DNA from: Myxococcota bacterium
GTDB lineage: Bacteria; Myxococcota_A; Bradymonadia; UBA7976; UBA1532
Reading direction: 5' to 3'
NCBI GenBank assembly: GCA_963169045.1
Contig: CAUJDF010000010.1
Location: 1-36,609, forward strand
Length of the DNA: 36,609 nt
Below, piece after piece: positions 1 through 36,609 of this stretch. Under the pieces are notes generated by a model. That model was not told where the DNA came from. It did not search any database and worked only from the letters and a program-made list of their open reading frames with translations. Within the stretch, counting starts at the first letter, position 1. The number at the start of each line of letters is the position of its first letter. The position numbers were made by a program, and so were the translations under genes.

Positions 1-6
1 CGGGAA

Positions 7-30
7 ATCGGGACCCCGATCGGGACCCCG
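7..30. repeat. 12-bp perfect tandem duplication
   Basis: The unit atcgggaccccg occurs twice back to back at 7-18 and 19-30, downstream of the tRNA terminator. It has no recognised function and may be the edge of something outside the window. Confidence 0.6.
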
Positions 31-66
31 ACTGAACCACGGCTCGACGGTCGAGAGGCAGAAATG

Positions 67-96
67 AAAAAGGCCCTGGAAAACCAGGGCCTTTTC
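67..96 (-). terminator. Rho-independent terminator of the tRNA-Gly gene
   Basis: A perfect 12-bp stem pairs 68-79 with 84-95 around a 4-nt loop. Its GC core is ggccctgg/ccagggcc and it ends in a run of five T on the minus strand. It lies just downstream of the tRNA. The flanking A and T runs are symmetric, so it could also stop transcription arriving from the left. Confidence 0.85.
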
Positions 97-99
97 GGG

Positions 100-172
100 A
101 GCGGGACACGGGATTCGAACCCGCGACTTTCAGCTTGGGAAGCTGACACTCTACCAACTGAGTTAGTCCCGC
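100..172 (-). tRNA. tRNA-Gly (anticodon CCC)
   Basis: The minus strand folds as a complete cloverleaf. The acceptor GCGGGAC pairs with GTCCCGC, the D stem is ACTC/GAGT, the anticodon stem TCAGC/GCTGA carries the loop TTCCCAA (anticodon CCC), and the T arm has the standard TTCGAAT loop. The discriminator base is T, as expected for bacterial tRNA-Gly. The 3' CCA is not encoded and must be added after transcription. The gene has its own promoter and terminator and lies 37 bp past the stop of the TPR gene. Confidence 0.95.
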
Positions 173-185
173 AGGGGCGCCGCCG

Positions 186-213
186 ATTCTACGGGGCCCC
201 GGAGGCTTGTCAA
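186..213 (-). promoter_or_regulatory. Promoter of tRNA-Gly
   Basis: On the minus strand a perfect -35 TTGACA (208-213) is followed after 16 bp by TAGAAT (186-191), one base off the -10 consensus. The expected start lies about 7 nt before the mature tRNA 5' end at 172. The TGA stop codon of the upstream TPR gene (210-212) sits inside this -35 box, so stop codon and promoter share bases. Confidence 0.8.
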
Positions 214-3200
214 GAGGCCGATGCGCCGAGTCGGCGGAGGCGGTCGCGAGTGTCGAGGAAGTCGGGGCCGCCGGCCTCCGCAATCTGACGGAGGTGCTGG
301 GAGGCGCTCGAACGGTCGCCGACAGCCTCGAAGGCGGTGGCGAGGTCGTAGTGCAGCCCCATGCGGGCGTCGCGGCCGACGTTGGGCAGCTCGAGCGCTT
401 CGCGCAGCCGGTCCACCGCGCGCGGGGCGTTGCCGAGCGCGAGGTCGCACAGGGCCATGACGCGAAGCGCCTCGGGACGACTCTCGGCGTTGCGGGCGGC
501 CTTCTCGAGCTGCTCGATCGCCTTGTCGTAGCGGCCCATCTCTTTGAAGGCCAGGCCGAGATCGAAGTGGGCGTGGACGTCCTCGTCCGTGAGGTCGGTG
601 ATCGTGGCGCCCTGGACCGAGGCCGGGTCGAAGTCGTCGTTGTCCGGCATCGCCGAGCGCATGAGGGCATCGAGACGGGCGCGGCGCGCATCGAGCTCGG
701 GGTGGCCCGGATACTCCAGCTCGAGCTCCTCGAGGAGCTCGCCGGCGTCGCTGACGAGGTTCGAGTCGAGGAGGAAGTCGAGCTCCGCCAGCTCGCCGCT
801 GACGTCGGCGGGCTCGGGCACGGCGACGCGCGGCGGCAGGAGCATCGCCGACGGCGCCTTCGCGGCCTCGTCACCGAGGTCCAGGTCGAAGGAAATTTCG
901 GCCGTGCCGTCGCGCGCGGCGTCCTCGCCGAGCGCATCGAGCGCGCTCGACGCCTCGGCCTCGACGTCGAAGCGCGACATGAGCTCCGGCGAGTCGTCGT
1001 TCTCGTCGAGGACCTCGATCTCCTCGTCGTCGATGAGCTCGATCTCATCGAACTCGCCGTCGTCGAGCTCCGAGGCGTCCGGTGCGCCGAGGCCCAGGTC
1101 GACGCCCGGAAGCGAGGCGAGCTCGGCTTCGAGCTCGATCTCCTGCGACGGCTCGGCTTCGAGGCCTTCACCCTCGTCCGAGCCCATGAAAAAGTCGTCG
1201 AGGTCGCTGGCGGGCGGCGGCGGGCGCCGGAAGGCGGCGAGCGCGGCGTCTGCGTCGGCCATGATCGTGGCGTCGCCGTCGTCGTCGCCCCCGTCGGCGG
1301 CGATGCCGATGTCGGCCTCGATCCCCGCCGGTGCGCCGAGGGCGTCGGCGAGCGGATCGTTCAGGTCGCCGAAGTCGAGGTTTACGTCGGCGCCACGGGC
1401 GCGCCCTTCGGCGGCGGGCGCGCGTACGAGGCCCGCGAACGGATCGGCGGCGTCGTCGAAGTCGGCGGGCTCGTCGTCGAGCGGCTCTTCCTCGGCTGCG
1501 GCGGGCCGCGCGACCTCTGGCGCGAGCAGGTCCGCGAACGCGTCGAGGTCGTCGTCCTCGGGTGCGTCGTCTGCGATGGGATCGGCGCCGTCCGCCTCGG
1601 CGGCGGCCGGAACGGCGGGCGCGGGGCTCGCGTGCGCCTCCGCGAGCAGGTCGTCGAACGCGTCGGGGACGGCGACGGCCGGCGCGTCGGCGGCCAGGAG
1701 GTCGTCGAACGGGTCGGGCTCGGCGGCCTCGGGTGCGTCGGCGGCCAGGAGGTCGTCGAACGGATCGGGCTCGGCGGCCTCGGGTGCGTCGGCGGCCAGG
1801 AGGTCGTCGAACGGATCGGGCTCGGCGGACTCCGGCGCGTCGGCGGCCAGGAGGTCGTCGAACGGGTCAGGCTCGGCGGACTCCGGCGCGTCGGCGGCCA
1901 GGAGGTCGTCGAAACCTTCGATCTCGGGCTCGGCGGACCCGGCGTCATCGAGCGCCGCGCTCGCGATGCCCGCGTCCGGCGCGTCGCCCCGCGCCGGGGC
2001 CTCGACGGCGTCGGCGCCGAAGAGGTCGTCGAGCTCGTCGAGCGGCGCTGCATCGGCCGGCGCGGCGAGGGGGGCGATGCTTGGGGGGCCGCTGCCGCCG
2101 AGCAGGTCGGCGAAGTCGTCGTCGGCCCCTTCGATGCTGGCCAGCGCGGCGTCGTCGACGAGGTCGTCGGCAACGGCCAGCGGCACGTCGGCCGACTCTT
2201 CGGGGGCGCCGTCGTCGAAGAGCCCGGCGAAGTCGTCGTTCGAATCGAGGCGAGCGATCGCGGTGTCCGTGCCGGGTCCGCTGCGGCCGAAGGGTCGGCG
2301 CGCCGGCTCGCCGAGGAGGTCGCCGAAATCGTCCGCCTCGGCATCGGGCTCGCCGGCAAGGAGATCCCCGAAGGCGTCGTCGTCTGCGGAGGGCGCCTCC
2401 GGGGACGGGCTGGCGATCTGCCCGGCGTCGCCGATGCGCATCGCGCCCATCTCGCCGAGGAGGTCGTCGAACTCGCCGCCGGCGATCTCGACCGACTCGG
2501 CCGCCTGGATCGGCCCGCCGAGCAGGTCGCCGAAGTCGTCACCGCCGGTCACGCCCGTGGCGCCAGCCTCGCCGAGCAGATCGTCGAAGCCGTCTCCGGC
2601 GATCTCGACCGAGGACGCAGCCTCGATGGGACCGTTCAGCAGGTCGCCCAGGCCGTCGTCCTCTCGCAGCGCCGCGGCGCTCGAGGGCCCGTCGGCGAGC
2701 AGGTCGTCGAAGCCGTCGAGCTCGGCCTGGCGCTCGTCTGAGCCACCGAGGAGGTCAGCGAAGTCGTCGGCCTCCCGCGTGGTTCGACGCGGGGGGGGAG
2801 GGGGCGCGTCCGCGCCGAGCAGATCGGCGAAGTCGTCGCCGTCGGCGCCGAGCAGGTCGTCGAACTCGCTGTCGGAGGGCACGCCTTCGTCGCCGCCGAG
2901 CAGGTCGCTGAAGTCGTCCTCGGCGGCTGCGCGCGGCGACGCCGCGCGCGCGGGCTTGGGCGGCGCCACCTCGTCGTCGAGGTCGATCGCGTCGAGGTCG
3001 AAGTCGGCGTCGAAGTCGCCGCCGTCGTCCATGGGCGCGGGCTCGATGGGCGCCGGGGCGATCGAGCGCGGCGGCAGCGGCGGCTGCGTGAGGTTCGCCG
3101 CCATGCCCCGGCTCAGCCGCTCCATGAGGCGCGTGGCCTCGGGGTGGTCGGGCTGCATCTGCAGCGCTTCGCCGAGCCAGGCCATGGCCTGGTCCGGCTC

Positions 3201-4430
3201 GCTGTCGCCCGTGGCGCGCGCCAGGCGCACGAGGGCGGTCAGCGCGTCGCCCGGCCGGCCGATCGCCAGCGCGATCTCCTTCAGCTTGAGCAGCGCGCCG
3301 GTGTGCTCCGGCTGGATCTGGAAGACCTCGTTGATGCGCCCCAGCGCGTGGTCGCCGAGGCCGTATTTCATGTACAGGTCGGCGTCGTCGATGCACTGCT
3401 GGATCTGCTGCGCCGGCGTCAGCGCCTCTTCGACGGGCGACACGACGGCGCCCAGGCGCGTCATGCCCTGCGTGCTCGTGATTGCCGACGTCGGATCGCC
3501 GCCGCGCGTCGCTTCGATGCCCGATGGCTGCCGGTGCTGCGTGCCGAGGATCTGGATCGCCTCGTTGTCGTAGGGATCGAGCGCGATGATGCGCCGGTAC
3601 GCCTCGAGTCGGCCGTTCTCGTCGCCGACCTCACCGTAGAGGCGCGCCAGCTCGCGGTAGACCGAGACCGCTTTGACGTGCTGGCCGAGCTCGGTGAAGG
3701 CGCGCGCCAGCAGCGAGAGCGTGTCGAGGTTCGTCGGGTCGGCCTTGAACAGCGTCTGCAGGCGGGCGAGCGCGCGCTTGGCGTCGCCGCGGCGCAGGTG
3801 CACGTCGGCCAGCGTGCGGATGGTGTCGAGGTCGCTCGGCGCGAGGAAGAGGAGGCGCTCGGCGACCTGCACGAACTCGTCGGCGCGGTTCGTCTGATAG
3901 AGCAGGTTGAGGACGAAGCGGTACTCGTCGGCAGCCGCATCGTTCTCGGCCTGGCGGATGTGGGCCTCGGCCAGGCGGATGCGGCCGGAGAGGTCATCCG
4001 GCGCGAGCTCGACGATGCGGCGCAGGAGCTCGAGGCTGTCCTTGTGGCGGCCGTCACGCTCGTAGGCGCCGACGACGATCTGGTACTGCCCGATGGCGTC
4101 CGGGGCCAGGCCGAGCTGCACGTACAGCTCCGCCAGCTTCAGGTGGGCCTCGATGTAGGTCGGATCGATGTTGAGGACTTGCTTGTAGACCGCGACGGCC
4201 TTCAGGAAGAAACCCTTGTCGCTGTAGTGCGTCGCGACGCGGGTGTAGGTGCCGACCGCATCCCGGATCGACCCCTTCTTGTAGTAGAGGTCGCCGATCT
4301 TGAGCCAGATCCGGATGTCTTCCGGATCCTCCTCGACGATCGAGCGGTACTCCTTGATGGCGCGGTCGAGCTGACCCTTCTGCGCGAACCGCTGGGCCGA
4401 AGCGATGACCTTGTTCTTATTGATGGCCAC
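210..4430 (-). CDS. Giant TPR protein with acidic FDDLL-repeat linker (SgmX-like architecture)
   Basis: 1406 residues, GTG start at 4430 with AGGAG 7 nt upstream. Residues 1 to about 440 are consecutive tetratricopeptide repeats. Residues about 465-1270 are an extremely acidic, Ala/Asp-rich, probably disordered linker with more than twenty copies of an F-D/A/G-D-LL-G/A motif, five of them in a 17-residue tandem array (DPFDDLLAADAPE plus a short spacer). A final TPR block fills about 1277-1400. There is no signal peptide, so it is cytoplasmic. N- and C-terminal TPR blocks joined by a long linker, together with the closeness to pilMNOPQ, recall M. xanthus SgmX, which couples MglA-GTP to pilus extension through its C-terminal TPRs. 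That homology is inference. It has its own promoter. Another possibility is a general TPR scaffold unrelated to pili. Confidence 0.9.
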   Translation of the reverse strand: MAINKNKVIASAQRFAQKGQLDRAIKEYRSIVEEDPEDIRIWLKIGDLYYKKGSIRDAVGTYTRVATHYSDKGFFLKAVAVYKQVLNIDPTYIEAHLKLAELYVQLGLAPDAIGQYQIVVGAYERDGRHKDSLELLRRIVELAPDDLSGRIRLAEAHIRQAENDAAADEYRFVLNLLYQTNRADEFVQVAERLLFLAPSDLDTIRTLADVHLRRGDAKRALARLQTLFKADPTNLDTLSLLARAFTELGQHVKAVSVYRELARLYGEVGDENGRLEAYRRIIALDPYDNEAIQILGTQHRQPSGIEATRGGDPTSAITSTQGMTRLGAVVSPVEEALTPAQQIQQCIDDADLYMKYGLGDHALGRINEVFQIQPEHTGALLKLKEIALAIGRPGDALTALVRLARATGDSEPDQAMAWLGEALQMQPDHPEATRLMERLSRGMAANLTQPPLPPRSIAPAPIEPAPMDDGGDFDADFDLDAIDLDDEVAPPKPARAASPRAAAEDDFSDLLGGDEGVPSDSEFDDLLGADGDDFADLLGADAPPPPPRRTTREADDFADLLGGSDERQAELDGFDDLLADGPSSAAALREDDGLGDLLNGPIEAASSVEIAGDGFDDLLGEAGATGVTGGDDFGDLLGGPIQAAESVEIAGGEFDDLLGEMGAMRIGDAGQIASPSPEAPSADDDAFGDLLAGEPDAEADDFGDLLGEPARRPFGRSGPGTDTAIARLDSNDDFAGLFDDGAPEESADVPLAVADDLVDDAALASIEGADDDFADLLGGSGPPSIAPLAAPADAAPLDELDDLFGADAVEAPARGDAPDAGIASAALDDAGSAEPEIEGFDDLLAADAPESAEPDPFDDLLAADAPESAEPDPFDDLLAADAPEAAEPDPFDDLLAADAPEAAEPDPFDDLLAADAPAVAVPDAFDDLLAEAHASPAPAVPAAAEADGADPIADDAPEDDDLDAFADLLAPEVARPAAAEEEPLDDEPADFDDAADPFAGLVRAPAAEGRARGADVNLDFGDLNDPLADALGAPAGIEADIGIAADGGDDDGDATIMADADAALAAFRRPPPPASDLDDFFMGSDEGEGLEAEPSQEIELEAELASLPGVDLGLGAPDASELDDGEFDEIELIDDEEIEVLDENDDSPELMSRFDVEAEASSALDALGEDAARDGTAEISFDLDLGDEAAKAPSAMLLPPRVAVPEPADVSGELAELDFLLDSNLVSDAGELLEELELEYPGHPELDARRARLDALMRSAMPDNDDFDPASVQGATITDLTDEDVHAHFDLGLAFKEMGRYDKAIEQLEKAARNAESRPEALRVMALCDLALGNAPRAVDRLREALELPNVGRDARMGLHYDLATAFEAVGDRSSASQHLRQIAEAGGPDFLDTRDRLRRLGASAS
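1684..1913. repeat. 51-bp tandem repeat inside the TPR gene
   Basis: A 26-bp core starting gcgtcggcggccaggagg recurs at 1684, 1735, 1786, 1837 and 1888, an exact 51-bp period. Intervening bases differ at only a few sites (for example Ser versus Ala codons). It encodes 17-residue units containing FDDLLAADAPE. Such near-identity suggests recent duplication or homogenisation, and copy number may vary between strains. Confidence 0.9.
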
Positions 4431-4510
4431 CTGCGGGCTCCTCGTCGGCCGCCACCAGCCGCCGGGCAGAACGCCCGTAGACAGGCGAGATCAGTGGATT
4501 CTGGGGGAGA

Positions 4511-4538
4511 ATGCTAGACGTGCCCCCCCAGAGCGTCA
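4511..4538 (-). promoter_or_regulatory. Predicted promoter of the TPR gene
   Basis: On the minus strand TTGACG (4533-4538) and TAGCAT (4511-4516) are separated by 16 bp, about 80 bp ahead of the GTG start and just beyond the efp stop. This would let the TPR gene be expressed apart from aroQ-efp. The assignment rests on hexamer match and position only. Confidence 0.6.
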
Positions 4539-4570
4539 ACTTCGGGGCGGGCGCCCGTCCGCGTCCCTCG

Positions 4571-5134
4571 TCACTTCCCGACGCGGGAGATGTACTCGCT
4601 CGTCCGGGTGTCGACGCGGATGATCTCGCCCTCCTCGACGAAGAGCGGCACCTGGACGATCGCGCCGGTCTCGAGCGTGGCGGGCTTCGTCGCGCCGGTG
4701 GCGGTGTCGCCGCGCACGCCGGGCTCGCAGTAGGTGATCTTCAGATCGACGTGGTTGGGGACGTCGACGCCGATGGGGCGCTCGTTCCAGAGCAGCACCT
4801 GGACGTTGGTGTTCTCCTTCAGCCACTGCGCCGCGTCGCCGAGGTCCTCCATCGTGATGGCCATCTGCTCGTAGGAGCGGGTGTCCATGAAGTGCCAGGC
4901 CTCGCCGTCGCTGTAGAGGGCCTGCATTTCGACTTCCTCGGTGTCGGGCTTGCCGACCTTGTCACCCGAGCGGAAGTTGATGTCGAGGTTGCGGCCGTCG
5001 ACGAGGTTCTTCATGCGAACCTTGACGAAGGCCACCCCCTTGCCGGGCTTGACGTGCTGGGCCTCGACGATCTGCCAGAGGCCGCCCTCGTATTCGATCT
5101 TCAGGCCTTTTCGGAAGTCGCTGGTCTGGTACAT
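4571..5134 (-). CDS. efp: Elongation factor P
   Basis: 187 residues, the normal EF-P length, ATG start with AGGAG 6 nt upstream. EF-P binds ribosomes stalled at consecutive prolines, between the P and E sites, and promotes peptide bond formation. The N-terminal KOW-like domain has the loop KPGKG, whose lysine (K32 here) corresponds to the modified K34 of E. coli. Two OB domains follow, and the C-terminal EGEIIRVDTRTSEYISRVGK matches the family signature. The start overlaps the aroQ 3' end by 34 bp, so the two are probably co-transcribed. Nearby products have proline runs (PilQ, the TPR protein, CtpA) that may need EF-P. Confidence 0.97.
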   Translation of the reverse strand: MYQTSDFRKGLKIEYEGGLWQIVEAQHVKPGKGVAFVKVRMKNLVDGRNLDINFRSGDKVGKPDTEEVEMQALYSDGEAWHFMDTRSYEQMAITMEDLGDAAQWLKENTNVQVLLWNERPIGVDVPNHVDLKITYCEPGVRGDTATGATKPATLETGAIVQVPLFVEEGEIIRVDTRTSEYISRVGK

Positions 5135-5577
5135 GGGGCTCTCCTCGCGCTCAGATGTTGGGTGAGCGCGTCTAGCGCGAGGCGGTAGCCGTACGCTCCG
5201 AAGCCGCCGATGGTGCCGACCGCGATGTCGGACACCAGCGAGCGCCGCCGGAACGGTTCCCGGGCCGCCAGGTTCGTGAGATGGACCTCCACCATCGGCA
5301 GCCGCGCCGCGAGGAGGGCGTCGCGGAGGGCGACGCTGGTGTGGGTGTAGCCGCCGGCGTTGAGCACGATGCCATCGGCGTCATGGCGGGCCGCCTGGAT
5401 GAGCTCGACGAGCTCACCTTCGTGGTTGCTCTGGCGACAGGTGACCCGTACGCCGATCGACTCCCCCTGGGCGACGAGGTCGTGTTCGATCTCCGCGAGG
5501 GTCGTCGCGCCATAGCGATCGGGCTCACGCTCGCCGAGCAGGTTCAGGTTGGGGCCGTTGAGGACGAGGACGTGCAT
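5101..5577 (-). CDS. aroQ: 3-dehydroquinate dehydratase, type II
   Basis: 158 residues, typical for the small dodecameric type II enzyme that converts 3-dehydroquinate to 3-dehydroshikimate in the shikimate pathway. The start HVLVLNGPNLNLLGEREP is the family signature: Arg17 and Tyr22 correspond to the catalytic lid residues. The block CRQSNHEGELVE carries the catalytic Glu region and NAGGYTHTS the catalytic His. A longer open frame extends upstream to 5706, but those 43 residues look non-native and the family always begins at the MHVLVLNGPN block, so ATG 5577 is chosen. The last 11 codons overlap the start of efp. The C-terminal tail is Arg/Thr-rich and not conserved. Confidence 0.95.
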   Translation of the reverse strand: MHVLVLNGPNLNLLGEREPDRYGATTLAEIEHDLVAQGESIGVRVTCRQSNHEGELVELIQAARHDADGIVLNAGGYTHTSVALRDALLAARLPMVEVHLTNLAAREPFRRRSLVSDIAVGTIGGFGAYGYRLALDALTQHLSARRAPCTRPATSEKA

Positions 5578-5609
5578 GGGGCGAGCGGGCGCGCCAGCGC
5601 CGGGCAGCA

Positions 5610-5966
5610 TCAGAGTTCGCGCGCGAGGTCGGGCGCAGTCACCCGCAGCTGGAAGCGGCCCTGCCCGGGCGGCGTGCCCGGCGTCACGCTCAGCGCGACG
5701 AACCACTTCGGAGAGAGCATGCGGATCAGCGTCACGCGGTCGGGGCCCTCGACCGTGAACTCACGGATCTGGCCGACCTCCATCGCGTCGCCGACGTTGA
5801 GGAGCTGGCGACACACCGATGCATACTCGACGGTCGCGTTCTCGGCCGCGATGGGCTCGCCGATGCCGTCGACGGCCTCGAGCGCGAGCCCGTCGACGCT
5901 GACCACCGCCGCGCCGAGCGCGCCGGGTACCTTGCTCACGAGCTGACCGAGCGATGCGGTGAACAC
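5610..5966 (-). CDS. Roadblock/LC7 domain protein (MglB-like family)
   Basis: 118 residues, GTG start with GAGGAG only 3 nt upstream. The protein is one small alpha/beta domain: an N-terminal helix (VSKVPGALGAAVVSVDGLALEAV), a central helix (ENATVEYASVCRQLLNV), then strands ending RVTLIRMLSPKWFVALSV. This pattern (VxGaxaavvvdxdGlxl, helix, then a hairpin with exposed aromatics) is typical of roadblock/LC7 proteins. They often dimerise and regulate small Ras-like GTPases; MglB, the GAP for MglA in M. xanthus, is one. No GTPase gene is present in this window. It has its own promoter and lies 32 bp before aroQ. The family call is by pattern; a specific MglB role is inference. Confidence 0.75.
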   Translation of the reverse strand: MFTASLGQLVSKVPGALGAAVVSVDGLALEAVDGIGEPIAAENATVEYASVCRQLLNVGDAMEVGQIREFTVEGPDRVTLIRMLSPKWFVALSVTPGTPPGQGRFQLRVTAPDLAREL

Positions 5967-6010
5967 GGGCTCCTCGCGTGGCTCGCTTCACGAGCGAACC
6001 GAACCGCAGG

Positions 6011-6040
6011 GTTCTACCCCCCGCCCCCGACGATTGTCAA
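6011..6040 (-). promoter_or_regulatory. Predicted promoter of the roadblock gene (and aroQ-efp)
   Basis: A perfect TTGACA (6035-6040, minus strand) is followed after 18 bp of G-rich spacer by TAGAAC (6011-6016). The spacer is on the long side. It lies about 45 bp before the GTG start at 5966, in a 123-bp gap that separates this gene from the pil operon. Confidence 0.65.
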
Positions 6041-6089
6041 CGACGCGCAACGATTGCAGCCTGAGCGGAGTGGGGCGGGCGGGGGTCGG

Positions 6090-6887
6090 TCAGAACGGCG
6101 GCTGGCAGAGCTGGCGGGCGAAGTCGTCGACGGCCAGCAACGTGCACAGGCGGCAGTCGACGGCGGCGTCCTGGCCAGGGCTGCAGAGGTCTGCGGGCGT
6201 CTCGATTTCTTCGCCGTCGATGCGCAGGCAGTTCGGCTGAAGGCCGGCCTCGACGCTCACCGCGTCCGGCGGCACGGAGACGAGGCAGCCGTTGCACACG
6301 GTCAGCGGGAACGTGAACTCGTTGCTGCCGACGGACTTGCCGTCGAGCGTCTCGCCCTCGACGGTCACGTTCACCAGCAGGCTGACCGCCGTGCGCGCGG
6401 GGCGAACCTCGCCGTCGGCGCCGCGGATGATGAACTCCGGCGACGTGCGCAGGTCCTGCACCATCGCCGGCGTGAGGATCTCCACGCCGAACGCCGACAG
6501 CCCGTTGGGCTCCACCGGCGAGCTCAACGGGACCCGCAGCTGGTCGGGGAAGCTCACCGAGATCTGGTCGAGCGCGCGGTATTCGACGGTGGCTCGCGTC
6601 AGGCGGACCGTGGTCGTGTCGAGCCGGGCATCGCCGGGCGCGAAGCCCTTGATGTCGTTGATGCCGCGCATGTTGTTCTGCACGAGGAGGTTCAGCGTGT
6701 AGTCGGTGCCCATCGCCATGTCGATGACACCCCGGGACAGGCTGAACTCCCGGCCGGTGCTGATCTGGCACGATTCGGAGAGTGGCTGCGCCTGCAGGAT
6801 GACCAGCTTGCCGTCCTCGTCGCCGACGACGCACCCCGACAGCACCGTCACCGCCAGACAGAGCGCCCACCCCTTCTGCGTCCACAT
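6090..6887 (-). CDS. Cys-rich lipoprotein of unknown function downstream of pilQ
   Basis: 265 residues. The ATG at 6887 follows the pilQ stop by 20 bp and has GGAGG upstream. The N terminus is a lipoprotein signal (hydrophobic stretch, lipobox LSGC, Cys19). The mature part has eight further cysteines, including CNGC and a C-terminal cluster around residues 235-262, suggesting disulfide bonds. The middle is beta-rich with no family I recognise. A longer frame open to 8405 is only a shadow of pilQ. As the last gene of the pil operon, on the outer-membrane side of the secretin, it could be a PilQ accessory or pilotin-like factor, but nothing in the sequence proves that. Confidence 0.85.
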   Translation of the reverse strand: MWTQKGWALCLAVTVLSGCVVGDEDGKLVILQAQPLSESCQISTGREFSLSRGVIDMAMGTDYTLNLLVQNNMRGINDIKGFAPGDARLDTTTVRLTRATVEYRALDQISVSFPDQLRVPLSSPVEPNGLSAFGVEILTPAMVQDLRTSPEFIIRGADGEVRPARTAVSLLVNVTVEGETLDGKSVGSNEFTFPLTVCNGCLVSVPPDAVSVEAGLQPNCLRIDGEEIETPADLCSPGQDAAVDCRLCTLLAVDDFARQLCQPPF

Positions 6888-6907
6888 CACCTGTTCGCCT
6901 CCTCGAA

Positions 6908-9900
6908 TCACGGCGCGGTCCGCACCGAGGCCGCCGACTTGTTGACGATGCGCGGCGTGATGAAGATGAGCAGCTCGGTCCGGCGATCGCTCTCCGTGTG
7001 ATTGCGGAAGAGCGCGCCGAGGATCGGGATGTCGCCGAGCAGCGGGATCTGGCGGCGCGAATAACCGGAGTTGCTCGTGTAGATGCCGCCGATGACGGTG
7101 GTATCGCCGTCGCGGAGCAGGAGCTCCGTCTTCGCTTCCTTCTTGAGGATGGTGGGGTCGCCGCGGGCGCCCGTGTTCTGGAAGTCGGGCGTGTTGTTCT
7201 CGGCCCGCATGTTCAGATAGATGTTGCCGTCCTGCGTCACGTGCGGCTTCACCGTCAGCTTGAGGACAGCGTCGAAGAACACCGTCTGCACGCCGGCGGC
7301 GCTCACCTGCGAGATCGGGATGCTGACGCCCTGACTGATGAGCGCTTCCTTGTTGTCGAGCGTCGTGATCTTCGGGCTGCTGACGATCTTCACGACACCG
7401 GACGACTCGGCGGCGGTGAGGCGCACGTTCAGGTTGAACGTGCTGTCGACGCTGCCGAACTGCATGCCGATGCCACCACCGGTGCCCGCGCCGACCGCCG
7501 CCGGCAGGTTCACGATGAAGTTCGGGTTCGTCGAGGTGCCCTCGATGGGGCCCTGGGCGTCGTCGGCGGCGCCGCTGATGCCCACGGTGCTCGGGAAGCG
7601 CAGGCCGGTCGGGTTGCCGGTCGCGCCGCTCCAGAGGGCGTCGCCGCCCCACTGGATGCCGAAGTCGAGCTGCTCGTTGGTGTTCACCTCGACCAGCCGG
7701 GCCTCGATGAGCACCTGCGGCGTCTGCGTGTCGAGGCGTCGGATGAGGTCCTCGGCCGCGTCGACGTAATCGGCCACGTCCTTGACGATGACCGTGTTCG
7801 TGCGCTCGTCGAACTGGACGCTCCCGCGGGGGCTGATGACGCTCGCGACGCGCTCGCGGAGGTCGGCGGCGGTCGCATGGTTGACGGTCACCATCTTCAC
7901 GTGGAGCGGCGCGAGCTCGACCTCCTGCTTGTTCGCCATGAGGGCGCGCTCGCGCTCCTTGGCGATGTCCTCGGCGAGGCCGATGCGGATGATGTCGGAC
8001 TCCTCGACCATGTCGAGGTCCTTGGTCTTCAGGAGGATTTCGAGCGCCTGGTCCCAGGGCACGCCCTTGAGGTGGAGGGTGACGGTGCCGCCGACCTTGT
8101 CGCTGGTGATGATGTTGATGTTGCCCTCCTTGGCGAGGAGGCGCAGCACGTTGTGGATGTCGGCGTCCTTGATGTCGATGTTGATCTTGCGGCCCTTGTA
8201 CCGCTTGACCGCGCGGCCGGCGCTCTGGCCCGTGGGGGCCGAGCGGATGGCCTGGGACGGACCGGTGTAGGCCGCGGCGCGGGCGCCGCGGTAGTTCACC
8301 TCGGTGGCCACGGCGGGGCGCGCGGCGGGCGGGGGCGGCGTCCACGCCGGCGGCGGCGGCACGGCGGCGAGCGGCTGCTGGCGGGCGGGCTTGCCGAACG
8401 ACCACACCAGCTTGTCGCCCTTCAGCTCGACCTTGTCGGCGACGAGCTCCCCGAGGGTGACGACGACGCGGACGCGGTCGCCCGGCGGCGGCGCCTGGAA
8501 GCTGCTGACGAGCTGGACCGCGCTCGGGAACTCGCCCGTGTCGAGGCTACGCTCGAGCGAGGGCTCGATCAGCGCGTTGTCGAGCTCGAGGATGCGGGTC
8601 CGCTCGCCCTCGCTCTTCACCGTGTACTGGACGCCGCCCTCGACGGTCAGCCGGATGTAGGTCGCGTCGTTGCGATCGTCGAACTTCACCTCGGTGACGC
8701 GCGCGCGCGCCTTCGGGGGCGGCGGCACGACAGCGAGGGGTGCCGGCCTGGCGGGGGGCGCAGCCGCCTGCTGCTGCTCGGCGGCCTCGCGCTGACGCCG
8801 CGCCTCGGCGCGGGCGTTGCCGAGCTCCGTCTCCTTCTGCGCCAGGGCCGCGCGGAGGTCGGTCGACTCCTGCTGCAGGTCAGCGACGGCCTTCTGCAGC
8901 CGGTCGGCCTCCTTCGTGTCGTCCCTGCGGGTCCGGGCGGCCTCGAGCTCGGCCTGCAGGGCCTTGAGGCGGGCCTCCATCGCCGAGGCGGCCTTCGCCG
9001 ACTCGAGCTGCGCCACCTGGGCCCGCTCGGCGCTCAGCTCGGCGTCGCGGGCGCGCTGCTCGGCGGCGAGGCGCGCGCGCTCCGTGTCGTCGGCGCCCTT
9101 GGCACCGGCGGCGGCCTGCTTCTGCTGTGCCTCGAGCGTCTCGATGCGGGTGAGCGCCGTCTGGCGCTGACCCTCGAGGGCCTCGAGCTCCGCGGCGAGC
9201 TGGGCGCGGGCCGCCTCGGCCTTGCGGGCGCGCTCGTCGGCGGCGATGGCGCGGGCCTCGGCCTCGCGGGCGCGCTGCTCGGCGGCGGCTTGCGCGGCGG
9301 CGGCCTTCTCGGCCTCGCTGCGGGCGGCGGCGTCGTCGGTGGCGCGCGCCTTGTCGGCGGCAGCCTGCGCCTTGGCGACGGCGGCGGCCTTCTCGGCGGC
9401 GGCCTGCTCGGCCATCGTCCGGGCGCGGGTCGCGTCGGCCGTCGCCTGGCCGGCGGCGGCCTCGGCGGCAGCCTTCTCGGCGGCGGCCTGCTGCGCGGCG
9501 GCCTCGAACTGCTTCGCGCGGGCCTGGGCCTCGGTGGCGCGGGCCTGGGCCGCCGTCGCCTCGGCGCGGGCCTGCGCCGTCCGCGCCTCGGCCTTCTCGC
9601 GCTCGCTCGCGGCCTTCTCCGCCTGGGCGCGGGCCTGGGCGGCCTCGGCCTCGGCGGCCTGACGCTGGGCGGCGGCCTTGTCGGCGGTCGACTGCGCCTT
9701 GTCGGCGCGGGCCTGGGCGCCCGCAGCGTCCTTCAGTGCCTTGTCGGCGGCGGCCTTCGCCTGGGCAGCGGCCGCCTCTGCCGCCGCCTTCTCCTTCTTG
9801 AGGCGCTCGAGGTCGGCGCGGGCCTGGGCGGCGGCCTGGTCGGACGCGGCCTTGTCGGCCGTCGCCTGCGCCGCGAGCTTCTCGGCGGCGGCCTTGTCGG

Positions 9901-10666
9901 CGGCGGCCTGGGCGGCGGCGGCCTCGGCGGCGGCCTTCTCGGTCTTGAGGCGCTCGAGGTCGGCGCGGGCCTGGGCGGCGGCCTGCTCCGCGGCGGCCTT
10001 GTCGGCGGCGGCCTTCTCGGCGGCGGCCTTGTCGGCGGCGGCCTCGGCGAGCGCCTTCTCCTTCGCGGCCTTCTCGGCGGCCTTCTCGGCGGCGGCCTTG
10101 TCGGCGGCGGCCTGGGCGGCGGCCTTGTCGGCGGCGGCGCGCTCCTCGGCGGCGCGGGCGCGGGCCTCGGCCTCCGTCGCGCGCGCCTCGGCCGCCGGAT
10201 CGACCCCCGGCGCCGCCACGGGCGCGCTCGCGACCGGCCGCTCCACCTTCCGCTGCGAGGCGTCGACGCTGATCAACAGGTCGTTGCCCTTTGCGCGGAC
10301 GGTGTAGAGCGCGTCGACCTCGAGCCCCACGACGACGCGGCCGATGCTGACCAGGTCGTCCTTGTAGGGGATGCCCGTGATCTCGCCCACCACGCCATTC
10401 TCGACGGCGACTGGGGCGGACACCGCGGAGATATCGGCGTTGCTGATGTCGACGAAGAGCCGGGTGGGGTCGCTGAGCTTGAAGACGGTGAAGGTGGGCG
10501 GCTGCGACCCCTTCACGACGATCTCCGTGGCAGAGCTGCTCTCCCGGACCTCGACGCCGGAGATGCGGTTGAGGGCCTGCTCCTGCGCCCAGGCCCCGGC
10601 GGCGAACGCCATCGCGAAGATGGCGCCCCATACGCCCGCTGCGCTTGGTCCCAATCGCACGGTCAC
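6908..10666 (-). CDS. pilQ: Type IV pilus secretin PilQ with giant coiled-coil insert
   Basis: 1252 residues, well above the usual 700-900 for PilQ. The GTG start overlaps the pilP stop (GTGA). Order: signal peptide (about 1-27, ending AGAWA-QE); an AMIN-like peptidoglycan-binding domain (about 30-145); an Ala/Lys/Glu/Arg-rich coiled coil (about 158-632, many AADKAAAEKAA units); a second AMIN-like domain (about 650-760); Pro-rich linkers; an STN/N0 domain (about 827-900, INIDIKDADIHNVLRLLAKE); an N1 domain (about 925-990); and the secretin beta barrel (about 1050-1245), with the conserved block PLLGDIPILGALFRN and end motif ELLIFITPRIV. It forms the outer-membrane pore for the pilus. The coiled coil is unusual and might span or brace the periplasm. 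Confidence 0.96.
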   Translation of the reverse strand: MTVRLGPSAAGVWGAIFAMAFAAGAWAQEQALNRISGVEVRESSSATEIVVKGSQPPTFTVFKLSDPTRLFVDISNADISAVSAPVAVENGVVGEITGIPYKDDLVSIGRVVVGLEVDALYTVRAKGNDLLISVDASQRKVERPVASAPVAAPGVDPAAEARATEAEARARAAEERAAADKAAAQAAADKAAAEKAAEKAAKEKALAEAAADKAAAEKAAADKAAAEQAAAQARADLERLKTEKAAAEAAAAQAAADKAAAEKLAAQATADKAASDQAAAQARADLERLKKEKAAAEAAAAQAKAAADKALKDAAGAQARADKAQSTADKAAAQRQAAEAEAAQARAQAEKAASEREKAEARTAQARAEATAAQARATEAQARAKQFEAAAQQAAAEKAAAEAAAGQATADATRARTMAEQAAAEKAAAVAKAQAAADKARATDDAAARSEAEKAAAAQAAAEQRAREAEARAIAADERARKAEAARAQLAAELEALEGQRQTALTRIETLEAQQKQAAAGAKGADDTERARLAAEQRARDAELSAERAQVAQLESAKAASAMEARLKALQAELEAARTRRDDTKEADRLQKAVADLQQESTDLRAALAQKETELGNARAEARRQREAAEQQQAAAPPARPAPLAVVPPPPKARARVTEVKFDDRNDATYIRLTVEGGVQYTVKSEGERTRILELDNALIEPSLERSLDTGEFPSAVQLVSSFQAPPPGDRVRVVVTLGELVADKVELKGDKLVWSFGKPARQQPLAAVPPPPAWTPPPPAARPAVATEVNYRGARAAAYTGPSQAIRSAPTGQSAGRAVKRYKGRKINIDIKDADIHNVLRLLAKEGNINIITSDKVGGTVTLHLKGVPWDQALEILLKTKDLDMVEESDIIRIGLAEDIAKERERALMANKQEVELAPLHVKMVTVNHATAADLRERVASVISPRGSVQFDERTNTVIVKDVADYVDAAEDLIRRLDTQTPQVLIEARLVEVNTNEQLDFGIQWGGDALWSGATGNPTGLRFPSTVGISGAADDAQGPIEGTSTNPNFIVNLPAAVGAGTGGGIGMQFGSVDSTFNLNVRLTAAESSGVVKIVSSPKITTLDNKEALISQGVSIPISQVSAAGVQTVFFDAVLKLTVKPHVTQDGNIYLNMRAENNTPDFQNTGARGDPTILKKEAKTELLLRDGDTTVIGGIYTSNSGYSRRQIPLLGDIPILGALFRNHTESDRRTELLIFITPRIVNKSAASVRTAP
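8770..10195. repeat. Low-complexity GC-rich repeat region encoding the PilQ coiled coil
   Basis: The minus strand encodes degenerate 4- to 11-residue units rich in Ala with alternating Lys/Asp/Glu/Arg. One stretch containing AQARADLERLKTEKAAAEAA recurs with little change about 40 residues later. On the plus strand this appears as endless ggcggcggcctt runs. The repeats create long meaningless open frames on the other strand. Confidence 0.85.
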
Positions 10667-11253
10667 AGCTCCTCCAACTGCGTCAGCTCTTCGTCGCTCA
10701 TCAGTCGCTTCACGGTCTCGGCGGTCTGCCCGTCGGGCTTGACGACGAGGGGCTTGAAGACGACCTCGTTCCGGGTGATGCGCGTGACGCGCTTCGGCTC
10801 GTCGCGCCCGACGATGTCGCCTGGCTTGATCACGTGTCCCATGCCGCGGGGATCGACGACCAGCGCCTTGTGGATGGCGGTGCCGGTGATGATCGCCTCG
10901 AGCTGCAGCTCGGCGACCTCGAACGGGATGTCGCCCTGAATGGGCGGCGGCCCCACGGTCGTCTTGTCGTTGAGCTCCACGGGGTCGACGAAGACCTGGA
11001 AGGGATCGCGGGTATCGCGCACCGACCGGTCGAGCTCGTCTTCCGAATTCCAGTCGAGATTCCGGTACTTGGCCGGCACCTTCGTCTCGTCGAGGCCGGC
11101 GGCCGCGGCAGTGCCGGCGGCCGCCGACGCGGGCGCGTTCGGCTTCGACCGGTTCGACCCGCGCTGCTGCGTCTTGGGCTCGTCGTCGCCGCAGGCGCTC
11201 GCGAACAGCGCGGCCGCGGCGGCCAGCGCCACGGAGAGGCGGATGGGGCTCAC
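10663..11253 (-). CDS. pilP: Type IV pilus inner-membrane lipoprotein PilP
   Basis: 196 residues. The GTG at 11253 shares GTGA with the pilO stop. An upstream start at 11316 would bury the signal inside pilO, so this start is chosen. The N terminus is a lipoprotein signal (lipobox ASAC, Cys21), followed by a flexible Ala/Ser/Lys-rich linker (about 25-60). The C-terminal beta domain (about 110-190) has RDPFQVFVDP and later a VIKPGDIVGRD block, as in PilP. PilP bridges PilN/PilO to the N0 region of the PilQ secretin. Its position between pilO and pilQ, with overlaps on both sides, fits stoichiometric translation. Confidence 0.93.
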   Translation of the reverse strand: MSPIRLSVALAAAAALFASACGDDEPKTQQRGSNRSKPNAPASAAAGTAAAAGLDETKVPAKYRNLDWNSEDELDRSVRDTRDPFQVFVDPVELNDKTTVGPPPIQGDIPFEVAELQLEAIITGTAIHKALVVDPRGMGHVIKPGDIVGRDEPKRVTRITRNEVVFKPLVVKPDGQTAETVKRLMSDEELTQLEEL

Positions 11254-11876
11254 TTCGGCTGACCTCCCGCCGGCTCGGCGCCCGGGGCGCGGTACATGAA
11301 CGTCGTCGCCGTGCACTTCGCCTCGAGCACCGCTGCCGTCTCCGTCCGGGCCGAGGCGCCGGCAGTCATCTGCGGCGGAGCGACGGTCAGCTCGATGTTC
11401 TCGACGTTGACGATCCGGGTGAGCTTGCCCACGTAGTAGAAGAACGTCGCGATCTGGTGGAACGTCCCCGCCAGCGTCATGCGCACCGGGATGCGCACGT
11501 ACAGCTCATCGGGCGTCATGTTCGCGCGCTCGAAGCGCGCGATCTCGAGCCCGACGATCTTGCCCTGACCGTGGATCTTCTGCAGGAGCGACGCGATCTC
11601 CGCGTCCTCGGGCAGGCGGTCGCGCATCTCGTTGCGCGCCGTCTTGAGCTGCTCCACCTCGGCCTCGATGCGGCGGATGTTCTGCTCGATGCCCTTCGCG
11701 TCGGCGAGCTGCTTGTTGAGCTGCGTCGTCCGCGCGCGCTCGGCGGTGATCTTGTCCTCGGTCTCGGAGATGAACAGGAAGTACCAGCCGGCCCCGATGC
11801 CGCCCAGCAGGAGCAGCAGCAGCACGAGGCGCTGCGATGCAGGGATGGCCGAGAACTTGTCGAGCGCCTCACTCAT
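11250..11876 (-). CDS. pilO: Type IV pilus alignment protein PilO
   Basis: 208 residues, ATG with GGAG upstream. The cytoplasmic tail is short (1-16). A transmembrane helix at about 17-36 (LVLLLLLLGGIGAGWYFLF) is followed by a coiled coil (about 40-90) and a ferredoxin-like periplasmic domain (about 95-185) with the conserved TFHQIATFFYYVGKLTRIVNVENI block. PilO pairs with PilN and contacts PilP to align the inner-membrane motor with PilQ. It starts 24 bp after pilN. Confidence 0.95.
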   Translation of the reverse strand: MSEALDKFSAIPASQRLVLLLLLLGGIGAGWYFLFISETEDKITAERARTTQLNKQLADAKGIEQNIRRIEAEVEQLKTARNEMRDRLPEDAEIASLLQKIHGQGKIVGLEIARFERANMTPDELYVRIPVRMTLAGTFHQIATFFYYVGKLTRIVNVENIELTVAPPQMTAGASARTETAAVLEAKCTATTFMYRAPGAEPAGGQPK

Positions 11877-11900
11877 GCGTTCGCTCCGCCGCCCCCCGGC

Positions 11901-12566
11901 TCACTCGGATTTCTTCGCGGCGCCCAGCTCGCCGGCCGCCAGCTTCTTCAGATCGGCCTGGCCGTAGAGCGCGAGCATGTCGATGTCGAACTGCACCGTC
12001 TTCATGCCCTGCTCCTGCACCGCCGCCGAGAAGTTCAGCCTCACTTCGGTGAAGTGACGGGCGGAAGAGAGCCGGTGCAGGAACTCGGCGAGGTCGTCGT
12101 TGCTGCGGGCGTAGCCGGTCATCTTCACGATGCGGTTGTTCTCGACGAAGGTCTTGATCCACAGGCGCTTGGGATCCCAGTCGGGGTTCCAGCCGCGCTT
12201 CTTCTGCGCCAGCTTCAGCGCCGGATCTTCGACCGGGCTGAGCATGAGCGACAGCTCGTCGAGCATCTTCACCGGACCGGTCTGGCCCTCGACGATCGAG
12301 TCGAGCACCTGCTTCTGGCGCTCGAGCTCGACCTTCTCCGCCTCGGCCTTCTTGCCGGTGGCGGCGAGGGCTTCGAGCTTCTTCACCTCGGCGGCCAGGC
12401 CGCCGTTCTTGCCGACGAGCGACGCCAGCTCGTCGTCCTTCGAGCTCGACCAGTAGAAGAAGACGCCGACCTCGGCGATGACGAGGACGACGAAGAGCAG
12501 CAGCATCTGCTTGCCGCTCTCGCGCTTCTTCGCCTCGCGGACCGGGAGGAGGTTGATCCGAATCAT
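11901..12566 (-). CDS. pilN: Type IV pilus alignment protein PilN
   Basis: 221 residues. The N-terminal motif IRINLLPVREAKKR is the conserved cytoplasmic peptide that binds PilM. A transmembrane helix (about 21-38), a coiled coil (about 42-90) and a ferredoxin-like periplasmic domain follow. Between coil and domain is a Trp-rich segment (RGWNPDWDPKRLWIKTF, near residues 125-140). The ATG overlaps the pilM stop in ATGA, so translation is coupled. Confidence 0.95.
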   Translation of the reverse strand: MIRINLLPVREAKKRESGKQMLLLFVVLVIAEVGVFFYWSSSKDDELASLVGKNGGLAAEVKKLEALAATGKKAEAEKVELERQKQVLDSIVEGQTGPVKMLDELSLMLSPVEDPALKLAQKKRGWNPDWDPKRLWIKTFVENNRIVKMTGYARSNDDLAEFLHRLSSARHFTEVRLNFSAAVQEQGMKTVQFDIDMLALYGQADLKKLAAGELGAAKKSE

Positions 12567-13624
12567 TTGTCGCCCGGCCCCCGGAGCGCGAGCCCCACGG
12601 CGACGGCGGCGAGCGGGCGCACCTCGTTGATGTAGTCGAGGTTGAACAGCTTCTGGTCGATCTGGATGTTGCGGAAGGGATCGAGCAGCTCGACCGGCAC
12701 GCCCACGCGCTGTTCGATGGTGCGCGCCAGCGCCGGCACCTTGGCCGTCCCGCCGGAGAGATAGATGCGCGACATGCGCCCTTCGCTCGACGTGGCGAGG
12801 TAGAAGTCGAGCGAGCGGTGGATCTCGCCGGCCATCGCCTCGCTGACCGACTGGATCACCCGCTCGACCTCCTGGGGGATCACGCTGTCGGCGTCGACGC
12901 CGCGCTCACCTCCCAGCTTGTACGCTTCGGCTTCGTCGTAGGAGACGTTGAGCTGCTTCTGGATCTCTTCGGTGAACTGGTTGCCGCCCATCGAGATGTC
13001 GCGGGTGAACGACGTGATCCCGTTGGCGACGACGTTGATGTTGATCATGCTGGCGCCGATGTCGATCAGCACGACCGTCTCGCCCGGCGGCCAGGCGTAG
13101 TTCACCTCGAAGGCGTTCTGGATGGTGAACGAGTCGACGTCGACGACGACCGCCTCGAGGCCGGCCTCCTTCACGATGCCGACGTACTCCTCGACCATCT
13201 CCTTCTTGGCCGCGACGAGCAGGACGTCCATCTGTCCCTGCTCGGGCCGCGACTGCAGGATCTGGTAGTCGAGGTTCACGTCGTTCACGTCGTAGGGGAT
13301 GTACTGCTCCGCCTCCCACTTGATGCTCTCGTCGAGCTCCTCGGGGGTCATGGCGGGGAGGCCGATCTTCTTGATGATGATCGAGTTGCCGCTCAGGCTG
13401 ATCGCGACTTCCTTCGACTTGAGCTTCTGCGCCGAGATCATCCCCTGGATGGTGTCGACGACCGCCGTGGCATTCATCAACGCGCCGTCGACGATCGCTT
13501 CGGGCGGAAGGGGAGCCATGGAGAAGTTGAGGAGCTGGACGCCCTTCTTCGTCTCCTTGACCTGGACGAGCTTGATCGAGCTGGACCCGATGTCCAGGCC
13601 AATGGCGTTCCGGCGACGGGCCAT
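12563..13624 (-). CDS. pilM: Type IV pilus actin-like ATPase PilM
   Basis: 353 residues, cytoplasmic, FtsA/actin fold. Phosphate-1 motif GLDIGSSSIKLV lies at about 9-20, phosphate-2 motif LIDIGASMININV near 187-199, and the adenosine motif YLSGGTAKVPAL near 291-302. PilM binds the N-terminal tail of PilN and links the alignment complex to the PilB/PilT motor side; motor and pilin genes are not in this window. The ATG at 13624 has GGGAGG about 10 nt upstream. It is the first gene of pilMNOPQ and is preceded by a 170-bp gap with a candidate promoter. Confidence 0.97.
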   Translation of the reverse strand: MARRRNAIGLDIGSSSIKLVQVKETKKGVQLLNFSMAPLPPEAIVDGALMNATAVVDTIQGMISAQKLKSKEVAISLSGNSIIIKKIGLPAMTPEELDESIKWEAEQYIPYDVNDVNLDYQILQSRPEQGQMDVLLVAAKKEMVEEYVGIVKEAGLEAVVVDVDSFTIQNAFEVNYAWPPGETVVLIDIGASMININVVANGITSFTRDISMGGNQFTEEIQKQLNVSYDEAEAYKLGGERGVDADSVIPQEVERVIQSVSEAMAGEIHRSLDFYLATSSEGRMSRIYLSGGTAKVPALARTIEQRVGVPVELLDPFRNIQIDQKLFNLDYINEVRPLAAVAVGLALRGPGDK

Positions 13625-13668
13625 CGGGCGTGATCCTCCCTGCGAGCGGGTCTCGCCGATGTTGTCGA

Positions 13669-13697
13669 ATTTCTCCCGCGTTCGCGTGAGCCGTCAA
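13669..13697 (-). promoter_or_regulatory. Candidate promoter of the pilMNOPQ operon
   Basis: On the minus strand TTGACG (13692-13697) and AGAAAT (13669-13674) are separated by 17 bp, about 45 bp before the pilM ATG. The -10 match is only partial (3 of 6). The 170-bp gap is more AT-rich than its surroundings, as expected of a promoter. I found no good sigma-54 GG-N10-GC element in it. Confidence 0.45.
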
Positions 13698-13794
13698 CAA
13701 AAAGAGGTAGGTTCGAGAGTTATCGTGCGCGTAGAAGGGCGCGAAATTCCGAAAGATTTGACTTGACGGTACCCAGAGGTGGGTTTTCGCGGAC

Positions 13795-15167
<1,373 letters not shown>

Positions 15168-15171
<4 letters not shown>

Positions 15172-16121
15172 AGCCGCACTTCGATGAAGGCCTTGCGCTT
15201 GAGCTCTTCGACCCAACGCCCGACCTCGGACTCCATGCGCTGCTCGAAGAGCTCCTGCTGGAGCTGGGGCTTCATCGCCTCGAAGGCGGGCGGCTCGACG
15301 GCCTTCTTCGCGATCACCTTGACCACGTGGACGCCGAAGCGCGTCCGCACCGGACCGCCGACCTGGCCGGCGTCGAGGCCGAACAGCGCCTGTTCAAGCG
15401 CCGGATCGAGGCTGCCGCGACGGAAGCTGCCGAGGTAACCGCCATGGGCGGCCGCGGGGCCGGTGCCGTACTGCTTCGCGAGCTCGCCGAAGTCCTCGCC
15501 GGCGCGCATGCGGCCGATGAGCTCCTCGGCCTTCTGGCGCGAGGCCGCCTCGTCGGTGGGATCGGCGTCGGGCGCCAGCGGCAGCAGGATGTGGGCCGCC
15601 TCGATCTCGGCCTCGTCCTTCGCTCGACTCTTGCGTGTGCGGTAGTGCTCCTGGAGGTCGCTGTCGCTGATCTGCAGCTTGTCGGCGAGCGCGCTGCGGA
15701 TGACCTTGGTGCGCATCAGCTGGTCGCGCACCTGCTTCTTCAGCTCGTCGAGCGTCATGCCCTGGCCGGACAGGTACAGGCCGAGCTGCTCGTCGTCCCA
15801 GCCCTGCTGCGCCTTGACGCGGTCGATGTGCTCGGCGACGTCCTTGTCGGCGATCTTCAGGTTGCGCCGGTTCGCCTCCTGGGTGATCAGCCGCTGACCT
15901 ACGAGGTCGTCGAGCGCGCGCCTCATCTGCTTCTCGCGCTGCTGCTCGCGCAGGACCGGGTCGGGGATGGCCTCGACCTGGCGCATCACCGGCGCGGCGT
16001 GCTCCTCGACCTCGGAGAGCATCACCACGTCCTCGTTGACGAGGGCGGCGATGCGCTCGATGACCCTGGCGCCGGCCACCGCCGGGGCGCACAGCGCCAG
16101 CAGGACGAGCAGGCGCCTCAC
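15168..16121 (-). CDS. SurA-like periplasmic peptidyl-prolyl isomerase
   Basis: 317 residues. The GTG at 16121 overlaps the upstream PpiC lipoprotein stop (GTGA). A signal peptide (1-18, ending AVAGA) is followed directly by RVIERIAALVNEDVVMLSEV, the typical SurA N-terminal block. The SurA-N helical domain spans about 20-160, one parvulin/PpiC domain spans about 170-265 (EAAHILLP, GGYLGSFRRGSLDPALEQALFGL, RTRFGVHVVKV), and a C-terminal helix completes the chaperone module. E. coli SurA has two parvulin domains; one is common in related phyla. Expected role: chaperoning outer-membrane proteins, perhaps including secretins, in the periplasm. Gene symbol withheld because SurA and other single-domain foldases are hard to separate by eye. 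Confidence 0.9.
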
Positions 16122-17251
16122 TGCGGGGGCTCCTCGCCGTGCGGCGCCTCGCCCTCGGGACCGTCGCCGCCGGGCATGCCGGGCATCCCCCGCCCGCCGA
16201 AGGGGCCGCCCGCGCCCGGAGGCTGCGGACCGCCGGGCCCGAAGATGGGCGGACCCATGCCGGGGACCGGGCCGCCGCGCGTCGCCTCGGCCTTGCCGAG
16301 GATGGCGTCGTCGATCTGGATCTTCGCGGAATCCTTCAGCTTCTGGACGTAGGCTTCCATCGCCGCGCTCTTCTTCTCGCGGAAGAGGCGGTTCTTGATG
16401 CTCGTCTTCACCTCGGCCAGCTCGCGCTTGTACGGCCGCTTGAAGCCGGTCTTCTGCACGAGGTGCCAGCCCTCGCTGGTCTTGATCGGCGCCGGCGCGA
16501 GGTCGCCCACCTTCTCGATGGCCCAGGCCGCGTCGGCGACGGCGGCGGGCGGCAGCGGCGGCGCGTCGGGCGCGCGCTCCGCCCTCGACTCGCCGGGCTT
16601 GCCGAAGAACTGCAGGTCGCCGCCGGCCTCGCGCGTGGCCGCGTGCTCGCTCTTCTGGCGGGCGGCGTCGGCGAAGGCCTCGCGCGCCTTGAACGGCTCC
16701 CTCGCCGCCAGCGCCGAGAGCTCGGCGTGCAGCGCGTTCGCCGCGGCCTCGTCCTTCAGCAGGATGTGGCTGGCGCGCACCTCGGCCGCCTTGTCGTACT
16801 CGCCGAGGTGCTCGTTGTAGTACTTCTCGGCCTCGGCGTCGGTGATGTCGTCGAGCTTGACGAGCTTCGTGAGCTCCTCGCTGCTCAGGCGCTTCACCAT
16901 CGCCTGCTTGCGCGCGAGCTGGACGTCGGCGTCCTTGTCGTAGCCCTTGGCCTCGGCGTCGAGGGCGAGCAGCTCGAAGCGGATCATGCTGTCGAGGAAC
17001 TCGCGTTTGCGCTCGAGGCTGTTGTATCGGGCCCGGGCGAACGGCGACTGCTGGTTCAGGCGACGCTCGAACTCCTCGAGCGTGATCGATCGGTCGCCGA
17101 TGCGGGCGACGACCTCGCCCTTCTCGTCGTCCTTGAGGGCGCCGCTCGACTTGAAGGCGGCGCCCTCGGGCGTCGCTTGCTTCTGGGGCTTCTCGACGCA
17201 CGCCGCGAACAGCAGGGCGGCGCAGAGCGGCAGGGTGGGGATGCGCTTCAT
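16118..17251 (-). CDS. PpiC-type lipoprotein foldase with Gly/Pro-rich tail
   Basis: 377 residues. The ATG at 17251 has GAGGAGG 7 nt upstream and overlaps the mfd stop (ATGA); a start at 17311 would lie inside mfd and lacks a signal. It has a lipoprotein signal with lipobox FAAC, Cys18. A SurA-N-like region (VVARIGDRSITLEEFERRLNQQSP, about 45-150) precedes a parvulin domain (about 175-300: EVRASHILLKDEA, GGDLQFFGKPGE, TSEGWHLVQKTGF). The parvulin domain has a Pro/Ala-rich insert (DAPPLPPAAVADA). The last 50 residues are Gly/Pro/Met-rich (GGPVPGMGPPIFGPGG and similar), low-complexity and probably disordered. It is likely a membrane-anchored periplasmic PPIase/chaperone working beside the SurA-like protein encoded next. 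Confidence 0.9.
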   Translation of the reverse strand: MKRIPTLPLCAALLFAACVEKPQKQATPEGAAFKSSGALKDDEKGEVVARIGDRSITLEEFERRLNQQSPFARARYNSLERKREFLDSMIRFELLALDAEAKGYDKDADVQLARKQAMVKRLSSEELTKLVKLDDITDAEAEKYYNEHLGEYDKAAEVRASHILLKDEAAANALHAELSALAAREPFKAREAFADAARQKSEHAATREAGGDLQFFGKPGESRAERAPDAPPLPPAAVADAAWAIEKVGDLAPAPIKTSEGWHLVQKTGFKRPYKRELAEVKTSIKNRLFREKKSAAMEAYVQKLKDSAKIQIDDAILGKAEATRGGPVPGMGPPIFGPGGPQPPGAGGPFGGRGMPGMPGGDGPEGEAPHGEEPPQ

Positions 17252-20200
17252 GAAGCGGCCTCCTCGCGAGCGGTGCTCTCGGTAACGAACTCGGCCAGGC
17301 GCTGCAAGCACATTCGGGTCGCGGTGACCGTGTCGCGGCGCTCTTCGGCGGTGAAGACGTAGCTCAGCCTGAACTCGGCGGGCGCGCGGAAGCGCGAGCC
17401 CGGGGCGGTCACGAGGGTGATGACCGCCGCGACGGGGAACGGGCTCTGGCGGTGGAAGGCGAAGTTCACCTTGTCGCCGCCGTGCTCCACACCCGTGAGG
17501 CCCACGTAGCGGGCCAGCGTGCGGATGCGCATGACCTCGAAGAGATTGCGCACCGCGCCGGGGTGCTCGCCGAAGCGATCGCTCATCTCGTCGGCGATCT
17601 CGACGATCTCGTCCTCGTCGGACGCGTTCGCCATGCGCTTGTAGAAGACGAGGCGCAGGTGCGTGTCGGGGACGTAATCCTCGGGGATGAGCGCGACCAC
17701 CGGCAGGTTGATCTCGGGGTCGAACTCGACCTTGGGGGCCTCGCCGCGCAGCTTGCGCACCGCTTCATCGAGCAGTTGCGCGTACAAGTCGAGGCCGACG
17801 GCGGCGATCTGGCCCGTCTGCTTCGTGCCGAGCAGCTCGCCGGCGCCGCGGATCTCGAGGTCGTGACTCGCCACCTGGAAGCCGCTGCCGAGCTCGGTGA
17901 ACTTCTGGATGACGCCGAGGCGCTTGCGCGCGTCGTTGGCCAGCGCCGCCTCGTTCGAGACGAGCAGGTAGCAGAAGCCGCGCTCGCGCGAGCGGCCGAC
18001 GCGGCCGCGCAGCTGGTAGAGCTGCGCCAGGCCGAAGCGGTCGGCGTGGTCGATCAGGATCGTGTTGGCGTTCGGGATGTCGATCCCGCTCTCGATGATC
18101 GTCGTCGCGACCAGCACGTTGTAGCGACCCTCGGTGAAGTCGAGCATGACCTGCTCGAGCTGCTTCGGGTCCATCTGGCCGTGGCCCACGATGATGCGCG
18201 CTTCGGGCACCAGCGCCTGCAGCCAGGCCCGGCGCGCCTCGATGCTCTCCACCCGATTGTGGACGAAGAACACCTGCCCGCCGCGGCTCAATTCCCGCAA
18301 CACCGCATCGTGGACGACCTGGTCCGTCGCACGACACACGTACGTGCGCACGCTGAGACGGTCGGCGGGCGGCGTGGTGATCACGCTCATGTCCCGGATG
18401 CCGCCGATGCCCAACTGCAGCGTGCGCGGGATCGGCGTCGCCGTCATGGTGAGCACGTCGACGTTCGCGCGGACCTCTTTCAGCCGCTCTTTGTCCTTGA
18501 CGCCGAAGCGGTGCTCCTCATCGAGGACGAGCAGGCCCAGGTCCTTGAACTGAACGTCCTGGCCGAGCACGCGGTGCGTGCCCACGACGATGTCGATCTT
18601 GCCCTTCTTCAGGTCGTCCAGGAGCTGCTTCTGCTCTTTCGCGGAGATGGTGCGGCTGAGCAGCTCGACCCGCACCGGATAGCTGCCGAAGCGCTCCTTG
18701 AACGTCCGCATGTGCTGCAGCGCCAGGACCGTCGTCGGCACGACCACCGCGACCTGCTTGGCGTCGAGCACGGCCTTCATCGCGGCGCGCACGGCGACCT
18801 CGGTCTTGCCGAAGCCGACGTCGCCGACGAGCAGGCGGTCCATCGGGCGGGCGCGCGACATGTCGTCGAGCACCTCGTCGATGGCGCGCTCCTGGTCGGG
18901 CGTCTCGGTGAAGGGGAAGGTGGCCTCGAAGCTGCGGAAGTAGTCGTCGGGCGGCGAGAACGCGTAGCCCTCGCTCGTCTCGCGCCGCGCGTAGAGGTCG
19001 AGCATCGCGTAGGCGTCGGCCTCGGCCGACTCGCGCGCCTTCTGCCGCGTCTTCTGCCACGCCGTGCCGCCGAGCTTGTCGACGCGCGGCGCCCCGCCCT
19101 CGGGGCCGACGTACTTCTGGACGCGCCCGAGCTTGTAGACCGGCAGGTAGAGCTTGTCGGCGCCGGCGAACTCGACGACGAGGAAGTCGCTCTCGATGGC
19201 CCCGAGCCGCAGCTTGGTCAGCCCGAGGTACCGGCCGATGCCGTGGTCGACGTGGACGATGAAGTCGCCGGGCTCGAGCTCGCGGAAGCTCTGGACGAAC
19301 GGGCTCGTCTGGTCCGTCTTCGCCCTGCGCCGGCGGGGCGCCTTGCGGCCGAAGATCTCCTCTTCGGTCACCAGCGCGAAGCCGTGGTCCAGCAGGCGGA
19401 AGCCGCCGCCGATGTCGCCGGGGACGAGCACCGCCGCCACGTCGTCGGTCGTGCGCGGCGGGCGCAGGTAGGTGTGCGGCGGCTCCGTGCCGCGCATCAC
19501 CGGCACGCCGTAGCCCTTGAGCAGACGCTCGAGACGGTCCAGGTTCGTCGGCTGACGGCAGGCGAGCACGACGCGCGCGCCCTCCGCCGTCCAGCTGCGG
19601 ACCGCGGTGGCCAGCGGCGCCAGCGGTTCGCGCTCGCCGCGGTGCTGCTCGAGCTCGTGCGAGAGGTCGCCGTTGGCCGGCACCTGGAACTTGATGGCGT
19701 CGGCGGGGCCCGGCGGTTCGCTGTTCGGACCGCCCCGCTCTCGCCGTTGCCCTGGCAACGGCTCGAGGGGCTCGACCGCGCCGAGCTCGTCGACCATCTG
19801 GACGACGTGCGCGCGCAAGACCGTGCCCTGCTCGAGCAGCCGTGTCACCTCGGCGGGCGCGAGCTCATGCTGCTCCGGCGGCAGCGCCGGGATCTTGTCG
19901 TTCACCTGCTGGTCGTAGCCGGCGACGAGCTGGTCCCATCGTTCGCGCAGCTGCTCGGCCACACCCATCGGATCGACGACCAGATACACCGTGTCCTTCG
20001 GCAGATACACGCCGATCGGGGCCAGGTGTTCGTAGAACGACGGCCGGAAACCCTCGATCCCCATGAACGGGATGCCGTTCTGCAGATCGTCGAGCAGCGG
20101 CTGCATCTTGCGGGTCGGGTGGCCGGCGCGGTCGCCGGCGGCGAGGATCCCCAGCCGCGCGCGGTCGCGGAACGGTGGCACCAGCAGCTCTTCGCGGACC

Positions 20201-20868
20201 GGCGGCAGCATGACCGCTTCGTGGCCCTCGCCGGTGGCGCGCTGTGTGTCGGGATGGAAGCCGCGGATGGTCTCGACCTCGTCGCCCCACAGGTCGATGC
20301 GCACCGGGCGCGCCATGTGGGGCGGGAAGACGTCGATGATGCCGCCGCGCACGGCGAACGTGCCCGGGTCCTCGACCGCGCCGACCGCGTGGTAGCCGCC
20401 GTCGGCGAGCGCGCGCAGGCACGCCGCTCGGTCGAGGTTCTGCCCGACCGCCACGAGGTAGCTCTTGTCGAGGAGCACGTCGCGCGGCACGACCTTGCGG
20501 GCGAGCGCGCCGGCGGCGAGCACGGTGAAGGCGCCGGCCTCGTCCCAGGCGAGGCGCGCCAGCTGCGCCATCAGCTCCATGACCGCGCCGCGATCGGGGC
20601 TCAGGTCGGCGTAGGGCGCGGTGTCGATGCTCGGGAGCAGCGCGACGCGCTCCGACTCGACCTCGCCGGCGAAGAAGCGCAGGTCGTTGGCGACCCGGGT
20701 CGCGTCGGACCCGTGCGGAACGACGATGGCCAGCGGGCGCTGGATCTCGTGGTGCAGCGCGACGGCCAGGTACGCGGCGAGATCGGTGTCGACCCCGGCG
20801 AGATCGAGGACGGTTCGACCCTGGCGGAGCGCGGCGAGGACGCGATCGAGGGGAAAGGCGACGGACAT
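17248..20868 (-). CDS. mfd: Transcription-repair coupling factor Mfd
   Basis: 1206 residues, close to the usual 1150. It displaces stalled RNA polymerase and recruits UvrA to lesions. Order: UvrB-like N-terminal region (about 1-350), RNA-polymerase interaction domain (about 530-600, containing GDFIVHVDHGIGRYLGL), RecG-like translocase (Walker A GDVGFGKTE near 685, DEEH box near 780, TATPIPRT motif), second RecA domain ending with the QLRGRVGRS motif, and the C-terminal TRCF domain. The ATG at 20868 is chosen because MSVAFPLDRVLAAL begins the conserved region; the frame stays open upstream but opposes another gene. No clear ribosome binding site is visible. First gene of an operon with the two foldases and the response regulator. 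Confidence 0.97.
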   Translation of the reverse strand: MSVAFPLDRVLAALRQGRTVLDLAGVDTDLAAYLAVALHHEIQRPLAIVVPHGSDATRVANDLRFFAGEVESERVALLPSIDTAPYADLSPDRGAVMELMAQLARLAWDEAGAFTVLAAGALARKVVPRDVLLDKSYLVAVGQNLDRAACLRALADGGYHAVGAVEDPGTFAVRGGIIDVFPPHMARPVRIDLWGDEVETIRGFHPDTQRATGEGHEAVMLPPVREELLVPPFRDRARLGILAAGDRAGHPTRKMQPLLDDLQNGIPFMGIEGFRPSFYEHLAPIGVYLPKDTVYLVVDPMGVAEQLRERWDQLVAGYDQQVNDKIPALPPEQHELAPAEVTRLLEQGTVLRAHVVQMVDELGAVEPLEPLPGQRRERGGPNSEPPGPADAIKFQVPANGDLSHELEQHRGEREPLAPLATAVRSWTAEGARVVLACRQPTNLDRLERLLKGYGVPVMRGTEPPHTYLRPPRTTDDVAAVLVPGDIGGGFRLLDHGFALVTEEEIFGRKAPRRRRAKTDQTSPFVQSFRELEPGDFIVHVDHGIGRYLGLTKLRLGAIESDFLVVEFAGADKLYLPVYKLGRVQKYVGPEGGAPRVDKLGGTAWQKTRQKARESAEADAYAMLDLYARRETSEGYAFSPPDDYFRSFEATFPFTETPDQERAIDEVLDDMSRARPMDRLLVGDVGFGKTEVAVRAAMKAVLDAKQVAVVVPTTVLALQHMRTFKERFGSYPVRVELLSRTISAKEQKQLLDDLKKGKIDIVVGTHRVLGQDVQFKDLGLLVLDEEHRFGVKDKERLKEVRANVDVLTMTATPIPRTLQLGIGGIRDMSVITTPPADRLSVRTYVCRATDQVVHDAVLRELSRGGQVFFVHNRVESIEARRAWLQALVPEARIIVGHGQMDPKQLEQVMLDFTEGRYNVLVATTIIESGIDIPNANTILIDHADRFGLAQLYQLRGRVGRSRERGFCYLLVSNEAALANDARKRLGVIQKFTELGSGFQVASHDLEIRGAGELLGTKQTGQIAAVGLDLYAQLLDEAVRKLRGEAPKVEFDPEINLPVVALIPEDYVPDTHLRLVFYKRMANASDEDEIVEIADEMSDRFGEHPGAVRNLFEVMRIRTLARYVGLTGVEHGGDKVNFAFHRQSPFPVAAVITLVTAPGSRFRAPAEFRLSYVFTAEERRDTVTATRMCLQRLAEFVTESTAREEAAS

Positions 20869-20877
20869 GGATTGCGC

Positions 20878-20883
20878 GTTATA
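20878..20883 (-). promoter_or_regulatory. Possible -10 element of the mfd operon
   Basis: TATAAC on the minus strand ends 9 nt before the mfd ATG. If used, transcription would start within about 5 nt of the start codon, making the mfd mRNA nearly leaderless, which would fit the missing ribosome binding site. The matching -35 (TCGATC, 17 bp away) is weak. Confidence 0.4.
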
Positions 20884-20961
20884 GTGGACGACGGTCCGCG
20901 GATCGAGCGTTCGGATCGCGTACTCATGTGCCGACGTTCGGCGGTCGTTACTAGGACCGAA

Positions 20962-22596
20962 ATGGCGGGCACGGCGTTGTTGCGAAGGCAGAGCATGGGT
21001 GGCGCGGCCCCTCGGAGCGAGGCGGAGCGGGTGAAGGTCCTCGTCGTCGAGGACGACCCCGATGTCCGCGACTTCTTCATCTACGTGCTGCAGCGCGGCG
21101 GCTATCGGACCCACGAGGCGGCGACCGGCGAGGAGGGCCTGCGCGCCTTCGGCCGCGAACGCCCCGACGTCGTGGTGCTCGACCTGCGCCTCGGCACGAT
21201 GAGCGGCTTCGACTGCTTCTCGGCCATGCGCGAAGGCGAGGCCGACTTCGCCGCCATCCTGCTCACGGCCCAGCTCACGCGCGAGACCGCCGTCGAGGCC
21301 GCCAACCAGGGCTTCCACCAGATCCTCCTCAAGCCGCTCGACGACGCCGACGACCTGGTGCGCGCCGTCGCCCGTGCGGCCGAGACCGTGCGCCTGCGCC
21401 GCGAGAACCAGGAGCTCGCCGCCGACCTGCTCGAGCGCAACCGGCTGCTCGAGGCGTCGAACCAGCGCCTGCGCGGCACCGTCGACGAGCTCGATCGCTC
21501 GCGGCGGCGGGCGGACGCCATCCTGCAGGCGGTTCCGTTCCCGCTGGTGCTCGTCGGTCGCGACCGCAAGATCCTCGGCCAGAACGAGAGCTACCGCGCC
21601 ACCTTCGGGGCCGGCGCCGTCGAGGCCGGGCTCGAGGTGCTGCCGGCGCAGTTCCTCTCCGCCTCCGACCTGGCGGAGATCGAGACCGGGCTGGTCCAAC
21701 AGGAGACCGTCTACCTCTTCGACCGCGTCTGGAGCGGCCAGGCCGCCCACGGCGTCTTCGACGTCGTCGCCCGCCGCATGCCCCTCGAGGACGGCGGCGA
21801 GACGGCGCTGTTGCTGTGCATGCAGGACCGCACGGCCTCGCGCACGCTGCAGCGCCGCTTCGACCGCCGCCGCCGGCTGAGCGCCATCGGCGCCGTCGCG
21901 GCCGGCCTCGCCGAGGACCTGCTCGACCCGGTCACCCTCATCCGCATCAACCTCACGCAGCTCGCCGATCGGCTCGCGCTCGTGCGCCGCGTCTGGGACG
22001 AGGTGGGGCGGCGGTTCCGGCCCGTCGACCGCACCCAGGCCGCCCTCGTGGCCGACGCCGAGGAGGCGTTGGCCGATGCCCGCGAGATGATGGACGAATC
22101 CCGCGACGGGCTCGCCCGCATGCTGCGCGTGCTCAAGGTGCTGCCGCAGTTCCTGGGCGAGGCCCAGGCCGAGAGCGGCCCCGAGCCGGTCGAGCTGGCG
22201 TCGATCGTCGAGCGCGCGCTCACGATGACGCGCGGGCAGCTGCGGCCGCGCTGCGAGGTGCGCGTCGCGTTCTCGCCGATGACGCCGGTGCGGGCCCGTG
22301 CGGTCGACCTCGTCCAGGCTTTCGTCGAGCTGCTGCTGGCGGCGGGCGACTGCCTGCGCACGTGGGGCCTGCTGAACGTGCTCGGCCAGGAGCAGGGCGA
22401 GGCCGCGTGCGTGCGCATCCACATCGAGGACGACGACCCGCGCCCGCTGACCCGCGCCGCGCTCGCCGACTTCGACTTCAGCGACGCCATCGAGATGATC
22501 CATCGCCACGGCGGCGCGTTCGACGTGGAGTGCGAGGGGCGCGGACTGGCCTTCGTGGTGCGGCTGCCGACGGTGGCGGCGGAGGGGACAGGGTGA
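20962..22596 (+). CDS. REC-PAS protein with degenerate histidine-kinase module
   Basis: 544 residues from ATG 20962 (AGGA 5 nt upstream); ATG 20995, with AAGG upstream, is an equally good start. The REC domain (about 24-145) has VLVVEDD, phospho-acceptor D74 in VVLDLRLG, Thr in LLTAQ and Lys in LLKPLDD. A coiled coil (about 148-190) leads to a PAS-like domain (about 192-300, ILQAVPFPLVLVGRDRKILGQNESYRATFG). A HisKA-like helix follows (LSAIGAVAAGLAEDLLDPVTLI); the phospho-His of the usual GLAHELNNP is replaced by Glu (E318). The HATPase-like end keeps only remnants (DLVQAFVELLLAAGD, HGGAFDVECEGRGLAFVVRLP), without the N-box Asn or clear glycine boxes. Probably a non-catalytic signalling scaffold. 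Divergent from mfd and coupled to the next lipoprotein gene. Confidence 0.85.
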   Translation: MAGTALLRRQSMGGAAPRSEAERVKVLVVEDDPDVRDFFIYVLQRGGYRTHEAATGEEGLRAFGRERPDVVVLDLRLGTMSGFDCFSAMREGEADFAAILLTAQLTRETAVEAANQGFHQILLKPLDDADDLVRAVARAAETVRLRRENQELAADLLERNRLLEASNQRLRGTVDELDRSRRRADAILQAVPFPLVLVGRDRKILGQNESYRATFGAGAVEAGLEVLPAQFLSASDLAEIETGLVQQETVYLFDRVWSGQAAHGVFDVVARRMPLEDGGETALLLCMQDRTASRTLQRRFDRRRRLSAIGAVAAGLAEDLLDPVTLIRINLTQLADRLALVRRVWDEVGRRFRPVDRTQAALVADAEEALADAREMMDESRDGLARMLRVLKVLPQFLGEAQAESGPEPVELASIVERALTMTRGQLRPRCEVRVAFSPMTPVRARAVDLVQAFVELLLAAGDCLRTWGLLNVLGQEQGEAACVRIHIEDDDPRPLTRAALADFDFSDAIEMIHRHGGAFDVECEGRGLAFVVRLPTVAAEGTG

Positions 22597-23036
22597 GGGC
22601 GCGACGGCTCCTCGTCGCGGCGGCGCTGCTCGCCTGCGCCTGCGCTTCGCCCGACGACGACGTGAACCGGCCGCCGGTGGCGGTGGCCGGCAAGGACCAG
22701 CGCGCCGTGTTCGACGGCGAGCAGGTCTGGATCGCGCTCGACGGCGACGACAGTCACGATCCCGACGGCGACGAGATCGCCTGGCGCTGGTCGGTGGTGC
22801 GCGCGGCCGAGCCGCTGGCGCTCGGCACCGAGCAGCGCAGGGAGACGCGCCCGGTCGTCGCGCTGCCCGGCCCCGGCTTGTACGTCTTCTCGCTGGTCGT
22901 CGAGGACGAGCGCGCCCCCTCGGCGCCCGACTACGTCAACGTCTGGGTCGTCGATCCCGCGTCGCCCGACGCGGACCCCGCCGACGCGGGCGTGGGGGAC
23001 GACGGGGCGATCCCGGGCGGCGACGACCGCGAGTGA
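22593..23036 (+). CDS. Small lipoprotein with PKD/Ig-like domain
   Basis: 147 residues. The GTG start shares GTGA with the upstream stop. The signal has lipobox LLAC (Cys15), with a second Cys at 17. Residues about 27-125 form one PKD/REJ-like beta-sandwich: RPPVAVAGKDQRAVFDGEQVWIALDG, then DDSHDPDGDEIAWRWSVV, then PGLYVFSLVVEDER, the pattern of extracellular PKD domains in adhesins and exoenzymes. The C-terminal tail is Asp/Gly/Ala-rich and acidic. The function is unknown; coupling to the REC-PAS gene suggests that they share expression. Confidence 0.8.
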   Translation: MRARRLLVAAALLACACASPDDDVNRPPVAVAGKDQRAVFDGEQVWIALDGDDSHDPDGDEIAWRWSVVRAAEPLALGTEQRRETRPVVALPGPGLYVFSLVVEDERAPSAPDYVNVWVVDPASPDADPADAGVGDDGAIPGGDDRE

Positions 23037-23074
23037 ACGCCGGATCCCCTCTGAACCACGGGAATTCCGCATTG

Positions 23075-23104
23075 TTGACACTATTCGCGAGCGCTCGATA
23101 GGTT
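23075..23104 (+). promoter_or_regulatory. Predicted promoter of the large lipoprotein gene
   Basis: A perfect TTGACA (23075-23080) is followed after 18 bp by TAGGTT (23099-23104), or after 16 bp by GATAGG. It lies 33 bp before the ATG at 23138 in the 101-bp gap after the PKD lipoprotein. Confidence 0.6.
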
Positions 23105-23137
23105 TGGGAGCGCACCCGTCTTTGGGGGAGGACAAGG

Positions 23138-25276
23138 ATGTTTCTCGGCCGGAGGATCGGGGGCCGCTTCTGCGTGGCCTTGATCGCGCTCGCGTTGTAC
23201 GGGTGCCCGCAGGACGGTGACGACGGCGGTGGCGGCGGAGGCGGTTCGACCGATCCGAAGCTCAACCTCCTCATCAACGCCCGCTGCGGGAACATGCTCG
23301 CCATCCCCACCCGCGAAGAGCTGACGGCGGGCGAGGTGATGACGGCCGAGGTGTCGGTGCAGGGCATCGATCCCGGCCAGTCGAGCCGCGAGATCCTCCC
23401 CGGCACCGACGTCACGTTCTTCATCGCCGACGAGAAGGGCGAGCCCGGCGGCTCCGGCGGCCGCTTCTCGTCGGGAGAGGCGGCCAGCAGCGGCATCCGC
23501 TTCAACGGCGGTCGCGCCGCCGACGTGTTCTTCTGCACCGCGCCCGGCATCGTGAACATCCACGCGCAGATCGGCACGCTCAAGGAAGGCCGCGTTTCGC
23601 CCTCCGAGTACCCGCCCGGCTCCGGGCTCCGGCCCGTCATCCGCACCGACAAGGCGCTCGGCGGCTTCCCGATCCAGTGCGTCTCGCGCGAGGCCTACGA
23701 CCGTGCGTGCGTCGACGTGCCGGCGGGCGACGCGGCCCTGTTCGACGCGGGTGACGACACCGACGCCGGTGACGCCGGGGTCGACAGCGGGACGGACGGC
23801 GGTGAGAGCGACATGACGCCGCCGCCGCCGCGCTACTCGCTGTCCTACGACAGCCCGCCGCCGGCCGAGCTGGTCATGGTCATCCGCGACGCGTTCCGCG
23901 CCGGCGCCTCGGACCACATCGACCTGAAGTTCCGCGTCACCGACGCCGGCAACGCCCCGCGGCAGCGCCTCGACGTCCGCTTCGACCTCGTCGAGCCGCG
24001 CCAGCCCGGCGCCGCCGTCCAACCCGCGCAGGCGACGACCGACGCCGAAGGGTACGTCACCGTCCAGCTGCGCTCCGGCGGCACGCCCGGCCTCGCCACG
24101 GTGCGCGCCTCGGTGCGCGTGCCCGACGTCAACGAGCCGCTCCAGACCGTCAGCCCGCCGGTGATCATCCGCGCCGGCGTGCCCAGTCACCGCGGCCTCC
24201 AGCTCGAGTGCGAGAAGCCGGTCGTCACGGCGTTCACCGACCGCGATCCTGCCAACCCGGGCATCTGGGGCGTGCACCTGCGCGACGCGACCCTGTGCGT
24301 GGCGCAGCTGGCCGACCGCATCGGCGGCCGCGTCGACGAGCCGACGCAGGTGATCTTCTTCTCCGAGGCCGGCAGCGTGACGCAGGCCAACCCCACCGAC
24401 CCGGCGGTGGGCGTCGCCGAGACGTTGCACCGCAGCGGCGTGCCCGTCCCGGCCGACGTCGAACCGCTCGACTACGAGATCCAGAATGATCTCGTCACCG
24501 GCAGCTTCAACCCGCGCGACGGCGTCGTGACGATGATCGCGGTGACGCGCGGCGAGGAGGGCTTCCTCGACGTCGACGGCGACCACGTGTACGACGAGGG
24601 GCTCGACGTCTTCGACAACCGGTTCGACCTGCCCGAGCCGCTCGTCGACAGCAATGACAACGGCCGGCACGACGAGGGTGAGCAGTACCGCGACCTGAAC
24701 GCCAACGGCGTGTGGGACGAGGGCAACGGCACCTGGGACAACAACACCGAGATCTGGGACGCCACGCGCGTCCTGTGGACGGGCTCGCTCGTCTGGGGCC
24801 CGGGGACGCACACCCGACTGCGCGTCTCGGGCTGCCTCGGCGACGATCTGTGCTTCGACGGGCCGCAGGGGAACGCCCACGCCGGGTGTCCCGAAGGGCT
24901 CGACTTCTACCTGCTCGACGGCGGGCGGTTCAGCGCCGACATGCAGTTCGTCGACATCAACGGCAACTGCATCGACGGGTACAACCAAGGCGCGATCAAG
25001 ATCAGCACCGAGCTCGTGCGCGTCGAGGGCATTCCGCTGCAGTTCACCATCGACGAGTGCTTCGTCGGGCGCGACCAGCAGCAGTGCGGCGGGCTGTGCC
25101 CCGGCCCATCGATCTACGACTTCAGCGTGTCCGACCCCGATCGCAACCCGCCGCCGATGCCCGGTCAGCCGCCGCCGCCCGCGAAGCCGGCGAGCGTGAC
25201 CGTCGAAGTGACGTTCCAGGCCGCCGACGACCGGATCGTCACCGTGCCGTTCTCCTTGCGGGGCTGCGTGCAGTAG
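23138..25276 (+). CDS. Large surface lipoprotein with Ig-like and Asp-rich Ca-binding-type repeats
   Basis: 712 residues, ATG preceded by GGGGAGGACAAGG. Lipobox LYGC (Cys23) is followed by a Gly-rich tether, so it is probably anchored in the outer membrane. A beta-rich region (about 40-200) and an Asp/Gly linker (about 205-230) precede a bacterial Ig-like domain (about 250-350, DLKFRVTDAGNAPRQRLDVRFDLV and TTDAEGYVTVQLRSGGTPG). Residues about 475-530 hold EF-hand/TSP3-like Ca-binding signatures (DVDGDHVYDEG, DSNDNGRHDEG, DLNANGVWDEG). The C-terminal third is Cys-rich (at least eight Cys) with DINGNCIDGYN. No catalytic motif is visible. It has its own promoter. Role unknown; adhesion or envelope structure is plausible. 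Confidence 0.85.
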   Translation: MFLGRRIGGRFCVALIALALYGCPQDGDDGGGGGGGSTDPKLNLLINARCGNMLAIPTREELTAGEVMTAEVSVQGIDPGQSSREILPGTDVTFFIADEKGEPGGSGGRFSSGEAASSGIRFNGGRAADVFFCTAPGIVNIHAQIGTLKEGRVSPSEYPPGSGLRPVIRTDKALGGFPIQCVSREAYDRACVDVPAGDAALFDAGDDTDAGDAGVDSGTDGGESDMTPPPPRYSLSYDSPPPAELVMVIRDAFRAGASDHIDLKFRVTDAGNAPRQRLDVRFDLVEPRQPGAAVQPAQATTDAEGYVTVQLRSGGTPGLATVRASVRVPDVNEPLQTVSPPVIIRAGVPSHRGLQLECEKPVVTAFTDRDPANPGIWGVHLRDATLCVAQLADRIGGRVDEPTQVIFFSEAGSVTQANPTDPAVGVAETLHRSGVPVPADVEPLDYEIQNDLVTGSFNPRDGVVTMIAVTRGEEGFLDVDGDHVYDEGLDVFDNRFDLPEPLVDSNDNGRHDEGEQYRDLNANGVWDEGNGTWDNNTEIWDATRVLWTGSLVWGPGTHTRLRVSGCLGDDLCFDGPQGNAHAGCPEGLDFYLLDGGRFSADMQFVDINGNCIDGYNQGAIKISTELVRVEGIPLQFTIDECFVGRDQQQCGGLCPGPSIYDFSVSDPDRNPPPMPGQPPPPAKPASVTVEVTFQAADDRIVTVPFSLRGCVQ

Positions 25277-25308
25277 TCTGGGGCGTCCCGACGTCCCGCG
25301 AAGGCCCC

Positions 25309-26139
25309 ATGACCGCTCTCCGCGAAAGGCGCGACGCCGCGATCGGCGTCTTCGACTCCGGCCTGGGCGGGCTGACCGTCGCCTCCGCCATCGCCGCCGC
25401 GCTCCCCGACGAAGATCTGCTGTACCTCGGCGACACGGCGCGCGTGCCCTACGGCACGCGCTCGCCGGCCACCGTCGTGCGTTATGCCCGCAACAACGTC
25501 GCCTTCCTCAAGGAGCGCGGCGTGAAGCTGGTCGTCGTGGCCTGCAACACCGTCTCGGCCCACGCGCTCGGGGGGCTCGCCGACGGCGGCGACACGCCCG
25601 TGCTCGGCGTCATCCGGCCGGGCGCCCGCGCCGCGCTGGCGGCCTCGCGCGGCGGGCCCGTCGCCGTGCTCGGCACGCCGGGCACGGTGCGCTCGCGGGC
25701 TTACGAGGATGCGATCCACGAGCTCGACCCGGAGCGTCCGGTGCACGCGATCGCCTGCCCGCTGTTCGTGCCGCTGGCCGAAGAGGGCTGGACGGACCAC
25801 GCCGCGACGACGCTGATCGCGCGCGAGTACCTGGCGCCGCTCGCGGGCACCGGCGTCGACACGATCATCCTCGGCTGCACGCACTATCCGTTGCTGCAGC
25901 GTACCCTGCGCGCCGTTGCCGACGACGTCCTCGGGACGCACGTCACCCTCGTCGACTCGGCGACGGCGGTGGCCTCCGAGGTGGTCCGCTTCCTCGACGC
26001 GACCAGCGGCCGAAGGCCGCCTTCGACCACGACGCACCGCTTCTTCGTCACCGACGCGCCCGAGCGCACCGGCGAGGTGGCCGCCCGCTTCTGGCCCGCC
26101 GCCCGCGGCGTCGAACACGTCGACATCAAGATTCTCTAA
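25309..26139 (+). CDS. murI: Glutamate racemase
   Basis: 276 residues, normal length, ATG with GAAGG 4 nt upstream. It interconverts L- and D-glutamate for peptidoglycan. The motif IGVFDSGLGGLTV carries catalytic-site Asp16 and Ser17; Cys79 in VVACNTVS and Cys190 in LGCTHYPLL are the two catalytic bases. The substrate loop YLGDTARVPYGTRS is intact. The open frame extends upstream to 24712, overlapping the previous gene, but conservation starts here. First gene of the murI-ftsEX-envC-ctpA run; its stop overlaps the next start by one base (TAATG). Confidence 0.97.
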   Translation: MTALRERRDAAIGVFDSGLGGLTVASAIAAALPDEDLLYLGDTARVPYGTRSPATVVRYARNNVAFLKERGVKLVVVACNTVSAHALGGLADGGDTPVLGVIRPGARAALAASRGGPVAVLGTPGTVRSRAYEDAIHELDPERPVHAIACPLFVPLAEEGWTDHAATTLIAREYLAPLAGTGVDTIILGCTHYPLLQRTLRAVADDVLGTHVTLVDSATAVASEVVRFLDATSGRRPPSTTTHRFFVTDAPERTGEVAARFWPAARGVEHVDIKIL

Positions 26140-26669
26140 TGATTCTCGGCTTCAATACCGACGTCCGCTACAAGGGACGCACCTTCCACATCCAAACCGA
26201 GGACTCGGGCGCCGGCAACCCGGTCATCATCACGCACCTGTTCACCGGGGGCGTGATCCTGGTGACGCGGCGCAGCGAGTACGGAGACGCGCTCGGCCGC
26301 GCGGACCTGGCCATGCACGTGCGCGGCCTCATGCGCCAGCAGCACCGCGACGTCCAGGAGGCGCTGGTACGCGGCGAGTTCGACGAGGTCATCCGCCGTC
26401 CGCCGAAGGCCGACATCCCGCTGGCGCGCGACGCCCGCAAGCCGCTGGTGCCCGTCGCCCCGGCGCCCGCGCCTTCGCCGTCCCCGCGCGAGACGGTCGA
26501 CCGCGAGGCCGACGACATCTCGCTCATCGAGTCGATCGAGCTCGTCGACGACCCCGACGCGGGGGAAGGAACCCCGCCCCGCGTCGGCTTCCCCACCGAC
26601 CTGATCTCCGACGGGATGCTCGACGAGGGCGTCCTCGCGTACCTGACCGAAGACCTCGACGACAAGTGA
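26139..26669 (+). CDS. Conserved-looking protein of unknown function between murI and ftsE
   Basis: 176 residues, cytoplasmic (no signal or membrane segment). The N-terminal part (about 1-85) is a compact domain: GFNTDVRYKGRTFHIQTED, then NPVIITHLFTGGVILVTRRSEY, then helices ending in an Arg/Gln-rich segment. The C-terminal half is a Pro-rich linker (about 100-120) and an acidic tail (about 122-176, DDISLIESIELVDDPD, LTEDLDDK). I recall similar FNTDV...HIQTED domains in deltaproteobacterial proteins, but no named function. One-base overlap with murI and GTGA overlap with ftsE make it part of the division/wall operon, so a link to FtsEX or envelope control is a reasonable inference. Confidence 0.85.
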   Translation: MILGFNTDVRYKGRTFHIQTEDSGAGNPVIITHLFTGGVILVTRRSEYGDALGRADLAMHVRGLMRQQHRDVQEALVRGEFDEVIRRPPKADIPLARDARKPLVPVAPAPAPSPSPRETVDREADDISLIESIELVDDPDAGEGTPPRVGFPTDLISDGMLDEGVLAYLTEDLDDK

Positions 26670-27346
26670 CCGATCCCGCAGCGATCATTCGACTTTTTCA
26701 CGTCTCGAAGATGTACGGGCGCGACGCCCGGGCGCTCGACGATGTGAGCCTGTCGGTGGCCAAGGGCGAGTTCGTCTTCCTCGAGGGGCCGTCCGGCGCC
26801 GGCAAGAGCACGCTCCTCAAGCTCCTGTTCTGCGCCGAGCAGCCGAGCGACGGGCAGATCGTCATCGCCGAGCGCAACGTGACGCGCGTGCGGCGCAGCG
26901 CGGTGCCCTATCTGCGGCGCAACATCGGGGTCGTCTTCCAGGACTTCAAGCTGCTGCCCACGCGCACCGTCTTCGACAACGTCGCGGTGGCGCTCGAGGT
27001 GCTCGGCAAGCCCCCGCGCGACATCCACCGGCGCGTGACGACGGTCCTGCGGCAGGTGGGGCTCGGCCACAAGCTGCAGGCGCTGCCGACGCGCCTGTCG
27101 GGCGGCGAGCAGCAGCGGGTGGCCATCGCGCGCGCGCTGGTGAACGAGCCGGCGATCCTGCTGGCGGACGAACCCACCGGCAACCTCGATCCGGAGTTGG
27201 CGCTGACGATCATGGGGCTCTTCGCCGACGCCAACACGCGCGGCACGACGGTGCTCGTCGCGACGCACGATCCGTCGCTGCTGGCCGCTTTTCCCAGGCG
27301 GCGCGTGCGCCTCGAGCGCGGCCGCCTCGTGCACGACACCCGCTGA
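26666..27346 (+). CDS. ftsE: Cell division ABC transporter ATPase FtsE
   Basis: 226 residues; GTG at 26666 overlaps the previous stop (GTGA). It has all ABC motifs: Walker A GPSGAGKST (about 41-49), Q-loop VFQDFKLLP, signature LSGGEQQR, Walker B ILLADEPTGNLDP and H-loop His in ATHD. The LPTRTVFDNVA stretch is typical of FtsE. With FtsX it forms a mechanotransmitting complex that activates cell-wall hydrolases through EnvC-type partners at the septum. The stop overlaps the ftsX start in TGATG. Confidence 0.96.
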   Translation: MTDPAAIIRLFHVSKMYGRDARALDDVSLSVAKGEFVFLEGPSGAGKSTLLKLLFCAEQPSDGQIVIAERNVTRVRRSAVPYLRRNIGVVFQDFKLLPTRTVFDNVAVALEVLGKPPRDIHRRVTTVLRQVGLGHKLQALPTRLSGGEQQRVAIARALVNEPAILLADEPTGNLDPELALTIMGLFADANTRGTTVLVATHDPSLLAAFPRRRVRLERGRLVHDTR

Positions 27347-28251
27347 TGGCGCTTCGCCCCGCCTACTTCCTGCGCAAGGCGCTGGAGTCGATCCGGCGCA
27401 CGCCGCTGTTGCAGCTGCTGGCGGTGAGCACCATCGGCGTATCGCTGCTCGTGCTCGGCATCGTCGTCACGGTCGTACACCAGGTGGACGCGTTCACCGC
27501 GCGTTGGGACGCCGAGGGCCGCCTCGTGGCCTACCTCGCGGAGCAGGCGTCGCCCGCGCAGGCCGACGCGGCGCGCGAGGCCATCGCCGCCTGGCCCGAG
27601 GTGACGTCGGTGCGCCTGCGCACGCCCGAGGAGGCGCTCGGCGCGCTGCGCGGCGCCCTCGGGCACGGGGACGAGCTGCTGCAGGGCATCGGCCCGGAGC
27701 TGCTGCCGCCCTCGGTCGAGGTCACGCTGCGCGGCGCCGCCGACGTGGAGGCCGTGGGCGCACGCCTGAAGGCGCTGCCCGGCCTCGGCGAGGTGACGTC
27801 CGTCGAGACCGGCGCCGACCTCATCGAGCGCATGCGCGCCGTGCGCGGCCTGGTGCGCGTCGGCGGCCTCGTCATCGGCACGCTGGTCATGCTCGCGGTG
27901 GTGTTCATCGTCTCGAACACCATCCGCCTGACGCTGTTCGCGCGCCGCGACGAGATCGAGATCCTGCAGCTCGTCGGGGCCACGCACCGCTTCATCCGCG
28001 CGCCCTACTACATCGAGGGCGCGCTGCAGGGCACAGGGGGCGGCCTCCTCGCCGTGGGGCTCCTCTTCGGCCTGCACCGCCTCGCGCTGGCCGAGGCCGG
28101 CGTGTTGCCCGACCTCGCCGTCGGCCTCGACGGCCTGACGCTGCCGCCGGCCACGGTCCTCGCCACCCTGGCGCTCGGCGCCGGCGTCGTCGGCGTCCTC
28201 TCGAGCCACTTCGCCGTCGGCCGCTTCCTGCGCGGCCGCGAGCCGGGGTGA
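27346..28251 (+). CDS. ftsX: Cell division permease-like protein FtsX
   Basis: 301 residues. Four transmembrane segments (about 21-45, 182-205, 228-250, 262-285) and one large extracytoplasmic loop between the first two (about 50-165, with PPSVEVTLRG), the FtsX topology. The loop is where FtsX contacts EnvC-type activators. The conserved segment ARRDEIEILQLVGATHRFIRAPY precedes TM3, as in FtsX. Coupled by TGATG overlaps to ftsE and envC. Confidence 0.96.
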   Translation: MALRPAYFLRKALESIRRTPLLQLLAVSTIGVSLLVLGIVVTVVHQVDAFTARWDAEGRLVAYLAEQASPAQADAAREAIAAWPEVTSVRLRTPEEALGALRGALGHGDELLQGIGPELLPPSVEVTLRGAADVEAVGARLKALPGLGEVTSVETGADLIERMRAVRGLVRVGGLVIGTLVMLAVVFIVSNTIRLTLFARRDEIEILQLVGATHRFIRAPYYIEGALQGTGGGLLAVGLLFGLHRLALAEAGVLPDLAVGLDGLTLPPATVLATLALGAGVVGVLSSHFAVGRFLRGREPG

Positions 28252-29321
28252 TGCGCCGCCTGCTCGTCGCGCTCGTCCTCCTGCTCGCGGGCGCCGCGTC
28301 CGCGGACGACCCGAAGGCCCGCGCGGCGGCCCTCCTGGGCCGCGAGGCGAGCATCCTCGACGGGCTCGACGCGCTCGACCGCGAGATCGACGAGGTGGCG
28401 CGGGCGCAGGAGGCGGGGCGCTTGCGCCTGTCGGAGCTTCAGCGCGAGGCGACGGCGCTCGACGCGCGCGTCGCCGAGCTCGAGGCAGAGGCGAAGGACC
28501 GCCGCGGTCGTCTCCGTCGACGCCTGCAGGCCCACACGGGGCTCGACGCCTCGGCGCACCTGCGGTTGCTGCTCGGTGCGCGCGACCTGGCCGAGCTCGT
28601 GCGCTTCCGCCACGACCTGGCGCTCGTCATGCGCCACGACCTCGATCTGTTGCGCCGCGTGCGGGAGGACCAGGCGCGGATCGCGGCGGCCGCCGCCGAG
28701 AAGTTGAAGAATTCCGAAGAGGTGGCGGTCGTCCAGCGCACGCTCGAAGAGCGCCGCGCCCGCCTCGAGGCCGAGCGCGGCACCAAGGCCGAGGTCCTCG
28801 CCCGCGTCCGCACCGAGCGCGGCCTGCAGGAGCGCCTCGCCGCCGAGCGCGCGAAGCGGGATGCCGCCCTCGCCGAGCAGTTCGCCGCCGTCCCGCTGCC
28901 CGGGGGCGACGACATGCTGCGGCAGCGAGGCCGGCTCCCGCGTCCGGCCCTCGGCCGCGTCGTCGGCACGTTCGGCCGGCGCCATGATCCCGAGCTCGGC
29001 ACGGACACGTTCTCGAAGGGCATCGACATCGACGCGCCGCTCGGGGCGCCGGTCCGCGCGGTGTACGGGGGCGAGGTCGTCTACAGCGGGTGGTACAAGG
29101 GGTTCGGCAACGTGGTCATCGTGCGACACCCCGGCGACTGGTATACGCTCTACGCCCACCTGTCCGCCGTCTCGCGGGGCCGGGGCGACAAGGTGGGGCA
29201 GGGCGACCTCGTCGGCGAGGTCGGCGACACCGGCTCGCTCCGCGGGCCCATGCTGTACTTCGAGCTCCGGCGACGCAGCGAGGCGATGGATCCCACCCCC
29301 TGGCTCCGGAGCGGCCAATGA
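28251..29321 (+). CDS. envC: EnvC-type degenerate LytM (M23) factor
   Basis: 356 residues. Signal peptide (about 1-18), long coiled coil (about 25-225) that would bind the FtsX loop, then a LytM domain (about 245-350). The zinc and catalytic ligands are lost: the first His is Ser255 in FSKGIDID (Asp259 kept), and the final HxH is Met334-Leu-Tyr336 in PMLYFELRR; only His303 in LYAHLS remains. The end (LYFELRRRSEAMDPTPWL) closely matches E. coli EnvC, a non-enzymatic activator of amidases. So this is predicted to activate rather than cut. ATG in a TGATG overlap with ftsX. Confidence 0.93.
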   Translation: MRRLLVALVLLLAGAASADDPKARAAALLGREASILDGLDALDREIDEVARAQEAGRLRLSELQREATALDARVAELEAEAKDRRGRLRRRLQAHTGLDASAHLRLLLGARDLAELVRFRHDLALVMRHDLDLLRRVREDQARIAAAAAEKLKNSEEVAVVQRTLEERRARLEAERGTKAEVLARVRTERGLQERLAAERAKRDAALAEQFAAVPLPGGDDMLRQRGRLPRPALGRVVGTFGRRHDPELGTDTFSKGIDIDAPLGAPVRAVYGGEVVYSGWYKGFGNVVIVRHPGDWYTLYAHLSAVSRGRGDKVGQGDLVGEVGDTGSLRGPMLYFELRRRSEAMDPTPWLRSGQ

Positions 29322-30574
29322 CCGGCGCGGCCGTCGCCCTCGCGATCGCGCTTCTCGCGCCGCCCCCGAAGCGCGACGAGACCTACCGGCTCCTCGACGC
29401 CTTCGTCGAGGCGTACGGCCAGATCCGCGAGCGCTGGGTGGAGCCGGTCGACGACCGCGCCCTCATCGAGGGCGCCATCCGCGGCATGGTCGAGGCGCTC
29501 GACGCGCACTCCGAGTTCTTGCCGCCGGATCTCGTGCGCGAGTTCCGCGACACCACCCGCGGGCGCTACGCGGGCGTGGGCATCGAGATCGGCCACCGCG
29601 GAGGGAGGCTGCTCGTCGTCGCGCCGATCGACGGCACGCCGGCGTCGCGGGCGGGCATTCGCGCGGGGGACGTCATCCTCGCCGTCGACGGGCACGACGC
29701 CGGCGGCATGGCGCTCGTCGACGCCATCCGGCGCCTCCGGGGCGAGGCGGGCAGCGAGGTCACGCTGCGGCTGCAGCGCCGCGACGGCGAGGTCTACACG
29801 GTGGTGCTCCGCCGCGAGGTGGTCGTCATCGACAGCGTCGAAGGCGAGCTGATCGAGCCCGCGATCGTCCACATCCGGCTCCGCGCCTTCCAGGAGGACA
29901 CCGGCGACGATCTCGAGGCGACCGTCGAGGCGTTGAAGGCCAAGGCGGGCGGGAAGCTCGAGGGCATCGTCCTCGACCTGCGCAACAACCCCGGCGGCCT
30001 CGTCGACGAGGCGGTCGCCGTGGCCGACCTGTTCCTCGAGCACGGCGACATCGTGCGCACGGTGGGTCGCGACGACCAGGCGAACCGCACGTGGCGCGCC
30101 CGGCGACCCGGCACCCTCGCCGGCGTCCCGATGGTGATCATCGTCAACGCGGGGAGCGCCAGCGCCGCCGAGATCGTCGCCGGCGCGCTCCAGGACCACC
30201 GCCGCGGCATCGTCGTCGGCACGCCCACGTTCGGCAAGGGATCGGTGCAGTCGCTGATCGAGCTGCCGGGCGGCGGCGGGCTGAAGCTCACCATCGCGCA
30301 GTACTTCACGCCGTCCGGGCGCTCCATCCAGGCGACGGGCATCGTGCCGGACGTCCGCATCGAGGCGGCCGACGAGGTGGTGACGGCGCCGGCAGCATCG
30401 CCCGAGGGCGCGTCGATCGCCGGGCCCGTCCGCGAGGCCGACCTGTCGCGGCACCTCGAGAACCCGACCGGCGCGAAGGCGCCCCCGCCGCCGGCGCCGC
30501 CGTCGCCGGATCCCACCCTGTCGCGCGCGGTCGAGCTGCTCCGGGCGGCGCGCATCCTCGGAGGCGAACGATGA
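29318..30574 (+). CDS. ctpA: C-terminal processing protease, S41 family (CtpA)
   Basis: 418 residues, ATGA overlap with envC. A short hydrophobic N-terminal segment (about 3-14) is a signal or anchor. The CtpA N-terminal helical region contains IRGMVEALDAHSEFLPP. A PDZ domain (about 85-165, YAGVGIEIGHRGG, GDVILAVDG) and the S41 protease core follow, with catalytic Ser282 in NAGSASAAEI and Lys307 in FGKGSVQS, 25 residues apart as in Prc/CtpB. The tail is Pro-rich (PPPPAPPSPDP). It cleaves C-terminal regions of envelope proteins, often peptidoglycan hydrolases, which fits its position after envC. Confidence 0.95.
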   Translation: MTGAAVALAIALLAPPPKRDETYRLLDAFVEAYGQIRERWVEPVDDRALIEGAIRGMVEALDAHSEFLPPDLVREFRDTTRGRYAGVGIEIGHRGGRLLVVAPIDGTPASRAGIRAGDVILAVDGHDAGGMALVDAIRRLRGEAGSEVTLRLQRRDGEVYTVVLRREVVVIDSVEGELIEPAIVHIRLRAFQEDTGDDLEATVEALKAKAGGKLEGIVLDLRNNPGGLVDEAVAVADLFLEHGDIVRTVGRDDQANRTWRARRPGTLAGVPMVIIVNAGSASAAEIVAGALQDHRRGIVVGTPTFGKGSVQSLIELPGGGGLKLTIAQYFTPSGRSIQATGIVPDVRIEAADEVVTAPAASPEGASIAGPVREADLSRHLENPTGAKAPPPPAPPSPDPTLSRAVELLRAARILGGER

Positions 30575-31704
30575 AGGCGGAGCGCTGGCTCACGTTGCTG
30601 CTGGCCGGCGTGCTCGGCGCGCTGCTGGCCATCGTCGGCGGCCGCCTGATCACGGGCCGGGCCTCCGACGGCCTGGGCGGCCGGAGTGGCGCGCCGGCCA
30701 GTGAGGCGGCGGGCGAGGAGAAGGCCCCGCCGCCGCTCGACGCGGGCCCCGCGCGCACGCTCGTCCTCGAGGCGCTCGCCGAGGCGGGCGTCCCGCAGAG
30801 CGCCGTCCACCACGGCGTCTATCCGCTGCGGGGCGCGGGCCGGCGCCCGGACGAGACGCTGCCGCTCGTCAGCTTCGACACGCCGGCTGGGGCCGACCGC
30901 GGTCGGCTGCTGTCGCAGCTCGAGCAGCGGGTGGCCGCCGGCGGCTTCGACATGGTGCGCGCCGGCCGCGGCGAGACGGCAGATCGTCCGGCATTTCGCG
31001 CACTTGCGAAGGACGGTCGCCCGGTGCTCGCGCTGCGTGGCTTCCCGCCGGGGCCGCGGCTGACGCTGGTCATCGACGACGTGGGCCAGGAGCCGGGCGT
31101 CATCGACGCGCTGCTGGCGCTCGACGCGCACGTCACCTACGCGGTGCAGGCCAACGCGAGCTACGGGCCGCGCATCGCCGAGCGGTTGGTGGCCGAGGGC
31201 CGCGAGGTGATCGCCCACCTGCCGATGGAGCCGATGCCGCCGGAGCAGCCCGACGGCCCCGATTTCCTGACGACGGGGCAGTCCGAAGAGGAGCTCGCCG
31301 CGGCGGCGGAGGGCCTGCTGTCGCGCCTGCCCGGCGCGGTCGGCGCGAGCAACCACATGGGCGGGCGCCTGACGACGTCGCGACCGCACATGCAGGCGCT
31401 GCTCGGTGTGCTACAGAAGCGGGGCATGTTCTTCCTCGACAACCGCACCAGCCCGGCGTCGGTGGGCGAAGCGACGGCGCGCTCGATGGGTGTGCGCGCC
31501 GCCGTGCGCACGCACTACCTCGACGTGCCCGGCCAGGATGTGCGCGCGAACCTGCGCGCTGTCGAGGCGGCGCTGGTGCTCGACGGGCACGCCGTCGTCG
31601 TCGCCCGTCCCGACCCGTCGACGTTGGCGGCGCTGGCCCCGTGGCTGCAAGCGCTCGGCCGCAGGAACATCCACCTCCTGCGCCTGTCGGAAGTCGTGCT
31701 CTGA
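30571..31704 (+). CDS. Divergent polysaccharide deacetylase, YibQ family
   Basis: 377 residues; ATG with GGAGG 6 nt upstream, overlapping the ctpA stop (ATGA). One N-terminal membrane helix (about 7-25), a Pro/Ala-rich linker (about 35-65), a small domain (about 66-150), then a divergent NodB-like barrel (about 160-377): LTLVIDDVGQEPG, VTYAVQANASYGPRIAE, EVIAHLPMEP, GASNHMGGRLTTS, FFLDNRTSP. These are the hallmarks of the YibQ/divergent deacetylase family. Enzyme activity is unproven for the family. In E. coli yibQ also lies beside envC, so this adjacency is conserved and suggests a role in wall or septum work. Confidence 0.92.
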   Translation: MKAERWLTLLLAGVLGALLAIVGGRLITGRASDGLGGRSGAPASEAAGEEKAPPPLDAGPARTLVLEALAEAGVPQSAVHHGVYPLRGAGRRPDETLPLVSFDTPAGADRGRLLSQLEQRVAAGGFDMVRAGRGETADRPAFRALAKDGRPVLALRGFPPGPRLTLVIDDVGQEPGVIDALLALDAHVTYAVQANASYGPRIAERLVAEGREVIAHLPMEPMPPEQPDGPDFLTTGQSEEELAAAAEGLLSRLPGAVGASNHMGGRLTTSRPHMQALLGVLQKRGMFFLDNRTSPASVGEATARSMGVRAAVRTHYLDVPGQDVRANLRAVEAALVLDGHAVVVARPDPSTLAALAPWLQALGRRNIHLLRLSEVVL

Positions 31705-31721
31705 AGCCGTTCGCGCCGCTT

Positions 31722-31750
31722 TTGCCCGCGCGTCCGGAGTGTGCTAGTCC
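31722..31750 (+). promoter_or_regulatory. Predicted promoter of the FHA gene
   Basis: TTGCCC (31722-31727) and TAGTCC (31745-31750) are 17 bp apart, 29 bp before the ATG at 31779, in the 74-bp gap after the deacetylase gene. Both boxes are partial matches. Confidence 0.5.
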
Positions 31751-31778
31751 TACACGTCGAGCCACTGGGGGCCCGCGA

Positions 31779-33548
31779 ATGTTGCGCCTGGTCATCGAGG
31801 ACGACGAAGGCAAGCAGACCGTCGTCCCGCTGATCCGAGACGAGATCACGATCGGCCGCCAGGAAGGCAACACCATCCGTCTGACCGAGCGGAACGTCTC
31901 GCGTCGCCACGCGCGCCTGCTGCGCATGGGCGCCGGCGACGACATCACGGTCATCGTCGAGGATCTCGACAGCTACAACGGCATCAAGCTCAACGGCGAG
32001 CGCGTCACGCAGAAGTGCACGATGCGCCCCGGCGACCTGATCCAAATCGGCGACTACGCGCTCGCCCTCCAGAGCGACCGCCCCTCGACGCGCGCCGAAC
32101 AGCCGGAGCCCGAGGCCGCGACCATCGTCGCCCGCGCCGAGGCCGGCGACGACCAGCCGACGGCGCTGCACCGCATCGAGGAGACCGACCAGCTGGCGCC
32201 GGAGGCGCAGGCGAGGCTGGTGGTCGTCAGCAGCAACCTCGCCGGCCAGACCTACGGCCTCGACCGCCGCGAGATCATCATCGGGCGCACCGACGAGAAC
32301 GACGTGGTCATCAACCACCGGTCGATCTCGCGCAATCACGCCAAGGTGATCTTCCGCGACACCAGCTTCACGATCATCGACCTGGCGTCGAGCAACGGCG
32401 TGAAGGTCAACGGCGAGGACTTCGGCACCGTCTCGCTCGTGAGCGGCGACATCGTCGAGCTCGGCCACGTCAAGCTGCGCTTCGTCGCCCCCGGCGAGGA
32501 GTACGTCTTCACGCCGGCCGACGTCGAGGACGTCGAGGTCGAGTCCGCGCCGGGCGCCGGCCGCCTCATCCTCATCGGCCTGGTGCTCGTGGGCGTGGCG
32601 GTGGGCGCGTTCTTCCTCGTGCGCGGCGGCGAGAAGACCGAGCGGCCCGCGCTGCCGACCAACGTGCCTTCGGGCAGCACGACGCAGTCGAGCGGCGAGG
32701 CCCCCGAGCCCGTCGACGCCGTCGCGCTGATGGCCGAGGGCAGGGGGCACATCGAGCGCGAGGAGTGGCGCGAGGCGGCCAACGTGTTCGGCCGCGTGCT
32801 CCAGACCGAGAAGGAGCACCCCGAGGCGCGCGAGCTGCGGAACACCGCGAACCGCGAGGCCGAAAATCAGAGGCGTTTCAACACGATCCGCCAGCAGATC
32901 GAAGACCGCCAGTTCGCCGAGGCGTGGTTCGCCATCGAGGACTTCCCGCAGGACAGCCTCTATTTCGAGCGGTTGAAGGCGCTGCGGCCGAACGTCGAGA
33001 AGGGATACGCCGACGCCGAGCTCGAGCGCGGCCGCGCCCTCATCCAGGATGGCCAGGTCGACGCCGCACGCGAGGTGCAGGTGGCGCTGTCCAAGCGGCC
33101 GTTCGCCAAGACGCAGGCCGACATGCTCGCGTCGGCGCTGCGCCCGCAGCCGGCCGCCGCGCCGGTCGTCGCGAGCGCCGAGCCGCGCACCGCGCCCGAG
33201 CCGCGACGCCGCCCCGAGGCCGAGCGGCGTCCGGAGCGGGTCGAGGCGGCGCCCCCGGCCCCGGCGCCGTCCGCCGGCGAGTCCGAGTACGAAGACCTGA
33301 TGAAACGCTCGCTCGAGCTCATCGCGAAGGGCCAGCGCGCCGAGGCGGCCGAGCTCCTCGAGCGCGCCCGCGAGCTGCAGCCCGGCGCCAAGGCCCCGCA
33401 CCAGCGCCTCTGCGCCATCTACAAGCCCCTCGGCAAGCTCGACCGCGCGCTCCAGCACTGCAAGAAGTGGCTGGCCCTCGAGAAGAACGGCTCCTACCGC
33501 CCCGCGATCGAGCGCACCATCCAGCAAATCGAAGAAGAGATTCGCTGA
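31779..33548 (+). CDS. Double-FHA transmembrane protein with TPR domain
   Basis: 589 residues. Two cytoplasmic FHA domains bind phosphothreonine peptides: FHA1 (about 5-100; IGRQEGNTIRLTERNVSRRHARL, SYNGIKLNGE) and FHA2 (about 145-245; IGRTDENDVVINHRSISRNHAKV, SSNGVKVNGE). All core Gly-Arg, Ser-Arg-His and Asn-Gly residues are kept. One transmembrane helix follows (about 263-283), then TPR-like helices (about 305-450), a Pro/Arg-rich segment (about 455-495) and a final TPR pair (about 500-585). This puts TPRs in the periplasm if the helix is a simple N-in anchor. It would link Ser/Thr kinase signals, common in Myxococcota, to envelope partners; no kinase is in the window. ATG 31779 directly precedes FHA1; the ribosome binding site is weak. 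Confidence 0.92.
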   Translation: MLRLVIEDDEGKQTVVPLIRDEITIGRQEGNTIRLTERNVSRRHARLLRMGAGDDITVIVEDLDSYNGIKLNGERVTQKCTMRPGDLIQIGDYALALQSDRPSTRAEQPEPEAATIVARAEAGDDQPTALHRIEETDQLAPEAQARLVVVSSNLAGQTYGLDRREIIIGRTDENDVVINHRSISRNHAKVIFRDTSFTIIDLASSNGVKVNGEDFGTVSLVSGDIVELGHVKLRFVAPGEEYVFTPADVEDVEVESAPGAGRLILIGLVLVGVAVGAFFLVRGGEKTERPALPTNVPSGSTTQSSGEAPEPVDAVALMAEGRGHIEREEWREAANVFGRVLQTEKEHPEARELRNTANREAENQRRFNTIRQQIEDRQFAEAWFAIEDFPQDSLYFERLKALRPNVEKGYADAELERGRALIQDGQVDAAREVQVALSKRPFAKTQADMLASALRPQPAAAPVVASAEPRTAPEPRRRPEAERRPERVEAAPPAPAPSAGESEYEDLMKRSLELIAKGQRAEAAELLERARELQPGAKAPHQRLCAIYKPLGKLDRALQHCKKWLALEKNGSYRPAIERTIQQIEEEIR

Positions 33549-33573
33549 ACCTCCGCGCACGATAAGCCAAAAC

Positions 33574-33602
33574 TTTCGCGTCTCGTGAGACATCGCTAGT
33601 AT
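33574..33602 (+). promoter_or_regulatory. Predicted promoter of the OmpA/TSP3 gene with inverted repeat in the spacer
   Basis: TTTCGC (33574-33579) and TAGTAT (33597-33602) are 17 bp apart. The inverted repeat GTCTC-gt-GAGAC (33580-33591) sits inside the spacer, where a regulator could bind. The -35 box is poor, which suits an activated or regulated promoter. Start codons lie 28 or 40 bp downstream. Confidence 0.45.
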
Positions 33603-33630
33603 CCGCCGGGGCCGCTACGGTCCGGGGGCA

Positions 33631-35511
33631 ATGGAGACGGCGATGGACGGCACGCGAGACAGACGGTCGGCGCACGGCGCACGGCTGCTCGGCGGCATGG
33701 TGATCGGCGCGATGGCGCTCGCCGGCGGCGCGGCCCGCGCGCAGGAGCCGTACGACCTCGACATCCAGAACTTCCGTCCGGCGATGGACACGAAGGGTCT
33801 GATCACGGTCGAGCGGTCCAAGGCGCTCGGCACGCTCGAACCGAGCTTCGGCCTGTATCTCGACTACGCCTTCAATCCGCTGAAACAGAAGATCGGCGGC
33901 GACGAGGAGGTCCTCGTCGAGCGGCTCGGCACGGGCACGTTCGTGTTCGCCATCGGGTTCGCGAACATCGTCGAGATCGGCGCCCAGCTGCCGGTGGTCA
34001 TCGTGCGCGGCGATCCCGACGGCCCCGGCGACGAGGCCGAGCTCGACGGCGACGGCTTCGGCGACGCGCAGCTCTCGGCGAAGATCCGCATCCTCGACCG
34101 CGAGGTGCACGGCGTGGGCCTGGCGCTGCTGCCCATCGTGCAGCTCGCCAGCGGCGAGGAGAACAGCTTCGTCACCCACGGCCAGACGCCGGTCTTCGTC
34201 CCCAAGCTGGTCGTCGACTGGGACCTCGGCAGCCGCGTGTCGATGGCGGTCAACGCCGGCGCGACGATCCGCGAGAAGCGCGAGATCGCCGGCAACGTCA
34301 CCATCACCGAAGCGGGTGGCGCGACGCGCACGCTGGCGCGCGATCCGGTCGTCGTCGGCAAGGAGATCAACTACAGCGCCGGCGTGGGCGTCGCCCTGCT
34401 CCCGCAGCGCCTCGACCTCATCGTCGAAGGCTTCGGCGCGGTCCCCATCGAGAGCGGCGCCGAGAACGCCACACCGCTCGAGGTGCTGGCGGGCCTGAAG
34501 CTGTTCCTGCTCGGCGACTCCTTCCTCACCGCCGGCGCCACCCGCGGCGTGCTGAACACCGCATACGGCGATCCGGACGTCCGCCTGTTCGCCGGCATCG
34601 TGTTCGAGCCGGCGGTGCGCGACCGCGACGGCGACGGCCTCAACGACGACGTCGACCAGTGCCCGGACGAGGCCGAGGACCGCGACCAGTTCGAGGACGC
34701 CGACGGCTGCCCCGACCCGGACAACGACGGCGACGGCATCCTCGACATCGTCGACCAGTGCCCGGACGACCCCGAGGACTTCAACGGCTACGAGGACACC
34801 GACGGCTGCCCCGAAGGCAACCGCGATCGCGACGGCGACGGCATCCTCGACCGCGACGACCAGTGCCCGGACGACCCCGAGGACAAGGACGGCTTCCAGG
34901 ACGAGGACGGCTGCCCCGATCCCGACAACGACCGCGACGGCATCCTCGACGTCGACGACAAGTGCCCGATGGACCCCGAGGACCCCGACGGCTTCGAGGA
35001 TCTCGACGGCTGCCCCGATCCGGACAACGACCAGGACGGCATCCTCGATGTGAAGGACGACTGCCCGAACGAGCCGGAGAACTTCAACAATTACAAGGAT
35101 GAGGACGGCTGCCCCGACACGCCGAAGGTCGTGATCAGCGGCGGGAAGATCAACATCCTCGAGAAGGTGCACTTCGAGACGAACAAGGCGGTCATCAAGC
35201 CGGAGAGCTACGACATCCTCAACCAGGTGGCGGAGACGCTGCGGCAGAACCCGCAGATCACCAAGGTCGAGGTGCAGGGTCACACCGACAGCCGCGGCAG
35301 CGACGACTACAACCTCGATCTGTCGCAGCGGCGCGCCGCGGCGGTCCGTACGTATCTCATCGACAAGGGCAACATCGAGGGCGGCCGGCTGACGGCGCGG
35401 GGCTACGGCGAGAGCAAGCCGCTCGACCCCGAAGAGAACGTGCAGGCCTGGGCCAAGAACCGCCGCGTCGAGTTCGTCATCATGGACGAGGGCGGCGGCA
35501 TCACCCCCTGA
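33631..35511 (+). CDS. OmpA-family outer-membrane protein with thrombospondin type 3 repeats
   Basis: 626 residues from ATG 33631; ATG 33643 (four codons on) has a better GGAG at 6 nt and may be the true start. Signal peptide ends near AARA-QEP (about 38). Residues about 40-330 form a beta-rich barrel-like domain (GLYLDYAFNPLKQKIGG, paired strands to VRLFAGIVFEP). Residues about 331-496 are five Ca-binding thrombospondin type 3 units (DGDGILD...DQCPDDPED...DGCPD). The C-terminal OmpA domain (about 505-622) has the peptidoglycan-binding pattern VQGHTDSRGSDDYNLDLSQRRAAAVRTYL and NRRVEFVIM. It would tether the outer membrane to peptidoglycan, the repeats acting as a rigid calcium-dependent spacer. 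Confidence 0.93.
   Translation: METAMDGTRDRRSAHGARLLGGMVIGAMALAGGAARAQEPYDLDIQNFRPAMDTKGLITVERSKALGTLEPSFGLYLDYAFNPLKQKIGGDEEVLVERLGTGTFVFAIGFANIVEIGAQLPVVIVRGDPDGPGDEAELDGDGFGDAQLSAKIRILDREVHGVGLALLPIVQLASGEENSFVTHGQTPVFVPKLVVDWDLGSRVSMAVNAGATIREKREIAGNVTITEAGGATRTLARDPVVVGKEINYSAGVGVALLPQRLDLIVEGFGAVPIESGAENATPLEVLAGLKLFLLGDSFLTAGATRGVLNTAYGDPDVRLFAGIVFEPAVRDRDGDGLNDDVDQCPDEAEDRDQFEDADGCPDPDNDGDGILDIVDQCPDDPEDFNGYEDTDGCPEGNRDRDGDGILDRDDQCPDDPEDKDGFQDEDGCPDPDNDRDGILDVDDKCPMDPEDPDGFEDLDGCPDPDNDQDGILDVKDDCPNEPENFNNYKDEDGCPDTPKVVISGGKINILEKVHFETNKAVIKPESYDILNQVAETLRQNPQITKVEVQGHTDSRGSDDYNLDLSQRRAAAVRTYLIDKGNIEGGRLTARGYGESKPLDPEENVQAWAKNRRVEFVIMDEGGGITP
34621..35118. repeat. Tandem repeats encoding thrombospondin type 3 units
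   Basis: Five diverged units of about 32-36 codons with recurring gacggcatcctcgac and gacggctgccccgac blocks. They encode Asp-rich calcium sites and paired Cys. Divergence between units is moderate, so this array looks older than the 51-bp array of the TPR gene. Confidence 0.85.
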
Positions 35512-35525
35512 TCTTCTTTACGCCG

Positions 35526-35549
35526 GCCCCGGTTTCCGGTATCCGGGGC
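35526..35549 (+). other. Hairpin just before the last ORF
   Basis: A perfect 7-bp inverted repeat GCCCCGG/CCGGGGC (26-32 and 43-49 after 35500) with a 10-nt loop ends 4 nt before the ATG at 35554. No T tract follows, so it is a poor terminator. It could end the ompA message weakly or mask the start of the next gene. Confidence 0.4.
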
Positions 35550-35553
35550 TCCC

Positions 35554-36342
35554 ATGCCTTCCCTTCGGCTGCTCTCCACCCTCACGCTCTCGGTTCATGG
35601 CTCGGCGCTGGCGACCCCTCCGGCGCCGCCGAGCGCGCCGCCCGCGCCGGCGCTGGCCGTGGTCGGCGCCGTGCCGCCGGTGGTGGTGCCGACGACGCAG
35701 CCGGCGAAGCCCGAACCCGCGACCCAGCCGGCCCGCAGGTGGCTCTACCGCGGGAAGATCGTGGGAGAGGCGGAGGGCGACGATGAGCCGTCCGTCGAGA
35801 TGGCCCTCGTCGAGACGGGCCGCCGCAAGGTGAGCACCCGCGAGGTGGTCGACCTGGCCGTCGAGATCGACGGCAAGCGCGCCGACGACGAGATGCTGCG
35901 GGATCTCGGCGTCTCGGCGGCGCCGTTCCCGTCCTTCTCGCCGCAGTGGAGCCTGGTGGTCGATCGCGAGGCTGCGGGCCCCGTGGTCTGGCTGGTGGGC
36001 ACGAGCGCGCCTGACGCGGCCGAAGCGCTCGACCGGGCGCTCGACGACGCCACGCCCTGGCACCTCGGCTGGCGAATGTCGAAGCGGCCCAAGGCGCCGC
36101 CCGCCGACCGCGCCTACTTCTTCCGCGACAAGGTGGCCGGGCACGAAAGCGTCTGCGAAGGCTTCGCGCATCCGTCGCCGGACACGGGCGACTACTTCGA
36201 GTCGGAGCGCTGCTTCGGGGCGGGCGTGGGCATCACGCGGCTCATGTTCGACTCGGTGTGGGGCGGCTACAAGTTCGACCTCGTCAAGGCCCCGGCCGAG
36301 CCGGCGCTGCCCCGCCTCGAGAAGCCGTCGAATCCGCGCTGA
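35554..36342 (+). CDS. Exported protein of unknown function
   Basis: 262 residues. The N terminus resembles a signal peptide (MPSLRLLSTLTLSVHGSALA, cleavage near 20-21). A Pro/Ala/Val-rich linker runs to about residue 60. A folded part follows (about 62-250) with RRWLYRGKIVGEAEG, WSLVVDREAAGPVVWLVG, and two Cys (in HESVCEGF and SERCFGAG) that could form a disulfide. No family is recognised. The start is uncertain: no clear ribosome binding site and a hairpin right before the ATG. No promoter is obvious, so it may be read from the ompA promoter 42 bp upstream of its own start. Codon pattern looks like the neighbouring genes. Confidence 0.75.
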   Translation: MPSLRLLSTLTLSVHGSALATPPAPPSAPPAPALAVVGAVPPVVVPTTQPAKPEPATQPARRWLYRGKIVGEAEGDDEPSVEMALVETGRRKVSTREVVDLAVEIDGKRADDEMLRDLGVSAAPFPSFSPQWSLVVDREAAGPVVWLVGTSAPDAAEALDRALDDATPWHLGWRMSKRPKAPPADRAYFFRDKVAGHESVCEGFAHPSPDTGDYFESERCFGAGVGITRLMFDSVWGGYKFDLVKAPAEPALPRLEKPSNPR

Positions 36343-36360
36343 TCCTCAGGGTCCGTTTTT
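36341..36360 (+). terminator. Weak possible terminator after the last CDS
   Basis: GATCC-tca-GGGTC (one G-T pair) followed by cg and five T. The stem is only 5 bp, so the call is weak, but the T run right after the stop codon is suggestive. Confidence 0.35.
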
Positions 36361-36364
36361 CCCC

Positions 36365-36393
36365 TTGCCAACATCCGGATCGCCGCCTACCAA
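36365..36393 (+). promoter_or_regulatory. Candidate promoter of a structured RNA
   Basis: TTGCCA (36365-36370) and TACCAA (36388-36393) are separated by exactly 17 bp in the non-coding end of the window. The predicted start is near 36400, directly before a series of hairpins ending in a terminator. Confidence 0.45.
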
Positions 36394-36399
36394 TAGAAG

Positions 36400-36606
36400 T
36401 ACGAGCTGGCCAGCTCCCCACAGGTTCTCCTGACGCAAGGAGGTTGCCTGAACGATCGATCAACCCGTCTGCATCCTCAAATTGGAATGCCTACATAAAG
36501 ACGTGAGCATCTCGTGATGCTCTGCCGCCGCATCCGGCCGAACCGGACGAGTGGCGGCGATCGAAATCGACGAAGAGCCCCTCACCCGACCGGGTGCAGG
36601 GGCTTT
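36400..36606 (+). ncRNA. Candidate structured small RNA, about 205 nt
   Basis: No convincing ORF. In order: perfect palindrome GAGCTGGCCAGCTC (36403-36416); hairpin CAGG-tt-CTCCT/AGGAG-gttg-CCTG (36421-36450); hairpin CGTCT-GCATCC/GG-a-ATGC...AGACG (36466-36503); 7-bp hairpin GAGCATC-tcgt-GATGCTC (36505-36522); two-step hairpin GCCGCC...TCCGG/CCGGA...GGCGGC (36524-36558); then the terminator. Six helices in about 200 nt between a promoter-like element and a terminator look like a stand-alone RNA. It does not match 6S, SRP, tmRNA or RNase P sequence signatures I can recall. It could instead be the leader of a gene beyond the window. Confidence 0.45.
36576..36606 (+). terminator. Strong Rho-independent-type hairpin at the window end
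   Basis: AGCCCCT pairs with AGGGGCT and the inner CACCCG with CGGGTG across a 2-nt loop, with one bulged C, giving 13 base pairs. A short T run (ttt, then cgt) follows on the plus strand. The T tract is short, so orientation is less certain than the stem. Confidence 0.65.
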
Positions 36607-36609
36607 CGT

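Follow-up and report, generated by a model that had tools for sequence, protein, structure and literature searches.

The closest described counterpart of the protein analysed here is SgmX of M. xanthus (MXAN_5766), a protein of 1060 aa with N-terminal, middle and C-terminal TPR blocks that is encoded in a pilMNOPQ-mglC-sgmX locus. Pilus activation has been assigned to its N-terminal TPRs and FrzS binding to the three middle TPRs (PMC11580455), and the last three TPRs are described as binding MglA-GTP (PMC7668184). SgmX1 and SgmX2 of Bdellovibrio (Bd2492 and Bd2490) likewise contain TPRs and have been connected with MglA/RomR and with pili. The C-terminal helix of MglB, an acidic amphipathic element whose core, taken together with that of the window motif described below, reads D-D-D-[IF]-x-[DN]-L-[FL]-small, ends a roadblock protein in a single copy and has been solved on MglA. 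In crystal 6IZW, MglB residues 147-157 are helical and lie on MglA, which D150-D152, D154 and F157 contact, and the receiving pocket comprises L64, I67, K181 and K185 of MglA (PMC6785124). This helix drives nucleotide exchange on MglA, and the RomR helix is able to replace it, thus the pocket takes more than one ligand. In HubP and FimV, a C-terminal TPR domain and a long acidic cytoplasmic linker, repetitive in HubP, go together with polar pilus regulation (PMC12918733).

The window, i.e., the whole 36,609-nt stretch of DNA that was analysed, has the gene order pilM-N-O-P-Q, a small gene, mglC, aroQ, efp and sgmX, and its features relevant here are as follows:

98..172, minus strand: tRNA-Gly(CCC), directly downstream of sgmX, as also in the relatives L039, L040, L041 and L057
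210..4430, minus strand: sgmX orthologue, 1406 aa (NCBIfam NF052243, 347 bits, E 2.8e-103; start aligned with orthologues)
231..800, minus strand: C-terminal TPR block, aa 1211-1400 (NCBIfam SgmX profile, 61 bits, E 6.8e-17)
801..3080, minus strand: acidic disordered linker, aa 451-1210 (composition; pLDDT about 32-50 up to aa 640)
1422..2918, minus strand: array of 22 D-x-F-x-D-L-L-[GA] motifs, aa 505-1003 (motif search)
1641..1928, minus strand: recent 17-residue tandem duplication (PDPFDDLLAADAPEAAE), aa 835-930 (sequence repeats)
3087..3416, minus strand: middle TPR module, aa 339-448 (structure model)
3534..4418, minus strand: N-terminal TPR superhelix, aa 5-299, about 8 TPRs (TPR profiles and structure model)
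4571..5134, minus strand: efp (elongation factor P)
5101..5706, minus strand: aroQ (type II dehydroquinase), with its actual start probably near 5580
5610..5966, minus strand: mglC orthologue (Roadblock/LC7; PDB 7ct3, M. xanthus MglC, E 2.6e-15)
6908..10666, minus strand: pilQ secretin, 2.5 kb from sgmX
10663..13624, minus strand: pilP, pilO, pilN and pilM (PilP match weak, below the cut-off)

The window protein is almost certainly an SgmX orthologue. Its N-terminal TPR block scored 321 bits (1.8e-95) against NCBIfam SgmX, with the next TPR family at 98 bits, and its C-terminal 227 residues scored 61 bits (6.8e-17; profile positions 892-1017), ahead of all other TPR families, of which the next reached 32 bits; the linker scored separately against this profile gave nothing. 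Together with the pil-locus synteny and pilQ only 2.5 kb away, this bears out the preliminary description, which had proposed an SgmX-like protein near pilQ and had asked for a profile comparison of the C-terminal TPRs. The 347 bits of the whole protein lie below the curated NF052243 equivalog cut-off of 1800 bits, which was passed in the searches made by only 12 Myxococcaceae-type genomes, their SgmX having been retrieved by an order-level search with the SgmX model, with all other scored orthologues below it. Since 1800 bits amounts to a near-identity threshold, we retain the term orthologue rather than equivalog. The genome of the window organism also has an mglB-mglA operon, with mglA at L246:1950-2540. 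N-terminal SgmX homologues were found in 124 of 141 genomes of the phylum and in 13 of 13 of the window's family, while viral contigs scanned for relatives of the window protein yielded none. The resemblance to HubP/FimV is likely an analogy: TIGR03504 (FimV_Cterm) reached 29.9 bits on the window SgmX, just below its cut-off of 30.65, but SgmX has N-terminal TPRs, its repeats are unrelated, no LysM domain was seen among the families listed, and no membrane anchor was seen.

The sgmX gene starts with GTG, and orthologues have ATG at the same place. The protein is longer than M. xanthus SgmX (1406 vs 1060 aa) and has three TPR blocks of about 8, 3 and 3 repeats, the first two recognised by Pfam and the structure model and the third by the profile; TPR Pfam families match both ends, where TPR blocks had been noticed before. 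Modelling of aa 1-640 gave TPR helices with pLDDT of about 97 in aa 5-299 and again in aa 339-448, and from about aa 450 onward pLDDT falls to roughly 32-50. A fold search against solved structures returned generic TPR superhelices only. By position, the middle module (aa 339-448) corresponds to the three FrzS-binding TPRs of M. xanthus SgmX.

The other genes of the locus have features of their own. The efp gene adjoins sgmX in the window and in many relatives, and the SgmX linkers of the window's family contain polyproline runs, of 8-9 prolines in L041; EF-P is required for translating polyproline, and the adjacency may be a coincidence. PilQ of the window carries a very long alanine-rich, charged, coiled-coil-like insert at about aa 150-600, between the AMIN domain and the secretin part. 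In many families a gene for an ExeA/GspA-like AAA_22 ATPase lies directly 3' of sgmX, often 4 bp away (L082, L090, L317, L347, L323, L095, L206 and others), but none was found at this place in the window's family. The C-termini of these ATPases are acidic, amphipathic and similar to the SgmX motif described below (DDFDDIFVELIEK, EAEDAFLDLLDD, LDDLFVELIEE, AEDAFLDLLDD), and the Myxococcaceae ATPase ends DLAEIDRYLEGLGKL.

What sets the window protein apart is its linker. With 219 D/E vs 26 K/R in the 785 residues of aa 441-1225 (28% and 3%), it is as acidic as the preliminary description had it, and the more than twenty short motifs reported there were recovered too. F.[DE]L[LF] occurs 18 times (shuffle mean 0.15, maximum 2 in 2000 shuffles), and a looser pattern gives 22 copies with the consensus D-x-F-x-D-L-L-[GA], in which D(-2) is kept in 19/22, F in 20/22, D(+2) in 20/22, the two leucines in 22/22 and 19/22, and G/A in 19/22; EGADDDFADLLGGSG is a 15-residue example. 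The stated length of roughly 800 residues fits the disordered region, which spans about 760, but the motifs themselves are spread over only about 500 residues of it (aa 505-1003). Between the motifs the sequence varies far more than at the motif positions. Copies of the tandem block, at aa 840-908, share identical codons, while the others are irregularly spaced and differ in synonymous codons. The suggestion of a multivalent binding array agrees in kind with a disordered chain of 22 motifs, whose multivalency we infer. A proteome-wide role of the motif was considered and rejected, as D-F-[DEAG]-D-L-L occurs 12 times in the genome and 5 of these are in sgmX; the remaining 7 fall in unrelated ORFs, mostly folded enzymes or domains and one perhaps non-coding. 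An unrelated protein of another class member (L393:1686-3536) has repeated KPEPVVAKPEP and two F/L-D-D-L-L motifs (DEDFDDLLVAEPTDELDDLLVAEP) ahead of a C-terminal membrane segment.

The motif extends beyond the window. All 12 SgmX proteins of its family have at least one relaxed copy, with 1 to 22 copies each and 99 in total, some of the proteins ending at contig edges. Outside the family, [FY][DE][DEN]L[LFMI] was found beyond aa 330 in 41 of 160 non-redundant SgmX, against 3.4 expected from shuffles, and with a slightly wider pattern 48 of the 51 motif-bearing proteins had exactly one copy. Where the C-terminal TPRs of these proteins could be anchored, the single motif lay at most 60 residues from them in 39 of 40 cases, usually just after; in f3, a family of the window's class, several SgmX have it just before. 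Judged from these sequences, the array is a lineage-specific expansion of a motif that is otherwise single and positionally conserved in SgmX. The F-x-D-L-L motif is absent from the proteins closely related to M. xanthus SgmX, which score 1872-2070 bits with the curated model; their C-terminus reads KARKVGY[LV], an end that the window protein lacks. No F-x-D-L-L-type motif is mentioned in the part of the SgmX literature covered here.

A second type of conserved SgmX tail, basic-aromatic with the pattern [KR]-x-[IV]-[SG]-[YF]-[VL], stands at the very end of about 30 proteins (L206-L217, L079, L081, L082, L085, L089, L155 and L186), as KARKVGYV in Myxococcaceae-type proteins and as KKISFV or KKNIGYL in other lineages. 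The mimB truncation of M. xanthus would delete this tail, if M. xanthus has one.

The motif resembles the MglB tail; the preliminary description had noted neither this likeness nor the wide single-copy occurrence beside the MglA-binding TPRs of SgmX. M. xanthus MglB ends ..EISDDDIDNLFS(E), and 69 of the 70 MglBs recovered keep a tail close to EITD[DE]DID[NS]LF, the exception resembling a broken reading frame. Between the window motif DDDFADLLGG and MglB DDDIDNLFSE the residue classes are the same, i.e., D at -2, hydrophobic at 0, +3 and +4, D/N at +2 and small at +5; the window motif differs in having F for I, mostly L for F, and many copies inside a linker, and is a candidate MglA binder. MglA of the same genome retains L64, I67, K181 and K185. 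A degenerate DNA pattern for D[DE]D[IMLF][DEAG][NSDG][LF][LF] found only the mglB tail and the sgmX array in this 9-Mb genome, and across 57 genomes of the class its matches were mostly MglB tails or SgmX, with unrelated proteins as the rest and 2 matches for the reversed pattern. A profile built from MglB tails only gave 22.8 bits for DDDVDNLFEG and 17.9 for DDIFDDLFGD (p about 0.003), and 15.9 for EDDFDDLFDE, in SgmX of relatives and was significant in SgmX of f3, f6, f13 and two f1 genomes. The first of these peptides, at aa 541 of SgmX in L087 (G091), is a near-copy of the MglB tail. On the window's own copies the same profile reached at best 8.8 bits (shuffle p 0.54), its background there being high because of the acidic composition, and over all SgmX it gave no general family-level signal, being significant in about 9% of MglB-bearing families (median).

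In the converse comparison, with a profile of the motif of the window's family, 6 of 1974 other C-termini scored at or above the MglB median, the MglB tail of the genome itself was matched or beaten by 5 of 1974, and over whole proteins 4% of others scored as high as MglB tails. Among the top-scoring C-termini were tails of the AAA ATPases encoded downstream of sgmX, which favour a helix type used across the pathway and not MglA in particular, so the partner may be another protein. The motif also follows MglB in its distribution (family-level Fisher p 0.003). Where the genome has MglB, 44 of 75 SgmX carry it, a real excess over shuffles (5.3, maximum 11); where MglB is missing, 2 of 46 do, with no such excess (1.1), and both exceptions have MglA-like GTPases. 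The association is partly an effect of length, since SgmX from MglB-less genomes have fewer residues and in many cases no C-terminal half.

The likeness to the MglB helix points to MglA as the partner, and three other explanations have to be weighed against it. TPRs often bind acidic C-terminal peptides, and the motif could dock on the TPRs of SgmX itself, as the preliminary description had also considered, in an auto-inhibited state that would be freed when MglA-GTP binds the C-terminal block. The motif does stand directly after the C-terminal TPRs in other families, the mimB frameshift after Gly802 removes the C-terminal end of M. xanthus SgmX, and the C-terminal TPRs of that protein are described as masking a polar site until MglA-GTP binds (PMC7668184). 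However, M. xanthus SgmX is auto-inhibited although its close relatives are motif-free, and auto-inhibition leaves the likeness to the MglB tail unexplained. The models likewise lend it no help: in the predicted structure of aa 1-640, to judge from the low confidence along the linker, no motif docks on either of the first two TPR blocks, and the C-terminal motif of a 716-aa relative is predicted as a helix at pLDDT of about 65, both being weak negatives for TPR docking because the linker lacks alignment depth. We consider this explanation improbable. Docking on another polarity or pilus partner, such as the FrzS pseudo-receiver, MglC, SopA, PilB or the downstream AAA ATPase, also appears unlikely. 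An I-D-x-L-L core recalls the CheY-binding peptides of FliM and CheZ, which would suit the FrzS pseudo-receiver. Similar acidic tails occur on the AAA ATPase adjoining sgmX in many families, and mglC is encoded beside sgmX, MglC binding the RomR helix through a basic cleft, but the interface of RomR with MglC needs a tryptophan that the motif does not have. SopA and the FrzS pseudo-receiver are both binding partners of M. xanthus SgmX, but the binding of FrzS maps to the middle TPRs (PMC11580455).

The remaining explanation, which we also regard as unlikely, dispenses with a dedicated pocket: the array would be a low-specificity sticker-and-spacer system, or repeats that expanded almost neutrally, with linker length, charge or polar condensation depending on it, the last a possibility raised in the preliminary description as well. 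The recent tandem duplication with identical codons among the copies at aa 840-908 and the range of 1 to 22 copies among the 12 family members are in line with it, as are the variable acidic repeats of the polar landmark protein HubP (PMC12918733). Such an origin fits poorly with motif residues D, F, D, L, L and small being kept while the flanks vary and, outside the tandem block, synonymous codons differ; nor does it account for at least one relaxed copy in every one of the 12 proteins, or for the one copy at a fixed place in other families, seen in 41 of 160 proteins vs 3.4 expected.

Based on sequence comparison, we tentatively prefer, at somewhat short of an even chance, the reading that the motif docks on MglA as a helix of the MglB kind and that the array is tethered to the MglA-binding TPRs. 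By transfer from M. xanthus, the window SgmX would respond to MglA-GTP as its effector and switch on the extension of type IV pili at the leading pole via its N-terminal TPRs. The motif would form a short amphipathic acidic helix that docks in the MglA pocket of alpha5 and the beta2-beta3 loop. In most motif-bearing SgmX, the TPRs and the one motif copy would jointly grip one MglA, much like the roadblock dimer of MglB together with its tail; in the window's family the motif, multiplied within the linker, could make a chain of weak MglA sites that concentrates MglA around SgmX at the pole. Since the MglB helix promotes nucleotide exchange, the array may help to hold MglA in the GTP-loaded state. 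It counts against MglA docking that M. xanthus SgmX binds only MglA-GTP, whereas the helix of MglB has a role in the GDP state too. Moreover, as M. xanthus SgmX binds MglA-GTP while its close relatives are motif-free, the motif is dispensable for MglA binding in general.

Short hydrophobic-acidic motifs repeated many times in a disordered linker and serving one adaptor pocket are known from Eps15 and epsin in endocytosis; those proteins and their partner are unrelated to SgmX, and the analogy is one of design only. We hypothesize, with still more reserve than for the docking itself, that an ancient MglB-tail-like motif beside the MglA-binding TPRs was expanded in the window's family to about twenty MglA sites, giving this effector of a Ras-like GTPase a multivalent and possibly exchange-promoting array that gathers the GTPase at one pole. 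This reading bears on how MglA-GTP and SgmX are gathered at one pole and on how SgmX engages MglA. A motif common to MglB and many SgmX suggests that the GAP and the effector compete for one MglA pocket, and the array, if it acts in this way, would be a bacterial parallel to the multivalent docking arrays of eukaryotic trafficking proteins.
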